Assembly: GCA_026390165.1 (NCBI GenBank) | Contig: JAPLGM010000016.1 | Coordinates: 62,001-126,000 of the forward strand | Length of the DNA stretch: 64,000 nt | Direction of reading: 5' to 3' | Source: Campylobacterales bacterium | GTDB lineage: Bacteria; Campylobacterota; Campylobacteria; Campylobacterales; Sulfurimonadaceae | In this document: in pieces, positions 1 through 64,000 of the stretch | Numbering within the stretch: position 1 is the stretch's first letter | Layout: each line of letters begins with the position of its first letter | Notes under the pieces: model-generated | What the model was told of the DNA's origin: nothing | The model's database searches: none | Seen by the model: the letters and a program-made list of their open reading frames with translations, nothing else | Made by a program: the position numbers and the translations under genes

Positions 1-1325
1 AGATTATCACGAATACGCACTTGAGGCATTAAAAATCCAAAATCAGAGGCAATTTTACGGCGCATTGATCGGATCCGTTCTAATAGATCCCCCCCCTGAT
101 TACTATCGGCAAGGCGGATAAGCTGATACCCCAAGGTGAGTTCAAGCATCTCAATTTTGAGAATATCTTCAAGGGCAGCTTCTTCTTCTTTGGCAATCTC
201 TTCATTCGATTTTTTACGCGGTGCTGTGGAAGGTGTTGCTCCCCCTTGCGCATCGACAGCTCCCGAGGCAGCTTTTTTAGCACCGGTTTCTGTTGGTGCC
301 GTTAGCACAAAATCCCCCTTCTCGTATCGGTAGAGGGCATACCCAAGTCCTAAAAAAATCAAGCCGACAAATCCCATCGAAAGGGTTGGTAAACCGGGGG
401 TGATAGCAAATAGCATCATAATTACCCCGACGATAATCATCACCTTGGCATTACCCATAAGTTGTTTGATACTTCCCTCGGCAAAGTTGCTTTGGTCATC
501 ATTAGAACCACGGGTGATCATAATACCCGTTGCGGTGGAGATGATAAGGGCAGGTACTTGAGAGACTAAACCATCCCCGATGGTTAGAATAGTATAGGTT
601 TGAGCACTTTGGGCGGCATCGAGATCAAACTGAAAAACTCCGATGAGAAATCCGCCAATAATATTAATAAAGGTGATGATGATCCCAGCAATCGCATCCC
701 CTTTGATAAACTTGCTCGAACCGTCCATCGCCCCGTAGAAGCTGGCATCTTGTAAAATTGCTGCACGACGTTGTTTCGCTTCTGATTCTTCAATAAGACC
801 GCTGTTGAGATCCGCATCAATTGCCATCTGTTTTCCGGGCATCGCATCAAGGGTAAAACGGGCTGCAACTTCGGCAACGCGCCCTGAACCTTTGGTAATA
901 ACCATGAAGTTAATCAAAACCAATATAGTAAAGACGATAACTCCGATGACCATATTCCCCCCGACGACAAAATTCCCGAAGCTCGTAATGATGTCACTGA
1001 CCGCCTCAGGTCCTTCATGCCCTTTACTCAAAATCATACGGGTAGTGGCAATATTGAGAGAAAGCCTAAAAAGGGTGATAATCAACAATAAAGTAGGAAA
1101 TGTTGTCAGATCGGTGGGTTTTGGAATATAGAGTGAAATAAGCAAAATCAAAACAGATATGGAGATGACAATAGCGAGAAAAAAATCGAGCATTCCACTG
1201 GGAAGAGGGATGATGATGATCGCCAAAATCGTCATAACAAAGAAAACGACACTAAGATCCCGTGACGCAAAAATTGCCGATATAATCGATTGACTCGTAA
1301 AGGAGTTGTTTTTTGCTTTAGCCAA
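1..1325 (-). CDS. flhA: Flagellar biosynthesis protein FlhA (3' end beyond window)
   Basis: FlhA is the large inner-membrane subunit of the flagellar type III export gate. Its N-terminal membrane domain conducts protons and its cytoplasmic domain docks chaperone-substrate complexes. The reverse strand reads about 441 codons without a stop and runs off the left edge. It begins MAKAKNNSF, then has several hydrophobic helices, and contains the conserved stretches [35 protein letters not shown] and [13 protein letters not shown] of the FlhA family. The cytoplasmic domain starts just before the window ends. The best start is TTG at 1325-1323, in frame and one codon after the stop of the Rrf2 gene, behind a weak AGAAGAG. 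The Rrf2-flhA pair next to rpsO matches the order in Campylobacter, so co-transcription with the regulator is likely. Identity is near certain; the exact start is less so. Confidence 0.95.
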
Positions 1326-1328
1326 GTT

Positions 1329-1733
1329 TTACTCTTCTAAAATAGCTTCAAGAGTGAGTATCCCCAAAAATGCGTCTACTTTTCCTTGCAATCGATTGAG
1401 AAATGGCCACAATGAACACGTGCTTGCTTGTTTGGAGGGGCAATCTTCCTTGGTAGGAGAACAGTTAAAAACGGCAGGACTTTTCCCTTCAGCCGCCTCC
1501 ATTACGTCAAGGACGGTAATCTCACTACTTTTACGGGCAAGTTCAAACCCCCCGTTTACCCCTTTGAACGATTTTAAAATCCCTTTACGCGCAAGTGCTT
1601 GGAGAATTTTGGCTAAAAAACTTTTGGAAATATCGAGTTCACGCGAGAGAGTCTCCACATCAAGAGGATGTGATGCTTTGGATAAAATGATAAGCGACAA
1701 TAAAGCGTATTCACTCGCACGGGTCATTAGCAT
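1329..1733 (-). CDS. Rrf2 family transcriptional regulator, probable Fe-S sensor
   Basis: This 134-residue protein is an Rrf2-type winged-helix regulator, the family of IscR, NsrR and RsrR. The DNA-binding half lies at residues 1-75, with the recognition region SKSFLAKILQALARKG and the wing KGVNGGFELAR. Three cysteines (C91, C98, C106) sit where IscR and NsrR bind an iron-sulfur cluster, so redox, NO or Fe-S sensing is inferred; the ligand cannot be told from sequence. The start at 1733 has a good GAAGGA nine bases upstream; a second ATG two codons later is possible. It lies directly upstream of flhA on the same strand and diverges from rpsO. Confidence 0.9.
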   Translation of the reverse strand: MLMTRASEYALLSLIILSKASHPLDVETLSRELDISKSFLAKILQALARKGILKSFKGVNGGFELARKSSEITVLDVMEAAEGKSPAVFNCSPTKEDCPSKQASTCSLWPFLNRLQGKVDAFLGILTLEAILEE

Positions 1734-1820
1734 TGTTGGGAATCCTTCTGTAAATAAGGAGAATATTATAGCTTTAAAAATATTAGAGAGAGTTTGAGAG
1801 GAAAAAAAGAGTTTTTTCGC

Positions 1821-1826
1821 TATACT
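1821..1826 (+). promoter_or_regulatory. Putative -10 element for rpsO
   Basis: TATACT lies 65 bases upstream of the rpsO start, in the gap between the divergent Rrf2 gene and rpsO. No convincing -35 sits at 16-18 bases. This is normal for Campylobacterota promoters, which often rely on an extended -10 and a T-rich upstream stretch. A strong CAGGAGG ribosome-binding site follows just before rpsO. Confidence 0.35.
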
Positions 1827-1890
1827 TCCGATCCTGCTTTACAAGAGTTATCTTGTATTAGTAAATTTAACTACCCATCAGGAGGCTATT

Positions 1891-2166
1891 ATGGCTTTAG
1901 ATACGGCTAAAAAAATCGAAATTATCAAAGAATTTCAACGAACAGAGGGTGATACCGGTTCAAGTGAAGTACAAATTGCGTTGCTTTCAAAGCGTATCAG
2001 TGATTTGACTGAGCACCTTAAAATCTTCAAAAAAGATCACTCATCACGCTTAGGTCTTTTGAAGCTTGTTGGTCAACGTCGTCGTTTGATGCGTTATTTG
2101 AAACGTACAAACCGCGCAAGTTACAACAAATTAATCGCTGAACTTGGTATCCGCGACAATATCTAA
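1891..2166 (+). CDS. rpsO: 30S ribosomal protein S15
   Basis: S15 is a primary-binding protein of the central domain of 16S rRNA. The 91-residue protein has the usual family length and carries the hallmark stretches [28 protein letters not shown] and [18 protein letters not shown] strong CAGGAGG site precedes the ATG. It diverges from the Rrf2-flhA pair, and tandem hairpins follow the stop. In many bacteria S15 represses its own mRNA; nothing here proves or excludes this. Confidence 0.98.
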
Positions 2167-2207
2167 GGTTTTTCCTTAGGTTTTCTGCCTCGAAAGAGGT
2201 AGTTTTT
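2163..2207 (+). terminator. Tandem hairpin terminator after rpsO
   Basis: Two stem-loops follow one another. The first is CTAAGG/CCTTAG with a T5 loop, beginning at the rpsO stop codon. The second is CTGCCTC-GAAA-GAGGTAG (one G-U pair) followed directly by five T residues. The second has the classic intrinsic terminator shape. Confidence 0.75.
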
Positions 2208-2302
2208 ATTCTTCCACAAATCCCACTCCTTTTTTAAAAACTCCTTCTCTTTAACTATTATTTGCTACTATATCCTTATTAAAAATATCAGGAGAACTTA
2301 TT

Positions 2303-2701
2303 ATGAAAATTGCTGTACCTGTCATGGATGAAACACTAAAACTCGCAGGAAATGCGGGGCACACCCCTTATTTTGCTGTCTATAATCTCAAAGGGGGAAT
2401 GTTTAAAAGCTTTGAATTTGAAGCGTTACGTCCAAATCCAAAAGTTGCGGGAGAAGATCAGCACGATCACGATCATGATGAGCACCATACGTGCGATCAT
2501 GATGCCAATGATGTTGAACATATCAAAGCGCACGATACCATGGCGGACGCTATCGGAGATTGTGATTATCTGGTTGTCAAAATGGCATGTAAAAATACGG
2601 CTAAGAGTATGATGAATTTAGGGGTAAAACTTAAAAAATACAACGGCTCAGAAGTGCAAGCGGATAAGATCCTAATGGAGCTAGCACCTCAGTTCGTCTA
2701 A
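2303..2701 (+). CDS. NifX/NifB-type dinitrogenase cofactor-domain protein with His-rich insert
   Basis: The 132-residue protein has the ribonuclease H-like fold of the Di-Nitro_Fe-Mo family (NifX, NafY, the C-terminus of NifB). It starts MKIAVPVMD, has the expected GHTPYFAVYNL core, and ends with an ADAIGDCDYLVVKMACKNT segment typical of the glycine/cysteine turn. The odd part is an insertion around residues 53-66, very rich in His and Asp with a cysteine (DQHDHDHDEHHTCDHD), which looks like a metal-binding loop. The family handles metal clusters, but no nif genes are visible here, so a general metal or Fe-S role is more likely than FeMo-co. An AGGAGA site precedes the ATG. Confidence 0.75.
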   Translation: MKIAVPVMDETLKLAGNAGHTPYFAVYNLKGGMFKSFEFEALRPNPKVAGEDQHDHDHDEHHTCDHDANDVEHIKAHDTMADAIGDCDYLVVKMACKNTAKSMMNLGVKLKKYNGSEVQADKILMELAPQFV

Positions 2702-2716
2702 AACATCAATGAGAGC

Positions 2717-3058
2717 TCACACATCGTGATGATAGTGTTCCAATATCCGTTGGTACTCTTCATACACTTGTCGCGGTGTGAGTGAGTTTTTATACATTTT
2801 GAGAATCTGACGGACAAAGTCAATAGGGTATTCGACCGTTAATCCTGTATTACGTGCATAAACTTTCGCAAGCGTTTCGTACATTCCTGCATAAATGTCC
2901 GGCTCTTCACGCAAGAGGCGTTGAAGATTCTCTTCGGCTTGAATGAGTTTCGCATCATTAAACTCCCCACGTTCATGGATTGTTTTTCGAATCTCGACAT
3001 AATCCTTGAGACTTTTTTTGTTGAGTATGAAGTCGGTAAAAGTTTCGATGAGTGACAT
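2717..3058 (-). CDS. Conserved hypothetical protein, small helical
   Basis: I do not recognise a family for this 113-residue protein. It looks soluble and almost entirely alpha-helical, with many charged residues (KTIHERGEFNDAKLIQAEENL), no signal peptide and no membrane segment. An AAGGAG site lies six bases before the ATG, and composition resembles core genes. It converges with the NifX-like gene, leaving about 15 bases between stops, and diverges from the following ATPase gene. Confidence 0.7.
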   Translation of the reverse strand: MSLIETFTDFILNKKSLKDYVEIRKTIHERGEFNDAKLIQAEENLQRLLREEPDIYAGMYETLAKVYARNTGLTVEYPIDFVRQILKMYKNSLTPRQVYEEYQRILEHYHHDV

Positions 3059-3141
3059 TGTTTCTCCTTATTATTCCATTGAACTATTGTACGCCTGAAG
3101 TGTAGCAATAGTGTAGCAGGGATAAAACTTCACTTTTGAGT

Positions 3142-3181
3142 ATTACAAAAGCTCCCCTACCGTATAATCATACCAATAACA
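3142..3181 (+). repeat. Promoter-bearing direct repeat, copy 1
   Basis: This 40-base segment recurs at 4748-4787 with two mismatches; the first 29 bases are identical. Both copies contain CCGTATAATCA, a good -10 hexamer (TATAAT at 3163-3168 here). Copy 1 lies upstream of the ATPase-nuclease gene and copy 2 directly downstream of it, ahead of a DUF1566 gene. The repeat could be a duplicated promoter or the scar of an insertion. Confidence 0.75.
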
Positions 3182-3205
3182 CTAGCCAATTGTAGGATTA
3201 CGATA

Positions 3206-4741
3206 ATGAAAAAATTACCTATTGGGATATCAACACTTAGTAAAATTATCGAAGGTGGTTATCTTTATGTCGATAAAACAAAAATAGCCCTTGATTTGAT
3301 TGAAAACGGTGGAGGATACTACTTCCTCTCTCGTCCCCGACGGTTCGGTAAATCTTTATTTTTGGATACATTAAAAACTATTTTTGATGGCGAAAAAGAG
3401 CTTTTCAGAGGGCTTTATATTTATGATAAATTGGAGTTTGAAAAATATCCTGTTGTTCGTATCAGTTTTAATGATGGAGATTTTAAAACCAAAGAGAGCT
3501 TTACCCAAACGATTTATGAGATACTCAAAATAAATCAACGAAATTTAGGGATAACGTGCGATACTGATTTATCGCTTAGTGGTTGTTTTCGGGAATTAAT
3601 CTATAAAGCGTATGAAAAATACAACCAAAAAGTCGTTATTTTAGTCGATGAATACGATAAACCCATCTTAGATAATATTGAAGAGACTGAAGTCGCACGA
3701 GAAATGAGAGATATACTTAAAGGATTTTACAGCGTTATCAAAGGGGCGGATGAATACCTCAAATTCGTCTTCATCACAGGGGTCAGTAAATTCTCAAAAG
3801 TTTCTCTCTTCTCAGGACTCAACAACATTGAAGATATAACTCTCGATAAGAAATATGCGACAATTTGTGGTTATACCCAAAACGATGTGGAGACAACTTT
3901 TTCCGAACATCTAAAAGGGCAAGACTTTAGCAAGATCAAACACTGGTACAACGGCTATAAGTTCTTAGGGGAAGGGGTTTATAATCCGTTTGATATTTTG
4001 CTTTTTATCTCAAAGGGATTTGAATATAGAAACTATTGGTTCAGCACCGCAACCCCTACCTTTTTACTCAAATTGATCGAAAAAAACAGTTACTTTTTAC
4101 CTGATTTTGAAAACATAGTCCAAGATGAGTCGATGCTTAATAGCTTTGATGTGGATAATATTCAACTAGAAACCCTAATGTGGCAAACAGGATATTTGAC
4201 GATTGAATCCTCAAGAGAGACTCCAAGGGGGATATTGTACGGCTTAACAATTCCCAATCAAGAAGTAAGAGTCTCACTGTTGGGAAGTATGGCTGATTTT
4301 ATGTCCAAAATATCAAATTCTGTATCCATCCATAATAATATTTATGAAGCATTACTCCAAACCAACTTCCCAAACCTCGAAAAATCGATCAAATCCCTCT
4401 TTGCTTCTATTCCCTATAATCTGTATGTCAATAATCCTATGTTTGAACGTGAGGGTTATTACGTCTCTGTTTTTTATGCGTACATTAAATCTATGGGGCT
4501 AGAGATAACCGTAGAAGAAGCAACCAATCACGGACGAATCGATATGGTTATCAAATATCCCAATGCCATTTTCGTCACCGAATTCAAAGTCGATGGGACA
4601 AATTCACTAGCGCAAATCAAAGCGATGAACTACCACGAAAAGTATGCAGACGATGGACGGGATGTTTATCTTTTGGGATTGGAATTTGATAAAGAGGCGC
4701 GAAATATTAGTACGTTGGAGTGGGAGCGGGTAGAGGAATAG
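3206..4741 (+). CDS. AAA-ATPase-like protein with PD-(D/E)XK nuclease-like C-terminus
   Basis: This 511-residue protein belongs to the widespread group with an N-terminal AAA-ATPase-like domain (PF09820 type) and a C-terminal PD-(D/E)XK nuclease-superfamily domain (PF08011 type). The start has the characteristic GGYLYVDKT, a Walker A variant SRPRRFGKSLF near residue 45 and a Walker B VVILVDEYDKP near residue 150. The C-terminal domain shows HGRIDMVI followed by FVTEFKV, where the D and the E-x-K supply the nuclease core. Function is unknown; many copies occur per genome in Bacteroidetes and Campylobacterota, and mobile or defence roles have been suggested. It sits alone between two copies of a 40-base repeat. 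Confidence 0.85.
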   Translation: MKKLPIGISTLSKIIEGGYLYVDKTKIALDLIENGGGYYFLSRPRRFGKSLFLDTLKTIFDGEKELFRGLYIYDKLEFEKYPVVRISFNDGDFKTKESFTQTIYEILKINQRNLGITCDTDLSLSGCFRELIYKAYEKYNQKVVILVDEYDKPILDNIEETEVAREMRDILKGFYSVIKGADEYLKFVFITGVSKFSKVSLFSGLNNIEDITLDKKYATICGYTQNDVETTFSEHLKGQDFSKIKHWYNGYKFLGEGVYNPFDILLFISKGFEYRNYWFSTATPTFLLKLIEKNSYFLPDFENIVQDESMLNSFDVDNIQLETLMWQTGYLTIESSRETPRGILYGLTIPNQEVRVSLLGSMADFMSKISNSVSIHNNIYEALLQTNFPNLEKSIKSLFASIPYNLYVNNPMFEREGYYVSVFYAYIKSMGLEITVEEATNHGRIDMVIKYPNAIFVTEFKVDGTNSLAQIKAMNYHEKYADDGRDVYLLGLEFDKEARNISTLEWERVEE

Positions 4742-4747
4742 TTGATG

Positions 4748-4787
4748 ATTACAAAAGCTCCCCTACCGTATAATCACACCAACAACA
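4748..4787 (+). repeat. Promoter-bearing direct repeat, copy 2
   Basis: Second copy of the repeat at 3142-3181, starting seven bases after the ATPase stop codon. Its TATAAT lies at 4769-4774 and would drive the DUF1566 gene at 4825. The two differences are both pyrimidine changes in the last ten bases, so the copies are recent or under selection. Confidence 0.75.
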
Positions 4788-4824
4788 TAAAAATAACCGT
4801 CATTCCATAAAAAGGCGCCCCTTC

Positions 4825-5220
4825 ATGAAAAAAGCCCTCCTATCCCTAACCCTCATCACTATCCTTGCCAATGCCGAAATGATCCGTATCGATAATAAAG
4901 AAGTCGTCATTGACACCGACACGGAACTAATGTGGCAAGACAGCAACGATGCAAAAACGGTAAGAAAAAAGTGGCAAGACTCAATCAATTATTGTGAAAA
5001 TCTCTCTTTCGCAGGTTTTAATGATTGGCGACTTCCAGATAAAGAGACCCTCAACGCCCTCTATCCTAATAAAGAATATTTAACAAATGTAGTAAATGAA
5101 GCTTATTGGTCATCGTCGAGAGGTGTGTTTGAAGTGGGTTTCTACGATGGCTATGTTCTTGCCTCCACTCGGAACAGTAACTATTATGTACGTTGTGTGC
5201 GGAGCATGAAGCCGAAATAG
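4825..5220 (+). CDS. Secreted DUF1566 (Lcl C-terminal type) protein
   Basis: A 131-residue exported protein. An N-terminal signal peptide (MKKALLSLTLITILANA, cut after the alanine) is followed by one DUF1566 domain. Family marks are TELMWQD, CENLSFAGFNDWRLPDKETL, EAYWSSS and YYVRCVRSM near the C-terminus. The two cysteines (in YCEN and RCVR) may form a disulfide. DUF1566 domains occur in many surface proteins; the binding role is unknown. A promoter inside the preceding repeat copy probably drives it. Confidence 0.8.
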   Translation: MKKALLSLTLITILANAEMIRIDNKEVVIDTDTELMWQDSNDAKTVRKKWQDSINYCENLSFAGFNDWRLPDKETLNALYPNKEYLTNVVNEAYWSSSRGVFEVGFYDGYVLASTRNSNYYVRCVRSMKPK

Positions 5221-5330
5221 TGAGACTGCAAGAAAAATACCGCCATGACGTTGAGGAGAGTCTAAAGATGGGAGACATCAAACGGCAAGAACCTCAGATT
5301 GAGGGGAATAGGGCGATAGGGTTACGATGA
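5221..5330 (+). pseudogene. Possible 3' remnant of an unknown coding gene
   Basis: Between the DUF1566 and nucleotidyltransferase genes one forward frame stays open for about 40 codons up to a TGA at 5328-5330. It reads as a normal charged helical tail (EAEIVRLQEKYRHDVEESL) without a start of its own. It may be the end of a gene cut away by rearrangement. I cannot name a family, and chance is not excluded. Confidence 0.3.
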
Positions 5331-5364
5331 TTAAGATTTTATTTGCGAATAAGAAAGGAAAAGT

Positions 5365-5679
5365 ATGAATTCAAGTGAAATTACAAATTTACTGAAAGAA
5401 TCGAAACATAGATATTCAAACGAAAGTGTAAATATAATCGGTATTTTTGGTAGTTTTAGCAAACAAACACAAACGGACACAAGCGATATTGATATAGCCT
5501 ATACTCTTGATAAAAATCTCTTTTTTGAAAAATACAGAGGGTTTGCAGCTGTTTCAAAAATAGCAGATATAAAAGATGAATTAGCGAGAAAGTTCCATAG
5601 AAAAGTTGATTTTGTATCGCTTGAGAACTCAAATATCCATTTAGTGGAAGCGATTAAAAGAGAGATGATTTATGTTTGA
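5365..5679 (+). CDS. MNT-type nucleotidyltransferase (MntA-like antitoxin)
   Basis: This 104-residue protein is a minimal nucleotidyltransferase of the DNA polymerase beta fold. It shows the G-S motif and catalytic DxD in GIFGSFSKQ..TSDIDIAY and a later aspartate in VDFVSLEN. In MntA/HepT systems the enzyme adds AMP to the HEPN toxin and silences it. Here the next gene, overlapping by eight bases, is indeed a HEPN protein but is truncated. The pair thus looks like an antitoxin left with a broken toxin. Start and AAAGGAAAAG site are convincing. Confidence 0.85.
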   Translation: MNSSEITNLLKESKHRYSNESVNIIGIFGSFSKQTQTDTSDIDIAYTLDKNLFFEKYRGFAAVSKIADIKDELARKFHRKVDFVSLENSNIHLVEAIKREMIYV

Positions 5680-5887
5680 GCCAATGAATAGAATCAAAAA
5701 TATAGATAAAAAATCAAAGCTTATTGGTAGTATTTTGAGTGACTATGATGGCAAAATCTCACTAGCCCTGCAAGATGAAACAAAATCAAGACCAGCCATA
5801 TTGATGCACTTGATTTCAATTGCAGAACAAATAAATAAACTTAAAGATGAAAGTGCTTTTGAAATACTAAAAAGGTACTCAAATTGA
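5672..5887 (+). pseudogene. HepT-like HEPN toxin, truncated after N-terminal half
   Basis: This 71-residue frame matches the first half of HepT/DUF86 HEPN proteins: long helices with MHLISIAEQINKL at the position where the family has a conserved AxxxIG-like helix. Full HepT proteins are about 110-140 residues and carry the RNase motif R-x4-6-H-x-Y near the C-terminus. That part is absent; the frame stops within four bases of the next gene's TTG start. The toxin is therefore probably dead. It could alternatively be a reduced partner retained for the antitoxin. Confidence 0.65.
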
Positions 5888-6894
5888 AAAAAACAGTACT
5901 TCTTATTGTAAGTCTCTTAACTCAACTATCTGCAGACGCTCCCGCATGGTTTGGAACCTTGTCTAGCAGCGCAGGCTATGAGATTATCGGTTACGGGGAG
6001 GGGGTGAGTCTCGATGAAGCAAAAGCCAACGCCAAGTCGGATATTGCCAAAACCATCCGTTCCCATATTGATTCGACGTTTACGACGCAAACCTCGGTGA
6101 ATAATGCGACGCTAGAGCACAATGCCAGCCATAGCGTTCGGGAAACGAGTAACCTTACCCTTAGTGATGTGGTGATGCTCCAACGTGATCAAAAGAATGG
6201 ACATTTTTACGTAGCGTTGCAGTATGACAACCGCCCCCTTTTTATCAAGCTTGCCAGACTAGGGGGGCAAGCGCTTTGTGGTGAGCCAAATCCCTATCTT
6301 GCGCAAACTTCCATCCTCAAAAATCTCTCTACCGAGCTTAACTGTACAACATCCGTAGAGATCACACGGGATCAAAACGGATGGTATTTGGGTCGTGGAG
6401 AATATCGTGTTGTTTTAAACGAGTCCGATTTTGAGAACTTGATGATCGAAGCCTCCAACGGTTCATTACGGCTAAGTGCCACCCCTTCACGGGTCAATGT
6501 CGATGAAGCGTATACGTTAAGTTTGGATGCTCTACCATTTTCAGGATATTTGTCGCTATTTGATGTTTATGATGACGGTCGGGTTGTGGTGATGGAAAAA
6601 AATATTGATCTCACACGACAGCTGAAAAAAAAGCTCCTTTATCCGAATGATATTCGTCACGAAGATCAATTAGTCGGCGGGTTGAATGTTCCTTTGAAGG
6701 ATGCGTTGGATTTGTGTGTCGCGGTTGTTTCGAACAAACCGTTAGAACTATCGAAATTTACTCCAATGGGAGAAACAACGGAAAAAGGGGAGCGGGCGTA
6801 TGCGATGGATCGACTGCTCTCTTTGATGAAAAATAATCCGTTTGCAACGACGGTTGTCACAACACGTGCGGTAAAAGTTTCCAGAAAATATTAA
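5884..6894 (+). CDS. Secreted LPP20-domain protein with DUF4384-like C-terminus
   Basis: A 336-residue exported protein starting from TTG at 5884, overlapping the HEPN remnant by four bases. A signal peptide ending near LSADA leads into an LPP20-type domain (residues ~20-120): APAWFG, IIGYGEGVSLDEAKANAKSDIAK. Around residues 195-285 a DUF4384-like beta domain follows (LRLSATPSRVNVDEAYTL, GYLSLFDVYDDGRVVV). LPP20 is the family of FlgP and the Helicobacter LPP20 lipoprotein; there is no lipobox here, so the protein is probably periplasmic. It is the first gene of a same-strand trio with the next two, in a locus dense in LPP20-like genes. Confidence 0.75.
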   Translation: MKKTVLLIVSLLTQLSADAPAWFGTLSSSAGYEIIGYGEGVSLDEAKANAKSDIAKTIRSHIDSTFTTQTSVNNATLEHNASHSVRETSNLTLSDVVMLQRDQKNGHFYVALQYDNRPLFIKLARLGGQALCGEPNPYLAQTSILKNLSTELNCTTSVEITRDQNGWYLGRGEYRVVLNESDFENLMIEASNGSLRLSATPSRVNVDEAYTLSLDALPFSGYLSLFDVYDDGRVVVMEKNIDLTRQLKKKLLYPNDIRHEDQLVGGLNVPLKDALDLCVAVVSNKPLELSKFTPMGETTEKGERAYAMDRLLSLMKNNPFATTVVTTRAVKVSRKY

Positions 6895-6912
6895 AATCAA
6901 AAGGGGTGGCTC

Positions 6913-7467
6913 ATGTTAGAAGCGATTATTTTAAAACTTATCACGTCGTTGACGGGGTATTTGTTTTCTGCCACGATGGACAGTTTCAAAAGCATTGAGA
7001 TAGAGGGGGCTCCGAGTTGGTATGGTAAGAATCTCGACCATGATAATCTTTATGCCTACGGATATGCCCGTGGAGATATGGAGTCGGTGGAGAGTGCGCG
7101 GGAGAATTGTAAAACAGCGATGGTGTATCGTTTGAATGATCTCAATGAAATTATTATTTATGACAACTTTCGTAACATCAAAGAGCCCAAAGAGCAAGCA
7201 TTGATTAATGCCTATAAAAATGATACACAATTAAAAGTGTTCGTTAACAAAGCGATGCAGTTTGAAAAAATTGAACACTTTGAGATGGAAGAGAAAGGGC
7301 TTTTCACTAAAGCACGCCCTGCTCAGACATTCGCAGGGGGGATGATCCCCAAAACGGCTATCATTGCCTACCAAAAAGAGCGGTTGGAGAAGATCAAAAC
7401 CTCATTAAGTACCTTTCGATTTACCCAAGGGATGGATGAACTCGATAGTGAAATGGAAGGAAAATAG
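6913..7467 (+). CDS. Hypothetical LPP20-like protein
   Basis: A 184-residue protein with a hydrophobic N-terminus (MLEAIILKLITSLTGYLFSA) that could be a signal anchor. It then has GAPSWYGKN, LYAYGYARGDMESVESARENCKTAM, the same P-x-W ... G-x-A ... A-x-x-x-C/A pattern as the LPP20 proteins around it. The C-terminal half (residues 95-184) is charged and helical and not recognisable. It sits between the LPP20-DUF4384 gene and the transglutaminase-like gene, overlapping neither, in one apparent operon. Confidence 0.6.
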   Translation: MLEAIILKLITSLTGYLFSATMDSFKSIEIEGAPSWYGKNLDHDNLYAYGYARGDMESVESARENCKTAMVYRLNDLNEIIIYDNFRNIKEPKEQALINAYKNDTQLKVFVNKAMQFEKIEHFEMEEKGLFTKARPAQTFAGGMIPKTAIIAYQKERLEKIKTSLSTFRFTQGMDELDSEMEGK

Positions 7468-7468
7468 G

Positions 7469-9043
7469 ATGAAAACAACAACATTATTGATACTAGTTAC
7501 GCTGAATGTATTTGCGGATGATGGGTATGAAGCCTATCGACAAAGTATTGCCGAGGAGTATAACGCCTATTACCAAAAAGAGATGAAGGCGTATCAAGCT
7601 TTTATCCAAACAAGTGATGGTATTCCCAATAAAATCAACCCGTACCAAAAAATAAATATTGTACCACCTCGGCCTGTTATTACCAAAGTCGTAGCACCTC
7701 CAGTTGTGAAGCCAACAGTGCCACTACCTAGCAGCAAAGTGACTCCTCCTATCGTAAAAGTTGTTATTCCCAAGGTGGAGCCAATTGTCCCAGAAGGTAA
7801 AATACTTGAAAAGCCCCAAAATATGATTCCCAAAGGGACACCAAGCGGCTCTCAGATCGATACTGTCAAACTGGAAAAAATCGACGTATCCAAACTAATA
7901 GCACCTCCCCCACCGCTTATTTCACAAACACCATCTACGATAACGGTTCAAAGTATGCAGCTCTCATTTTTCGGTACCTCGATCCCCATCGATCAAAATG
8001 CAGTTGCCTTTACTAAAACATTGCAACCCTCCAAAGAGGTATCTGATCTTGCAGATGAGATTCATGCACACGATACGCTGTTAATTAATCGTCTAAAAGC
8101 CATTCGTAATGAATACTCGTTGAACGATTGGGATATGGTAGTATTCGCGCAAGCATTGATGAATACGATCTATTCGGCGAAGGATCAAAAATTAAAGACA
8201 CTTCATATCATCGACGTTTTACGCGGTTTGGGATATAAAACATTGTTAGCAGAGGGGACGGATAAAAAACTCTATTTCCTCGTCCCAACGAAACAACCCC
8301 TTTATTCCAAATCATTTTTCGAAAGAGAAGGGGGTAAATATTATCTTTTTGCCGTCGATGAGCACCCTAGAGCGGATGCAAAAGTATCGATTAGCTTTTA
8401 CAAAAGCGCAGATGATGGGCAAGGTTCACCATTGGATATGCGGATGCTCAAAGATCCACTCATCGGAGTTGACCCCCAAACGGTGAATCTCAAATGGGAT
8501 TTTGAAAACAAAAAATACACGATGAATGTTACCCTCAATAAAAATCTTACGGCATTGATGGATATGTACCCTCAAGTTGAGAATGATGCCTATTTGCAAT
8601 CGCGTTCAGGGGTTAAACTGGTGCGTGGGCTTGCCTCCAATTTACTAAACGAGATTCAAAAGAACCATTTTACGCAAGAACAATCCATAGCCTTTATCCT
8701 CCGTTTCGCCCAACAAGCGTTTACCTATAAAACCGATTTTGATGCGTATGGATACGAGCGACCAATGTTCGTTGAACAAACGATTTTATTGCCGTATTCC
8801 GATTGTGAAGACCGAGCGATTTTATTGTCACGATTGTATCAAGAGGCGTTAGGATTGGATACGGTTGGACTGCGTTATCCGGGGCATCTCGCACTTGGAG
8901 TATCCTATAGTGGAAAAGGGGATTATTACACGACGCAGAATAAAAACTACTACGTAACCGATGGAACTTATTTTTATGCGAATCCGGGAATGAGTCAGCC
9001 AAGCTTTAAAAATGTTGCAGCGAAATTCTTGGGAACGAAATAA
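7469..9043 (+). CDS. Secreted transglutaminase-like protein with proline-rich linker
   Basis: I place the start at the ATG at 7469 (signal peptide MKTTTLLILVTLNVFADD, AGGAAAATAGG upstream) rather than an upstream in-frame ATG at 7436 inside the previous gene, giving 524 residues. Residues ~60-170 are Pro/Val/Lys-rich and look like a periplasm-spanning linker. The C-terminal domain carries a transglutaminase-like Cys-His-Asp triad: C446 in YSDCEDRA, H473 in YPGHLALG and D498 in YVTDGTY. Such domains act as proteases or amide-forming enzymes; the substrate is unknown. It closes the forward trio and converges with the PA14 gene across a hairpin. Confidence 0.7.
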   Translation: MKTTTLLILVTLNVFADDGYEAYRQSIAEEYNAYYQKEMKAYQAFIQTSDGIPNKINPYQKINIVPPRPVITKVVAPPVVKPTVPLPSSKVTPPIVKVVIPKVEPIVPEGKILEKPQNMIPKGTPSGSQIDTVKLEKIDVSKLIAPPPPLISQTPSTITVQSMQLSFFGTSIPIDQNAVAFTKTLQPSKEVSDLADEIHAHDTLLINRLKAIRNEYSLNDWDMVVFAQALMNTIYSAKDQKLKTLHIIDVLRGLGYKTLLAEGTDKKLYFLVPTKQPLYSKSFFEREGGKYYLFAVDEHPRADAKVSISFYKSADDGQGSPLDMRMLKDPLIGVDPQTVNLKWDFENKKYTMNVTLNKNLTALMDMYPQVENDAYLQSRSGVKLVRGLASNLLNEIQKNHFTQEQSIAFILRFAQQAFTYKTDFDAYGYERPMFVEQTILLPYSDCEDRAILLSRLYQEALGLDTVGLRYPGHLALGVSYSGKGDYYTTQNKNYYVTDGTYFYANPGMSQPSFKNVAAKFLGTK

Positions 9044-9050
9044 GGCTATT

Positions 9051-9069
9051 CTCCCCGATTTGATCGGGG
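9051..9069. terminator. Hairpin between convergent genes
   Basis: An 8-bp perfect stem TCCCCGAT/ATCGGGGA with a three-base loop lies eight bases after the transglutaminase-like stop and 13 bases before the stop of the convergent PA14 gene. The T-run after it is weak on both strands (a T-rich stretch appears 17 bases later on the plus strand), so it may act in both directions or as an mRNA end-protecting stem. Confidence 0.5.
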
Positions 9070-9081
9070 ATTCTACCAAAG

Positions 9082-10455
9082 TTATTTTTTAAACTCTTCA
9101 AACTCTTCTTTTGTCTCATGTTTATGACTGTGAAATGACTCTGAAACGACGATCTCAGGACCTTCGACAAAACCCGTAAAATTATTCGTGAGCATATAGA
9201 GAAGTTTCGTTTGATAGCTTTCAGGTTTGCTGTAAATATGGCGTACTTGTAGTTTATCACTAAAGGTTCCATCCCCAAAAAGCCATTTCACTTTTTTGAT
9301 TTTGATGTCGAGACTTTTGTTGATATACGAAAAATCAACCGCCAAAGGGGCTTTACCCGAACTTTTTGACGTTACTATTTCAATATCTGGAAGAACTTGA
9401 GGTGCTACTTGGTGCGTGATTGGTGCTTTGTACTCCTGAATATGTCCTACTAACCCATTTCCCGTATATAGATACATTTGGGGAATGATCGTTTGTGTTG
9501 AGATTCCTGGACCGCTCCAATACAATCGAGCAGCAGTAAATCCTGTATTTTCATAATAATCCATCTGAATAGTGTGAAAACCAGCAGAAAGTTTTACCGT
9601 ATTATTATACTTAGTCTCTGGCTGAACTATCCATTTATCAATCAATAAAGCTCCATCAATATAAAGTTTTACACCATCATCCACTGATGTGTAAAATGTC
9701 CAGTCTCCAGTCGTTGGAATATTGACATAACCTGTCCATTTAGCTTGAAAATAATCATTATTGATTGGATCCGCTGGATTTCCTGTACCCCAATCAAAAT
9801 TTATAATGCTATCTGTTCTTGATAAATTTACAGTTCCTGAGATTGGGTAGTTTTTACAGTCTGCCGAATTAGCCTTGTTATAATATTGTCCCAATAACCC
9901 ATCACCTGTGAGGATAGTTGCATTTGAAACTGAAATCGGCACCATTGTCGTATACAGATACGTTTGTGGAATAATTGCTTGGGGTAGTGAAGCGTCATTT
10001 CTCCACATTAAACGAATATAGGCTCCTCCCGTATATTCTTTAAATTTAATTTCTATGGTATGAAAACCTTTCGTCAAAGTAACCGTAGAAGTGTCACGAA
10101 ATTCACTGGCTCCACCCGTCCAGCTTTCACTTTCATACAGTGAAGCACCATCTATCGTCAACTTCATATAATCATCATGTGCTAAAGAAAACGTATATCC
10201 GGCTGTTTCTGGAATATAAATGGATCCTGTCCATAGTGCACTAAAATTATCGCTATTAACCCCTATAGGCCCTCCAAAACCCCAGTCAACATCTATTGTT
10301 GTATCCGTTTTTGCTACAGCGATTGGAGCACTCCAAAAGGTATTATTGTAATACGTTGCTGATAGCCCATTTCCACTGCTCCATACTGTAACAGCAAACA
10401 TCATCACCACACCAAAAACGGCTATCAACCGCGACAATAGTTTAAAAGGTCTCAT
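9082..10455 (-). CDS. Secreted protein with two PA14 domains and a PKD domain
   Basis: This 457-residue exported protein has an N-terminal signal peptide (MRPFKLLSRLIAVFGVVMMF). Two PA14-type beta-barrel modules follow (~30-165 and ~185-335), each with WTGSIYIPETAGYTFSL or WTGYVNIPTTGDWTFYT, the D-D-Y/G turn, and a LYWSGP / LMWRND strand. A C-terminal PKD domain (~355-440) has KAPLAVDFSY and WLFGDGTFSD. PA14 modules commonly bind glycans, so a surface adhesin or glycan-binding role is inferred. No catalytic domain or C-terminal anchor is seen. AAGGAGG precedes the ATG. It heads toward the transglutaminase-like gene. Confidence 0.85.
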   Translation of the reverse strand: MRPFKLLSRLIAVFGVVMMFAVTVWSSGNGLSATYYNNTFWSAPIAVAKTDTTIDVDWGFGGPIGVNSDNFSALWTGSIYIPETAGYTFSLAHDDYMKLTIDGASLYESESWTGGASEFRDTSTVTLTKGFHTIEIKFKEYTGGAYIRLMWRNDASLPQAIIPQTYLYTTMVPISVSNATILTGDGLLGQYYNKANSADCKNYPISGTVNLSRTDSIINFDWGTGNPADPINNDYFQAKWTGYVNIPTTGDWTFYTSVDDGVKLYIDGALLIDKWIVQPETKYNNTVKLSAGFHTIQMDYYENTGFTAARLYWSGPGISTQTIIPQMYLYTGNGLVGHIQEYKAPITHQVAPQVLPDIEIVTSKSSGKAPLAVDFSYINKSLDIKIKKVKWLFGDGTFSDKLQVRHIYSKPESYQTKLLYMLTNNFTGFVEGPEIVVSESFHSHKHETKEEFEEFKK

Positions 10456-10476
10456 TTTATCCTCCTTGGGATTATC

Positions 10477-10575
10477 TTAATACACATCGCCATGTATGCC
10501 GATGTCAACTAGCACGATTTGTTCATCAACTATCTGCAAAATCAACATAGTCCCCTTTTTTGGTGTTATAAAACT
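10477..10575 (-). pseudogene. Remnant of a RelE/YafQ-type toxin C-terminus
   Basis: On the minus strand an open stretch just downstream of the small lipoprotein gene reads ITPKKGTMLILQIVDEQIV then LVDIGIHGDVY and a TAA. This resembles the end of RelE/YafQ/ParE-type toxins (the IGTHxEVY-like finish). The N-terminal two thirds are missing and no antitoxin is adjacent, so it is a scar of a lost toxin-antitoxin pair. Identification rests on a short match by eye. Confidence 0.45.
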
Positions 10576-10579
10576 TGAA

Positions 10580-11020
10580 TTACTCTACCACCATCCAAAC
10601 ATACAATTCATCCGTCGTCTTATCTTCCCAAAAGCTTTGGATTTTTGCAGTGACAACTTTTCCATTAGTCGTTTGAAAACTGTAGCTCTCAAGATTGGTT
10701 TGAGCACTTTGTGATGTGCCTACGGTTGATATTTTTTGGATGCTGCTTACTTCCACCCCCATTTGCCGTGCAATCTCATCGAGAGCACGACTGATAGCCA
10801 AGATTCGCTGAGCCGTTTTTCCATTGATATGGGGTTTGGAAATTCCCACTCCACCCATTTTTCCATCTTTGGATGTTTCATAAACCCATTTAGGTAATGA
10901 AGTGAGTGAAGACTCCGTATGAACAGCTATGGGAGTGGGAGGCGTAGTAGATGGAAGACACCCTGAGAGCAATAATGCACCCAAAAGTATGGGTACATAG
11001 GAGAGATATTTGACGTTCAT
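10580..11020 (-). CDS. LPP20-like lipoprotein
   Basis: A 146-residue lipoprotein. The lipobox LLSGC sits at the end of the signal peptide, then a Thr/Pro-rich stretch leads to the LPP20-type pattern LPKWVYETSKDGKMGGVGIS and the helix AISRALDEIARQMGVEVSS. A TTG two codons upstream, immediately after the stop of the preceding gene, is the alternative start. Expected in the outer membrane, facing the periplasm or the surface. It belongs to a minus-strand operon with the next two lipoprotein genes; the upstream stop is only six bases away. Confidence 0.75.
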   Translation of the reverse strand: MNVKYLSYVPILLGALLLSGCLPSTTPPTPIAVHTESSLTSLPKWVYETSKDGKMGGVGISKPHINGKTAQRILAISRALDEIARQMGVEVSSIQKISTVGTSQSAQTNLESYSFQTTNGKVVTAKIQSFWEDKTTDELYVWMVVE

Positions 11021-11026
11021 TGTCAA

Positions 11027-11629
11027 TTATTGCACGGGTTGTGCGTCGAGTTTTTCCAATGAAGAATCTAACTCATCTTGAGCTTTTTTGGCTTGGAATT
11101 GTTGCCATAGCGCTGCATCGTTTTGGTAACTGCTTTTAACCGCTTCTTTTACCGCGGCAATTGTTTTGGAAGGATCCGGCATGACGACCAATACCCAGAG
11201 AGTTCCTGTTTTCGAAATCCATTTTTTGCTTGCTTTTGAGCCGCTCAGATTTTGCTTTGATAATTGCTTGGAGACATTTGCAACGACTTTATCCACTACT
11301 GCTTGATCACCAACCCCTGTTTGTTGAGTGAAGTTTTTCAACATATTGGTTACATTGACTTGAATTTGACGCGCTAAATCGTCACGTCCGTTTCCGGTCG
11401 CTTCGGTAATGGCGAAACTTAGTCCAGCAGGTCCTACTTTGGCTGAACCGGCTGCACAAATAGCACCCTCCACAGAAGGATCTAAAACCCATGCAGGAGC
11501 ACCATCAAATTCTAAACTTATTTGTGATGGAGCTTGCGCTACTACAGACTCTGGTTGTGGAGTACATCCACTCATCATTAGCACGCTAGCAGCAGCTAGA
11601 CTCATTAGTGTCAATTTAGTAAGCATCAT
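11027..11629 (-). CDS. LPP20 family lipoprotein
   Basis: The start at 11629 (MMLTKLTLM, AAAAGGAAAA upstream) is preferred over an in-frame ATG 11 codons earlier, giving 200 residues. Lipobox LMMSGC. The mature part has FDGAPAWVLDPSVEGAICA and GSAKVGPAGLSFAITEATGNGRDDLARQI, the classic LPP20 layout, then a long helical segment ending in a charged tail. The family includes FlgP of the Campylobacter basal disk and Helicobacter LPP20. Middle gene of the lipoprotein operon. Confidence 0.85.
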   Translation of the reverse strand: MMLTKLTLMSLAAASVLMMSGCTPQPESVVAQAPSQISLEFDGAPAWVLDPSVEGAICAAGSAKVGPAGLSFAITEATGNGRDDLARQIQVNVTNMLKNFTQQTGVGDQAVVDKVVANVSKQLSKQNLSGSKASKKWISKTGTLWVLVVMPDPSKTIAAVKEAVKSSYQNDAALWQQFQAKKAQDELDSSLEKLDAQPVQ

Positions 11630-11701
11630 TTTTCCTTTTTTGATTAGTATCGTATGTGACATTGAGCTATATAGTAGCTTAATTTACTTTAGTAAACAAG
11701 A

Positions 11702-12706
11702 CTAAATAAATAGGTCAACAAACCCTTTTTGGTAATCATATTTAACATAATCACCGACTCTGATTTGATCGGCTACTTCTTTATCCTCAATAAGAATCCA
11801 TGAGGTATTGGGGGTAATTTGGTCACTGACTCTTCCCTCACCGATGAAGATCTCTTCATTGTTGACGCTGCCATTTAATGGGTTGACGGTGCTTCGCATA
11901 GCATAGATTTTTATTTTGAGATTATAAGCAGCACCCTGCTGTGATCCAATTTGAGCCAAAAAGATCGTTTTACCATCGTTATTACGCCGTTCTGTAATGT
12001 ATCCCTTAGGGCTGAATTGGTTCAACAGAGCAACTTTAAGACTATTTGGAGCATTTTCTGCCGCTTTTGAAATCAACCCTTCTTGATCGAAATGGGATTT
12101 ACAGTACCCCTCTTCACTATAAGAGTCTGAACCTGAGAGTGAAAAAGAGTCAATGACTTTTAGGCTAGGAAGCTCATAGAGTTTCATCGTACCGCTTACA
12201 CTTCCTTGATAAGAACAGCTTGCTGGTGATGTGTAACATTTCCCTTTTTTATCACACGAAGTTCTGGATTCAGTAAACTTGGATGAGACTACCCCGCTAC
12301 TAAGTGCTCCTGAAATAGCAATATCGGCAATTTCTGGCCCTTGATATGTTTTTCCCGTATCCCCTTTTAATTCAACAAGAGAGAGTTCTTGTTGAAGTTT
12401 TACCGCTGCACCGCGATCCACGAGTTCGATCAGTTTTGAATTCACTAGAATTGCTTCGGTACTATCTGCGACCGATTTCCCACCATCGACACGTCGAACG
12501 AGATCTGTTGATCCATTTTGTAACGCCATAACGACGACTTTTGGTTTTTTATGCTCCAATTCACTTGCCGTTGGCATAATATCCGCTTTAGCAATAGGAA
12601 CTGGTTTATACTCGGTCAACTTGACTTTTGGACCACACCCACTCATGCCCATAATGACTGCCCCGCTGACTAAATAGGGGAGAGCTTTTTGAAAATACGT
12701 TTTCAT
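11702..12706 (-). CDS. CsgG/FlgO-like lipoprotein
   Basis: A 334-residue lipoprotein with lipobox GMSGCGP. The body resembles CsgG/LpoB/FlgO outer-membrane assembly proteins: KPKVVVMALQNGS, a long helix leading to ILVNSKLIELVDRGAAVKL, and a GPEIADIAISGALSS segment matching the nucleotide-like fold of that group. Around residues 160-180 is an unusual cysteine-rich strand (TSCDKKGKCYTSPASCSY), and another cysteine follows in EEGYCKS, so disulfides are likely. C-terminal residues 280-334 end in KYDYQKGFVDLFI. It leads the minus-strand operon and shares a divergent palindromic promoter with the LPP20 gene at 12882. Confidence 0.7.
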   Translation of the reverse strand: MKTYFQKALPYLVSGAVIMGMSGCGPKVKLTEYKPVPIAKADIMPTASELEHKKPKVVVMALQNGSTDLVRRVDGGKSVADSTEAILVNSKLIELVDRGAAVKLQQELSLVELKGDTGKTYQGPEIADIAISGALSSGVVSSKFTESRTSCDKKGKCYTSPASCSYQGSVSGTMKLYELPSLKVIDSFSLSGSDSYSEEGYCKSHFDQEGLISKAAENAPNSLKVALLNQFSPKGYITERRNNDGKTIFLAQIGSQQGAAYNLKIKIYAMRSTVNPLNGSVNNEEIFIGEGRVSDQITPNTSWILIEDKEVADQIRVGDYVKYDYQKGFVDLFI

Positions 12707-12743
12707 ATATGGATCCTTTATTAATAAAATAGTGTGAAAAAAG

Positions 12744-12777
12744 TTAATAACATATTATAATATAACGATGTTATTAA
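12744..12777. promoter_or_regulatory. Divergent promoter with 9-bp inverted repeat
   Basis: TTAATAACA (12744-12752) and TGTTATTAA (12769-12777) form a perfect inverted repeat with a 16-base spacer. The spacer holds TATAAT on the plus strand (12756-12761) and on the minus strand (12759-12754). The site lies between the divergent CsgG-like and LPP20 genes and could be an operator controlling both arms of the envelope locus. Confidence 0.5.
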
Positions 12778-12881
12778 GATCAATAACGATTTTAGCCAAT
12801 CAAATCTTAAATATCAAAGTTAATATTTCCATTTTAATCGCGATTTGTGGTAAGGTTTCATCTACATTTAAAAGGAAAATC

Positions 12882-13853
12882 ATGAAACGTTTGCTTGTTT
12901 TAATAGGACTTGGAATAGGGTTGATCGCAGGGGAAAATGTTCCATCGTGGTATTTTAATCCCCCATCGGATAATGAGGTGAGTTGGTATGGTGTGGGTGA
13001 GGGGAACTCATTACGTCAAGCCAAAGACAGTGCATTGGCGGATATTGCATCAAAATTGAGCGTTACGATTAGTTCCAAGGTCTCTAAGGATGCAACGCAA
13101 ACGACCTCAGGGGCGTTCTCATCGTATCATCAAAACGTTAATGTGAATCAAGAGAGTGAAGTGAAAAAGATGTCGTTTAATAATTTTGAGGTCATCTCCA
13201 CAAGTCAAAATGATTCCAAAGCATTGGTACTGGTACAAGTGGATAAAGCGAAGTTTTTAAAAGATCAATTGCAAACCCTTACGGATATGGTTAAAGAGCT
13301 GGATACGCTTCAACTCTCCCCCAAAGGGAAATCAATTTTAGAGGAGTATCAAGAATTCAAAAGTTTGGCGCCTGATGTCGAAAAAGCGAAGACTATCATC
13401 TCTATTTTGACAACATTCGACGTCCCTTTTGAACGGACGAAAATGTCACAAGCTGTGAGTGATTATCGTGACTCACTGGATGCGATCCGTTCCCAAATAG
13501 AGTTTTATATCAGTGCCGACAACGATTCTCATTACAGTGCGGATGTTCTAAAAGAGGCATTAGCAGCCGAAAAAATCAAGATTGTGCAACAATTCAATCG
13601 TAATAATACTAATTTAGTGATCGTCGATTTGGATACGGTAGCAACCAGTAAACAACTTTTTAGTACCTATATGGTCAATACACGAACAACCGTTTCGTTG
13701 AAATCAAAAGAGGGGGCTATCCTCTCGACCTTTATTGTGGAGTCACGAGGGAACTCCTCGATTGATTATGCAACAGCGCTTAAAAATGCCAGCAATAATT
13801 TCAAACAACAAGTGAATGAGAAAGGGATTTTCACCTTTTTAGGGATCAATTAG
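12882..13853 (+). CDS. Secreted LPP20-domain protein
   Basis: Start chosen at ATG 12882, with AAAAGGAAAAT upstream and a signal peptide (MKRLLVLIGLGIGLIAG); the longer frame from 12768 overlaps the promoter palindrome and is rejected. The 323-residue product has VPSWYFNPPSDNEVSWYGVG and the helix LRQAKDSALADIASKLSVTI, an LPP20 domain at residues ~20-125. The rest is helical to residue ~205, then an alpha/beta part with LVIVDLDTVATS whose role is not known. No lipobox, so periplasmic. It diverges from the lipoprotein operon. Its stop codon lies inside a short repeat of the kdsB 3' end. Confidence 0.75.
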   Translation: MKRLLVLIGLGIGLIAGENVPSWYFNPPSDNEVSWYGVGEGNSLRQAKDSALADIASKLSVTISSKVSKDATQTTSGAFSSYHQNVNVNQESEVKKMSFNNFEVISTSQNDSKALVLVQVDKAKFLKDQLQTLTDMVKELDTLQLSPKGKSILEEYQEFKSLAPDVEKAKTIISILTTFDVPFERTKMSQAVSDYRDSLDAIRSQIEFYISADNDSHYSADVLKEALAAEKIKIVQQFNRNNTNLVIVDLDTVATSKQLFSTYMVNTRTTVSLKSKEGAILSTFIVESRGNSSIDYATALKNASNNFKQQVNEKGIFTFLGIN

Positions 13854-13875
13854 ATCCCGAAAATCTTTTTTCCCG
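13850..13875 (+). repeat. Short copy of kdsB 3'-end sequence, left border of AT-rich cassette
   Basis: This segment (TTAGATCCCGAAAATCTTTT and onward) matches 16508-16534, the last codons of kdsB on the minus strand, with one substitution and a small length change in the T-run. The two copies bracket a two-gene AT-rich block. A 3'-end duplication of this type is often left by site-specific insertion, though no integrase is present. Confidence 0.5.
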
Positions 13876-13878
13876 AAA

Positions 13879-16038
13879 CTACAAATCGACAATATATCCT
13901 TCGAAATTTTCATCAATAGTAACTTCAAAATTTTCATAAAGTTCGAGATGGACTCGTTGTGAAAGCTCTTTTTCTTTTGCGTCTTTAGCTTCTTGTGTTC
14001 CTATTTTTTCTAAAATGCTTTGTTTGAGAGAATCACTTATTTCATGGACATCTATATCAAAATTATTTTCAGAATTATCAACATCTAATTGTCTAATTGA
14101 GATAAATTTTTTCTTATTCAAAATCAAAACTCTGTTTTTTACCTGACCGTAAAATATGCGAAAAACGGGGATTCGATAATGATCTATGATATATCGCCCT
14201 TCAAAAGATGAAAATGCTTTTAGCTCATCGCTTGGGTCTCTCCATGCACCTTCAAAGCTATTATTATTCATGATAAATTTAAAAGAGCCAAAGGCAATAA
14301 TAAAAGCATCATTAAGATCATTTACTTTTTTAACTGCATTTGAAAACTCTTTTTCTTCGAGAGTTTCACATTTAGGTACAACTAAATCAAGGATTTTTCG
14401 ATTTTCTCCCTCTGTAATATCACGAGCAAATTGAGAACCGAACATATCAATACCCATTACTAAATCACTGTTAAATGAATCCTTTGCTAAAAGGGTATTT
14501 ATTCCAAATGTTTGATCATTTTTGTCATCTATTTCTTGATATTGTTTAGTGTAATTCTGGACTATTTTTTTAAGACCCGATGATTTTCTGTAAGACTCAA
14601 AAAAACTATCTTTTAGCTTTTGAACTCGTTCTGGTTTGATCTTGGCATTGGTAACGTGTGATACTAAACCCTTTTCGCATTCGTTTTTAATATTTTGTAG
14701 AAAATTTGATAATTTTTCTTTATCAGCTTTGATTTCAAGAATAGCTAAGATATTGTTCTGAGTGAAAATTTTGTCCAATTCATTTTCTAATTTTTGAATA
14801 TAGAATTTTAAGTTAGCTATGTATCTTTCATCTTTATTGGATAATGAGATATTTGGTACGTTATCAGAATAAGAGAGAAGATGAAGAAGTAAATAGAGGT
14901 CATATTGTCTGTAATAATATGAACTTGAGCTGTGCCCTTCATGAAAATCAAATTTAGGATAATAGCCACGATCTTTTAAAGAGAGTATGAATTCATCTAT
15001 GCTTTCAGGTAGTATTGAATGACCCGCCCAAGAAGCGTCGGCATCTTCAGGTTGTTTAAATGTCCATAAAAAAATTATCCAGTCGTATTTTTGTCGTTTG
15101 ACTAAATAAGCTCCGATTCCATGTACTAATTCTTTTAAGTTTGAAAATAAAAATTGGTCATGAGCTTTTTTGATAATTTCTTTGGCTTCTTCGTCTTTAG
15201 ACTCTTTTTCTAAAACGATTTTTTTGATGTGGTCAAATTCGGTAAGCCATTGATCCAATGCCTCTCTTGTATTTAAATACAGAAATTGTTCATCCAATTT
15301 TGATATGTTATTAAAATCGATTTGTTCGTCAAAGTCATTGTAATTGACAAAATCATAAAGATCGGAAGAATGGCCATAAAATCCTATGCCACTATGGAAC
15401 CATTCGATTAAATCTTTAAAAAAATCAATATCATTATTATCTATAGCAAAACGGATATACTCAAAAACTATTTTGTCGTATAACGGTAAAAAATCAAGGT
15501 TGAATTGTTGATTTTTTCTGATCCAATTGAATACGTGTGATGTATACCAGTGAAAACCTAATGAATCGCGATATATGCTTTTTTTATTCAAAGAATATTC
15601 AAATATTTCTCTATGGTATTGAAAAAAGATATTTAAAAATGACTCATAATTTATGAAATCTTTTTTATTTTCTTTACTCGGAGTCAGAGTCTCTAATAAA
15701 TCATCCATGTTTAATGCTATTTGTAGCCATAGTGATTTGCTCTCTTTGTCTATTGCACCAATGTAAGTGGTTTTATAAAGTTTCATAAGTTCTGTTAATG
15801 CTATTGAGTAATTATTATAATCCCAAGAAAATGAGTTGTTTTCAAGATTTTTTGAAATCATTAAGTCTTCAAAATGTTCTTTCTCATCTATGCAAAATAT
15901 ATCACTTATATGCATTGCTACTTTTGTTAATTGTTGAGTTAACAGTTCGTCATTGTCTTTTTGAATCTCTAATTTAAAAACTTTATTGAGAGATTTAAAA
16001 TAACTTATCAATAGTTCTTGTTTATTTTTTGATGACAT
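13879..16038 (-). CDS. Large hypothetical protein, AT-rich two-gene cassette
   Basis: I do not recognise this 719-residue protein. It appears soluble and largely helical, rich in Lys, Glu, Asn, Ile and Phe, with long amphipathic helices and no clear Walker, nuclease or protease motif. Notable stretches are WAGHSILPESIDEFILSLK near residue 340 and HYRIPVFRIFYGQVKNR near residue 630. Base composition is visibly more AT-rich than kdsB next door, suggesting acquisition. Its start overlaps the end of the upstream membrane-protein gene by 17 bases, so the two are surely co-translated. A defence or surface-sensing pair is possible but not shown. Confidence 0.75.
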   Translation of the reverse strand: MSSKNKQELLISYFKSLNKVFKLEIQKDNDELLTQQLTKVAMHISDIFCIDEKEHFEDLMISKNLENNSFSWDYNNYSIALTELMKLYKTTYIGAIDKESKSLWLQIALNMDDLLETLTPSKENKKDFINYESFLNIFFQYHREIFEYSLNKKSIYRDSLGFHWYTSHVFNWIRKNQQFNLDFLPLYDKIVFEYIRFAIDNNDIDFFKDLIEWFHSGIGFYGHSSDLYDFVNYNDFDEQIDFNNISKLDEQFLYLNTREALDQWLTEFDHIKKIVLEKESKDEEAKEIIKKAHDQFLFSNLKELVHGIGAYLVKRQKYDWIIFLWTFKQPEDADASWAGHSILPESIDEFILSLKDRGYYPKFDFHEGHSSSSYYYRQYDLYLLLHLLSYSDNVPNISLSNKDERYIANLKFYIQKLENELDKIFTQNNILAILEIKADKEKLSNFLQNIKNECEKGLVSHVTNAKIKPERVQKLKDSFFESYRKSSGLKKIVQNYTKQYQEIDDKNDQTFGINTLLAKDSFNSDLVMGIDMFGSQFARDITEGENRKILDLVVPKCETLEEKEFSNAVKKVNDLNDAFIIAFGSFKFIMNNNSFEGAWRDPSDELKAFSSFEGRYIIDHYRIPVFRIFYGQVKNRVLILNKKKFISIRQLDVDNSENNFDIDVHEISDSLKQSILEKIGTQEAKDAKEKELSQRVHLELYENFEVTIDENFEGYIVDL

Positions 16039-16498
16039 CAGAGACTTCCTGTTCTAAGATGTCAAAAATGTTTTGTGGTATTGTGTATCTGTGCAATGCT
16101 TTTGTAAAATGGAATACTTGAATAAGGATAAAAATGAAATGAATAAATGTGATGAGTATAAATGTTAAAAAAATATTATTTTCTTTCAACTGTACAAAAA
16201 GAGATATGAACAAAATATTTAAAAATAAGCCTATGCTCAGATGAATTGCGAGTGAAATAATATTTGTTTTCGCTTCAAAATCAGGAATCAAATGTTCTGG
16301 TACAACGGCTTTTGTTTCTCTAATTTCTTTTTTACTTAAGGGGACTAAAAAGCCCAATACAACTCCATAAAATGCAGCTATTCCAACAAAAAAATTAATA
16401 TCAACTTGGTAGTGTTTATTGCTCAAATATGGGTATGTGTATATAAAAATAAAGACACTGATAAACGTGAAGAAATATGTTAATTTATCTATTTTCAT
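16022..16498 (-). CDS. Hypothetical four-TM membrane protein
   Basis: A 158-residue integral membrane protein with about four transmembrane helices (residues ~6-25, 33-54, 82-103, 108-130). A basic-acidic loop sits between the second and third (SKKEIRETKAVVPEHLIPD), and the tail is cytoplasmic. No family recognised. It is the first gene of the two-gene AT-rich cassette and overlaps the 719-residue gene by 17 bases. A small membrane protein paired with a big soluble one is a common layout for abortive-infection modules, but this is inference. Confidence 0.7.
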   Translation of the reverse strand: MKIDKLTYFFTFISVFIFIYTYPYLSNKHYQVDINFFVGIAAFYGVVLGFLVPLSKKEIRETKAVVPEHLIPDFEAKTNIISLAIHLSIGLFLNILFISLFVQLKENNIFLTFILITFIHFIFILIQVFHFTKALHRYTIPQNIFDILEQEVSDVIKK

Positions 16499-16507
16499 TT
16501 TATCGTA

Positions 16508-16534
16508 TTAGACCCCGAAAATCTTTTTCGCCCG
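16508..16534 (+). repeat. Right border repeat at kdsB 3' end
   Basis: The end of the kdsB coding sequence, duplicated at 13850-13875. It encodes the KKIFGV-stop end of KdsB on the minus strand; the left copy would still encode KKIFGI-stop. This supports insertion of the intervening two genes at the kdsB terminus. Confidence 0.5.
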
Positions 16535-17227
16535 CTCCAAATCTTCTACCGTATCGATTCCGAATCCTGAACTCGCAACTTTGACCATTGAAATCTTTTT
16601 GCCGTGATAGAGGGCGCGAAGCTGTTCGAGTTTTTCGATATCTTCGAGCGGTGCTTCACCGAGGGCGCAAAAATCGTGGAGCGATTTTTTGGTAAATCCG
16701 TAAATTCCGATATGTCCGAAATACGATGCTTCCCCACTACGGTCAAACGGGATCGGTGAACGGGAGAAATAGATCGCATTATGCTCTGCGTCGGTAATGA
16801 CCTTTACGAGGTTCGGATCTTGCGCCGATTCGGTATTGATCGCGTTGTAACAGCTCCCCATGATAAATGGTGCGTTTTGCGCTTTGAGGGCATTGAGACG
16901 CTCGATCAGGAGTTCAAGCACTTCCGTTTCGATAAACGGCTCATCGGCTTGAACGTTGATGATAAGTTCATCGTCGGGTACATCGATGATCTGAGCGCAT
17001 TCGTTAATACGGTCGGTTCCGCTTTTGTGGGTGGTGGAGGTGAGGCGTGCTTCGACGCCGTACGCGGCGCAGATGTCGAGAATTTTTTCATCGTCACATG
17101 CGACTACGACGCGGTCGATGCTTTCGACCCGTTTGGCGGTACGGATCACCATCGGCAGACCGCCGATATCGGCTAAAACTTTTTCGGGGAAGCGGGTGGA
17201 GGCGAGACGGGCAGGGATGATAATCAT
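16508..17227 (-). CDS. kdsB: 3-deoxy-manno-octulosonate cytidylyltransferase
   Basis: KdsB activates Kdo with CTP to make CMP-Kdo for lipopolysaccharide core synthesis. The 239-residue protein has the usual length and signature: IIPARLASTRFPEK at the N-terminus, VVVACDDEKI, TSTTHKSGTDRINE, VNVQADEPFI and YFSRSPIPFDR. It is more GC-rich than the cassette that follows its 3' end. A TATAAT-like -10 lies upstream on the minus strand (17265-17260). No LPS neighbours are in the window. Confidence 0.97.
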   Translation of the reverse strand: MIIIPARLASTRFPEKVLADIGGLPMVIRTAKRVESIDRVVVACDDEKILDICAAYGVEARLTSTTHKSGTDRINECAQIIDVPDDELIINVQADEPFIETEVLELLIERLNALKAQNAPFIMGSCYNAINTESAQDPNLVKVITDAEHNAIYFSRSPIPFDRSGEASYFGHIGIYGFTKKSLHDFCALGEAPLEDIEKLEQLRALYHGKKISMVKVASSGFGIDTVEDLERAKKIFGV

Positions 17228-17259
17228 GGTTAAACCTCATATAATGATATAATTGTTTA

Positions 17260-17265
17260 ATTATA
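17260..17265 (-). promoter_or_regulatory. Putative -10 for kdsB
   Basis: TATAAT on the minus strand, 33 bases before the kdsB ATG and within a short AT-rich stretch; GGTTATAATT is a good -10 context. No clear -35 seen. Confidence 0.4.
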
Positions 17266-17427
17266 ACCCAAAGGGGTTGGAAATGGATGTTTTGGAGTTG
17301 AAAGGGGAGGTTTGTTAATGAGTTTTCAAAAAGATGATAATAAAAGCGTACTCTTCAAAAAAACTTGTTATACTTACAGTCACATATCCTCTCCACCTCT
17401 CTTTGAAGTGCCAATGAGGGGGTCTTT

Positions 17428-17868
17428 TTGTTAACCTCACAACTCCAAAAAATCAAGAATACTACAAATACTTTTAACAAGCCTCATTTAAGCTTTGAAG
17501 CACAATTAGAAAAACTCAAAAATCGTGGACTTTGTGTACATAATGAGGCTTTTGCGATAAAGAAACTTTCCCACATTAATTATTATAGACTACGTGCTTA
17601 TTTTTGGCTTTTTCAACATCCCAAAGATAGTCCTAAAAAGAGTCTGTTTCTTGATAATATTGAATTTCGAAGTATTATTCGAGTGTATGAGTTTGATGCT
17701 AAACTTCGCAGACTTATTTTTGGGGCTATTGAAACCATTGAGGTGTATGTTCGTACACAAATAGCCTTTTGTCATGCCAAAGAGTATGAAGCCTTTGGGT
17801 ATCTCGATAAAGAAAATTTCTCTTGCGACGAGCTTATTTTTGATAGTGTCTTTAAAGGGGAGTTATAA
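17428..17868 (+). pseudogene. Abi_2-type abortive infection protein, truncated
   Basis: The 146-residue frame (TTG start, GAGGGGG upstream) has the N-terminal half of the AbiD/AbiF (Abi_2, HEPN clan) family: FEAQLEKLKNRGL, LSHINYYRLRAYFWLF, VYEFDAKLRRLIFGAIETIE and VYVRTQIAFCHA. Full-length members are near 300 residues and end with an R-x4-6-H catalytic motif, which is missing. A stop comes right after GEL, so the gene has lost its C-terminal half. A TATACT -10 lies at 17367-17372. A second HEPN-like gene follows 86 bases later. Confidence 0.7.
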
Positions 17869-17954
17869 ATGCGAGAAAATAATCATCACCCCAAGCTATG
17901 GCTCAAGTCCATAGGCTTACTAGGGAATTACATAATAATTATAAATGAGATAGT

Positions 17955-18557
17955 GTGAAAGAAAGCTTAAACTTAAAATATATATCGGAAAACAGACTTT
18001 CTAGTTATAACGATTTTGAGGAGTACCGACAAAATCTTCTGATTTCCAAAAATGCCTATATTCCTCTTTCGATTCTGGAAATTGCCCTTCGCAACGCTTT
18101 AAATACGTATCTTACCATTAAAATAGGGCGAGATTGGCATACGGATAATACATTCTTAACTCCTATGGCACAAAAAAAGATTAAAGAGGTCAATGACACA
18201 CTTAAAGGGCGTAAAGAAACAGATTCAAAAGAGAAGGTTATTGCCGAGTTAAATTTTGGTTTTTGGGTTAGTCTTTTTCAAAAACCTTATCAAAATTATT
18301 TTAGAACCAAAGATCTTCGACAAATTTTTCCGAATATGCCTTCAAAAAAAGAGATATTTTTAGATCGGGAAGAAATTTATAAGAAACTGGATCATATTCG
18401 TCGTTTTAGAAATAGAGTATTTCATTATGAAAAAGTAATCAATAAAGACCATTATAATGATGTTGTTAAAGATATAAATTTTGTTCTTGCGATATTTGAT
18501 GATGCTTTAGCAGAATTCGCGACAACATTAAATAAATCTGATCAGAGTGAGGTTTAG
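17955..18557 (+). CDS. Abi-like HEPN-domain protein
   Basis: A 200-residue protein starting at GTG. It shows the Abi-like layout: SSYNDFEEYRQNLLISKNAY, IPLSILEIALRNALNTYLTI, LNFGFWVSLFQ, and the HEPN RNase motif R-N-R-V-F-H-Y-E (R-x4-H) near residue 155. Such proteins cleave RNA in phage defence. It looks intact, unlike the Abi gene before it. A 29-codon open stretch (17869-17958) overlaps its start, and I do not call it. The methyltransferase gene begins three bases after its stop. Confidence 0.7.
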   Translation: MKESLNLKYISENRLSSYNDFEEYRQNLLISKNAYIPLSILEIALRNALNTYLTIKIGRDWHTDNTFLTPMAQKKIKEVNDTLKGRKETDSKEKVIAELNFGFWVSLFQKPYQNYFRTKDLRQIFPNMPSKKEIFLDREEIYKKLDHIRRFRNRVFHYEKVINKDHYNDVVKDINFVLAIFDDALAEFATTLNKSDQSEV

Positions 18558-18560
18558 TCT

Positions 18561-19256
18561 ATGTTACTTTATCAACCCAATAGCGGCTACTGCTACAACA
18601 GCGATTCGATTTTACTCTATGGATTTATTACACAGTTTACTCCCAAAGGGAAACTTCTCGATGTTGGGGTAGGGTGTGGAATCGTGGGGCTGTTGGTAGG
18701 ACGTGATTTCCCTGCTGTAATGTTGGAGGGGGCTGAAAAACAAGCAATTTATGCCGAGTTCGCCCGTCGTAATGCGTCGATTAACGGTATCGGCTATACG
18801 TTGCATGAGGGGGATTTTTTGGAGCTTGGGGGTCATGGGACGTATGATTGGATCGTTTCAAATCCCCCATTTTACCATGAGGGATCGGCACGAAGTGAAA
18901 ATGAGATGCTCCATCAAGCCCGTTATAATGTTCATTTGCCGATAGAGCCGTTTGTGATAAAAATATCAAAATTGTTAAAATCTAACGGTGAAGCAATCGT
19001 TTGTTACGATGCACGGCAATTTGTTCCCCTTTGCAGTGCGTTTGAGAGTAGAGGATTAAGAGTGTGTGATGTACAATTCGTTCATTCAAAGAGTGATCGT
19101 TCTAGCACGCTAGTGATGATTCATGTTAAAAAAAATAGTAAGTCTCTCGCAAATATTTTGCCTCCGCTGATAATGTTTGAAGAGGGAAAATATACCTCTG
19201 CCGTAGAGGCAATTTATGAAAAAGCAAAGGTGCACAGTATCAAATGTCCGATTTAA
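18561..19256 (+). CDS. Class I methyltransferase, TrmN6/YfiC-like
   Basis: An SAM-dependent methyltransferase of the type that modifies N6 of adenine (YfiC/TrmN6 acts on A37 of valine tRNA). The SAM-binding loop LLDVGVGCGIVGLLV lies near residue 33, the acidic site after it, and the catalytic SNPPFY near residue 100. The family often begins with the same QPxxGYRFSxDS pattern seen here as QPNSGYCYNSDSILL. Its end overlaps the next gene by 13 bases. The tRNA substrate is inferred. Confidence 0.8.
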   Translation: MLLYQPNSGYCYNSDSILLYGFITQFTPKGKLLDVGVGCGIVGLLVGRDFPAVMLEGAEKQAIYAEFARRNASINGIGYTLHEGDFLELGGHGTYDWIVSNPPFYHEGSARSENEMLHQARYNVHLPIEPFVIKISKLLKSNGEAIVCYDARQFVPLCSAFESRGLRVCDVQFVHSKSDRSSTLVMIHVKKNSKSLANILPPLIMFEEGKYTSAVEAIYEKAKVHSIKCPI

Positions 19257-19621
19257 TGACTCATGAAAATTTTAGTTATGCGTTTGACGCTAGTGCATGC
19301 GCATCGTGCGGTGGCAACTGCTGCACGGGGGAGAGCGGTAATATTTTCGTCTCTGTGACCGAGATTACGGCAATAGCTGCCCTTCTTGAGATGGATGAAC
19401 GGGAGTTTCGGCGTGAGTATTTACGCAAAGAGGGATACCGTTATTCTCTTAAGGAGAAAATTGTGAATGGTTCGCACGATTGTGTCTTTTTTAACCGTTC
19501 CCAAAATGGGTGCAGTATTTATACGGCTCGTCCGTTACAGTGCCGAACGTTCCCTTTTTGGGATTATTTTCGCACCCGTATCGATGAACTCAAAGCGGAA
19601 TGTCCGGGGATACGACAATGA
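19244..19621 (+). CDS. YkgJ-family cysteine cluster protein
   Basis: The 125-residue protein has the YkgJ/CxxCxxCC metal-binding arrangement: ACASCGGNCC near residue 20, HDCVFF and NGCSIYTARPLQCRTFPFW in the second half. The cysteines probably bind zinc or an Fe-S cluster. Function is unproven; the family often sits near metabolic and tRNA genes. It overlaps the methyltransferase before it and the TPR gene after it (ATGA at 19618). Confidence 0.85.
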   Translation: MSDLMTHENFSYAFDASACASCGGNCCTGESGNIFVSVTEITAIAALLEMDEREFRREYLRKEGYRYSLKEKIVNGSHDCVFFNRSQNGCSIYTARPLQCRTFPFWDYFRTRIDELKAECPGIRQ

Positions 19622-20898
19622 GAAAACTTTTTATCCTCATAGTAGCAAGTGTTCTAAGCGTTCAGGGTGCATCAAAAATAAAAGTGCAAAACAATGAAAA
19701 AGAAAATTTACCGATAGAGATGGTTGAAGAGACCTATTTATTGGGAGCGTTGGATGCTCAAATGCGCCATAAATATACCGTCGCGTCGAACTATTTTGAA
19801 ATACTCTATGCTCAAACGGGGAAAAAAGAGTTTTTGTACCAGTCGTTGCGTATGCTTGAGCAGTCGAATAAAATTGCACAACTTTCCGAAGTAACGCAAA
19901 AAGAACTGATAAAAACCCCAGATGACCTAACATTGAAACGATTTAGCATTATTGCGTTACTCAAAAGCGGGCAATTTGGACACGCCTCTCAAGAGGCATC
20001 GGCTTTATGTGAACAGAGTAACGTGGCTTCAGATTATGCTTTGAGTGCAGAGGCATTTTTAAAATTAGATGAGTATCAAAATGCGTACAGTGCCTTGAAA
20101 AAAGGGTATGATTTAAGTCATGACGAAGAGATGGCGGATCGGTTGGCGCTGATTCAATATGTCCATTTTGGAAAGAAGAAAGAGGCGATCGAATTTCTCA
20201 AAAATCATATTGAGAACTATGGAAATAGCAAAATATTAGGAAAGCGGTTAGGTAGTTTTTACGGTGATATTGGTGAACTTGATAAGGCTGCTACGATGTT
20301 TGAGCAGACCTATACCCTTACCAATGATCCCCTTATCGCGAAAGAGGCGATCAAGATTTATGTCTACCAACAAAATTTTGATAAACTCAACCTATTACTC
20401 GAAAAATCAGGGGTAAATGACCCCCTGCTGTTAGAATTGTACGTTCGGGATAAACAGTTCGACAAAGCATCATTATTGGCAAAAAAACTCTATAAACAAG
20501 ATCAAAATCCCCTTTATTTGGCGCAAAGTTCTATCTTTAGCTATGAAGCATCCACGAATAAAAGTGATCCAAAGCTTTTAGAAGAGGTAGTAGAGGGGCT
20601 AAAGCAAGTCAATAGCGAGATAAATGATCCCATGTATCTCAATTATTTGGGTTATTTGATGATTGATCATGATCTCAATGTCACCGAGGGGATGGGGTAT
20701 GTGGATCGTGCTTTGAAAATACAGCCTGATTCGGCCTATTATCTTGACTCCCTTGCCTGGGGACATTACAAAAAAGGGGAGTGTGTCCAAGCGTTGAAAC
20801 TCATCAAACAAGTAGAGTCAATGATTGGCAGTGATGAGTCAGAAGTAAAAGAGCATTTGAATGCGATTGAGAAGTGTGAAATTAAGGAGAAAAAATAA
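19618..20898 (+). CDS. Exported TPR-repeat protein
   Basis: ATG at 19618 overlaps the previous stop by four bases and is followed by a signal peptide ([18 protein letters not shown]), so this is chosen over an earlier in-frame ATG at 19600. The 426-residue protein is built of repeated 34-residue helix pairs (for example [60 protein letters not shown]), like bacterial TPR scaffolds. Probably periplasmic. The operon position before trpC (shared single base at 20898) is a common Campylobacterota arrangement. Confidence 0.8.
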
Positions 20899-21683
20899 TG
20901 ATACTAGACGACATAATCAAAAAAACAAAAGAAGATTTAAAAGAGCGAGAGGCGAAGTTTAGTATGGATTGGCTTGGACGTTCATTGGCATTTAATGCGC
21001 GTGCTCCTCGGGATGTACGACCGTTTTTAACCTCTACACCGCAAGAGCCGTACCGTATTATTTCGGAAGTGAAAAAAGCAAGTCCGTCGCGTGGGGTGAT
21101 TCGTGAAGATTTTGATCCTGTTGCGATTGCGCAAGCGTATGAACGGGGAGGGGCGAATGCGATTTCGATTTTGACAGAGCCCCATTTTTTCCAAGGAAAT
21201 CTTGATTATTTGGCGGAGATTCGCCGTTATGTGGGGATTCCGCTGTTACGCAAAGATTTTATTGTTTCTAAGTATCAGCTTGTTGAGGCGTTGGTGTATG
21301 GAGCTGACTTTGTTCTTTTGATTGCGGCAGCACTCTCCAAGAGCGAACTCAAAGAGCTGTTGAATTATACGCGCCATCTCGGGATGGAAGCGTTGGTTGA
21401 GATTCACGATAAATCTGAGCTTACGAAGGCTATTTACGCAGGTGCCGATATTATCGGAATCAACCATCGTAACCTACAGACATTTGAGATGAATATGAAT
21501 CTGAGCTATGATCTTATCCCCTTGATCCCTAATGGGAAGATTATTGTGGCGGAAAGCGGTATTTATGAGCATGGGCAGTTGGAAGATTTGAACAAAGCGG
21601 GAGTCGATGCCTTTTTGGTAGGAGAATCGTTGATGCGTCAAGATGATGTTGAAACGGCATTACGTATCTTGAAAAATGGATGA
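20898..21683 (+). CDS. trpC: Indole-3-glycerol phosphate synthase
   Basis: TrpC closes the pyrrole ring from CdRP to give indole-3-glycerol phosphate in tryptophan synthesis. The 261-residue single-domain enzyme has all main marks: [62 protein letters not shown] and [10 protein letters not shown]. Not fused to TrpF. It overlaps the SCO-like gene by four bases. No trp attenuator is seen before it. Confidence 0.97.
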
Positions 21684-22246
21684 AACGATCGTTAAAAACG
21701 TTCAGCGGAGTTTTATTAATTGTCATTGCATTTAGTCTGATAGCAGGTTTGGCATTTCCGGCATTGACCGATTCTGAACATGCAGGGCGCGCGGAAAAAC
21801 AGATGGGGGTAAATTTTCCTTTTCTAAAAAATGAGAAATCGGAACTTATATTAGTTTATTTCGGCTATGTCGGATGCACACGAATCTGTACTCCGGCATT
21901 GAATGATTTAGCCCATATATATCGTGATCTTCAAGATCAAAAGCTCAAAACACTCCCTTCTGTCTGGTTCGTCAATATGACTCCAGAGATGGATCCTCTT
22001 TCGGTTCAAAGTTGGGCAGAACATTTTGATAAACATTTTAAGTCGTATGCACCCAATGTAAATGAACTTCACGGTATGGTACAATTACTTAATTTGGTTT
22101 ACAGTGATCTAGGGGTAGAAGCAGAGCATATGCCGTATTTGTATCTGATCCGTAAAGTGGGGGCAAAATACGAGTTAGTGTATATTTACACCTCTTCGCC
22201 GTATAATCGAGAATTAATTCTAAAAGACATAGGAGCACTTCAATGA
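21680..22246 (+). CDS. SCO1/SenC-like thioredoxin-fold copper protein
   Basis: A 188-residue membrane-anchored periplasmic protein. After an N-terminal helix (residues 8-30), it has [16 protein letters not shown], the SCO-type C-x3-C, and a histidine in [11 protein letters not shown] at the expected third copper ligand. SCO proteins insert copper into cytochrome oxidase or reduce its cysteines. No oxidase gene is visible. It is translationally coupled at both sides to trpC and an MCP gene, an odd mixture that may be just operon packing. Confidence 0.75.
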
Positions 22247-23763
22247 GTATAAGCCTACTTTTCCCCGCATACAGCGAGAAGTTAAGTCCCAAAATCCGTG
22301 AGCGATTGGACGCTGACTTTGTAAAATCTGATAAGTTTATGCTTATTATTGGTGTATTAGCCTTTTTGGGTGTTTCGTTTATTACCTCAATTCGATATTC
22401 AACCTATCAGTTTGGGATACTTAACGGCGCGTTAGCTCTTGGACTTATGGTGATTGCCTATTTAGGATTTAAAGGGACAGCAATCGGGCGGATCGTTATG
22501 GCACTTGGTCTCTCGATCTTTCCGATGATTATGATTCAGCAGCAATTGGGGATGATTGAAATGCACTTTGCCCTTTTCTTTATGGCGGCATTTTTGGCCA
22601 TTTATAAAGATATTGTCCCTGTATTGGTTTCGACAGTAGCCGTGGCATTTCATCATATCCTCTTCTTTTTTCTTCAGCTCAATCATGCGTCGATGTTTGG
22701 TGTTGATATTATTGTATTTTCAAGCGGATGTGATGTATGGATTTTAGCGACCCACATTGTTATGTTTGCAATTCAAGTGGGCGGACTTGTCTATATTATT
22801 GTGACAACAACGCATCAGTTTATCAAAAGCAGTGAGCTTCAAATTCAAGCGGATGAGAATGTCAAAGAGCTTGAGCGTGGGATCGCAGATGATGCTTTGA
22901 TGGTAAATGAAGCGGTTAGTATTGCAGCTGAAGTTTCTAAAGGGGTGATAGAGCGTACATTGCTTTCTACCCCCTCTAATATGCAACTTAGAGAGCTTCG
23001 TGAAGTATTTAACAGTATGCTTGGTGCGTTGCGTCAAATGGTAGGGAAAGATCTTCAAGCGATTACCCATGTGGTAGAATCGTACGGTAAATTTGATTTT
23101 ACAAAGCGCATTGGTCAAAGCAGTGGAAAGATAGAGCAGTTGGTCAATAAACTAGGGGATGATATTACCATGATGTTGCAAACGAGTTTGGCGAATGGAA
23201 CATCTATGGATGAAAGTGCGCAACGTTTGAAAAACAATGTCGAGCAATTATCACACTCAGCACAAATGCAGGCAACAGGCATTCAAAAAACTTCACAGCA
23301 AGTAGAACGTATGACGCAAAGTGTCGGTGATGTTCTTCAAAAAACGCAAGAGGTAGGTCGACAGTCTGAGAATATTAAGATGATTATTACCGTGATTGGT
23401 GATATTGCCGATCAGACGAACCTTTTGGCACTCAATGCTGCTATTGAAGCGGCGCGTGCCGGTGAACATGGACGCGGATTTGCTGTTGTTGCGGATGAAG
23501 TGCGAAAATTAGCAGAGCGAACCCAAAAATCGCTCTCCGATATCAATGCCAATGTGAGCATGTTAGTTCAATCGATCAATGATATTGGGGAAACGATCGA
23601 AGAACAAGCAAGTGGTATTCGTGAAATTAATCAAATCGTTTCAGGATTTGAGTTAGAAACACAAAATAATGCGCAAATAGCCAAAAATACCGATACTATT
23701 GCCAATGAGGTTTTTGTGATGGCAGACAATGTGTTAACCGATGTTAAAATGAAAAAATTCTAA
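22243..23763 (+). CDS. Methyl-accepting chemotaxis protein with multi-TM His-rich sensor
   Basis: A 506-residue chemoreceptor. The N-terminal ~200 residues carry about six transmembrane helices rather than a periplasmic loop; histidines sit inside them ([26 protein letters not shown]), which could bind heme or a metal. This pattern occurs in other membrane sensor MCPs and cyclases of unknown ligand. The cytoplasmic part has the signalling hairpin [19 protein letters not shown], then [19 protein letters not shown], and a short C-terminal helix; no CheR docking pentapeptide. It overlaps the SCO gene by four bases. Confidence 0.9.
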
Positions 23764-23892
23764 CGAGTGAGATTTTTTCTCTCTCTTTCTTCTTTCCTCC
23801 CGCTAATTTTTTAATTTGTTGTTTTTTTAAGCAATCCTTGAGATTGTTTTAGGGTATGATTAAGGATTCCTATTTTTTCACAAGGGTTGTTT

Positions 23893-25257
23893 ATGATCGA
23901 ACCTATAAGTCCAGAGTACCAAAAGTTTTATGATATATTTGAAAATGTCGATCAAAGCAAGGTTCCGAAATTCAAAGAGTTTTTAGAAGCTAATGCCGTT
24001 AATTTTAACCTCTTCAAGGATGGTAATTTTATTGAACGCTCTTTCCCTTTTGATATGATTCCCCGTATTATTCCCAAGCAAGAGTTTGACCATTTGGAAG
24101 CAGGTATTATTCAACGTGTAAAAGCGCTTAACGCATTTTTAAATGATATTTACAACGATCAAAAAATTGTTAATGACGGAGTTGTCCCACGTGAGTATGT
24201 TGATTCTGCAAAAGCATTTTTGCCTGAGTATATGGGGGTAAATCCCCCTAAAGGGATTCGTACCCATATCAGTGGGATCGATTTGGTCAAAGATGCTGTT
24301 AGCGGTGATTGGGTTATTTTAGAAGATAATCTTCGTGTACCCAGCGGCGTGAGTTATCCATTGACGATTCGCAGAGCATTACGACATACCTATCCGGAAT
24401 TTTTTGAGCAGATGAAAATATCAAAAATTAAACAATACGGGGAACAGCTCAAAGCGGCGATGGATTATGTCAACACGGGTGGACTGAATGTTGTCCTTAC
24501 TCCGGGACGGTATAACTCCGCCTATTATGAACACAGTTACTTGGCCAAAATCACCGATGCAACGCTTGCAAATGGAGATGATCTGATTGTTGAGAATGAC
24601 GAAGTATTTTTGTGCAGCTACAATGGAGAACGTCTTCGAGTTGGGGCGATTTATCGACGTCTTGATGATGATTTTCTCGATCCTGAAGAGTTCGATAAAG
24701 AGAGTCTTATTGGTGTTCGAGGTCTTGCACGTGCGTATCGTGCAGGGAATGTTGCCGTGATGAACAGTATCGGTAACGGTGTAGCAGATGATAAAGGTAT
24801 TTACTATTTTGTCCCTCAGATGGTGAAATACTATCTGAATGAAGAACCGATTTTACGCAATGCACCCACTTATTTACCCTATTATGAAAAAGATCGTGAA
24901 TACATTCTTGCCAATATCGATAAACTAGTTATTAAAGACGTGGCGGAAGCTGGGGGATATGGGGTTTTATTCGGTAATCGTTTGAGCCCTGAAAAACGGG
25001 CAGAAATTATTGAAATGATTTTAGAAGAACCACGCCGTTGGATTGCCCAAGAGGTGATCGAATTTTACGATTTACCGTGTATGATGGAAGGAGGAATTGT
25101 TCCTCGTAAAGCTGATTTACGTGCATACGTCATTTATGGTGAAGAGGTAAGTGTCAGTATGGGTGGACTTACACGATACGCGATGGAAGAGGGCAATTAT
25201 CTCGTAAACTCCTCTCAAGGGGGCGGCTTTAAAGATACATGGGTGGTGGAATTATGA
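23893..25257 (+). CDS. Circularly permuted ATP-grasp type 2 protein
   Basis: ATG at 23893, with AAGGG upstream, is preferred over TTG at 23887. The 454-residue enzyme is the circularly permuted ATP-grasp type 2 family (COG2308; DUF404/DUF407). Family features: NLFKDGNFIERSFPFD, RTHISGIDLVKD, LEDNLRVPSGVSY and RRLDDDFLDPEEF, FVPQMVKYYLNEEPIL, VIKDVAEAGGYGVLFG and KADLRAYVI. These enzymes join amino groups to carboxylates and act in peptide-like biosynthesis, typically beside an alpha-E protein. Here the alpha-E gene overlaps it by four bases (ATGA), and two AstE-like genes follow. Confidence 0.88.
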   Translation: MIEPISPEYQKFYDIFENVDQSKVPKFKEFLEANAVNFNLFKDGNFIERSFPFDMIPRIIPKQEFDHLEAGIIQRVKALNAFLNDIYNDQKIVNDGVVPREYVDSAKAFLPEYMGVNPPKGIRTHISGIDLVKDAVSGDWVILEDNLRVPSGVSYPLTIRRALRHTYPEFFEQMKISKIKQYGEQLKAAMDYVNTGGLNVVLTPGRYNSAYYEHSYLAKITDATLANGDDLIVENDEVFLCSYNGERLRVGAIYRRLDDDFLDPEEFDKESLIGVRGLARAYRAGNVAVMNSIGNGVADDKGIYYFVPQMVKYYLNEEPILRNAPTYLPYYEKDREYILANIDKLVIKDVAEAGGYGVLFGNRLSPEKRAEIIEMILEEPRRWIAQEVIEFYDLPCMMEGGIVPRKADLRAYVIYGEEVSVSMGGLTRYAMEEGNYLVNSSQGGGFKDTWVVEL

Positions 25258-25955
25258 TGACAAACGGTGTAGCCATTTCGGTCAATACGGCACAACGACT
25301 CTATTGGTTCGGACGATATGTTCAGCGTGCAGAGACAATGCTTAAAGAGTTAGTTAACAGTTATGATTATGTCATAGATCGAGATGCAGATGAAGGGAAA
25401 AAACTTTATGCCAAGCTTGGGGTTAAAATTGAGTACGATAATGCACTTGATTTTCTCAAACAAGGGGTATACGGAACGTATGGTGGAAGCGTTGAGCAAA
25501 TCATCAGCTGGGCGCGTGAAAATGCTATAGAGTCACGTCATCTACTGGCTGAGAGAGGTTTTTCCACCCTCAATAAAATTCATAATCAACTCGTAGCCGG
25601 ACGAGATCATCCGGTGAGTCCTAGCAATCTCGAAGAAATTATTGACAATTGTAGTTTAATATTAGGAATATTTTCGACTGAATTAGATCGAACACGAGGG
25701 TATCAGTTGATCCGCTTTGGGCAACAAATTGAGCGGTTTGATTTGATTCTTCGATTGTATGGTGAAATTGAGATGGTGACCGTAGATATTGATGTGATTA
25801 ACACTATCGCCAGACAGTTGAATCGCAATTATCGGCCGATTAACGTTACAACGTCGGATATTCCAAAGTTTCTAATATTTCTCAATAATGTTGTTGATCG
25901 CGTTATTTTAAAAGATGTCTGTGCGACAAAACTAACACAATCACAAGGACAATAG
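25254..25955 (+). CDS. Alpha-E domain protein (DUF403)
   Basis: A 233-residue all-helical protein of the alpha-E family (COG2307), starting at the ATGA overlap with the ATP-grasp gene. The start shows NTAQRLYWFGRYVQRAETM, then SWARENAIESRHLL and LIRFGQQIERFDLILRLY, the repeating acidic-helix layout. The alpha-E protein is the constant partner of type 2 ATP-grasp ligases; it probably forms a complex or carries substrate. The family is usually near 310 residues, so this one is somewhat short. Confidence 0.85.
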   Translation: MMTNGVAISVNTAQRLYWFGRYVQRAETMLKELVNSYDYVIDRDADEGKKLYAKLGVKIEYDNALDFLKQGVYGTYGGSVEQIISWARENAIESRHLLAERGFSTLNKIHNQLVAGRDHPVSPSNLEEIIDNCSLILGIFSTELDRTRGYQLIRFGQQIERFDLILRLYGEIEMVTVDIDVINTIARQLNRNYRPINVTTSDIPKFLIFLNNVVDRVILKDVCATKLTQSQGQ

Positions 25956-25963
25956 GAGAAAAG

Positions 25964-26908
25964 ATGGGCGTTATCGAAGAAGTTTTTACCATAGATCTCC
26001 CCGTAGGGGAAAATTTTAGAATTCAGCGATGTCGGTATACTTCTCCCAATGCAAAAGTTGAAAATGAAAAAAGAATTTCTATCGTCAGCGGTATTCACGG
26101 GGATGAATTAGAGGGGCAGTACCTCTGTTTTTTACTCGGAGAGTGGCTTCGTACCAATAGTGAAAAAATTCGGGGAGTGATTGACATTTACCCTGCAATT
26201 AACTCATTGGGATTGGATAGTATTTCTCGCTCAATCCCCTTTTATGATGTCGATCTTAACCGTGCATTTCCGGGAAGTAAAAACGATTTTCTCCCCGCTC
26301 AAATCGCCGATGGTGTTGTAAATGCAATGCGAGGAAGCGACTTGGCCATTGACATACACTCCTCTAACGTTTTTTTACGAGAAATTCCCCAAGTCCGTAT
26401 CGCGAAGTCACAAGAAGAGACATTAGTCCCATTGGCAAATCTGCTTAATATCGATTTTGTGTGGGTTCATGATGCTGTTACCGTTTTGGAGTCAACATTT
26501 GCCCATGCGATGAATACGATCGGGACGAAAACGCTGGTTGTTGAGATGGGAGTCGGGATGCGTTTGGGTAAAGCGTATGGGCATCAACTCCTTGATGGGC
26601 TTTTAAATCTTATGGCACATGAGGGGATTTTAGATATTGAACCCTTGGATGTTCGTTTTCCGATTCAATCGCACGTCGGGGAGGTCGCGTATTTGAATGC
26701 GTCAGTTCCCGGTCTTTTCGTCCCCGTAATTGAACATTGTCAAATGGTTGCTATCGGGGAAGTTGTAGGGCATATCGTGAGTGCCCTTAGCGGCGAAGTG
26801 TTGGATGAAGTGATTGCACCTATCGGAGGGATTTTATTTACCCTTAGAGCGTATCCAATCGTATATGAGGGCTCATTAGTTGGGCGAATTTTTGGAGAGC
26901 ATCAATGA
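25964..26908 (+). CDS. AstE/AspA-type zinc deacylase (M14-like)
   Basis: A 314-residue succinylglutamate desuccinylase/aspartoacylase family enzyme. Zinc ligands and catalytic residues look present: H45 and E48 in GIHGDELEG, H132 in DIHSSN, and E194 in VVEMGVG. A C-terminal barrel-like domain (VPVIEHCQMVAIGEVVG) ends the protein. It would cleave an amide or acyl group from a small peptide-like product. It follows the alpha-E gene by eight bases and overlaps the next gene by four, so it belongs to the ATP-grasp operon. Confidence 0.85.
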   Translation: MGVIEEVFTIDLPVGENFRIQRCRYTSPNAKVENEKRISIVSGIHGDELEGQYLCFLLGEWLRTNSEKIRGVIDIYPAINSLGLDSISRSIPFYDVDLNRAFPGSKNDFLPAQIADGVVNAMRGSDLAIDIHSSNVFLREIPQVRIAKSQEETLVPLANLLNIDFVWVHDAVTVLESTFAHAMNTIGTKTLVVEMGVGMRLGKAYGHQLLDGLLNLMAHEGILDIEPLDVRFPIQSHVGEVAYLNASVPGLFVPVIEHCQMVAIGEVVGHIVSALSGEVLDEVIAPIGGILFTLRAYPIVYEGSLVGRIFGEHQ

Positions 26909-27837
26909 AACGGTTTGACATAGTAACATTGGAATCTCCCAATCGAGCACCGTTGCGTATTGAGGGGTTTTTATTCGGGGAAGAGAATAGTAAAGGAGCT
27001 TCGATTGCCATTGTCGGGGCAATGAGCGGCGATCATATTAATCAGCTCTATGTGGCATCGGGATTGGTGGAGTATTTACGTATCAAAGAGGAAGAGGGGA
27101 AGATTATAGGAAAAATCCTTATTATCCCTGCGGTCAACGCATATGCTCTTAATATGGGGGAGAAAAATTGGCCATTAGACAAAACGGATCTTAATATGAT
27201 GTTTCCGGGGTATCACCAAGGGGAAACAACGCAACGGATTGCCGCACGTCTTTTTGATACGCTAAAAGGGTATAAATATGGGGTGATTTTAGAAGGTCGT
27301 CGTGATCAGGGGATGTGTTTACCGTATGTGAAACTCATCAAAAGTGGTTATGAAGATTTAGAGTGCGTGAAAGACTTAGGGATAAGCTTTATTCACTATC
27401 GTCCATACGAACCTATAGAGACAGCAATGCTTCAATACAACTGGCAATTGTGGGAGACGAAAGCTTTCTCGATTGTTTTTGGAAAAAATGGGGCGATTGA
27501 TCACAATGATAGTGATGAAGTACACACGTCATTGGTTCGTTTTCTTTCCAAGAGAGGATTATTGGAACATACTGTTTTTGAAGGACGAACGAGCAATATA
27601 ATAGATCCCCATAATATGACACTGCTCAAAGCATCACGGGCAGGGATCTTTATCTCTAAAATACGTTGTGATACTCATGTAGAGAAGGGTGAGAAGTTAG
27701 GAAAGATTATCGACGCACTAACTGGGAAGAGAGTTGAAGATATTATTGCCCCATGTGAGGGGATTGTTACATGTCAGTATTCTCATCCACTTATTTTTCA
27801 AAATTCTATTGCATTTCGGATCGCATCGATAGAATAA
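26905..27837 (+). CDS. AstE-like paralogue lacking zinc ligands
   Basis: The 310-residue protein is clearly a paralogue of the preceding AstE-like enzyme: same length, the same order (NMMFPGYHQGETTQRIAARL against the DVDLNRAFPG region) and a similar C-terminal domain (AGIFISKIRCDTHVEKGEKL). The metal site is lost, however. The HGDE motif is SGDH here, the third ligand DIH is ILE, and the catalytic VVEMG is IVFGK. It may be a non-catalytic partner of the active copy or bind a different metal. A terminator hairpin follows directly. Confidence 0.75.
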   Translation: MKRFDIVTLESPNRAPLRIEGFLFGEENSKGASIAIVGAMSGDHINQLYVASGLVEYLRIKEEEGKIIGKILIIPAVNAYALNMGEKNWPLDKTDLNMMFPGYHQGETTQRIAARLFDTLKGYKYGVILEGRRDQGMCLPYVKLIKSGYEDLECVKDLGISFIHYRPYEPIETAMLQYNWQLWETKAFSIVFGKNGAIDHNDSDEVHTSLVRFLSKRGLLEHTVFEGRTSNIIDPHNMTLLKASRAGIFISKIRCDTHVEKGEKLGKIIDALTGKRVEDIIAPCEGIVTCQYSHPLIFQNSIAFRIASIE

Positions 27838-27861
27838 AAGAGGGAATTTCTTCACTCTTTT
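27836..27861 (+). terminator. Intrinsic-type hairpin after the ATP-grasp operon
   Basis: AAAAGAG (27836-27842) pairs with CTCTTTT (27855-27861), with GAA/TTC pairing inside the loop, ending in a T-run. It begins at the stop codon of the second AstE-like gene. Confidence 0.6.
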
Positions 27862-27910
27862 AGCCTATTGGTGTTATGATACTGAAATTTTTTGTCAAGG
27901 TACTTAAATA

Positions 27911-29932
27911 ATGAAATCTTATACGACCTACAGACGGTTGATTGCAAAAACGGTTATTATTTCTTTGTTAAGTAGTTTGGCTGTAGCTTTTTTGTATGGT
28001 ATATACATCAAAAAGCAGGCGATTGAAGATCTTGCCCGTAATGATGCACGTAAAACAAGCCGTTTGGCGTTTGAAGCTCTTTATTCAGCGATGGAAAAGG
28101 GGTGGAGCCAGAAAGAACTTGATGCCATTATCGTTCGTCTTAACAGTGTCGAGCCAAATATGCGGATTAATGCCTATCGAAGTCCCCGTGTTGTGGCCCT
28201 TTTTGGGGATCGAATCAACGATAAGCGGATACGTGAGCATGATCCGATGGTGATGCGTGCAATGCGGGGGGAAGAGATATTAACGGGTAATGATGAAATC
28301 CGTTATCTTTATCCTATTGTGGTTAATCAAGAGTGTTTAAAATGTCACGTGAATGCCAAGGTTGGAGATATCAATGGGGTTATCGATGTACATTTCCCTG
28401 TAGGAAACCTTAAAATATCACTCACAACAATGATTAACTCGTTTATTGTCTTCTTTATTTTCTTTACGATCATTATTTTTGCCATTTTGTATTTTAGACT
28501 CAATTCGTTGCTGGTACAGCCTCTTAAGCAATTTATTGGATTGATCCAAGAAATCATTAGTAAAAATGATATGGCCAAACGCGTCAGCCTCAATACAAAA
28601 ATTCTTGAAGTTAAAAATATTGAGAATTATTTTAATAAAATGTTAGACTCTATCCAAGGGTACTACGAAAAGCTTCAGGAAATATCTGATCGAGATTACC
28701 TCACAGGGCTTTACAACCGCCGAAAATTTGAAGAGTTTCTTTCGTATGAGATTGGACGCTCCCTTCGCCACAAGCATGAATTTACGATTATCATGATCGA
28801 TTTGGACAATTTCAAATATATTAATGACACCTACGGTCATGCGTCAGGAGATTTAGTACTTAAAGCGGTGACAGAAATTTTTGCTTCAAATCTCCGAAAT
28901 GCTGATATTTTGGCACGACTTGGGGGAGATGAGTTTGCGGTTTTATTACCTGAAACACCCTATGAAAATGGCTATATCGTCGTTGAAAAGCTTAGAAGAG
29001 AGTTGGAAGCCACTTCTATTGCGCTGATGCTTGATCAGATCACTCTGACGGCAAGTTTTGGTATTGCCCAGTACCCTGAACAAGGAGAGACCATAGAGTC
29101 TCTTTTTACGGGGTCTGATATAGCGATGTATAAAGCCAAAAGGGCGGGTAAAAATACGATCGCACGGGCAGATCAAAATGATCAAGAGATGGCCGTAGAG
29201 ATTCAAAAAAAAGGGGAGTTTATCCGTCGTGCAATTGAGGAAGATCGTCTAGAACCTTTTTTCCAACCTATCTATGCTATTGCTACAAATGAGCTCTTCG
29301 GATATGAGGTTCTTGCCCGTATCCGTGAGGGAGAACGTTATATTGCGGCAGGGCAATTTATGGAAATCGCTGAGAGTTTAGGGATGGCTTCGAGAGTGGA
29401 TCAAATTATATTGTCCAAAGGGCTTGAAATACGTTCACATTTACAGATGTGGAATACTTCTTTCTTTTTTAATCTTTCTACACACTCTCTTTTTGGAGAT
29501 GATTATCTCTCGCCGATCGAAGATCATTACGCTCAAAATCCTTCAGATGCTGGTGATAATGGAATTGTAATTGAAATTTTAGAGCGTGAAGCAATCCATA
29601 ATGTGAAAGCATTGATAGAGATTATCGAAGTGAATAAAGAGAGAGGGATTTCATTTGCATTGGATGATTTTGGTTCAGGATTTTCATCCTTTGTCTATCT
29701 AAAATATTTTGATACCGATTACGTCAAAATTGACGGTGAATTCGTCAAGAATATCACCGTTAATGAGAAAGATCGTATTTTTGTCAAGCATATCAATCAA
29801 ATTGCCCAAGAGTTTGGCAAAAAGACAATCGCTGAGTATGTCGAGGACGAAGAGACACTCCTTATTCTCAAAGAGTTAGGAGTCGACTATGTCCAAGGGT
29901 ATCATATCGGAAAACCGCAGAAGCTCAATTAA
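27911..29932 (+). CDS. Membrane c-di-GMP enzyme: DUF3365-like sensor, GGDEF and EAL
   Basis: A 673-residue c-di-GMP turnover protein. TM helices at ~12-30 and ~178-200 flank a periplasmic domain with CLKCH (residues ~138-142), as in the Tll0287/DUF3365 heme-binding fold. The GGDEF domain is intact (RLGGDEFAVLLP) and has an inhibitory RxxD five residues before (RNAD-ILARL-GGDEF). The EAL domain has EVLAR, FNLS, EILER, LDDFGSGFSS, KIDGEF, EYVED and VQGYHIGKP, so phosphodiesterase residues are kept. It may therefore both make and break c-di-GMP in answer to a redox or gas signal. Monocistronic. Confidence 0.92.
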   Translation: MKSYTTYRRLIAKTVIISLLSSLAVAFLYGIYIKKQAIEDLARNDARKTSRLAFEALYSAMEKGWSQKELDAIIVRLNSVEPNMRINAYRSPRVVALFGDRINDKRIREHDPMVMRAMRGEEILTGNDEIRYLYPIVVNQECLKCHVNAKVGDINGVIDVHFPVGNLKISLTTMINSFIVFFIFFTIIIFAILYFRLNSLLVQPLKQFIGLIQEIISKNDMAKRVSLNTKILEVKNIENYFNKMLDSIQGYYEKLQEISDRDYLTGLYNRRKFEEFLSYEIGRSLRHKHEFTIIMIDLDNFKYINDTYGHASGDLVLKAVTEIFASNLRNADILARLGGDEFAVLLPETPYENGYIVVEKLRRELEATSIALMLDQITLTASFGIAQYPEQGETIESLFTGSDIAMYKAKRAGKNTIARADQNDQEMAVEIQKKGEFIRRAIEEDRLEPFFQPIYAIATNELFGYEVLARIREGERYIAAGQFMEIAESLGMASRVDQIILSKGLEIRSHLQMWNTSFFFNLSTHSLFGDDYLSPIEDHYAQNPSDAGDNGIVIEILEREAIHNVKALIEIIEVNKERGISFALDDFGSGFSSFVYLKYFDTDYVKIDGEFVKNITVNEKDRIFVKHINQIAQEFGKKTIAEYVEDEETLLILKELGVDYVQGYHIGKPQKLN

Positions 29933-29965
29933 TGAGAGGAGTTTCTGCTATTATCGTTGAGTGGT

Positions 29966-30412
29966 TTATAAACTTAAAATCTTTTTTGCACACTCATTGA
30001 TTCGTTTTCCATCGGCTAATGTACCCAGTGCTTTCGAAGCTGCTCCCATTACTTTACCAATCTCTTTTATAGTTGTAGCTCCTGTTTCAATAATAATCGC
30101 ACGCAGTGCAGTTTCTAATTCTTCATCATTTAGTTGTTTGGGAAGATACGCTTCAAAAATAGCTGCTTCAGATGCCTCTTTTTCGTACAAATCTTCACGA
30201 CCGGCATCACGGTATTGACTCATGGCATCGTTGCGTTGTTTGACTTGTTTTTGGATGATTTTGATGACATCTTCATCGTGAAGTTCTTTGCGCTCATCCA
30301 CTTCGATTTGTTTCATTGCACTGCTTAGAAGGCGCAACGCATCACGAACGGCATTGTTTTTCTCTTTCATAGCAGTTTTAATATCGTTACTTATGGTCTC
30401 TTTGAGGGTCAT
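29966..30412 (-). CDS. yqeY: GatB/YqeY domain protein
   Basis: The 148-residue YqeY protein is a stand-alone relative of the GatB C-terminal tRNA-binding domain. It has LRLLSSAMKQIEVDERKEL, VIKIIQKQVKQRNDAM and EAYLPKQLNDEELE followed by MGAASKAL, all typical. Its cellular role is not established. It is divergent from flgH, whose start is 57 bases away, and converges with the GGDEF-EAL gene. Confidence 0.92.
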   Translation of the reverse strand: MTLKETISNDIKTAMKEKNNAVRDALRLLSSAMKQIEVDERKELHDEDVIKIIQKQVKQRNDAMSQYRDAGREDLYEKEASEAAIFEAYLPKQLNDEELETALRAIIIETGATTIKEIGKVMGAASKALGTLADGKRINECAKKILSL

Positions 30413-30469
30413 TTTTCATCCTTGGAACTATTTTTGCTTATTATAGCTAAATAACCCATTGGATGTGAT

Positions 30470-31186
30470 ATGCGCTACCTTCTTCCTCTTTCGATCTCAT
30501 TAGTATCATTGTTGTTAAATGGATGTACAGCAAAGCTGATGGATCCAGAAATAGCGTTTACCCCTCCAAAATATGTCGAGGAGATGCCCTCTCGTGAAGA
30601 AGAAAATATTTTTACGTCGCAAGGAAGTTTGTTTGGTCAAGGGGATAGTCCTCTCTTCTCGGATCACAAAGCAATGCATGTAAACGATATCGTGACCGTG
30701 GTCATTTCGGAAACGGTGACCAGTTCAAATAAAGCAACTAAAGCATTGAGTGAGGCGGATTCTCTCGGATTAGGAGGGGGAGCCTTTGTCTCAACTGGGG
30801 GCAATTCTGCTGTTAATTCTGCTGTGAGTAAACTTAATGGGCTTGGAAATATAGGGTTTAATGCGGGTTCGACGTCAAGTTACTCAGGGTCAGGTGCGGC
30901 CACGAAAAATGCTACCTTTACAACAACCGTATCGGCTCGTATTGTAAAGGTAATGGCAAATGGAAACTATTTTATCACAGGGCGGCGTGAAATTATGGTC
31001 GATGATCAAAAGCAAATTATGCAGCTTAGTGGAGTGATTCGCCCCTACGATATTGATCTAAATAATCAAATTACTTCGGCGAAAATTTCCGATGCGAAGA
31101 TCCAGTACGCGAATGAAGGGGATGTGGATCGCTCCACCAACCAAGGGTGGGGGAGTAAAATAATACAAGCCGTATGGCCCTTTTAA
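30470..31186 (+). CDS. flgH: Flagellar L-ring lipoprotein FlgH
   Basis: FlgH forms the outer-membrane L-ring of the flagellar motor. The 238-residue lipoprotein has lipobox LLNGC, then SLFGQGDSPLFSDHKAMHVND, IVTVVISETVTSSNKA, KNATFTTTVSARIVKV and GNYFITGRREIMVDDQKQIMQ... with GVIRPYDIDLNN, the standard FlgH markers. A glycine/serine-rich part occupies residues ~95-145. It stands alone and converges with the EnvC-like gene, five bases apart. Confidence 0.97.
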   Translation: MRYLLPLSISLVSLLLNGCTAKLMDPEIAFTPPKYVEEMPSREEENIFTSQGSLFGQGDSPLFSDHKAMHVNDIVTVVISETVTSSNKATKALSEADSLGLGGGAFVSTGGNSAVNSAVSKLNGLGNIGFNAGSTSSYSGSGAATKNATFTTTVSARIVKVMANGNYFITGRREIMVDDQKQIMQLSGVIRPYDIDLNNQITSAKISDAKIQYANEGDVDRSTNQGWGSKIIQAVWPF

Positions 31187-31191
31187 AAACC

Positions 31192-32409
31192 TTATCGAAT
31201 AACCTGTAAAGGGTCGATATGGGCATTACGTTGCGTTACTTGAAACATTAGTTCTCTTCCCACTCGTCCGATGATAGCTCCTTGTTTGAGACGTTGACCT
31301 ATAATAACAGTAGGAGCAATCTTATCTAAATGGGCATAAATCGTGTGTAACCCATTGTCATGTTCAATAACGATAACATTATCAAGCATTGCAGTAGGTT
31401 TTGCAAAGATGACTTTTCCATTGAAAATAGCCTTGACCTTGGCATCGGAGTCGGTAGGGCGAAGAGAAACCGATTCATTATTAATCTTAATACCGTAAAC
31501 AGGATCAATATAGGAACCAAAGCGTTTGGTGATGACATAGCCATCTAGTGGAGAAATAGTCTTCTCACCACTGTATGCAGCAGTTTTTGAGGGTTGATAC
31601 TCTGAGATCGTTTGTTGCGCCCCTTCGGGAAGTGGTTTGGAACCAGCTCTTGGAGCGACAAGTTTCGGAGGTGCTTTTTTGGGCTTCATCGCTTCAATTC
31701 GGATGATATTCAAACTCGCCAGTGTATTTTGAAGAGAGCGTTGTTGATTTAAAATACGACCAAGAGAGCGCTTATACTCCTCTTTCTCTCTTTCTAGTTG
31801 AGTGATTGCCTTTTCATTTTCTTGTTTTGTCGCGATGACATTTTGCTTTTGTTGATCAATGACTGCAATTGATTGTTTAAGTGCAGTGGTTTGATTGGAT
31901 AATGAGGTGATTTTTGTGGCATTCTCTCCATAAATAAAATTAAGCTCTTTAATTTCAGCATTAATTTGTTTAAGATGAAGCTTAAGAGCCTCTTCGGTAA
32001 TGAGTGCATCCGCCCCTTTGGCTCGATCATCATTGATAAGAAGTGAGAGAGATGTATTGCGTGCGAGTGCAAACACCAACTTTTGCTCAATATCATTTTG
32101 GGTTTTGGTCAGTTGCTGCTGTTGCGTTTGAAGCCCTTGGAGATTTTGTTTGTTAGACTGATAGACATTTTCTTTGGATTTTAGCTCTGTGACAAGGGTA
32201 TTGAGATGCTGTTGCTGAGCCCCTACAGCTTGACGTTGCTGGACGATTTTTCCTGCGGTTGCTTCGAGTTTTGCACTAAGAGAGGAGTAGGTTTGTTTGG
32301 ACTCTTGGAGTGCAGAGGATGTTTTTTTTATTTTCTCATCTATTTTAGCACCATAAAGGGAAAGCACTAAAAAGGAGGAGAGGGCGAGAGAGATAGGGAT
32401 GCGAATCAT
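31192..32409 (-). CDS. EnvC-like murein hydrolase activator (coiled coil, degenerate LytM)
   Basis: A 405-residue exported protein with signal peptide, a long coiled coil (residues ~22-220, many Gln/Leu/Glu heptads) and a C-terminal LytM/M23 domain. The LytM part keeps the fold (LDGYVITKRFGSYIDP, AIFNGKVIFA, HDNGLHTIYAHLDKI, GAIIGRVG) but lacks the first H-x-G-x-D zinc motif, which is replaced by GIKINNESVS. It is therefore likely an EnvC-type activator of amidases, not a hydrolase. Its position directly after ftsX (same-strand, stop and start abutting) fits the known FtsEX-EnvC relation. Confidence 0.85.
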   Translation of the reverse strand: MIRIPISLALSSFLVLSLYGAKIDEKIKKTSSALQESKQTYSSLSAKLEATAGKIVQQRQAVGAQQQHLNTLVTELKSKENVYQSNKQNLQGLQTQQQQLTKTQNDIEQKLVFALARNTSLSLLINDDRAKGADALITEEALKLHLKQINAEIKELNFIYGENATKITSLSNQTTALKQSIAVIDQQKQNVIATKQENEKAITQLEREKEEYKRSLGRILNQQRSLQNTLASLNIIRIEAMKPKKAPPKLVAPRAGSKPLPEGAQQTISEYQPSKTAAYSGEKTISPLDGYVITKRFGSYIDPVYGIKINNESVSLRPTDSDAKVKAIFNGKVIFAKPTAMLDNVIVIEHDNGLHTIYAHLDKIAPTVIIGQRLKQGAIIGRVGRELMFQVTQRNAHIDPLQVIR

Positions 32410-33222
32410 TTATTCCTCTTCATGGTTGACAAGTACAATCGTTAATGTAAGTGCAATAGAAACACTAAGGGCAATAACAAGAGAGCGAATGGCATCATCC
32501 ACAAAATTAAAAAGCTGTACATTAATCCCAATTTCTCTCAGCTGCATGGTTAAGTACCCATAGTGGTTGATTACGAAAAATGCCAAACACAAAATTACGG
32601 TAGCGATAATTGCATCAACAATAGCCAGACGAAATAAAACAGCTGAACGCAGCCAAACCGGTGCACCAAAAAGCGCCATGATATTCATCCGTTGGGCATG
32701 TTGGAACTGCCAAAGTCGCATCTCTTTAAGGATTAACAATGAGGTGACAGTGGCAATGGCAATGGAAAAAATTTGAACTACATCTTTAAAAAGCAGCATG
32801 AGTTTATAGACCGTATCGTGGGTTTGAGAGAACCCCTCTACCCGCTCAATAGCACGGTTACGCTCCAACCGTTTTTGGAGTTGAGTAATTTCATCAGGGG
32901 TAGGAAACCGATTGAGATAAAGGCGATAAAACTTCGGCAGGGTGAGTTTTAGGAGTTCAAGATTTTTTGGACTCATTTCTCCCTTAAGACGCTCAAGCAC
33001 TTGGGCAGTGCTAATGGATTCACTGCGGTCGATCATAGGACTCATTGCTTTAAGCTCGACAGGAGTTAGGCTTTTGCTGGCGACTACTATGACCGAATAA
33101 TCATTTTTCAAATGGGATTCATAGGCGGCAATACTGCGATCAACTGCCACATAAATTTGAACCGAGGCAAGGACGGTAAAGAGGGCGATAATAAGGGAGA
33201 TATGATTTTTAAGCGATTTCAT
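32410..33222 (-). CDS. ftsX: Cell division permease FtsX
   Basis: ATG at 33222 ([17 protein letters not shown]) overlaps ftsE by 14 bases and is chosen over a much longer upstream frame that would run through ftsE. The 270-residue protein has the FtsX layout: N-terminal TM (~7-27), a periplasmic domain to ~150, and three TM helices at the end (~155-180, 200-225, 245-263), with MNIMALFGAPVWLRSAVLF in the cytoplasmic loop. FtsX relays ATP hydrolysis to the amidase activator encoded next. Confidence 0.9.
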   Translation of the reverse strand: MKSLKNHISLIIALFTVLASVQIYVAVDRSIAAYESHLKNDYSVIVVASKSLTPVELKAMSPMIDRSESISTAQVLERLKGEMSPKNLELLKLTLPKFYRLYLNRFPTPDEITQLQKRLERNRAIERVEGFSQTHDTVYKLMLLFKDVVQIFSIAIATVTSLLILKEMRLWQFQHAQRMNIMALFGAPVWLRSAVLFRLAIVDAIIATVILCLAFFVINHYGYLTMQLREIGINVQLFNFVDDAIRSLVIALSVSIALTLTIVLVNHEEE

Positions 33223-33880
33223 TAATAGTTCCAAACTCGATATGGTAATGTTTATAGGCGATTGTGAGCCCCTCTGGGATATGATGGGTGACGACAATAA
33301 CCGTTGTTTTGAGCTGAGTATTTGCCCCCTCAAGAAGATTCCAAATAACCGAAGAGGAGTAATCATCGAGATTACCCGTCGGCTCATCGGCAAGGATAAG
33401 AATAGGGTTGTGGGCTAATGCGCGTGCCATTGCCACTCGCTGCTGCTCTCCACCACTGAGTTCTTGTGGATACTTCCCTGCTTGATGAGTAAGCTTCACA
33501 TGTCCGAGAAGTTTTTGAACCTGCGAACCGCTGACATTCCCTGTGTAGCCCGAAATAATGAGGGGGAGCATCACATTTTTTTCAATCGTCCACTCTTTAA
33601 TCAGCTTGTAATCTTGAAAGACGATGCCAATGTGACGACGGAGAAAATTAAGTTTAGAAGCACTGATACGGTTCATCTTAGTTCCACCAACCGTAAGTTG
33701 ACCTTGACGTGGCCCAATGGCTCCGTAAAATGATTTGAGAAGGGTTGATTTACCGCTTCCACTTGCACCTGTAATAAAGACAAAGTTTCCTGCTTCGATA
33801 CTAAAAGTCGCTTTTGAGATGATGGTTTCATTCTCTTTGTAGGAGAGGGAGAGGTTTTCGGCGATGATAACATTATCCAT
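33209..33880 (-). CDS. ftsE: Cell division ATP-binding protein FtsE
   Basis: A 223-residue ABC ATPase of the FtsE type. Walker [13 protein letters not shown] near residue 40, Q-loop [10 protein letters not shown], signature [15 protein letters not shown], Walker [13 protein letters not shown] and switch His in VVTHH. Its start overlaps the trmB stop by eight bases, and ftsX overlaps its own end. Together with FtsX and EnvC it controls peptidoglycan splitting at division. Confidence 0.95.
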
Positions 33881-35048
33881 GAAGTAGCTCGTTTAATAAA
33901 ATATGGGCATTTAAGTTGGCACTTGAACGTACGGGTAGCGTGGGGAAATAACGGGCGTGACCATTTTGCACGATCAAATAAAGATGCTCAGGGCGATCAA
34001 AACTTCCCATGGCAAGACGAACCATCCAACCCCCTTCACGTATATCAAAACTGGCTTCTGCATGAAGAAAACCCCATTCACGACGGAAGAGTTGGCGCTC
34101 TATTATTGGAAGTATAGCATCCTCAATTTTGGTTGTTGTGAAGCTAAAATCCCCTTCTAGCACTTTTTCGGGACTTTCTAAATCGTTAATGAGGGTAACA
34201 TCATAGATGTTTTTTTCCATTTTTTTCCAACGATCTTCGTATTTACTAGTGATGGCAATATCCCGATTTTTATGCACTTCGAAACTAACGTAGGAGGGAT
34301 GAGAGTAGGTTTCGAGAGCAAAGCGGTAGTAGTTTTCACTGTCGGTACGCAATTCCAATCTCCCCTGAGGTGCTAATGCCCGAATTGCTTCATTGACAAA
34401 CGCATCTCCGATAACACGACGGTGTGGTTTTTTATCCCATGGAACGGGAAAATGGACGTAAATACGACTGAGGGTATTGGAGGGGACGAACTCCAAAAAG
34501 AGGCGTGCATCATAATCCAAGATCATAATATTAGTCAAATGTTGAATGGTGATTTGTTTCAGAGCCTGCTCAATAGAGGGTTTATGAATTTCTAAACCGA
34601 TAAAAAGAACCTCAGGATTGGTGGCAGCTTGATGGAGGAGATGACGTGCCGAACCAAATCCTACTTCGAGACGCATTTCAGACCCCGTTGGGAAGCTATT
34701 AGCGAAAAAATCGACGGATTTGAGGGCATCGTGCGTTTGAAGATGAACATTTTCCCCTGCCGTATCGACATTGGAATCCAAAATAGTGCTGTTGGAACCT
34801 TTTGCGTAGGCGAGAAGAGAGTGTTTGATGAGAAAATTGGGGCTTGGTCGCGTTATTTTGTCACTTTTTAGGAGATCTTTTTCGCCACTTTTTTTGTGGA
34901 GAATAAAAAATTCACGCCCTTTATAGCGAGTGGCAATGAGGGATTCTTTCCCCTCACCGCGCGAGGTTGCTATAAAATCAAATGCTACATCTCCCGAAGT
35001 GGCAGGGAGAGGGATGGGATGAAAGGTCTCTATATGAAGATGAGGCAT
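33873..35048 (-). CDS. trmB: tRNA (guanine-N7-)-methyltransferase TrmB, long form
   Basis: TrmB makes m7G46 in tRNA. The family core lies at ~120-290 with EVGFGSARHLL, FIGLEIHKPSIEQAL, YVHFPVPWDKKPHRRVI and ELRTDSENYY. The 391-residue length comes from N- and C-terminal extensions of about 110 and 100 residues, a form seen in Campylobacterota. First gene of a trmB-ftsE-ftsX-envC block with overlapping borders; the FN3 lipoprotein gene lies just upstream on the same strand. Confidence 0.92.
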   Translation of the reverse strand: MPHLHIETFHPIPLPATSGDVAFDFIATSRGEGKESLIATRYKGREFFILHKKSGEKDLLKSDKITRPSPNFLIKHSLLAYAKGSNSTILDSNVDTAGENVHLQTHDALKSVDFFANSFPTGSEMRLEVGFGSARHLLHQAATNPEVLFIGLEIHKPSIEQALKQITIQHLTNIMILDYDARLFLEFVPSNTLSRIYVHFPVPWDKKPHRRVIGDAFVNEAIRALAPQGRLELRTDSENYYRFALETYSHPSYVSFEVHKNRDIAITSKYEDRWKKMEKNIYDVTLINDLESPEKVLEGDFSFTTTKIEDAILPIIERQLFRREWGFLHAEASFDIREGGWMVRLAMGSFDRPEHLYLIVQNGHARYFPTLPVRSSANLNAHILLNELLHG

Positions 35049-35051
35049 GAT

Positions 35052-36302
35052 TTACTTCCCCTCATACAAGAGTTCAATTCCCTGTGTAGGGAGAGAACGA
35101 ATACCGTTTTTGTCGACACCGACAACTTCATAAATATATCCAACGTTGGGTTTAACATCGGCATCGTGAAATTTGGTCTCTTTAATCGTATTAATCTCCA
35201 AAATCGCACGTTCTACCCAATTAAGCTTAGTCGTTTTAATGACCGTGTAGCTGAGGGTGCGAGGGTCATTATTGGTCCATTGCAAATCTACGCCGTTGCC
35301 ATTTATTTTTCCATCATAGGCGATAGGAGTTTGAGGTTTTGCTAAACTGACCCCTTGTGTGATGATGGCAGAACTTATCGGACTCTCCAAGCCATCTTTA
35401 TCTACTGCGGTGACTTTGTAGTAAAAAGGTTCACCATCTTCTTTGGTCGTATCGGTAAAGCTCGTTTCTAAAAGTTTGACATGATACGTGTAGGTACCGT
35501 CTGAGGTTGCTGATCGATAGAGATTATAGTGCGAAAAATCATCTAAAGGGCTCTTTTCCCATTTAAGGGCAATTGCTTTGGGCAAATTAGTGGTCGCGGT
35601 AATTTGTTTAACCTCTGTCGGGAGTGGTTTTGTGATGACTTTAACTGTTTCACTCGCTTCCGTAGAGAGTTTGTCAAATGTGGTAGCACGTACACGATAA
35701 TAATAGACTTGCCCGTCTTTAAGATCGGTATCAATAAATTCGGCATTTAAGCGCCCATTGATAACTTTGATTTCACGCCACTCTTGATCGTTAACATTTT
35801 TGCGGTCAATGGTATAACCACTGATGCGGAGATTTGGGTGAGGTCGCCAAAGGAGTTTGGCACTGCGAGGCATATTCCCGACCGATTGAAAAAAACTAAT
35901 AGGGGCAATCATCGGGAGGGTAACAACATTCATTGTTTCACTCCCATTGGATTCAATATTTTCATTTCTCTTTGACGTAAATCGATAGAGATATTGGGTA
36001 TTAGGGGTAAGTTTCTCGTCGGTAAAATGGGTTGCAAACCGCCCATCAATCGTTGCGATGCGACTCAATGTTTGATTCCCGTCTCCAGAGCGATAAACGC
36101 TATAGCCGCTCACACGCGGGTCATTGATTGCTTTCCATTCAAAGGCAATAGTGGTAATATCCGATAACGACCCATTGAGAGAGGGGACGGGGAGTGTCGG
36201 ATCTATGGTAATGGGTTTTGCGGGGGTTGGCTGAGGAGCACAACCAGTAAAAAGACTAAGCGCTAAAGAGATGCTCAAAGCGTATTTGACTGATGGTTGC
36301 AT
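35052..36302 (-). CDS. Fibronectin type III repeat lipoprotein
   Basis: Start at ATG 36302 with AAAGGAA six bases before; an in-frame ATG 18 bases earlier is less likely. The 416-residue lipoprotein has lipobox SLFTGCAP and four FN3-like beta domains (~35-125, 130-220, 225-315, 320-410), each with a Y-x-V/L-Y-R/K strand (SGYSVYRSGD, SGYTIDRKNV, SHYNLYRSAT, SYTVIKTT). Likely in the outer membrane; binding partner unknown. Its 5' end overlaps rluD by 47 bases. Confidence 0.85.
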   Translation of the reverse strand: MQPSVKYALSISLALSLFTGCAPQPTPAKPITIDPTLPVPSLNGSLSDITTIAFEWKAINDPRVSGYSVYRSGDGNQTLSRIATIDGRFATHFTDEKLTPNTQYLYRFTSKRNENIESNGSETMNVVTLPMIAPISFFQSVGNMPRSAKLLWRPHPNLRISGYTIDRKNVNDQEWREIKVINGRLNAEFIDTDLKDGQVYYYRVRATTFDKLSTEASETVKVITKPLPTEVKQITATTNLPKAIALKWEKSPLDDFSHYNLYRSATSDGTYTYHVKLLETSFTDTTKEDGEPFYYKVTAVDKDGLESPISSAIITQGVSLAKPQTPIAYDGKINGNGVDLQWTNNDPRTLSYTVIKTTKLNWVERAILEINTIKETKFHDADVKPNVGYIYEVVGVDKNGIRSLPTQGIELLYEGK

Positions 36303-37224
36303 GCAATTCCTTTGGTTCAAAATGTTTGTTTAAATAATCGTTCATCACATCATCCAATGGAGCCTTAAATGAGAGAACTTCACCACTGGTCGGATGGGTT
36401 AAATAGAGCATATAGGCGTGTAGCAAAATATGTTCCAATTTGGCATCTTTGGTATGGGTTCCATAGAGGTGATCGCCGAGAATATGACGGCTAATGGATT
36501 CGAGGTGAACACGAATCTGATGGGTTCGTCCTGTGAAAAGTTTGCAGACGATTAGTTCGCTGCTCAAATCGTGCGAGGGCAATAACTTTCGAAACATTGT
36601 TTTAGCACTTTTTCCGCTCTCACTGATCGCCATCTTCAAACGGTTTTGAGCACTTCGTCCGATGGGCTTATCTATAAGGGTCTCTTCCTCTTTGAGAGCA
36701 GGGGTGATGACTGCCATATAATAGCGTCCCATACTCTTGTCTTGCAATTGCAACGAGAGGGCTTCATGCGCTTCATTGTTTTTGGCAACGACCATTACAC
36801 CACTTGTCCCACGGTCAAGACGGTGAACGATTCCATGACGCTCTTCTCCGCTAAGGGTTGAGAGGGCAACTCCACGTGTTTTGAGCCAATCGACAAGGGT
36901 AGGCTCTTTGACGCTCGGGGCTGGGTGGACGGTCAGACCACTTGGTTTGTTAATGACCAAAATATCATCATCTTCGAATAAAATTTCTACATCAAAATCG
37001 ATAATATGTGCGGGAGTTGATTTAATCTCGGGGAAGATAATACTAACATTTTGACCAACTTTGAGCTTAAGCCCCGGCTTGCTAGAAGGCTTCCCATTCA
37101 CTTTAATGGCGTTTTGCTCGATGAGTTGAGCAATCTGGTTGCGTGTTTGACCAAGCTTAAGGGTTAAAAAGAGATCCAGACGCAGTGCGTCTTCGACAGT
37201 AAAAGTTACATTTTCGCGTTGCAT
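36256..37224 (-). CDS. rluD: RluA-family 23S rRNA pseudouridine synthase, RluD-like
   Basis: A 322-residue pseudouridine synthase with an N-terminal S4 RNA-binding domain (residues ~10-75, LKLGQTRNQIAQLIEQNAIK) and a catalytic core holding GIVHRLDRGTSGVMVVAKN with the essential aspartate. Other marks: INKPSGLTVHPAP and KLFTGRTHQIRVHLESI. RluD-like from domain order, while the exact uridine target is inferred. It diverges from rodA. Confidence 0.9.
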   Translation of the reverse strand: MQRENVTFTVEDALRLDLFLTLKLGQTRNQIAQLIEQNAIKVNGKPSSKPGLKLKVGQNVSIIFPEIKSTPAHIIDFDVEILFEDDDILVINKPSGLTVHPAPSVKEPTLVDWLKTRGVALSTLSGEERHGIVHRLDRGTSGVMVVAKNNEAHEALSLQLQDKSMGRYYMAVITPALKEEETLIDKPIGRSAQNRLKMAISESGKSAKTMFRKLLPSHDLSSELIVCKLFTGRTHQIRVHLESISRHILGDHLYGTHTKDAKLEHILLHAYMLYLTHPTSGEVLSFKAPLDDVMNDYLNKHFEPKELHATISQIRFEHLFSA

Positions 37225-37293
37225 CGATTTCCTTGATAGTATGATTGTGCTACAATTGTATATAAAACAAAAAATTTAACGTAATGGATTAGT

Positions 37294-38403
37294 TTGCTTA
37301 ATATTGATCGACGAATTTTAGCACATTTTGACTTTGTAACCCTTATACTCCTTATTCCAATCGTTTTTATATCGGGGTGGCTGATTACGGAGATACACCC
37401 CGTATTGGGACAAAAGCATTTGACGTATGTTACCGTTGGTATCGGGGTCTTTATCACGCTGTTTTTATTGCCGATACGGCGGATGTTTTGGATGATTCCC
37501 ATTTTTTATTGGGGGAGTATTTTATTATTAATCGCGGTAGACTTTGTCGGGGATACCCGTTTGGGGGCAAAGCGGTGGATTGAGATACCGTTTGTCCATT
37601 TTACTCTTCAGCCTTCAGAGCTTCTCAAACCTGCCTTTGTTTTAATGCTCGCCTACCTTGTACACCGTAATCCCCCACCGCGAGAGGGGTATGGATTTAA
37701 AGCCTTTATGAAACTCTCTTTTTTTATTATATTCCCTTTTTTATTGATTGCGAAAGAGCCCGATTTGGGGACAGCAACGGTATTGCTAATGTTGGGATAT
37801 GGAATTTTATTTATCGTGGGGGTGCATTGGAAGGTGTGGATAGGGATCGGAATCACTTTTGTGATCTCTCTCCCCCTCATTTATACGCAGTTACACGATT
37901 ATCAAAAACAACGTCTCTATGATTTCGTGGGGGATAAACCCAGCTACCATGTTGAACAATCGATTATCGCCATTGGTTCGGGGGGATTTTTGGGGAAAGC
38001 AAAAGAGGAAGCGACCCAAACACAGATGAAATTTCTCCCCATTGCCTCCAGTGACTTTATTTTTGCCTATGTGGTTGAACGGTTCGGATTCTTGGGTGCA
38101 TTTACCCTCATCTCTTTTTATGCAGCACTCATTATCCATCTTTTAATGATCTCTTCATGGGCGAGTGATTATTATACAAAAGTTGTTTCTGGTGGGCTTT
38201 CTCTATTGGTCTTCATCTACATGAGTATCAATATCGCGATGACGATGGGATTAGCTCCCGTAGTAGGGGTTCCTTTGCCTATGTTTAGTTACGGGGGGAG
38301 CAGTTTCGTCAATTTTATGGTGTTATTTGCCATTATGGAGAACTTAATCGCTTATCGTTTCCGATATATGTACGATAATGTCGGTAAAAAAAGCTTCGTC
38401 TAA
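37294..38403 (+). CDS. rodA: Rod-shape SEDS glycosyltransferase RodA
   Basis: RodA polymerises peptidoglycan during elongation. The 369-residue protein starts at TTG and has ten or so membrane helices with SEDS marks: GAKRWIEIPFVHFTLQPSEL, LIAKEPDLGTATVLLML and GLAPVVGVPLPMFSYGGSS. The length fits RodA better than FtsW. It diverges from rluD and is followed by a tRNA gene. Confidence 0.92.
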   Translation: MLNIDRRILAHFDFVTLILLIPIVFISGWLITEIHPVLGQKHLTYVTVGIGVFITLFLLPIRRMFWMIPIFYWGSILLLIAVDFVGDTRLGAKRWIEIPFVHFTLQPSELLKPAFVLMLAYLVHRNPPPREGYGFKAFMKLSFFIIFPFLLIAKEPDLGTATVLLMLGYGILFIVGVHWKVWIGIGITFVISLPLIYTQLHDYQKQRLYDFVGDKPSYHVEQSIIAIGSGGFLGKAKEEATQTQMKFLPIASSDFIFAYVVERFGFLGAFTLISFYAALIIHLLMISSWASDYYTKVVSGGLSLLVFIYMSINIAMTMGLAPVVGVPLPMFSYGGSSFVNFMVLFAIMENLIAYRFRYMYDNVGKKSFV

Positions 38404-38415
38404 TAAAAGAGTGTC

Positions 38416-38421
38416 TATAAT
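38416..38421 (+). promoter_or_regulatory. Putative -10 for the CAU tRNA
   Basis: TATAAT 20 bases before the tRNA, just after the rodA stop; no good -35 hexamer. Confidence 0.45.
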
Positions 38422-38440
38422 TGCGCTCCACATTAAGAAC

Positions 38441-38516
38441 GGGTCAATAGTTCAGTGGTTAGAGCCCTCCGCTCATAACGGAGTTGTCGCAGGTTCAAAT
38501 CCTGCTTGACCCACCA
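38441..38516 (+). tRNA. tRNA with CAU anticodon (elongator Met or Ile2)
   Basis: A 76-base cloverleaf with encoded CCA. The acceptor stem is GGGTCAA/TTGACCC, the D arm includes TTCAGTGGTTAGAGC, the anticodon stem is CTCCG/CGGAG around loop CTCATAA, and the T arm is GCAGGTTCAAATCCTGC. The anticodon CAT can be methionine or isoleucine-2 (with lysidine); it is not the initiator type because the acceptor stem begins with a paired G-C. The 3' end borders an island carrying an integrase remnant, so it is a likely former integration site. Confidence 0.93.
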
Positions 38517-38720
38517 CCTTCAAACCTCACAATTACCGCACTTTCAAGCCTTTTATTATGATTCTAAATCTTGTTATTTTTCCATTGGGGGACGAACTGG
38601 GGGACGAGTAGCGCTATGATGTCCATCAATACTTTTAATACCCATTCCAATAAAAGATCCTCACTTCTTCATTAATTTACTTCGTTTTTATTTTGACAAC
38701 ACTTGTTTTGCACTTAACAT
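38517..38720. other. Non-coding stretch after the tRNA with a small tandem repeat
   Basis: About 200 bases with no gene. The only structure seen is GGGGGACGA repeated twice with a three-base gap at about 38587-38607. Such GGGGGAC repeats often lie between a tRNA and an integrated element, so this may be old attachment-site material. No repeat of the tRNA 3' end was found elsewhere in the window. Confidence 0.35.
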
Positions 38721-38721
38721 T

Positions 38722-38847
38722 GAATTCAATTTAAATATTTACCTAGATGATGATGAACTAGCTATCGTAACAAATGTAGGTAAAGAGATTGGTTTGAGTG
38801 TTGGGCTGTATATCAAAGCGTCAGCGCTTAAGGCTTCAAAGAATTAA
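38722..38847 (+). pseudogene. Possible remnant of a small RHH/CopG-like protein
   Basis: One forward frame reads LNIYLDDDELAIVTNVGKEI followed by GLSVGLYIKASALKASKN and TAA. The ending (G-L-S-x-x-x-Y-I-K-x-x-A-L) resembles ribbon-helix-helix antitoxins and mobilisation proteins. The usual start is missing and nothing matching lies upstream, so it is called a remnant. The match is by eye only. Confidence 0.4.
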
Positions 38848-38880
38848 TAAACAGTTTTATAATGGTTAATAAACTGTTTA
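38848..38880. promoter_or_regulatory. Inverted repeat 1 upstream of island ATPase
   Basis: TAAACAGTTT and AAACTGTTTA form a perfect 10-bp inverted repeat with a 13-base spacer holding TATAAT. Right after the RHH-like remnant, it could be the operator of a lost autoregulated antitoxin. Confidence 0.45.
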
Positions 38881-38887
38881 AAATATA

Positions 38888-38910
38888 TAATATCTAAATA
38901 ATAGATATTA
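38888..38910. promoter_or_regulatory. Inverted repeat 2 upstream of island ATPase
   Basis: TAATATCTA and TAGATATTA form a perfect 9-bp inverted repeat with a five-base loop (AATAA), ending 15 bases before the -35 of the ATPase promoter. Possible operator. Confidence 0.45.
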
Positions 38911-38925
38911 TTTTATATCTCTAAA

Positions 38926-38954
38926 TTGACATATCCAAAAAAAAGATATACAAT
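38926..38954 (+). promoter_or_regulatory. Sigma-70 type promoter of island ATPase
   Basis: TTGACA (38926-38931), a 17-base spacer, then TACAAT (38949-38954): a near-consensus housekeeping promoter, unusual for this genome where -35 boxes are generally poor. The coding start is 30 bases on, with AAGGAG upstream. Confidence 0.7.
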
Positions 38955-38983
38955 GGTTCTTTAAGAAAAATAAGGAGATCAGC

Positions 38984-40141
38984 ATGTTCAAATCAGGTAT
39001 GCCGGTAAAAGGGGATGATTTTATCGATAGAATAGATCATCTCAAAATGTTTAAAACTTATATTGATAACAATCAGCATATTATGATCAAAGCACCCAGA
39101 CGGTTTGGTAAAACTTCACTGGTCGTGCAACTGTTTTCTCTTAATGACTACAAGACAATCTATGTCGATATCAAACGCGCTACAACACTAAGATCACTTT
39201 CAGAACAGATCATTGACGAGGTATATGCACTTGCGGGATTTAGAGGGATTATTCAAAAGACCAAAGAATCCATTGCATCATTGTTAAAACAACTTCGAGC
39301 ATCGGTAAAAATTGATATGAGTATCGTAGAGGTGACGATTGAGACGTTGGAGAAAAATGAGAAAAATCAAATCGATGAAGTAGAGTTTTTTTTATACGCT
39401 CTGGACTTGGTTGAGAAAATAGCAATAGTGCAGGGGGTTAACATCAAATTTGCTATGGATGAATTCCAAGATATCTTAGGAATAGCCAAACCAAAAATCC
39501 TCGATCAAATGCGCTCGGTTATTCAACATCATCAAAACGTCACCTACATTTTTCTTGGCAGTATTGAAAGTATTATGAATAAAATATTTTCCAGTAAGTC
39601 ATCGGCATTTTTTCATTTTGCACGGATTATTGAGCTTGGCGGTCTGAATATAAATGAACTGAGCAACTACAGCAAAACATTTTTTACTCAACATGCTATG
39701 AGTTTTGATGATTCACTCGATACCCTCATTGGCTACTTGGAAGGACATCCCTATTACTCCATAAAAACATTGCAAACCCTATATTATAAAACGCTTGACT
39801 CTTCTTCAAAAATAATTACGCAAGAGGATTGTATTAATGCGCTTCGAGTAGGTGTTTACGAAGCCAAATCATATATCGAAGAGGTGCTTGAAAAGATTAA
39901 ATCCAAAAAACATCATCATGCCATTATCTGGGGATTGGCAAATGGAGTTAAAGTCAAAAATATTGACAGCCCAACACTCTATAAAACCTATAAATCGCTA
40001 GAGGATATGGGGTATATAAAAAAGCAAGATCGAGGAGAATATATTATTACCGATATTTTCTTGAAATTGCTTTTGCAGCAAAACAGCGACACCGCTTTGA
40101 CGTTGGAGAATGAGATAAACTTTGTTGGTCTGGCACTGTAA
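38984..40141 (+). CDS. P-loop ATPase of the archaeal-ATPase (STAND-like) type
   Basis: A 385-residue ATPase with Walker A APRRFGKTSLV (residue ~40), Walker B-like IKFAMDEFQDI (~155) and a sensor strand VTYIFLGSI. The C-terminus is a winged-helix module (TLYKTYKSLEDMGYIKKQ). This group is spread by mobile elements and often paired with nucleases or toxins, but its role is uncharacterised. A strong TTGACA/TACAAT promoter lies upstream. Its last codons overlap the reading of a Fic-domain remnant. Confidence 0.85.
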   Translation: MFKSGMPVKGDDFIDRIDHLKMFKTYIDNNQHIMIKAPRRFGKTSLVVQLFSLNDYKTIYVDIKRATTLRSLSEQIIDEVYALAGFRGIIQKTKESIASLLKQLRASVKIDMSIVEVTIETLEKNEKNQIDEVEFFLYALDLVEKIAIVQGVNIKFAMDEFQDILGIAKPKILDQMRSVIQHHQNVTYIFLGSIESIMNKIFSSKSSAFFHFARIIELGGLNINELSNYSKTFFTQHAMSFDDSLDTLIGYLEGHPYYSIKTLQTLYYKTLDSSSKIITQEDCINALRVGVYEAKSYIEEVLEKIKSKKHHHAIIWGLANGVKVKNIDSPTLYKTYKSLEDMGYIKKQDRGEYIITDIFLKLLLQQNSDTALTLENEINFVGLAL

Positions 40142-40400
40142 AAATCGGAACTATGACAATGGACGTATTGCACGGCTTTTAATGGCACATCAAGCCATTG
40201 TGAACGATTTCATCCCACCACTTATTGAAAACGATCATAGACGCGAATATTTGGATGCCCTTGCTGATGCTGTTGAGCTGGAAAGGTTTTTGGAGAAGAG
40301 TATTGATAAGAGTTTGGAGTTGATTTTTAAATCGTACAGAGGGAATCGAATCGAAATTGAAAAATGGCTTGAAGCGCATGCCGTCGTTTCCTTTGAATAG
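40142..40400 (+). pseudogene. Fic family protein, C-terminal remnant
   Basis: The forward frame downstream of the ATPase stop reads NYDNGRIARLLMAHQAIVND then FIPPLIENDHRREYLDALAD, which is the end of the Fic motif (HPFxDGNGRxxR) and the helix that follows. The catalytic histidine and the whole N-terminal domain are missing, so the AMP-transferase is dead. The frame continues to a stop at 40400. No start of its own is convincing. Confidence 0.65.
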
Positions 40401-40421
40401 GCGTGATTTAATGATGTGTGC

Positions 40422-40440
40422 TATAATTTCAAAATATAAT
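40422..40440 (+). promoter_or_regulatory. Promoter region of Panacea operon
   Basis: Two TATAAT hexamers (40422-40427 and 40435-40440), followed by a strong AAGGAGGGG ribosome-binding site before the ATG at 40461. Confidence 0.45.
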
Positions 40441-40460
40441 GAGACAAAGGAGGGGATACA

Positions 40461-41021
40461 ATGGATATTAGAGTTAGCGTGCAAGCGATATATTATATTG
40501 CGAAACAGCTCAATAAACCGCTTGATAAATTGACCCTTCTCAAACTTGTCTTTTTTGCAGACCGATATCATCTTCGTAAATATGCACGTACCATTACCGA
40601 TGATACATATTTTGCACTGCAATATGGACCGGTTGCGTCAAATACTAAAGATATCTTAGATGACCTTCAAACCGAAGCTACAGGTGAGTTGTACGCGCAG
40701 CGTTTTATTGATCAAATTGATCCAAAAACTTACCGAGCAAAAGAGAATAACGAAGAGTTAGATTATCTTTCAGAGACAGATATTGAAGCATTGAACTTCG
40801 CAATCGAAAACTTCGGATCACTGGGTAGTTTCGATCTTGTAAATCTAACGCATGAATATCCTGAGTGGAAACGTTTTGAACATTCTTTAAAAAGTGGTAT
40901 GAGATCTGAACGGATGAATATGGATGATTTCTTTGAAGACTCTATTTTGCCGGATGATAAATTTAAAGCGATTCCTCGTGAGATTGTGGAGACCTCAAAA
41001 GCAATCTACAACCACGGATAA
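40461..41021 (+). CDS. Panacea-domain (DUF4065) antitoxin
   Basis: A 186-residue Panacea/DUF4065 protein (the SocA/GepA type). It has the family opening IYYIAKQLNKPLDKLTLLKLVFFADRYHL in which residues K-L-x-K-L-x-F-A-D are typical, then YFALQYGPVAS, and LVNLTHEYPEWKR later. Panacea proteins act as broad antitoxins that neutralise very different toxins encoded next to them. The next gene, two bases after this one, is the likely toxin. Both face forward on a common promoter inside the tRNA island. Confidence 0.85.
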   Translation: MDIRVSVQAIYYIAKQLNKPLDKLTLLKLVFFADRYHLRKYARTITDDTYFALQYGPVASNTKDILDDLQTEATGELYAQRFIDQIDPKTYRAKENNEELDYLSETDIEALNFAIENFGSLGSFDLVNLTHEYPEWKRFEHSLKSGMRSERMNMDDFFEDSILPDDKFKAIPREIVETSKAIYNHG

Positions 41022-41023
41022 AA

Positions 41024-41461
41024 ATGCAATTTCCAAAGAGTATTGCTATTTATGCTATCCATCCCTCGACTAAAACACTTTATTCTTTCAAAAACAGTAA
41101 GTATGACCCTAGTGCTCCAGCACACTATCACGTTGCGATTTCAGTTAGTGACAACACCTTTGTTCTATTAGCAATGATTACATCTCAGGGTGAAAAGCGG
41201 AAAGATTATTACAAACATAATGAAAAAGCACTTCAATCTGTCATAGATATTGATTCTACCGATATCAGTATTCTTACAAAAAAGAGTATTATTGACTGCA
41301 ATCAGCCTCTTTACTATACGCGTGAAGAGCTTGATTTACTGGTTGATGGGGATATTGAAAATCTGGAAGCAACTATTTCTGAGGAGATCATTACCAAAAT
41401 TAAAATAGCCATCCAAAACAGTCCTCTTGTCAAACCGGTGGTTAAAAAAGTAATCGTATAA
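41024..41461 (+). CDS. Putative toxin paired with Panacea antitoxin, possibly PemK/MazF-like
   Basis: A 145-residue protein of unknown family, starting two bases after the Panacea gene. Residues 30-60 (HYHVAISVSDNTFVLLAMIT) then ISILTKKSIIDCNQ and LYYTREELDLL suggest a small beta-barrel like PemK/MazF, where a value-of-ITS strand precedes an IDxxDxxxLTK segment. The similarity is weak and judged by eye. Because Panacea antitoxins have a toxin partner in this position, a toxin role is the best inference. Confidence 0.55.
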   Translation: MQFPKSIAIYAIHPSTKTLYSFKNSKYDPSAPAHYHVAISVSDNTFVLLAMITSQGEKRKDYYKHNEKALQSVIDIDSTDISILTKKSIIDCNQPLYYTREELDLLVDGDIENLEATISEEIITKIKIAIQNSPLVKPVVKKVIV

Positions 41462-41983
41462 AAATGGGTTACAAGATGTTTTTTTGAATGAACTACTTCT
41501 ATGTGCCGTTCCCCTATGATCGCTGTAATGTTTAGGGTATTGTAGCAATAGATACTGAATAGACTTTATATAGCTAAGAGAATCAATTATTTCTAAATAT
41601 ACAGGTATTTTTGTTTCGGTAATTATCCCAATTTTTGATTTTAAACATAAAGGTAAAAAAGCTTTTTTTAATCCCTTAAGTTCTTAACTTTGAAGTTTGT
41701 CAAATATATATAAGATACTATTTTTTTCGATAATTTGATCTGTTGTAAGCTGAAATGTAAAGAGGAATGATTCTTCTGATGGATGACCTATTTATTTTTC
41801 TTTTCCTGATTTGTGATGAAGCGGGTTATCTTAGGATAGATTTGTTTTAATAAAATATCAGCGATCTCTTTAGTATATCAAATTTTTATTTTTAGCGAGG
41901 ATGCCCTTCCTTGATAAATATACTTTTCATTTATTAAATTTTTCATGTGATACAAGATTCTATATGAAAAATTTTAAAGAATA
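41462..41983. other. AT-rich non-coding gap in tRNA island
   Basis: More than 500 bases without a supportable gene on either strand, very A/T-rich, with many stops in all frames. No repeat, tRNA or clear terminator was seen. It lies between the Panacea toxin gene and a convergent membrane-protein gene and is likely decayed island DNA. Confidence 0.5.
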
Positions 41984-43012
41984 TTATTCATCATCAATAA
42001 GTTCAAAAACACAAGGATGTACTGGTTCTTGCTCCACTTGAACAGTTAAATGCTGCCTTTCTGACTGATGATCAAATTCTTCAATTTTTATTACTTTTAC
42101 AGTTAAAGGCTTACCATTTAATACCTTTGGTATTAGTTTTCGTCCATAAAATGCTTCAAACGCTTCAACAAAATCTTCATATGTTGCCTCGTTAGTACAA
42201 ACATTAGTAACAACTGCTACTTGTTGATTATCATCATTAAATAGCATAAGTGCACCCATTCTTGATTCAGTCATTCCTCTCGATAGAGATAATCTATCAC
42301 CAGCTTTTACCGAGGATACATCAGAGCTAAACATACCGTTAGAATCCCAAAAACAATACAAATCAAGTTGTCTTTCTTCAAGCCACTGGTTAGCAATATC
42401 TTCAACACATTCTTCAATCATAGTATCTTCATAAGATTCAAAATCATTGGCTATTTCTTTAGGTAGTGATTGAATAAGTGCATTTATTTTGTCAGTAATA
42501 TTTTCTGTTGTTGAACCATCGATATGTTGATTTACTTCATCATTATCATTTCTTATTTTCTTTAGTTTATTTGTCTCGTGTGTAATTTGAATTTCATCTC
42601 CAATAATATCACTCCAATCTGCAATAGAAGATCGAACCGTATCTTGCATAGCTGATAGCCCACCGTTAACGGCAATAAGTTTGGCTTTTACTATATTGTC
42701 AGCTTCATCTTCTAATAAGGAGACATATTTCTGAGTTCTATTGATAGAGCGTTCAATTTCTTTGATTCGTCTAAATGCACCAATAGCAAATTTACGCTGT
42801 GATTCTACAAATTGGGATTCTCCAATGAAAGCAGATAGAAACCAAGCAAAAATTATAGAAAAAATAAATTGAAGGACATTAAACAGTGCACCCTCAACTT
42901 TGGTGGCTGTTGCTGAAGTATATATTTGAAAAAAACCTAATAACAAAACTGCACCCGCAGTAATAATTAAAAGTAATCCTTTTTGCCAAGTAGGCAGTTT
43001 GTTTAAGTTCAT
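41984..43012 (-). CDS. Hypothetical two-TM membrane protein with cytoplasmic domain
   Basis: A 342-residue protein with two N-terminal membrane helices (~13-31 and ~43-61), a charged helical segment (~70-170) and a C-terminal globular part of unknown fold (KAGDRLSLSRGMTESRMGAL). No family recognised. Its ATG overlaps the TGA of the integrase remnant upstream by two bases. A two-TM anchor with a cytoplasmic domain resembles the layout of defence effectors, but this is only inference. Confidence 0.65.
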   Translation of the reverse strand: MNLNKLPTWQKGLLLIITAGAVLLLGFFQIYTSATATKVEGALFNVLQFIFSIIFAWFLSAFIGESQFVESQRKFAIGAFRRIKEIERSINRTQKYVSLLEDEADNIVKAKLIAVNGGLSAMQDTVRSSIADWSDIIGDEIQITHETNKLKKIRNDNDEVNQHIDGSTTENITDKINALIQSLPKEIANDFESYEDTMIEECVEDIANQWLEERQLDLYCFWDSNGMFSSDVSSVKAGDRLSLSRGMTESRMGALMLFNDDNQQVAVVTNVCTNEATYEDFVEAFEAFYGRKLIPKVLNGKPLTVKVIKIEEFDHQSERQHLTVQVEQEPVHPCVFELIDDE

Positions 43013-43215
43013 AGTTTATGAACAGTGTTGATTTTACCACCCGTAACCCTCGATTTAAAAAGTATTCCACTTTCAGGCATAAATTCTAAAAGAGCCTCTT
43101 TCACTTTAGGGGGTAAAAAAATCTTTTGATCTTCACCGTTTTTCGTATCACGTATGATGTAATAGTCTTGATCCATAATGACATCTTCTGCTAAAAGATT
43201 AATAATCTCTCCACG
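43009..43215 (-). pseudogene. Tyrosine recombinase (phage integrase) fragment
   Basis: On the minus strand the open stretch reads RGEIINLLAEDVIMDQDYYI then IRDTKNGEDQKIFLPPKVK, EALLEFMPESGILF and ends in HKL-stop. The R-x-E-I-x-x-L, the D-x-x-T-K and following V-P-L-like strand are classic for the catalytic domain of tyrosine recombinases. Upstream a TAA sits right before the arginine, and the H-x-L-R-H and tyrosine motifs are missing, so it is a broken piece. It marks the far end of an element next to the CAU tRNA. Confidence 0.7.
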
Positions 43216-43269
43216 TTATACTTTTTTTTATAAATATTGTAAGGTTCTATCAATAGCAAGCAACTTACA

Positions 43270-44484
43270 TTAGCGCTTTATAAGCCCTGCACTCGTATAA
43301 ACATTACGAGGATTCCATAAAATCCATCCGCAACTGCCGAAATTTTCACTAGCACGTATTTGGTCTCGAATCTCTTTCGCTCCATAAAGTCGATGATCAA
43401 AAGCGTAGTCCCTAAACGCTTGAAGCCAAGGGCGATAATTAAGCGGAGAGTTGGCCGATTTTATCAATGCTTTATCGAGAGAGTTTTTGACGATCTCATA
43501 GTTGGCATTTACGGGGATGGGATATCCGGGAATTCCCGCATTAAATCCGCTGGGGTAAAGCATCGGTGAGAGGTAATCGACGTAAGGGGCAAGAGCATCG
43601 ACCCGCTGACCGATTTCGATGTCCGCATCGTGCCAGCTGACGTAGCCGAAAATATCGGCAGAGACAAAAACATTGTAGGGGGTTAGACGTATTCGTGCTG
43701 CTTCCAAAAATCCTGAAATTGCTTTGACGCGGTTGGCTTGGGTATTATCGACGGAAAATTTTATCCCCTTGCGATCCGGAAAACGGACGTAATCAAACTG
43801 AATCTCATCAAATCCTGCTTGAGCAGCATCTTCAGCGATTGAAAGGAGATAGTTGTACGGTTCTTTATACGACGGGTCGATCCAATAGAGCCCCTCTTTG
43901 TCTTTAAAGAGGGTTCCATCGCTTTTTTTCACACCGTATTGGGGATAGGCGGTGACAAAAGGGGTATCTTTAAACGAGACGATACGGGCGATGGTATAAA
44001 TATTCTCTTTATGTAAATCAGCAACAAATTTTTTGAGGTCTTTGAACATAATAATCTTTTGTGCGCCGATCGTGTTGGCAATGTTATTGGTCGTTTTAAA
44101 TGCAACTTGCCCCCGATCCATTTTGACATCAATTACGAGGGCATTGATCTCTGTCGTGCGAATAAGACGTTTGGCATTGCCCATCAGTGTTGAGCTGTTC
44201 GCACCAAAACTGGAGAGATAGAGGGCTTTGGGGATAAAACGATTTAGAAATATCTTTCCGCCCGTTGTATAAAATTGGCGGTCATAGCCGATAGCACGCA
44301 CGCCGATAACAGGAGTGCTGGGGACATTAAATGCTCCATTACAATCGCTGCGATATTCTTTAGACCCCGAAATAATAATGGCATTCGAGATAGGTTTATC
44401 GGTGGCTTTGTCAACAACTATTCCATTTGTTATAGCACTCCAAGAAAGCGAGAAGAGGAGGGGAAGAAGTATGAATAGTTTCAA
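43270..44484 (-). CDS. DUF4015 putative glycoside hydrolase, secreted
   Basis: TTG at 44484 (MKLFILLPLLFSLSWS, AGGA six bases upstream) gives a clean signal peptide and is preferred to a longer frame reaching 44607. The 404-residue product has an N-terminal carboxypeptidase-regulatory-like beta module (~20-85, GIVVDKATDKPISNAIIIS) and a TIM-barrel glycosidase-like domain: NALVIDVKMDRG, GFDEIQFDYVRFPD, VFVSADIFGYVSW, DYLSPMLYPSGF and PWLQAFRDY. The acids in IDVKMD, FDYVRFPD and SADIFG sit in the usual active-site strands. Substrate unknown. Diverges from the helicase gene. Confidence 0.8.
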   Translation of the reverse strand: MKLFILLPLLFSLSWSAITNGIVVDKATDKPISNAIIISGSKEYRSDCNGAFNVPSTPVIGVRAIGYDRQFYTTGGKIFLNRFIPKALYLSSFGANSSTLMGNAKRLIRTTEINALVIDVKMDRGQVAFKTTNNIANTIGAQKIIMFKDLKKFVADLHKENIYTIARIVSFKDTPFVTAYPQYGVKKSDGTLFKDKEGLYWIDPSYKEPYNYLLSIAEDAAQAGFDEIQFDYVRFPDRKGIKFSVDNTQANRVKAISGFLEAARIRLTPYNVFVSADIFGYVSWHDADIEIGQRVDALAPYVDYLSPMLYPSGFNAGIPGYPIPVNANYEIVKNSLDKALIKSANSPLNYRPWLQAFRDYAFDHRLYGAKEIRDQIRASENFGSCGWILWNPRNVYTSAGLIKR

Positions 44485-44600
44485 GAAGTTTCCTAGGTTG
44501 GAGATAAGGGTACATATTAGCGAAAAAAATCTCCCAAATGAGGTATGAAGTCCTAATATAGTACAATATGTTACTAAAAATACCAAAAGGTAATAACACC

Positions 44601-45977
44601 ATGTCATTTACGACGCTAGGGCTCAATGCCCATTTACTTGATACCCTTGAAGCCAAAGGCTATACAGAGCCTACTCCTATTCAGACGCAAGTTATCCCTC
44701 TTGTTTTACGCGGACGGGATATTTTGGGTGCTGCACAGACGGGGACGGGAAAAACCGCCGCGTTTGCCCTCCCCATCATCCAAAAATTAGTTAAAGACTC
44801 GGACGCTAAACAAGCAAGTGCCCGTGCACTCGTGATCGTTCCGACGCGCGAACTCGCTTCTCAGGTTGCATTAGCCATCGAATCGTATGCCGAAGGGTTG
44901 AATATTACGTGTATTTCCCTTTTTGGTGGAGCCAATATGGCACGTCAGGCGAAAGAGTTAGGGGAGGGGGTTGATATTATTGTCGCCACACCCGGACGGC
45001 TTATCGAACTGAACAAGCAAGGTCATATTCCATTATCTCGAATCCAATATTTGGTTTTTGACGAAGCCGATACGATTTTCGATATGGGTTTTATTCGTGA
45101 AATCGAACAAATCCTCGATCTCCTCCCTCTTAATCGCCAAAATATGCTCTTTTCGGCAACACTAACCCCTGCCGTCAAGCAGCTGAGCGAGAAAATTCTC
45201 AAAAAGCCGTTGCTTATTGAGATCGACAATCTCAAAGCTGCCGATATGACCCTTCGCCAAGTTGTCCATCCGGTCGAAAAAGAGCGTAAGAAAGAGTTGT
45301 TATCCTTTTTGATCGGTTCCAATAACTATCCTCAAGTCCTCATCTTTACCCGTACCAAAATCGAAGCCGATGAGGTGAGTAATGAACTGACCTTAAGCGG
45401 TCTCAAAAATGTCGTTATCCACGGTGACAAAAAACACGGTGCCAGAGATCGTGCACTCAGTGAGTTTCGAGAAGGGACGGCACGTATCCTCGTCGCAACC
45501 GATATTGCCGCACGCGGTCTGGACATCGAGGGACTTCCCGTCGTTATCAACTACGATATTCCTCACGTCAGCACCGATTACCTCCACCGCATCGGACGAA
45601 CCGGACGTGCGGGCAACGAAGGGTTAGCGATTACCCTTCTCTCCTCAGCCGAACATCACTCGTGGTCAAAAATCATCGCGATGCTGGGTAAAAATGTTGA
45701 AACCATTCTGATCGAGGGATTTGAACCGCCAGCCGATCAAGGATTGTTAAAAACGCGAGGAAAAAGTATCTCCAAAGAGGGTGAGAAAAAAGGTAAAACG
45801 GAGGGCGCGTTTGGTAACAAGCGAAAAAAAGCACCCGTTCAGCCGAAATTCATCGGAAAACGGGGACCACGTCTGGCACGTGAAGAGCCTATTGGCAAAG
45901 CAAATGAGACCGCTAAAAATAGTGCTTTTGGGAATAAAAAACCTGCACCGAAAAAATCGGGCGGACGGGGGAGATAA
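44601..45977 (+). CDS. DEAD-box RNA helicase, RhlE-like
   Basis: Start at ATG 44601 (MSFTTLGL), 33 bases inside a longer frame. The 458-residue protein shows Q motif PTPIQTQVIP, AQTGTGKTAAF, PTRELASQ, TPGRLIEL, VFDEAD, SATLTP, IATDIAARGLD, and HRIGRTGRAG. The last ~70 residues form a basic Gly/Lys-rich tail (FIGKRGPRLA, KKPAPKKSGGRGR) for RNA contact, typical of RhlE. Role: RNA remodelling, often ribosome biogenesis or cold response. Confidence 0.93.
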   Translation: MSFTTLGLNAHLLDTLEAKGYTEPTPIQTQVIPLVLRGRDILGAAQTGTGKTAAFALPIIQKLVKDSDAKQASARALVIVPTRELASQVALAIESYAEGLNITCISLFGGANMARQAKELGEGVDIIVATPGRLIELNKQGHIPLSRIQYLVFDEADTIFDMGFIREIEQILDLLPLNRQNMLFSATLTPAVKQLSEKILKKPLLIEIDNLKAADMTLRQVVHPVEKERKKELLSFLIGSNNYPQVLIFTRTKIEADEVSNELTLSGLKNVVIHGDKKHGARDRALSEFREGTARILVATDIAARGLDIEGLPVVINYDIPHVSTDYLHRIGRTGRAGNEGLAITLLSSAEHHSWSKIIAMLGKNVETILIEGFEPPADQGLLKTRGKSISKEGEKKGKTEGAFGNKRKKAPVQPKFIGKRGPRLAREEPIGKANETAKNSAFGNKKPAPKKSGGRGR

Positions 45978-46137
45978 TACTATAATGCTCCCTTTTTTAA
46001 ATACCAGTAAAACAAGTTTTTTAATTCTATTTTAGAAAAAAGATCGAAATAGCAATCCATAGGGGTGATTAAGCCCGTTGGACTTGATGCGTGTAAAAAA
46101 TGGCAAAACATATCTGCCCTCTTTATTTTTATATCAT

Positions 46138-46181
46138 TTTATACATACTTATACGATAATTATGCTATAAGTATGTATAAA
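46138..46181. promoter_or_regulatory. 16-bp inverted repeat before solitary ATPase
   Basis: TTTATACATACTTATA (46138-46153) and TATAAGTATGTATAAA (46166-46181) are perfect reverse complements with a 12-base AT-rich spacer. The site ends 20 bases before the ATPase start, with little room for a ribosome-binding site, so it could overlap the promoter as an operator. A regulator is not adjacent. A role as a transcription stop for the helicase gene is less likely because the stem lacks G-C pairs. Confidence 0.55.
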
Positions 46182-46200
46182 TTACTATAAGTAGCAAAAA

Positions 46201-47391
46201 ATGGATAAAATCAAAAACCCTTTTTCTCCGGGTGCTGGTTCTCCTCCTCCGGAACTTGCTGGGCGAGATATTGTTTTAGAACAAGCACGTGTCTTATTAG
46301 GTCGCGCAAAAGCCAAACGATCTGAAAAAAGTTTGTTGTTAACGGGATTGCGTGGCGTAGGTAAAACAGTTTTGCTAAATGCCATTGAACATATAGCAAA
46401 AGACCAAGACTATCGTACTATTTTGGTAGAAGCACATGAGGGGAAATCTCTAGCCGTTTTATTGGCTCCTCATTTACGAAGATTACTATTTGATCTTGAC
46501 CGTATTGCTGGAGCTGGTGATAAAGCACGACGAGGAATTGCTGTCCTCAAGAGCTTTGTTGGAGCTATTAAACTTAAAATTGGGGATTTAGACATCGGAC
46601 TTGATATCGAACCTGAAGCAGGCAGTGCCGACAGCGGTGATTTAGAGGTTGATTTACCCAGTTTATTTATGGCTGTAGCAGAAGCAGCAGAAGAACGCGG
46701 TACGGCTGTAGCAATATTCATCGATGAAATTCAATATTTTAATATGACTGAGCTGAGCGCATTGATCATGGCAATGCACAAAATGCAGCAACGCCAACTT
46801 CCTTTGGTGCTGATAGGTGCTGGATTATCTATATTGCCAGGCTTGGCAGGGGAATCAAAATCGTATGCAGAACGCTTGTTTAATTTTCCAGATATTGGTC
46901 CACTATTCCAAGCAGATGCACTCAAAGCATTGCAAGACCCTGTTCAAGAGGTGGGAGAATCCTTTAGTGATGACGCACTAAAAGAAATATTCCGATTAAC
47001 CAAAGGGTATCCTTACTTTCTTCAAGAATGGGGCTATCAAGCGTGGAATCAGGCGGTTACTTCACCAATTACTCTTCAAGTAATTCAAGAAACGAGCGAC
47101 TTGGTTGCAAAACGGCTTGATGATAATTTTTTTAGAGTGCGATTTGATCGTCTAACCCCAAAAGAAAAAACATTTTTACGTGCAATGGCAGAACTTGGTG
47201 AAGGTCCCTATCGAACGGGTGATATTGCAGAGAAACTCAATACAAAAATCAATATACTCGGACCTGTACGCGCTAATTTAATAAAGAAAGGGATGGTTTA
47301 TAGCCCATCGTATGGCGATATGGCTTTTAGTGTCCCCCTTTTTAATGAATTTATGCGTCGCGTGATTCCTAATTTTGAGAGTTGCTTGTAG
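46201..47391 (+). CDS. AAA+ ATPase (AAA_16/Orc1-like), solitary
   Basis: A 396-residue ATPase. GREDxVLEQA-type start appears as AGRDIVLEQARVLL; Walker A TGLRGVGKTVLL (~residue 49), Walker B AIFIDEIQYF (~180), sensor LVLIGAGLSILPG, lid GYPYFLQEWGYQAWN and a winged-helix C-terminus (LTPKEKTFLRAM, GDIAEKLN). Similar solitary ATPases occur on mobile elements and with HipA- or HTH-type partners. No partner lies here. Composition differs from its neighbours slightly, suggesting transfer. A 16-bp inverted repeat lies upstream. Confidence 0.85.
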   Translation: MDKIKNPFSPGAGSPPPELAGRDIVLEQARVLLGRAKAKRSEKSLLLTGLRGVGKTVLLNAIEHIAKDQDYRTILVEAHEGKSLAVLLAPHLRRLLFDLDRIAGAGDKARRGIAVLKSFVGAIKLKIGDLDIGLDIEPEAGSADSGDLEVDLPSLFMAVAEAAEERGTAVAIFIDEIQYFNMTELSALIMAMHKMQQRQLPLVLIGAGLSILPGLAGESKSYAERLFNFPDIGPLFQADALKALQDPVQEVGESFSDDALKEIFRLTKGYPYFLQEWGYQAWNQAVTSPITLQVIQETSDLVAKRLDDNFFRVRFDRLTPKEKTFLRAMAELGEGPYRTGDIAEKLNTKINILGPVRANLIKKGMVYSPSYGDMAFSVPLFNEFMRRVIPNFESCL

Positions 47392-47436
47392 CCAAGTCTT
47401 TAAACTAAACTCAAACTTCTCCCTATGGGTGACTAT

Positions 47437-47910
47437 TTAATGCTCATGATGATAGTTTAATATCTCTTGAATCTCTTCTTCATTCGCTGCATGAATGTCT
47501 AAAATTTTTCCCTCAAAAACGAGATCCATTCCCGCAAGAGGGTGATTCCCATCAAGTGTTGCGTGGGTCGATGTTATTTCTGAAACGGTATAGATTGTGA
47601 CATCCTCAGAGTCCTCATCCATATAGCCGTCGATTTCCATCCCGACACATAACTCTTTAGGAAGTTCACTGAGCTCTTCGGTCACAACTAACGCTGGATC
47701 ATAGTCACCAAATGCTTGTTGGGCACTAAGTATTACTTTGAACGTATCTCCGATACTTTTACCCGCTAAAGCCTCTTCGACGGCTTTGAAAATATGACCA
47801 TAATTACCGTGGAGATAAACTATAGGCTCCTCTTCTTCGTGTAGGAGGTTCCCATCTGTGTCGTTGATGTGGTAATCGAGAGTGACGATACAGTTTTTAG
47901 CAATAGTCAT
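47437..47910 (-). CDS. slyD: FKBP-type peptidyl-prolyl isomerase SlyD
   Basis: A 157-residue SlyD. The FKBP core has VTLDYHINDTDGNLLHE and VEEALAGKSIGDTFKVILSA, with the IF (insert-in-flap) domain in the middle (AFGDYDPALVV through THATLDGNHPLAGMDLVF). The tail is short but ends NYHHEH, a small nickel-binding sign. It folds proteins and in other bacteria delivers nickel to hydrogenase. The gene is monocistronic and diverges from glyS. Confidence 0.95.
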   Translation of the reverse strand: MTIAKNCIVTLDYHINDTDGNLLHEEEEPIVYLHGNYGHIFKAVEEALAGKSIGDTFKVILSAQQAFGDYDPALVVTEELSELPKELCVGMEIDGYMDEDSEDVTIYTVSEITSTHATLDGNHPLAGMDLVFEGKILDIHAANEEEIQEILNYHHEH

Positions 47911-48045
47911 ACAAAATCCTTGGTTTAAAATAAATATTAGCTGATGTTATATCGAAAATACAATTAAGCACATATTTATAACAGCGATTTTTAACCAAGA
48001 TAGCGGTAAAATCAATCTTAAAATAATGACAATTGGATAAGAATT

Positions 48046-50070
48046 ATGGTTAAACCTCTTTTGATTGAAATCGGTGTTGAAGAACTTCCTGCAGTTCCCT
48101 TGCTCAAAGAGCTAAATGAGATAGAAAAAAAATGGGCAAATGTTTTAGAAAAAAACGGTCTATTGTGTGAATTTGAATTTTACTATACCCCTCGTCGCCT
48201 CGTGTTGTGGCATCGCGAGTTTAAAACACACCAAGAAGATCGAACCGAAGAATTTTATGGCGCCCCTGTAGAGATGGCGATCAAGGACGGGATTCCTACC
48301 CCTGCTGCCCTTGGATTTGCAAAAAAATGCGGTGTTGATTTTGATCAAGTTTCTCACGCGCAAAAGGGGGGTAAAGAGGTTCTCTATTATTCCAAAAATA
48401 TTGTTGGAAAAGAGAGTGGCGCACTTCTCGATGAGATGATTAATCAATGGATCAAAACTCTTAGTTTTGGTAAATCAATGCGTTGGGGAAGCAATACCGA
48501 AAGCTTCATCCGTCCGATTCGTTGGGTGAATGTGATGTTGGGTGAAGAACAAGTAGAAACGGAACTTTTTGGAGTTCAATCAGCCCCTTCAACGTATGTA
48601 CACCGTATTAGCCATTTTGGCGCAATGCCACTATCGTCGATTCATGACTATTTTGATGTTCTCAAAAATGGTTCGGTCACACTATTTCCGCAGGAGCGTC
48701 GTGAAAATATTCTAAAAGCGTTTGCTTCATTGGAAGAAGAACACGGAATCTTTATTGATATTGATGAAGATCTACTGGATGAAGTCGTAGCGATCACCGA
48801 ACACCCGACGCCGTTGCTAGGTAAATTCGATGAGAGTTTTTTAGAACTTCCCCCTGAAGTTATTATCACCTCTATGAGAGAGCATCAACGATATTTTCCT
48901 GTTTTCAAAGAGGGTAAGCTTATTAATGCTTTTGTCGTCGTTTCCAATGCCTTGGCGGACGATTTTACCCACGTTATCGAAGGGAATGAGCGTGTTTTAC
49001 GTCCGCGCTTGAGTGATGCCCTCTTTTTCTACCATAATGACCTCAAAAAAGGGCTTAGTACACAAGGGCTTGAAAAAGTTGTCTTTATGAAAGGGTTAGG
49101 AACTCTTCAGGAAAAAATTGAGCGGGAAAAGAAAATTGTTACTTATATCCAGCACTATTGTTATGTTGGTGGTATCGAACTTGACAAGGAGTTATTAACT
49201 GAGACCATACAAAATGCTAAAGCTGATTTGATGTCTGAGATGGTGTATGAGTTTACAGAGCTTCAGGGTATTATGGGTGCTTACTATGCATTAGCGGAAG
49301 GTAAGTCAAAAGAAATAGCGCTTGCCATCAAAGAACAATATTATTTTAATGGAGACGAAATCAGTACACCTTTTAGTGCTGTTGTTAATATCGCAATCAA
49401 GCTTGATACGCTCATAGGTATGTTTAGTATCGGAGAAATTCCGACGGGTTCACGTGATCCTTTTGCTCTTCGCCGTGCGGTCAATGGTATTATTAGCATT
49501 GCACTTAAGCATCAAATCCCCTTGGATTTAAGTGTGTTCTTTCGTGATGAAAAGGTAAGACAATTGTATTCAAAGAATGATTATATAAAAAATCTTGAGT
49601 TATTCGTGATAGAACGTTTAGCAGGAGTATATCCTAGCATCAATAATTCGATTATACAAGCTGTTGTTAATAGAGAAAATCAGCCATTATTAGATCTCCA
49701 AGCATTTGATATCAAAGTTAAGCAAGTTGATGAAATGGCAAAAAGTTCTGATGCAAAAGAGTCATTTTCTTTGATTAAACGTCTCGCTAATATTCTAAAA
49801 GATGAAACAATCGCTGGTATGCCGGATGGGGATTTATTTAACGAACACGAAAGAAAATTATTTGACAAATTCTCTGAAATTATGACCACTTCTGTGACGG
49901 GTCCAAATTTAGAAATGTTATTTGAAATCAAAAAAACTTTGGATGATTTTTTTATTAATGTTATGGTTAATGATGAAAATGAAACGCTTCGCACCAATCG
50001 TAAGCAACTACTTGATCTGATCTATTCAGAATTTGATAAATTTGCAGACTTCAAACAAATCACTTTATGA
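48046..50070 (+). CDS. glyS: Glycyl-tRNA synthetase beta subunit
   Basis: The beta subunit of the tetrameric glycyl-tRNA synthetase, 674 residues. N-terminus LLIEIGVEELPAVPL, then FYGAPVEMAI, ALGFAKKCGV, FIRPIRWVNVMLG, HPTPLLGKFDE, FFYHNDLKKGL, ELQGIMGAYYALAEG and GSRDPFALRRAVNGI. The C-terminal anticodon-binding part is complete. The alpha subunit gene glyQ is not adjacent, which is usual for this group. It overlaps the next gene by 38 bases. Confidence 0.97.
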   Translation: MVKPLLIEIGVEELPAVPLLKELNEIEKKWANVLEKNGLLCEFEFYYTPRRLVLWHREFKTHQEDRTEEFYGAPVEMAIKDGIPTPAALGFAKKCGVDFDQVSHAQKGGKEVLYYSKNIVGKESGALLDEMINQWIKTLSFGKSMRWGSNTESFIRPIRWVNVMLGEEQVETELFGVQSAPSTYVHRISHFGAMPLSSIHDYFDVLKNGSVTLFPQERRENILKAFASLEEEHGIFIDIDEDLLDEVVAITEHPTPLLGKFDESFLELPPEVIITSMREHQRYFPVFKEGKLINAFVVVSNALADDFTHVIEGNERVLRPRLSDALFFYHNDLKKGLSTQGLEKVVFMKGLGTLQEKIEREKKIVTYIQHYCYVGGIELDKELLTETIQNAKADLMSEMVYEFTELQGIMGAYYALAEGKSKEIALAIKEQYYFNGDEISTPFSAVVNIAIKLDTLIGMFSIGEIPTGSRDPFALRRAVNGIISIALKHQIPLDLSVFFRDEKVRQLYSKNDYIKNLELFVIERLAGVYPSINNSIIQAVVNRENQPLLDLQAFDIKVKQVDEMAKSSDAKESFSLIKRLANILKDETIAGMPDGDLFNEHERKLFDKFSEIMTTSVTGPNLEMLFEIKKTLDDFFINVMVNDENETLRTNRKQLLDLIYSEFDKFADFKQITL

Positions 50071-51184
50071 TGTCATCATAATCGGTGCAGGAATCAACGG
50101 CTGTACGAGTGCTTATTTTCTTCATAAAGCAGGTTTAAAGGTTGCCCTTGTCGATAAAAAGGGAGTTGCCAGTGGCGGAAGCGGTGCTGCGGGGGCGTTT
50201 ATCTCCCCGAAAATCTCTAAAGAGGGGATTCTAAAAGAGATTATGGAAACGGCACATCTGGAAGCATTAAAATTTTATACAGAATTTTTTCCTGAATATA
50301 CCCTTCAAAAACCGTTACTTCATATCTCCAAGACCTCCGAAGAGGGGGGAATTCTCAAGAGTTTTAAAAATGAAACTCTCTTGAATCTAACTCAATTGGA
50401 TGAAAATACTGAAGTGCTTTTAAGTGACGAAGCAAAAAATGCTGAGTCTATTTGCTTTTCTAAGGGAGCGGTTGTGGATGCGCAAGGGGTGTGTCACGCA
50501 TTGGTAAAGGGGATTGATTTTTACAAACACGAGGTTCAATCCCTTCACTATGAAGAGAATATTTGGAATGTGGGTAATTTGAGAGCCTCTCACGTTGTAC
50601 TCTCTATCGGAGCGTATCCGAAAATTATTCCACTCCCGTATCTAACACTCCGTGGTATTTGGGGACATCGGATAGACATTCAAACATCGACGGTGCTTCC
50701 TACAATTCTTCACCATTATGTCTCTATTTCTCCGACATCACAAGAGAATATTATGGCGATTGGGGCAACTCATAATGTCCATTATACCCCTTCTGAATCA
50801 GAGCCGTATAATGTGGAAGAGGGGAGAAGAGAGCTTCTTGAAAAAGCCTCCAGAACAGTGAATTTAAAGAATGTAAAAATAATACGCGATTATGCGGGGC
50901 TACGTTCAGGATCGAATGACTATATTCCATTGTTAGGGTCACTTGTTGATGCCCAAGCGACGCTGAATCTCCATCCACAACTTCAGTATGGAAGGAGCGT
51001 GGCTTCTTCTGAATTTGTGAATTATCCGAACGTGACGATGATAAACGGTTCAGGTGGGTACGGATTTGTCCTCGCCCCCTATTTGGCTTCACGACTTAGA
51101 GACTATTTAGTGAATAAAGAATCGCTTGATGAGCGGCTCTCGCCTGCACGATTTTTCGCTCGGTGGATTAAGCGAAAAAAATGA
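50033..51184 (+). CDS. FAD-dependent oxidoreductase, MnmC C-terminal-like
   Basis: A 383-residue DAO-family flavoenzyme: dinucleotide fold DVIIIGAGINGCTSAYFLHK near the N-terminus, VDKKGVASGGSGAAGAFISP, LRGIWGHRIDI, IRDYAGLRSGSNDYIPLLG and INGSGGYGFVLAPYLA. This is the layout of the FAD domain of MnmC, which trims cmnm5U to nm5U in tRNA. The methyltransferase half is missing, so it could act alone or with a separate partner. The start (TTG) is uncertain, as it overlaps glyS by 38 bases; a start a few codons later is possible. Confidence 0.75.
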   Translation: MINLQTSNKSLYDVIIIGAGINGCTSAYFLHKAGLKVALVDKKGVASGGSGAAGAFISPKISKEGILKEIMETAHLEALKFYTEFFPEYTLQKPLLHISKTSEEGGILKSFKNETLLNLTQLDENTEVLLSDEAKNAESICFSKGAVVDAQGVCHALVKGIDFYKHEVQSLHYEENIWNVGNLRASHVVLSIGAYPKIIPLPYLTLRGIWGHRIDIQTSTVLPTILHHYVSISPTSQENIMAIGATHNVHYTPSESEPYNVEEGRRELLEKASRTVNLKNVKIIRDYAGLRSGSNDYIPLLGSLVDAQATLNLHPQLQYGRSVASSEFVNYPNVTMINGSGGYGFVLAPYLASRLRDYLVNKESLDERLSPARFFARWIKRKK

Positions 51185-51937
51185 TCAAAACTTCCACGTA
51201 AAACTTGTTCTGTATTGTACATCCTCTTTTTTTACCCCAATGGCTGGATGGCTATCATAGAGATAAAATGCCGTTATCATCAGATTAAGCTTTTCGAAGA
51301 TGGGGACAATCAACTCTATGTTCTGAGACGTTATATAGTCCGATCCATCGCTCAATTTGGGTTGATAATATCCAATATAACTAAGCTTTGAGAACTCGGT
51401 GAAGTTTTTGGTATAGGCGAGATAGCTGTTAAGGCGCGCATTGTTTTCATTGGGATTGATTTCCGATTGGGTGTAAAAGATCTTTTCATCCAACGCACCG
51501 ACTCCGATATACCCTTTTCCCATCTCAGTAGAATTAAAAATGCGCCACCGTACACCAGCACCTGCTAAGGAGCGGTTATTAATATTTTTAAATTTATCTT
51601 GCTCCGATTGGATAAAAAACTCACTGCACCAGTTATCGTCATACAAAGAGTGGATGAAGCGCAGATGGGTATACAATTTGTCTTCATTTTTTATACTGTT
51701 GGATTTTCCGTAATTGTAGGTGAATGTCCCCCATGTCAAATAGTTAACCCCTTCGTCATACTGCAAGCGTACCCCTAGTGAATAATCATCGGTATTGGTA
51801 TTACCGCTTTTAGAGCCTAATGCTCCTCCAACAGTACCGCTGAAGCCTGTTTTAGAGCCAATATCAACGGGTGCTATCGAAACTAATGCACTAAGGGAGG
51901 TTGAAAGTAGGGTGGATAAGAAGAGAAGTCTACGCAA
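51185..51937 (-). CDS. Outer-membrane beta-barrel protein (DUF481-like)
   Basis: A 250-residue exported protein: signal peptide (MRRLLFLSTLLSTSLSA), then repeated amphipathic strands (DYSLGVRLQYDEG, YLTWGTFTYNYGKS, KLYTHLRFIHSLYDDNW, GYIGVGALDEK, FSKLSYIGYYQPKL) and a C-terminal aromatic residue (SFTWKF) as in outer-membrane proteins. Family probably DUF481/YdiY. The role in transport is unknown. Abuts the previous forward gene (stop to stop at one base). Confidence 0.75.
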   Translation of the reverse strand: MRRLLFLSTLLSTSLSALVSIAPVDIGSKTGFSGTVGGALGSKSGNTNTDDYSLGVRLQYDEGVNYLTWGTFTYNYGKSNSIKNEDKLYTHLRFIHSLYDDNWCSEFFIQSEQDKFKNINNRSLAGAGVRWRIFNSTEMGKGYIGVGALDEKIFYTQSEINPNENNARLNSYLAYTKNFTEFSKLSYIGYYQPKLSDGSDYITSQNIELIVPIFEKLNLMITAFYLYDSHPAIGVKKEDVQYRTSFTWKF

Positions 51938-51969
51938 AGATACCCTTTTTTTAGTATTTATTTTTGGTC

Positions 51970-52434
51970 TTAGTCATAAACGACAACCCCATAATTGTCA
52001 TCGATACGGTAAAAACGGCAATCAGCCGTAATACTCAAGTCACCCAAGCGTCCCAAATGAACATAACTTTTTTTCGTCAAAACAATCCCATTTTCCGTAA
52101 AAAAACGTTTGAGGTTGACGAATTTAATATCATTGACATATTTATATTCAAACTGACTGTAGAGACGCATTTTTTTATAGGCAAAAATATGGGAATCCGC
52201 ACTGAGGGTTGACGCTGCGTATTGAGTCGGTAAATATCCTGACAAATCGGTGAGAGAGGTTTCGATATGGGAATATTTTTCGGGGATGGTGTTTTTTTCG
52301 ATAAAAATATAACGGTTAAGTTTGATATGACGGCTCTCGCTCCAATAGTTATAGGCAGGAGAGCTAAGCTGCAATTTCATATTTATCTCTCGCCACAACC
52401 AATGTTTATCTAAAACGTTATAGAGAGCTGACAT
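51970..52434 (-). CDS. Hypothetical protein
   Basis: A 154-residue protein without signal peptide or TM segment. It is rich in aromatic and polar residues (YNYWSESRHIKLNRYIFIEK, LYSQFEYKYVNDI) and has a predicted mostly-beta character. No family recognised. A start at MKLQLSSP, 18 codons in, is an alternative. It lies in a minus-strand set with an NlpC/P60 gene (upstream) and the barrel gene (downstream). Confidence 0.55.
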   Translation of the reverse strand: MSALYNVLDKHWLWREINMKLQLSSPAYNYWSESRHIKLNRYIFIEKNTIPEKYSHIETSLTDLSGYLPTQYAASTLSADSHIFAYKKMRLYSQFEYKYVNDIKFVNLKRFFTENGIVLTKKSYVHLGRLGDLSITADCRFYRIDDNYGVVVYD

Positions 52435-52441
52435 TCAACAA

Positions 52442-53257
52442 CTACTCGTTGCTAATAGTGTTATTAAGTGCAAGCCTTTTAGCATACATAAAGCGCTGCT
52501 TATAATACCCTTTATCAATGGCATCATATTGTACCTGCTTATTTCTAAAAGAGGCGTGGATGATTTTACCATTTCCTGCATAGATAGCAACATGGGAGGG
52601 TTCGTTTTTATAGGTTTGATAAAACATCAAATCCCCTACTTGTAAATCACTAGCGTCAACGTATGTCCCAAGGGCTGCTTGTTCTGCTGCACTGTGAGGG
52701 AGTGATATTCCAAACTTTTGAAAAACTTGTTGTGTAAAACCTGAACAGTCCGTTTGCGCGGCATCTTTGTTTCCAAATCCGTAGGGTGTTCCTAAGAACT
52801 CTTTCGCTCGCGCTAAAATATGCTCTTTGGCGGAGGAAATGTTTTCAAAAAGCGATTTTTTAGGGTTTGTTTCAGCTATTAACTTGTCAGAAGAAAGCGT
52901 TGTGTCAAGACAAAATGAAGAACCATGCAACGAAGGTGAAGAGGGTTTATTAATAGAAGTGGGTTTGTTAATAACTAAATAAGAGTATGTATCATGCCCG
53001 ATCAAAGGTTTTTCAGGAGGGGTAGGTTTAGAAACAGTGGGAAAAGTAGGAATCATAACAACATACGGTGTTTGAGGCTTTGTGGGAGTCATCTTGGTGA
53101 CTATTTTTTTAAAGGTACTTGATTCCTCATCGATCGTATCAACTGAGTGACTTACTTCACGTTCATATTCTAAAAATAGTGAGGGTTCTCGCCTCTCAGA
53201 ACTCGCATGTAAAAAAGTGCTTAAAAGCATGAGCAGCAGTAAATAGATCCTATTCAT
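52442..53257 (-). CDS. Exported NlpC/P60 cysteine peptidase
   Basis: A 271-residue secreted enzyme. Signal peptide (MNRIYLLLLMLLSTFLHA), a Pro/Thr-rich linker (~55-130), then NlpC/P60 domain (~145-262): AKEFLGTPYGFGNKD, TDCSGFTQQV with the nucleophile cysteine, GDLMFYQTYKNEPSHVAIY and IIHASFRNKQVQYD with the two histidines. These enzymes cut peptide stems of peptidoglycan. The upstream gene is the divergent hemH. Confidence 0.9.
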   Translation of the reverse strand: MNRIYLLLLMLLSTFLHASSERREPSLFLEYEREVSHSVDTIDEESSTFKKIVTKMTPTKPQTPYVVMIPTFPTVSKPTPPEKPLIGHDTYSYLVINKPTSINKPSSPSLHGSSFCLDTTLSSDKLIAETNPKKSLFENISSAKEHILARAKEFLGTPYGFGNKDAAQTDCSGFTQQVFQKFGISLPHSAAEQAALGTYVDASDLQVGDLMFYQTYKNEPSHVAIYAGNGKIIHASFRNKQVQYDAIDKGYYKQRFMYAKRLALNNTISNE

Positions 53258-53398
53258 CTGACCTCCTGTTTGATTTTTTCATCCAACTAGGCTTATTATA
53301 AGCTAAAAAACTTTATGTTTTATTATGAATTGAAATATTTTACGAACCGTTATGGTACACTATCACAAAAAACAAATAGTTAATGAGGTAGGATTTTA

Positions 53399-54346
53399 GT
53401 GAAAGAAGCCGTTATTCTTCTCAATATGGGTGGTCCCAATAATCTTCGTGAAGTGGAGATGTTCTTAACCAATATGTTTAATGACCCCGCTATTATTCAG
53501 ACGAAAATCCCGCTGTTACGCCGATTTATCGCAGGAGTTATTACGTTGTCACGTACGGAAAAGTCGCAAGAGATTTATCGCGCTATAGGGGGGAAATCAC
53601 CAATTGTGGATTTAACGAAGTCCCTTGTTGAAAAACTAAGAACTGCTCTTGATGGGGAAGTTGTTGTGGACTTTGTCATGCGTTACACCCCCCCCATGTC
53701 GTACGAGGTGTGTGAACGATTGAAAAAAGAAGGGATTCAAAAGGTATATCTCATCCCACTTTATCCCCAATATTCTAGTACAACAACCGCTTCGTCCATT
53801 GATGATTTTGAAGTGACCTCGCGAAAAATGCTCTGGTTTCCTATTATGGTAGAGATTAAACATTTTTTTACCAATGCAACGTATAACGCATGTTTATTGG
53901 AACGCATTAAAGAGTCGTTAGGAGCCGATGATTCACATGAATTTGAACTTATTTTTTCAGCACACGGATTACCCCAAAAAATAGTTGATGCAGGGGATCC
54001 TTATGCGCGTCAAGTGAGTGCCCATGTTGAACTGATGAAAGATAAATTTCACACGGAAGGGATCTATTTTCGAGGGGTTCATTTGGCATATCAATCCAAA
54101 GTTGGACCGATGAAATGGTTAGAACCTTCACTTGAATCGATGTTAAAAAGTTTGGGAAAGAAAAAGGTGATTATTGTCCCCATCGCGTTTACAATTGATA
54201 ATTCGGAAACCGATTTTGAGCTCACGATCGAATACGCTGAAATAGCTCATTCGTATGGATTTACCGATTATCGGGTGTGTCGATGTCCGAACGATCACCC
54301 CCTCTTCGTTCAAACTCTCAAAGAACTGTATGAAAAGATGAGATAA
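53399..54346 (+). CDS. hemH: Ferrochelatase
   Basis: HemH inserts iron into protoporphyrin IX (or coproporphyrin). The 315-residue enzyme, GTG start with GAGGTAGGA, has AVILLNMGGPNNL, IPLYPQYSSTTTAS, IFSAHGLPQKIVDAGDPY with the catalytic histidine, and LAYQSKVGPMKWLEPS. The C-terminus includes a DNSETDFEL stretch with the conserved glutamate. It is followed directly by a HAD gene (GTG start). Confidence 0.96.
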   Translation: MKEAVILLNMGGPNNLREVEMFLTNMFNDPAIIQTKIPLLRRFIAGVITLSRTEKSQEIYRAIGGKSPIVDLTKSLVEKLRTALDGEVVVDFVMRYTPPMSYEVCERLKKEGIQKVYLIPLYPQYSSTTTASSIDDFEVTSRKMLWFPIMVEIKHFFTNATYNACLLERIKESLGADDSHEFELIFSAHGLPQKIVDAGDPYARQVSAHVELMKDKFHTEGIYFRGVHLAYQSKVGPMKWLEPSLESMLKSLGKKKVIIVPIAFTIDNSETDFELTIEYAEIAHSYGFTDYRVCRCPNDHPLFVQTLKELYEKMR

Positions 54347-54985
54347 GTGAAACGAATTGTTATTTTTGATATGGATGGGACATTGATTAATTCTGCTTTG
54401 GATATCACCATCTCTATTAATTACGTTCGTTGGCATTGCTATTGCCTTTCACCTTTGAGCGAACAATTTATTATTGATTCGATTAATGCGCATGAGCGAA
54501 ATTTAGCCCATCTTTTTTACGGAACACACGTGTATGAAGAGAAAGCAAAGTCTCTTTTTGAAGAACACTACCGCGATCAATGTATCCAAAATGTCTATTC
54601 TTATAATGAGATTACGGAGACCCTCTCCCATCTTAGTTCTCGCGGATGTCTCATGAGTGTAGCAACGAATGCTCCCAGTACTTTTGCTCTGTTGATGCTC
54701 ACTCATTTAGGGATAGCTGAGTACTTTAGTTGTATACTAGGTGCAGATAATGTGGATCACCCTAAACCGCATCCTCAAATGATAGAGCGAATTTTGGAAC
54801 ATCATGATTACAGTAGAATAGATGATCGTGCATGGATGGTAGGGGATAGCAGTAAAGATATGCAAGCAGCAAAGAGTGCTAACATAAACACCATTTTTGC
54901 TGCATGGGGCTTTAGCAACAAAGGGGAGGGTGATTTTATCGCCTATCGCCCGCAGGATATGAAGTCAATTATTTTAGAGGAATAA
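54347..54985 (+). CDS. HAD-family phosphatase, phosphoglycolate phosphatase-like
   Basis: A 212-residue HAD hydrolase. Motif I IFDMDGTLINSA, motif II VATNAPST, motif III K in HPKPHP, and motif IV MVGDSSKDMQAA. A helical cap is in between (~15-80). The Gph-like group hydrolyses small phosphomonoesters such as 2-phosphoglycolate. The substrate cannot be told. GTG start abuts the hemH stop, so they are coupled. Confidence 0.85.
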   Translation: MKRIVIFDMDGTLINSALDITISINYVRWHCYCLSPLSEQFIIDSINAHERNLAHLFYGTHVYEEKAKSLFEEHYRDQCIQNVYSYNEITETLSHLSSRGCLMSVATNAPSTFALLMLTHLGIAEYFSCILGADNVDHPKPHPQMIERILEHHDYSRIDDRAWMVGDSSKDMQAAKSANINTIFAAWGFSNKGEGDFIAYRPQDMKSIILEE

Positions 54986-54988
54986 CGT

Positions 54989-56224
54989 ATGTTTAAAGTC
55001 GATCTTTTTGTTGCTATTGTTCTTATGTCGCTATTGTTTTTACGTCATATAAGTGTTTATCGAGATCGCAATAAAATAAACTATACTCCAGTCGTCGTGG
55101 CAATCGGTTTTATCGCGGGGCTTCTTCACTTTGTAATGCTAAGTGATGCCAATGAGTGGCTTTTGACACTGCGTGAATCGCTTTTAACGGTGATCGTTGG
55201 GAGTGTCCTTTCTGCTATTATGAGTGTTATGAGCCAAACGCAAGAGATCATGAATCGTCAATTGGATAATATTCGCACTCAAAATACGCATGATGACTTC
55301 GAATTACTTCATGGTTTATTAGCCTCCATTAATGTCTCCTTGGGACACGTAACCCAAATGGAAAGTAGCACCCATGAACAGCTTAAAAATATTTTCAAAG
55401 AGGAAATTGAAGCGTTAGGATCAATTTTGCACAATCAAAAGTTTTTCATCCAAAAAGTGGAGTCGATGTTAGCGCAACAGCAGTCGGCACAAGAGAAGTT
55501 TGAAGAGTTTACATTGAGTGAAATGCCAAGTTTGGATAATGTTGTTCATCGTCATATTGATATGTTACGTATCTCAGAACAAGACCATTTTAATCAACTT
55601 AAAAGTGTCATTAAAAGTAGCAGTGAAGAGAAAAAAGAGCATCAGACTGAAATTGTTCGTATCGCTAATATTCTTGAGAAACTTCAAAAATCTCAATCAG
55701 TAGAGAGAGTTACGGGGATATTAGAACGCGAATTATCTCATATTATTGTCGATTTTTCTCATCATATCCAAACCATTGGATTTAAAAGTGAAAGTATCGT
55801 GAATACATTACTTGAAAACGAAACCATACTAAAAAGCTCCAGAGATCAAAGTGAACTGATTATGCAGCAGATGGTATTATCGTCCAAACAAATGCGAGAA
55901 ATCTCTCACAATACCAAAGAACTTAATGATTCCATACGACCATTGGGAACATTTATTGGTTCTGCTGAATCAATGGTCAAAGAATTTTTAGTGGCAAAAA
56001 GTAAACTCTCTGAATTGATTATCACCCTTGAATCCTATGAAAAGCAAGAACATCGTACCTTGCGTGACCATTTAGAACACGTTGCTAATACAGCTATAGC
56101 TCAAATGGAAGCATTTACCGAAAAGATACTAAAAATAGAGGCGTTGCATCAGCCTATTTCACCGAAAGATATTCAAGATTTATCCCATAAAGTAAAACTG
56201 CATCAAAGCTATAGTGGCGAATGA
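54989..56224 (+). CDS. Membrane-anchored coiled-coil protein, unknown
   Basis: A 411-residue protein with about three N-terminal TM helices (~3-20, 34-50, 64-84) and then a long cytoplasmic coiled coil (~85-400), full of Gln, Glu, Ser and Leu heptads (EIMNRQLDNIRTQNTHDDF, SKQMREISHNTKELND). The family is not recognised; the design resembles MotA/TolQ-neighbour anchors or a polar scaffold. It starts four bases after the HAD gene. Confidence 0.65.
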   Translation: MFKVDLFVAIVLMSLLFLRHISVYRDRNKINYTPVVVAIGFIAGLLHFVMLSDANEWLLTLRESLLTVIVGSVLSAIMSVMSQTQEIMNRQLDNIRTQNTHDDFELLHGLLASINVSLGHVTQMESSTHEQLKNIFKEEIEALGSILHNQKFFIQKVESMLAQQQSAQEKFEEFTLSEMPSLDNVVHRHIDMLRISEQDHFNQLKSVIKSSSEEKKEHQTEIVRIANILEKLQKSQSVERVTGILERELSHIIVDFSHHIQTIGFKSESIVNTLLENETILKSSRDQSELIMQQMVLSSKQMREISHNTKELNDSIRPLGTFIGSAESMVKEFLVAKSKLSELIITLESYEKQEHRTLRDHLEHVANTAIAQMEAFTEKILKIEALHQPISPKDIQDLSHKVKLHQSYSGE

Positions 56225-56266
56225 GGGATCTTCGGGTAAAATACTAAAAATTATAATGGATAAAAA

Positions 56267-56974
56267 ATGATTGAATACTATGTTTTAAGTGATGAGACCC
56301 AAACAAGTCGTATTGAGGTAGACCTCTCGTTAGTGGAAGATGCCCCTGATCTGGAGCGTTCATGGTTATTATGGCTTTTTGTCAAAGTTAATGACCCTCT
56401 AGATGCTGAATTTATCTTATTTAGAGATGATCTTATAAATACGTTGCATACTGAAATGGATGCACACTATGTAGGTACGATAGCGAAAGAGGGGTGGTGT
56501 GAACTTTATTTTTATGCCTCAGCCTCTAAAAAATTTGAGAACCTTACGTCGGATGTTATGGGACGACATACCAATTATCCTTACGAGCGGGGTTCTTTCA
56601 AAGATAGCAAATGGGAGATGTATCAAGAGCGTCTCTATCCTGAACCCTTTACCCTCATTACCATACAAAGTCGGCATACGGTTGAGGCGTTGATCGAAGC
56701 AGGTGATGATGTGAGCCAAGCACGAGAAGTGGAACATTACTTTTTCTTTCAAACACCTACCGCACTCGAGCGTTTTACCGCTTTAATGGAGAAGTACGGA
56801 TTTTCCTTTAAAGAAAAAATGAGCGATGAGGAGAGTGATTATAGCTACGGGGTGACACTGGTAAAAACTGAACCAATTACCGATGAACAGATCGAAGAAA
56901 CGACCTCACTGTTGTATGAATCGGTGCTTCAAGAGCATGGTAATTATGAGGGGTGGAGTACGGTACTGGCGTAA
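56267..56974 (+). CDS. DUF695 plus RraB-like domain protein
   Basis: A 235-residue cytoplasmic protein. The first half has DUF695 features (SLVEDAPDLERSWLLWLFV, VGTIAKEGWCELYFYA); the second half resembles RraB, the inhibitor of RNase E: AREVEHYFFFQTPTALERF, ALMEKYGFSF and the typical end HGNYEGWSTVL. RNase E control by this protein is inferred. It overlaps the MFS-PlsC gene by one base (TAATG). Confidence 0.75.
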   Translation: MIEYYVLSDETQTSRIEVDLSLVEDAPDLERSWLLWLFVKVNDPLDAEFILFRDDLINTLHTEMDAHYVGTIAKEGWCELYFYASASKKFENLTSDVMGRHTNYPYERGSFKDSKWEMYQERLYPEPFTLITIQSRHTVEALIEAGDDVSQAREVEHYFFFQTPTALERFTALMEKYGFSFKEKMSDEESDYSYGVTLVKTEPITDEQIEETTSLLYESVLQEHGNYEGWSTVLA

Positions 56975-58806
56975 TGGCAAGTATCTGGAAAACCAAAGGG
57001 GTCATCCCCTACGCAGCAGCCCTTTTTCTCAATGCGTTCACCGACCTCGGACACAAAATACTTCTTCAAAATACCGTTTTCAAAATCTACGACGATCAAA
57101 CACAAATTATTTATACCGCCATTCTTAATGCCTTTATTTTGCTCCCGTTTATTCTCCTCTTTACCCCATCAGGCTATATTTCTCACCGATTCTCAAAAGT
57201 TCGCGTTATGCGTTACGGTGCATTTGCAGCGATACTTATTACGTCACTCATTACGCTGTGTTATTATCAAGGGTGGTTTTGGTCATCGTTTATGTTGACG
57301 CTTCTTTTAGCCGTCCAAGCGGCACTTTATTCACCGGCTAAGTATGGATATATCAAAGAGTTGGCCGGTGAAAAAGGGATAAGTATCTTGAACGCCATTG
57401 TCCAATCCTTTACGACGGTAGCTATTTTGTCAGGGATTATCCTCTATACGATACTGTTTGAAAACTCTCTTTCGTTGCCTTATGCCCATGAAGCTGACAT
57501 TTTGCGTCAAATCGCCCCCTTAGGATGGCTTTTGGTTGGAGGGAGTGTTATTGAATTTCTCCTTACGTTGCGGATAGTAGATTCAAAAATAGGTGTCCAT
57601 ACGAAATTTAAGATTAAGAAATATCTAACGGGACGCTATTTTGGTAAAAACTGGCGTTTAATCCGTCGTAAAAAAGAGATTTTTGAATCTATCCTCTTTT
57701 TATCTCTCTTTTGGTCGATCTCTCAGGTGATATTGGCGGCGTTTGGTGCGTATGCGAAAAGTACCCTTGGCATCCATAACACAATTGTCGTCCAAGGGCT
57801 TATGGCCCTGGCGGCTCTTGGCATTATTCTCGGTTCTTTTATTACGACAAGACTCTCACGCCATTATCTGCACAAAGGGCTTATCGTGGCGGGGGCACTG
57901 AAGATGAGTGTGATGCTCCTTATCTTACCACTGACCCATAATCTCCCCCTTATCGGATTTGCTTTTTTCGGCTTCGGAGTGGGTGGTGCGATGCTCATCG
58001 TCTCCCTTAATGCCCTTATCCAAGCCAATACCCCTACTGTTCATTTACCGTTTGTCTTGGCAGGGAACAACTGGGTGCAAAATATTTTCATGGTCACTGC
58101 CTTAGCTCTTACGACATTGTTTGCTTACCTTGGGCTGGATACGATAATGATATTGTACGCCATGATTTTGGTCTCTATGCTCTTGAGCGTGTGGGTTATG
58201 ATTCGCTACAACGATTATTTTATTTGGTTCCTCTTTGAGCGACTTCTCGCATTACGCTACAACATCATCCCACTGCAGACGCACCATATACCGCGTGAGG
58301 GGGCGGTGTTGTTACTGGGGAATCATATCAGTTGGATTGATTGGATTTTGGTACAGGTGGGAGTGCAGCGACGTATCCGCTATCTAATGGAGCGTTCCAT
58401 CTATGAAAAGCCACTTATTCGTCCACTTATGGAAATCGGAAAAGTGATCCCCATCTCCCCCAATGGGGCAAAAGATGCGTTTAAAAATGCCAAAGCCCGT
58501 TTAAATAATAACGAAATTGTGGGTTTATTCCCTGAAGGCTCTATTAGCAACGATGGAACTATAGGAAAAATTTATCCCGGATACCAAGTGATTGCTTCAA
58601 AAGTTGAGGGGGTGATCGTCCCTTTTTACATCGACGGAATCTACGGCTCTCTTTTTTCCCGTTCTAAAACTCGACACGTACCGTCAAAATCATGGTTTCG
58701 ACGGTATGTCCGTATTATTTACGGTGAACCGCTTGCGATGGAATCTGACCCTCAAACGGTGTATAATGCGATTACTGCTTTAAAGGAACAAAATGGCGCT
58801 CAATAA
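56974..58806 (+). CDS. MFS transporter fused to PlsC-type acyltransferase
   Basis: ATG at 56974, overlapping the preceding stop, gives 610 residues. About 12 TM helices (residues ~10-410) form a major facilitator of the LplT lysophospholipid flippase type, including FSKVRVMRYGAFAAILI and LAVQAALYSPAKYGYIKEL. The C-terminal ~190 residues are a PlsC acyltransferase with the NHISWID catalytic H-x4-D and FPEGSIS. In E. coli, LplT works with a separate Aas; here transport and re-acylation lie in one chain, without the acyl-ACP synthetase part. Likely role: recycling of lysophospholipid. Confidence 0.88.
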   Translation: MASIWKTKGVIPYAAALFLNAFTDLGHKILLQNTVFKIYDDQTQIIYTAILNAFILLPFILLFTPSGYISHRFSKVRVMRYGAFAAILITSLITLCYYQGWFWSSFMLTLLLAVQAALYSPAKYGYIKELAGEKGISILNAIVQSFTTVAILSGIILYTILFENSLSLPYAHEADILRQIAPLGWLLVGGSVIEFLLTLRIVDSKIGVHTKFKIKKYLTGRYFGKNWRLIRRKKEIFESILFLSLFWSISQVILAAFGAYAKSTLGIHNTIVVQGLMALAALGIILGSFITTRLSRHYLHKGLIVAGALKMSVMLLILPLTHNLPLIGFAFFGFGVGGAMLIVSLNALIQANTPTVHLPFVLAGNNWVQNIFMVTALALTTLFAYLGLDTIMILYAMILVSMLLSVWVMIRYNDYFIWFLFERLLALRYNIIPLQTHHIPREGAVLLLGNHISWIDWILVQVGVQRRIRYLMERSIYEKPLIRPLMEIGKVIPISPNGAKDAFKNAKARLNNNEIVGLFPEGSISNDGTIGKIYPGYQVIASKVEGVIVPFYIDGIYGSLFSRSKTRHVPSKSWFRRYVRIIYGEPLAMESDPQTVYNAITALKEQNGAQ

Positions 58807-59161
58807 ACCCAGATACACCCTCTTTAAAAATACCCGTTATGCTCTCAATGGACTCATCGAAGTGACTCAAAATGAGCCCTCGTTTCGTCTTCAAATTGTC
58901 CTTTTTGTTGTGGGGATGATTCTTGCGTGGAGCCTTCCTCTTACTTTTGTATACAGTGCCATTCTTGCGGTTTCCCTTTTTATCCCCGTTATTGCAGAGA
59001 TCATTAACAGCTCCATTGAGCGGACAGTCGATTTGGTGACATTTGAACATCATGAACTCGCCAAGCGGGCAAAAGATGCAGGGGCGGCACTTGTTCTTCT
59101 CTCATTGTCGATGTTAGCGTTTATCTGGGGATTGACCCTTTATGACGCATTTTGTCTGTAA
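58793..59161 (+). CDS. dgkA: Diacylglycerol kinase
   Basis: A 122-residue integral-membrane diacylglycerol kinase (DagK family) that re-phosphorylates diacylglycerol to phosphatidic acid. It shows NALNGLIEVTQNEPSFRLQ, the catalytic EIINSSIERTVDLV, and HHELAKRAKDAGAALVLL, with three TM segments. It overlaps the MFS-PlsC gene by 14 bases, so lipid-recycling genes are coupled. Confidence 0.93.
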   Translation: MALNKPRYTLFKNTRYALNGLIEVTQNEPSFRLQIVLFVVGMILAWSLPLTFVYSAILAVSLFIPVIAEIINSSIERTVDLVTFEHHELAKRAKDAGAALVLLSLSMLAFIWGLTLYDAFCL

Positions 59162-59184
59162 CCCAATCGTAAGAGAGATTTGTC

Positions 59185-59190
59185 TATAAT
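59185..59190 (+). promoter_or_regulatory. Putative -10 of carboxynorspermidine synthase gene
   Basis: TATAAT, 38 bases upstream of the ATG, in the short gap after dgkA. An AAGGGG ribosome-binding site lies before the start. Confidence 0.45.
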
Positions 59191-59227
59191 TTTCGTACAC
59201 TATTTTCACTAAAACAAGGGGTTTGCT

Positions 59228-60412
59228 ATGGCAACTGTACTTATTATCGGCGCTGGCGGAGTCGGGCGCGTTGTGGCACATAAATGTGTCATGAACAACA
59301 CTACATTTGATCGTATTATTTTGGCGAGTCGTACGTTAAAACGTTGCGAAGAGATCCAAAGCGAACTTCCAGATGGGGCAATTGAGATCGCAACCGTCGA
59401 TGCGGATAATACGGCTGAAGTCATTGATCTTATCGAGCGTGTCGGGGCAAATATTGTTATCAATGTTGCCCTTCCATATCAAGATTTGACCATTATGGAT
59501 GCGTGTATTGCGACCAAAACACCATATTTGGATACGGCGAACTATGAGCACCCTGATGAAGCAATGTTTGAATACAAAGAGCAATGGGCAAGAGATGAAG
59601 CATTTAAAGATGCGGGGATTATGGGACTTCTTGGGAGTGGTTTTGATCCGGGGGCGACCAATGTTTTTTGTGCTTATGCTCAAAAACACTTTTTCGATGA
59701 GATTCATACAATTGACATTCTTGACTGTAATGCAGGGGATCACGGGTATGCGTTTGCTACGAATTTCAACCCTGAGATTAACTTGCGTGAAGTAAGTGCC
59801 AAAGGGCGCTATTGGGAAAATGGAGAGTGGATTGAAACCGAGCCGATGGAGATTATGCAAGTATGGGATTATCCTGAAGTAGGACCTAAAGACAGCTATC
59901 TTCTTTACCACGAAGAGATGGAGTCGTTGGTAAAACATATCAAAGGGCTTAAACGTATCCGTTTCTTTATGACATTTGGTCAAAGCTACTTGACACACAT
60001 GAAATGTCTTGAAAATGTTGGAATGTTAGGGATTAAAGAAGTGGAGCATAAGGGGATGAAAATCGTTCCTATGGAGTTTTTGAAAACCTTGCTTCCTGAT
60101 CCTGCATCATTAGGTCCTCGTACCAAAGGGAAAACGAATATCGGTATTGTTGCTGAGGGTCTCAAAGATGGACAAAAACAAAAAATTTATATTTATCAAG
60201 TGAAAGATCACGAAGCATGCTACGCTGAAGTAAAATCGCAAGGAGTTTCGTACACGACAGGTGTTCCAGCCGTTATCGGTGCAAAACTGATGGTCGAAGG
60301 GAAATGGAGCGGTACAGGAGTTTTCAATATGGAACAAATGGATCCTGATTTCTTTATGGAAGAGATGAATGCCCAAGGACTTCCTTGGAACATCGTTGAA
60401 TTGGAGTGCTAA
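59228..60412 (+). CDS. Carboxynorspermidine synthase (saccharopine dehydrogenase-like)
   Basis: The 394-residue enzyme reductively joins an aldehyde and diaminopropane or putrescine, giving carboxy(nor)spermidine in the alternative polyamine route. NAD(P)-binding start TVLIIGAGGVGRVVAHKC, then VALPYQDLTIMDACI, TPYLDTANYE, GSGFDPGATNVF and the later NFNPEINLREVSAKGRYW. Campylobacterota use this path for spermidine. The decarboxylase NspC is not in the window. Its TAA is shared with the convergent EAL-HDOD gene's stop region (four-base overlap). Confidence 0.9.
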   Translation: MATVLIIGAGGVGRVVAHKCVMNNTTFDRIILASRTLKRCEEIQSELPDGAIEIATVDADNTAEVIDLIERVGANIVINVALPYQDLTIMDACIATKTPYLDTANYEHPDEAMFEYKEQWARDEAFKDAGIMGLLGSGFDPGATNVFCAYAQKHFFDEIHTIDILDCNAGDHGYAFATNFNPEINLREVSAKGRYWENGEWIETEPMEIMQVWDYPEVGPKDSYLLYHEEMESLVKHIKGLKRIRFFMTFGQSYLTHMKCLENVGMLGIKEVEHKGMKIVPMEFLKTLLPDPASLGPRTKGKTNIGIVAEGLKDGQKQKIYIYQVKDHEACYAEVKSQGVSYTTGVPAVIGAKLMVEGKWSGTGVFNMEQMDPDFFMEEMNAQGLPWNIVELEC

Positions 60413-61641
60413 ACGCGCTCCTCATATTTGTGTGCTTGACAATAGAGGGTGTACAATTGCTCCCCACTAAGTTTTATTTTCGGAGCTAAATTTTCAATAA
60501 CCGTTTGGAGCTGATCGGTTCTCTCCAGCTTCTCTGTTATCAGCAATAACTTGCCTAAATACCCTTCTCGTTGCAATAAAGCATTTACAATCCCCTTAGA
60601 GAGATGGATATTCTCAATAATAGCCGTCATTGAGATTTGCAAGTAGGTATCGATCAAGGAGAGGCTCCCCACTAAAAACGCCTCATCAGCCAACTCTTTT
60701 CGACCAAGAATCGTGACCAGTTCACTCATAAGCTTGGAACGGAATTTAGCCGCATTAATAATTGCTTCTCTAAAGAGTCTATCTTCAATCCCACCGTATA
60801 AAAATAATCCAAGCCATGAACGCAGACGAGAGGCTCCCAAAAGGGATAAAATTTGCTTAATGCTGGTGATTTCACCTTTAAAATTAAATTCGGCAGAATT
60901 GACATATCGGAGTAGATTAAATGTGAGTTCTGGATAATTGGAAAACTTTTGACTCACTATAGTGAGATCCATCTCGCTATGAAGGGTGTTGATCATATCA
61001 ATAGCATTTCCTACGGAAGGTTCTATCTTCTTACCACTAAGAATCGTGGGTTTTTCAAAAAAGTACCCTTGAAAGAGATCAAAACCAGCATCTCTACATC
61101 GCTCAAACATTTCGATATTTTCAACTTTTTCTGCCAGCAATCGAATATTGTACTCTTTAAATATCTCTGAAATTTTTTCAATGGGAACCTCTTGGGCAAC
61201 CAGAAGATCTATTTTTACGACATCGACATAGAGGAAAAATTTTTTAAACTTCTCGATGTTTTCATCGCTACACAAAAAATCATCCAAGGCAAAACGGTAT
61301 CCCAAACCATGCAGATGACGAACTCGCTCAATAATTTCGTCGGAAACCAAAGTATATTCTAAGATCTCAATAATAAATTTTGATTTTGGGAGAGAGAGGA
61401 GGACATCACTCATTAAAATATGCTCATTAACATTAATATAGCCTATTTTGGTGCCAATAATTGGGGAGAGACCAATATTATGAATCAGATTGATAATGAC
61501 TCGTGTCGTTGCTTGAACATTATCTGAGAACACCGCCCCCGAAGCATTATGATTATGTCGATACAGTAACTCATACGAAACACACTTCCCCTCCTTATCT
61601 AAAATGGGCTGTCTGCCAATATAAATATTAGTTTCAATCAT
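60409..61641 (-). CDS. EAL-HDOD signalling protein (YuxH-like)
   Basis: A 410-residue protein. The N-terminal EAL domain begins IYIGRQPILDKEGKCVSYELLYR (residues 6-28; EAL is ELL) and includes INVNEHI, EILEY, ALDDFLCSDENI, KIDLL, AEKVEN and LFQGYFFEKP. Several metal or catalytic residues are kept, but the DDFG loop is DDFL, so activity is uncertain. HDOD follows (~210-400). Such proteins link c-di-GMP to other regulation; in related bacteria they affect chemotaxis or motility. Confidence 0.87.
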   Translation of the reverse strand: MIETNIYIGRQPILDKEGKCVSYELLYRHNHNASGAVFSDNVQATTRVIINLIHNIGLSPIIGTKIGYINVNEHILMSDVLLSLPKSKFIIEILEYTLVSDEIIERVRHLHGLGYRFALDDFLCSDENIEKFKKFFLYVDVVKIDLLVAQEVPIEKISEIFKEYNIRLLAEKVENIEMFERCRDAGFDLFQGYFFEKPTILSGKKIEPSVGNAIDMINTLHSEMDLTIVSQKFSNYPELTFNLLRYVNSAEFNFKGEITSIKQILSLLGASRLRSWLGLFLYGGIEDRLFREAIINAAKFRSKLMSELVTILGRKELADEAFLVGSLSLIDTYLQISMTAIIENIHLSKGIVNALLQREGYLGKLLLITEKLERTDQLQTVIENLAPKIKLSGEQLYTLYCQAHKYEERV

Positions 61642-61716
61642 AACACCACCATCACGCCCGTCTATTAAAATCTATTCGGATATAGTCTAATCAATAAAAC
61701 CTTAAAAGGAGACGCT

Positions 61717-62517
61717 TTAACTAAAAACTGCACTTGCATAGCCCACAACCTTAGCCGTATCTCCACTCGCGTCGGCGCTTGTACGATAATCGAGTAAAAC
61801 ACTCTTTAAAGCTCTTTTATTTGCAACACTGAGCATTGCTTCCACCCCAATTATTCCGCACGCCTCGCAGCCTTGATGTAACTCTTGGACATTTTCAGTG
61901 CGGATTGCCTCCAGACAAATTGAATCAAGTTGTTTTGCCTCTTCAAGCGAATAGTAATGGCTTAAATCGGTACTAATGACAACGGACGTATCGGGTAAAT
62001 TCAGAAGATAATCAATAATCGGAGAAATTTGGGACGATTGGGCATACCCATAGACAAGTTCGATCACCTTGGTATCGTTCAAGTAGTGCTTAATAAAAGG
62101 CATCTGAACTTCAGTACTATGTTCATGATGTGCCTGCGCAAAAGTAGGGAGGGAAAAACGTGATTTTAGATCACGAACCAATACCGTATCCATAGCCAAA
62201 TTCCCAAGTGGTGTTTGGTAGCTCTCGTTATCGGCAATACTCACCCCATCAAATCCGACACGATGGGAGGGCCCAATAACTACTACTGTTTTTGGGTTCG
62301 TATGGGCAAGGAGTCGAAATGCAATATTAGCGGTAAACCCTGAATAAACCCATCCTGCATGAGGGACGATTATGGCATCTCCTGAGAGGGTATTAAAACG
62401 ACTAAGCTCATCGGGATGCCCCTCCAAAATCGTATTGAAATGGTTAATCATCTCGTTGATTTCGTATGCTGATACAGGATAAAAACTTCCTGCAACACTC
62501 ATTGTTCGTGCACTCAT
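61717..62517 (-). CDS. amrB: Memo-like AmmeMemoRadiSam protein B
   Basis: A 266-residue MEMO-family protein with a dioxygenase-like fold: SVAGSFYPVSA, IIVPHAGWVYSGFTANIAF, VVIGPSHRVGFDG, HHEHSTEVQMPFI and VVISTDLSHYYS, keeping the metal histidines of the family. It follows the AMMECR1 gene by one base, which forms the AmmeMemoRadiSam pair. The radical SAM partner is not in the window. Function is not known in bacteria. Confidence 0.93.
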   Translation of the reverse strand: MSARTMSVAGSFYPVSAYEINEMINHFNTILEGHPDELSRFNTLSGDAIIVPHAGWVYSGFTANIAFRLLAHTNPKTVVVIGPSHRVGFDGVSIADNESYQTPLGNLAMDTVLVRDLKSRFSLPTFAQAHHEHSTEVQMPFIKHYLNDTKVIELVYGYAQSSQISPIIDYLLNLPDTSVVISTDLSHYYSLEEAKQLDSICLEAIRTENVQELHQGCEACGIIGVEAMLSVANKRALKSVLLDYRTSADASGDTAKVVGYASAVFS

Positions 62518-62518
62518 C

Positions 62519-63067
62519 TTACTCCTCCTTTATTTTTTCAACCTGATAGGTATACACTTCAGGATGAGAGGAGAGAGGATCACTACCAATCCCTGCTTTC
62601 ACTCCTAAATGGGCAAAAAATGTTTCAAAATCACTCAACTCCTCCCACACCTGCGGTAAGAAAGTTGCCTGATAATTTCGAAGCCTGATAACTACCCCGT
62701 CTATACCAGTGCGAATTTGTTCTTTCAACTCTCTCTTATCGGTATAAAGGAGTGCTTGAGGTTCACTCAAAAGGGAAATTTCAATTTTTATTTTCTGAAA
62801 CTCTTCGGCACTAAGAGGGGGAAAACGGGGATCACGAAATGCTGCCGATTGTGCGTTAGAAATCAGATCATCAATAAATGGACGGTGAGCAATAAGTGAA
62901 CCAATACACCCTCTCAATTGACCATCCAGTGTGAGGGTGACAAATGTTGCTTTTTTTATCCCCAACTCAGGATGAAGTCGCAACAGGGAGTCTTTCTTCA
63001 TGACCGAACCATCGTATCGTGCTTGTATAGCTTCACGAGCAATTTGAAGATGAAGTTTTGAGAGCAT
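62519..63067 (-). CDS. amrA: AMMECR1-domain AmmeMemoRadiSam protein A
   Basis: ATG at 63067 with AAAGGATTAGGT upstream is chosen over a GTG 48 bases earlier. The 182-residue AMMECR1 protein has the family hallmark LRGCIGSL, then AAFRDPRFPPLSAEEF, IEISLLSEPQ and GIDGVVIRLRNYQATFLPQVW. It is paired with the Memo-like gene one base downstream. Catalytic role unknown. Confidence 0.93.
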   Translation of the reverse strand: MLSKLHLQIAREAIQARYDGSVMKKDSLLRLHPELGIKKATFVTLTLDGQLRGCIGSLIAHRPFIDDLISNAQSAAFRDPRFPPLSAEEFQKIKIEISLLSEPQALLYTDKRELKEQIRTGIDGVVIRLRNYQATFLPQVWEELSDFETFFAHLGVKAGIGSDPLSSHPEVYTYQVEKIKEE

Positions 63068-63202
63068 ACCTAATCCTTTTAATTGTATAGAATAAATAAT
63101 AATATTATTATACACATTTTTTGCTATTAAATAGATGCAAATTAAGGTAAAATAGCGTTTAGTATAATTTTGTAATCAAATTTAAAATAAATTAGGTGAA
63201 GT

Positions 63203-63958
63203 ATGAATAGGCGTTCTTTTATGGCATACACAGGGGTGTTAAGCAGTACCTTGCTTCTTGGTCAAACAGAAGAATTTAATGAAACCACATCGATAAGAAA
63301 AGCTTCTCCTGTTGCTGTAGCGCTTCTCGATAAGCTCAATACGGTACAAGATCGGGTTGGATATGTATCGTTTAATACGATCAGTTTTGATCAAATGTTG
63401 AAAGAGGCAACGTATTGTAACAAACCGCTTACCCCTTATGAGATTGGCTATATCGAGACAATCTTCTATGGGAATCCAAGGAGGTATGGATTCTACGGAG
63501 AGAGAACGGTTCCCCGTCTCACCGTGGTTACTCCAAAGAGTAGCCTTCATTACATTGATAAAACGGGGCACTCTCTCCTAAAAGGGGCTGCTGTGGAGAA
63601 ATATGCAACCATTAAAAAGCTGATCGGGGATGATTTGATCCTTACGTCAGGGGTACGTGCACCCGTGAAGCAGCTGCATCTTTTTTTGAAGAAAATGGTA
63701 TGTGAAGGGGGCGATTTACGAGAAACATCGGCCTCTATTGCCCCTCCCGGATTTACGTTTCATGGGATCGGTGATTTTGATATTGGTAAAGTAGGATACG
63801 GTCAATTCAATTTTACCGAAAAGTTTGAAGAGACAGATGTTTTTAAAAAACTGTATCATGGAGGTTACATTACCATCCGATATACGTCTAATAACCCCTA
63901 CGGTGTTCGTTATGAGCCATGGCATATTAAAGTGACCCCTGGAAATGAAACCGCTTAA
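63203..63958 (+). CDS. D-alanyl-D-alanine carboxypeptidase, VanY/M15B type
   Basis: A 251-residue exported peptidase with a twin-arginine-like signal start (MNRRSFMAYTGVLSST). The M15B domain (~130-245) has LILTSGVRAPVKQLHLFLK, FTFHGIGDFDIGK with the zinc His and Asp, and NPYGVRYEPWHIKV with catalytic Glu and zinc His. It would trim terminal D-Ala from peptidoglycan stems. The gene appears monocistronic. A next-gene signal (TACAAT and AAGGA) follows at the right edge. Confidence 0.88.
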   Translation: MNRRSFMAYTGVLSSTLLLGQTEEFNETTSIRKASPVAVALLDKLNTVQDRVGYVSFNTISFDQMLKEATYCNKPLTPYEIGYIETIFYGNPRRYGFYGERTVPRLTVVTPKSSLHYIDKTGHSLLKGAAVEKYATIKKLIGDDLILTSGVRAPVKQLHLFLKKMVCEGGDLRETSASIAPPGFTFHGIGDFDIGKVGYGQFNFTEKFEETDVFKKLYHGGYITIRYTSNNPYGVRYEPWHIKVTPGNETA

Positions 63959-64000
63959 AGTATAGGAGTATGGTACAATCACGCCATTAAAACCTAAGGA

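Follow-up and report, generated by a model that had tools for sequence, protein, structure and literature searches.

How does a two-gene cassette come to lie against the 3' end of kdsB, bordered on its far side by a second copy of that same gene end, with no integrase gene nearby? The question arises from a window of 64,000 nucleotides (the whole stretch of DNA that was analysed, to which all coordinates refer unless another locus is named), which is part of a Sulfuricurvum-genus genome, here G000, and of its 143.7-kb contig C2. For comparison, 36 further kdsB neighbourhoods were fetched, several of the comparison genomes being fragmented. We consider it likely that host recombination anchored on kdsB, and not an integrase, brought the cassette in beside this gene. 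The features at the centre of the argument are as follows.

12768..13853 (+): LPP20-domain gene, resident neighbour behind the insertion (profile match; same order behind kdsB in G008)
13849..13870 (-): putative stub of a former kdsB 3' end, far repeat copy (AAAAAGATTTTCGGGATCTAA plus one base; repeat comparison and G008 junction)
13879..16038 (-): gene for a 719-aa protein (ORF; no membrane segments)
16022..16498 (-): gene for a 158-aa membrane protein (ORF and hydropathy)
16507..16528 (-): kdsB 3' end, near repeat copy (AAAAAGATTTTCGGGGTCTAA plus one base; repeat comparison)
16508..17227 (-): kdsB, foreign relative to its flanking genes and the proposed recombination anchor (profile match, nucleotide identity, trees)

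The cassette and its repeated border

The cassette block (13871-16507) has a G+C content of 0.289, compared with 0.398 for the window, and is the lowest in G+C among all 2637-nt stretches of the window. Its two ORFs, 13879-16038(-) and 16022-16498(-), overlap by 17 nt, and searches of Pfam, PADLOC, NCBIfam and PHROGs gave no meaningful E-value for either product. An earlier note, made from the sequence alone, had described two AT-rich genes with a 17-base overlap and of no known family, and the ORFs, base composition and profile searches all agree with it. The 158-aa protein has three hydrophobic stretches over the hydropathy threshold and likely one more, near the N terminus, that falls under it. 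The 719-aa protein is predicted to be mostly helical with a mixed C-terminal part, in low-confidence AlphaFold models (pLDDT 38 for the full protein and for its C-terminal 220 aa, two sequences each). A likeness of this C-terminal part to HK97-type capsid proteins was considered, but Pfam, PHROGs and PDB sequence searches did not bear it out. Two viral contig scans returned no relative, and there was none among phage records.

The same note had observed that the sequence around the kdsB stop recurs past the far end of the block, and the copies at 13849-13870 and 16507-16528 are indeed identical at 21 of 22 bases. The repeated 21-mer occurs at these two places only, both in the window and in the whole genome; its chance expectation in the window, allowing up to 3 mismatches, is 0.01. 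The near copy comprises the final 6 codons and stop of kdsB, while the far copy overlaps the stop of the convergent LPP20-type gene (12768-13853(+)) and has a degenerate continuation that may reach about 13888.

Empty sites and displaced gene ends

The empty site that the earlier note proposed to look for among kdsB neighbourhoods of relatives was found in G008, where the kdsB end (GGGATCTAATTGATCCC) abuts the LPP20 gene directly, at exactly the repeat sequence. Because this kdsB/LPP20 junction consists of the same bases, the far copy in G000 (13849-13870) can be identified as a remnant of a former kdsB end, with one or two bases only of the 21-nt stub telling the former gene apart from today's kdsB. 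Both a direct repeat of the kdsB end at the two cassette ends and an empty site are present.

When the last 120 nt of kdsB were compared with the 41 genomes of the genus, three clear partial extra kdsB ends were found (93 nt in G002, 41 nt in G034 and 21 nt in G000), all of which finish at the kdsB stop. G034 is a second independent case, in which kdsB is followed by two small cargo genes, the stub and then the f11 gene; the corresponding empty sites, with kdsB joined directly to the following gene, are seen in G038, G035, G019 and G039. The 93-nt stub of G002 (locus L056, contig C42, 207-299) stands after a TPR-like gene near the contig end and is followed by an antitoxin-like gene. In G017 the cassette precedes VapBC genes, and the stub there is not recognisable (perhaps about 7 nt at most).

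Ancestry of kdsB and its flanks

The genes around the cassette have different nearest relatives. The flank genes of G000 are nearest to those of G034 (79% nucleotide identity for the methyltransferase gene and 85% for trpC), its kdsB is nearest to those of G002, G017, G012 and G022 (about 90%), and its LPP20 block is nearest to that of G008 (83%). The kdsB tree is discordant with the flank tree, and a grouping of G000 with G034 in the kdsB tree was rejected (AU p 0.006). Relative to its flank relative G034, the entire kdsB of G000, and not its tail alone, is by these comparisons of foreign ancestry.

Between G000 and G017, dS is 0.54 for kdsB compared with 0.14 for the 158-aa gene; the cassette and kdsB were therefore not simply acquired together from a single common donor.

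The LPP20/lipoprotein block behind the cassette (7436-12706) is itself patchy, its marker gene being found in 4 of 41 genomes, and as far as seen it adjoins kdsB in G000 and G008 only.

Probable recombination anchored on kdsB

On the reading that we favour, incoming DNA from another Sulfuricurvum lineage would pair with the resident kdsB, and the incoming kdsB would replace the resident copy, carrying the cassette in behind it. At the other end, which has no homology, an illegitimate or very-short-homology join would form inside the tail of the resident gene, and at least 21 bases of the displaced kdsB would stay behind as a stub ahead of the LPP20 gene. In this way kdsB would serve as an anchor, with cargo exchanged on both of its sides. 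We infer that the route is DNA uptake by transformation followed by homology-facilitated illegitimate recombination; ComEC and DprA genes are present in G000. A foreign anchor gene and a variable far join that keeps a remnant of the recipient gene, two marks of such recombination, are both found here. The repeat, the empty site, the foreign kdsB, the variable stub lengths and the lack of a nearby tyrosine recombinase are all parts of this model that were observed directly or in sequence comparisons.

One observation runs against kdsB-anchored recombination in this simple form. In G000 and G017 alike, the cassette begins no more than about 6 bp from the kdsB stop and finishes with its own stop, though the DNA behind it differs, and two random joins at one boundary would not be expected except where a short arm of kdsB tail moved together with the cassette. 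These identical ends, together with a dS of the 158-aa gene below that of kdsB, make it likely that there was more than one event.

Precise cassette ends in two genomes and a direct repeat at the 3' end of a gene are also what would be left by a site-specific integrative element in the kdsB 3' end, with the 22-bp repeat as its attachment core, its integrase lost or acting from elsewhere, and kdsB replaced separately. Also in favour of such an element, the G000 genome has twelve matches to the tyrosine-recombinase profile (PF00589), all of them on other contigs. The earlier note had stated that no integrase is present, and the 143.7-kb contig carries no PF00589 match, which counts against such an element. 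The stubs differ in length (21, 41 and 93 nt), so there is no fixed attachment core; the G017 cassette has no recognisable core at all, and the whole of kdsB is foreign. The variable stubs and the wholly foreign kdsB fit kdsB-anchored recombination with an illegitimate or short-homology far join, and we regard an integrative element as unlikely. The earlier note's proposal of integration into the kdsB 3' end is accordingly upheld as to a foreign cassette inserted at that place, with an empty site in G008, and is not upheld as to site-specific integration.

Somewhat more doubtful still is that the cassette, lying between a kdsB body and a kdsB tail, moves among kdsB loci by double homologous recombination, the tail stub acting as a portable short arm that erodes with each move. 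This would account for identical cassette ends before different DNA (the LPP20 block in G000, VapBC in G017) and for a cassette start that diverges less than kdsB, but 21 nt is short for RecA and any G017 stub would be shorter again. A shared transcription terminator in place of a gene remnant, a doubt already raised in the earlier note, is a very improbable account of the repeat and was rejected, since the far copy and the LPP20 gene end do form a hairpin (-11.5 kcal/mol, z -1.8) but the kdsB copy does not fold comparably as a terminator, the repeat runs colinear with the codons and stop of kdsB, and the same bases are the true kdsB end at the empty site of G008.

A defence hotspot on both sides of kdsB

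We found that the cargo beside kdsB varies greatly among related genomes. In 20 genomes the methyltransferase gene and kdsB stand 53-59 bp apart; the distance is 131 bp in G034 and 0.9-2.2 kb in nine genomes, G000 included (seven others gave no value). Across genomes the upstream cargo includes SoFic, HepT with a nucleotidyltransferase, AbiLi, PDC-S02 and a cytosine methyltransferase, and the cargo behind kdsB is equally varied, VapBC included. Both flanks of kdsB are a defence and toxin-antitoxin hotspot in related bacteria; constant core genes surround varied defence genes, the arrangement that defines a core defence hotspot. A literature search on kdsB as a defence hotspot returned nothing relevant. 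In G000 the upstream side holds two such genes.

17428..17868 (+): AbiD/Abi_2 gene, probably truncated; upstream-hotspot cargo (profile match)
17955..18557 (+): PD-T4-5-like/HepT-like-2 gene with a GTG start (profile match)

The first of these covers its profile partially and has no nucleotide match in the other fetched genomes; it is probably a truncated abortive-infection gene. The second directly adjoins the methyltransferase gene and shares 90% nucleotide identity with a gene in the same place in G002.

The gene pair and its possible role

Of the 41 genomes of the genus, two (G000 and G017) have the pair, directly behind kdsB in both, and it is present in 2 of 397 genomes of a phylum sample. 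A fixed partnership with kdsB, which the earlier note had named as the outcome that would speak against its reading, was rejected on the genus count and on a distant homologue that sits elsewhere.

Between G000 and G017, the 158-aa gene is 96% identical in both nucleotide and amino acid sequence (dN 0.016, dS 0.138; dN/dS 0.12), and the 719-aa gene is 89% identical in nucleotide and 87% in amino acid sequence (dN 0.064, dS 0.404; dN/dS 0.16). Both genes are under purifying selection. Residues 241-480 of the 719-aa protein are its fastest-changing part (dN 0.12-0.14, versus 0.02-0.05 elsewhere).

Distant homologues of the 719-aa protein were found in G081, of the same order (645 aa; 27% identity, E 1e-30), and on a Pseudanabaena plasmid (1021 aa; about 22% identity, E 2e-17). 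In both, a hydrophobic N-terminal part is fused to a soluble part. Homology is clear for the soluble parts (E 7e-32 for G081 and 2e-17 for the plasmid protein), and both N-terminal parts align collinearly with the 158-aa protein, direct pairwise similarity being weak (E 0.013). Since distant homologues fuse a membrane part to a soluble part, the two proteins probably form one membrane-anchored complex or machine. The fusions, together with purifying selection, support the pair as a functional unit, in keeping with the earlier note's view that the two proteins belong together. On the Pseudanabaena plasmid (L003, 2620-6071), a PIN-domain gene and an 802-aa gene of unknown family stand just before the fused homologue.

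Judged from its neighbourhood, the most likely role of the pair is anti-phage or toxin-type defence, to which we give roughly an even chance. A membrane-linked anti-phage role is plausible from the neighbourhood and the patchy distribution; a trigger would be recognised by the large soluble part, with the membrane part either causing membrane damage or reporting it. The earlier suggestion of a defence or sensing module holds to the extent that the kdsB hotspot makes a defence context plausible. It finds no counterpart among the PADLOC-DB models, by which a known anti-phage system would be recognised and which match neither protein. A role in membrane stress, transport or signalling, with no part in phage defence, falls a little short of an even chance: no defence family matches the pair and the neighbours of the G081 homologue are housekeeping genes, but the kdsB hotspot is rich in defence and toxin-antitoxin genes and the distribution is patchy. 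With comparable reserve, we suggest that the pair could be an undescribed membrane-linked anti-phage system, consisting of a membrane part and a large soluble part that are split here and fused elsewhere, and spreading by kdsB-anchored recombination.

Relation to known systems and significance

Homology-facilitated illegitimate recombination has been proposed for the T6SS effector-immunity arrays of Vibrio cholerae (PMC5361080), which share with the kdsB locus a homologous anchor at one end, a non-homologous join at the other, a 3' remnant of the displaced gene and the lack of an integrase. At kdsB, in contrast, a gene for sugar-nucleotide synthesis acts as the anchor and is kept intact, with a two-gene cassette of unknown function as cargo. 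Hotspots of HGT that lack mobile elements and are maintained by recombination at flanking core genes have also been described (PMC5635113); a discordant core gene beside fast-changing accessory genes, with no recombinase nearby, is common to these and to kdsB, whereas at kdsB single events are readable from leftover gene stubs. In the core defence hotspots (cDHS) of Pseudomonas aeruginosa, fixed core genes likewise border varied defence genes (PMC10250203), but the kdsB loci are much smaller, lie on both sides of one gene and extend across species of one genus.

These findings indicate that an ordinary housekeeping gene can have defence-type genes exchanged next to it with no mobile-element enzyme involved, and that such exchanges can be read from genomes through the stub that a displaced gene end leaves. 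They also draw attention to a protein pair that is so far uncharacterised, and to a locus that may yield more defence genes not yet known.
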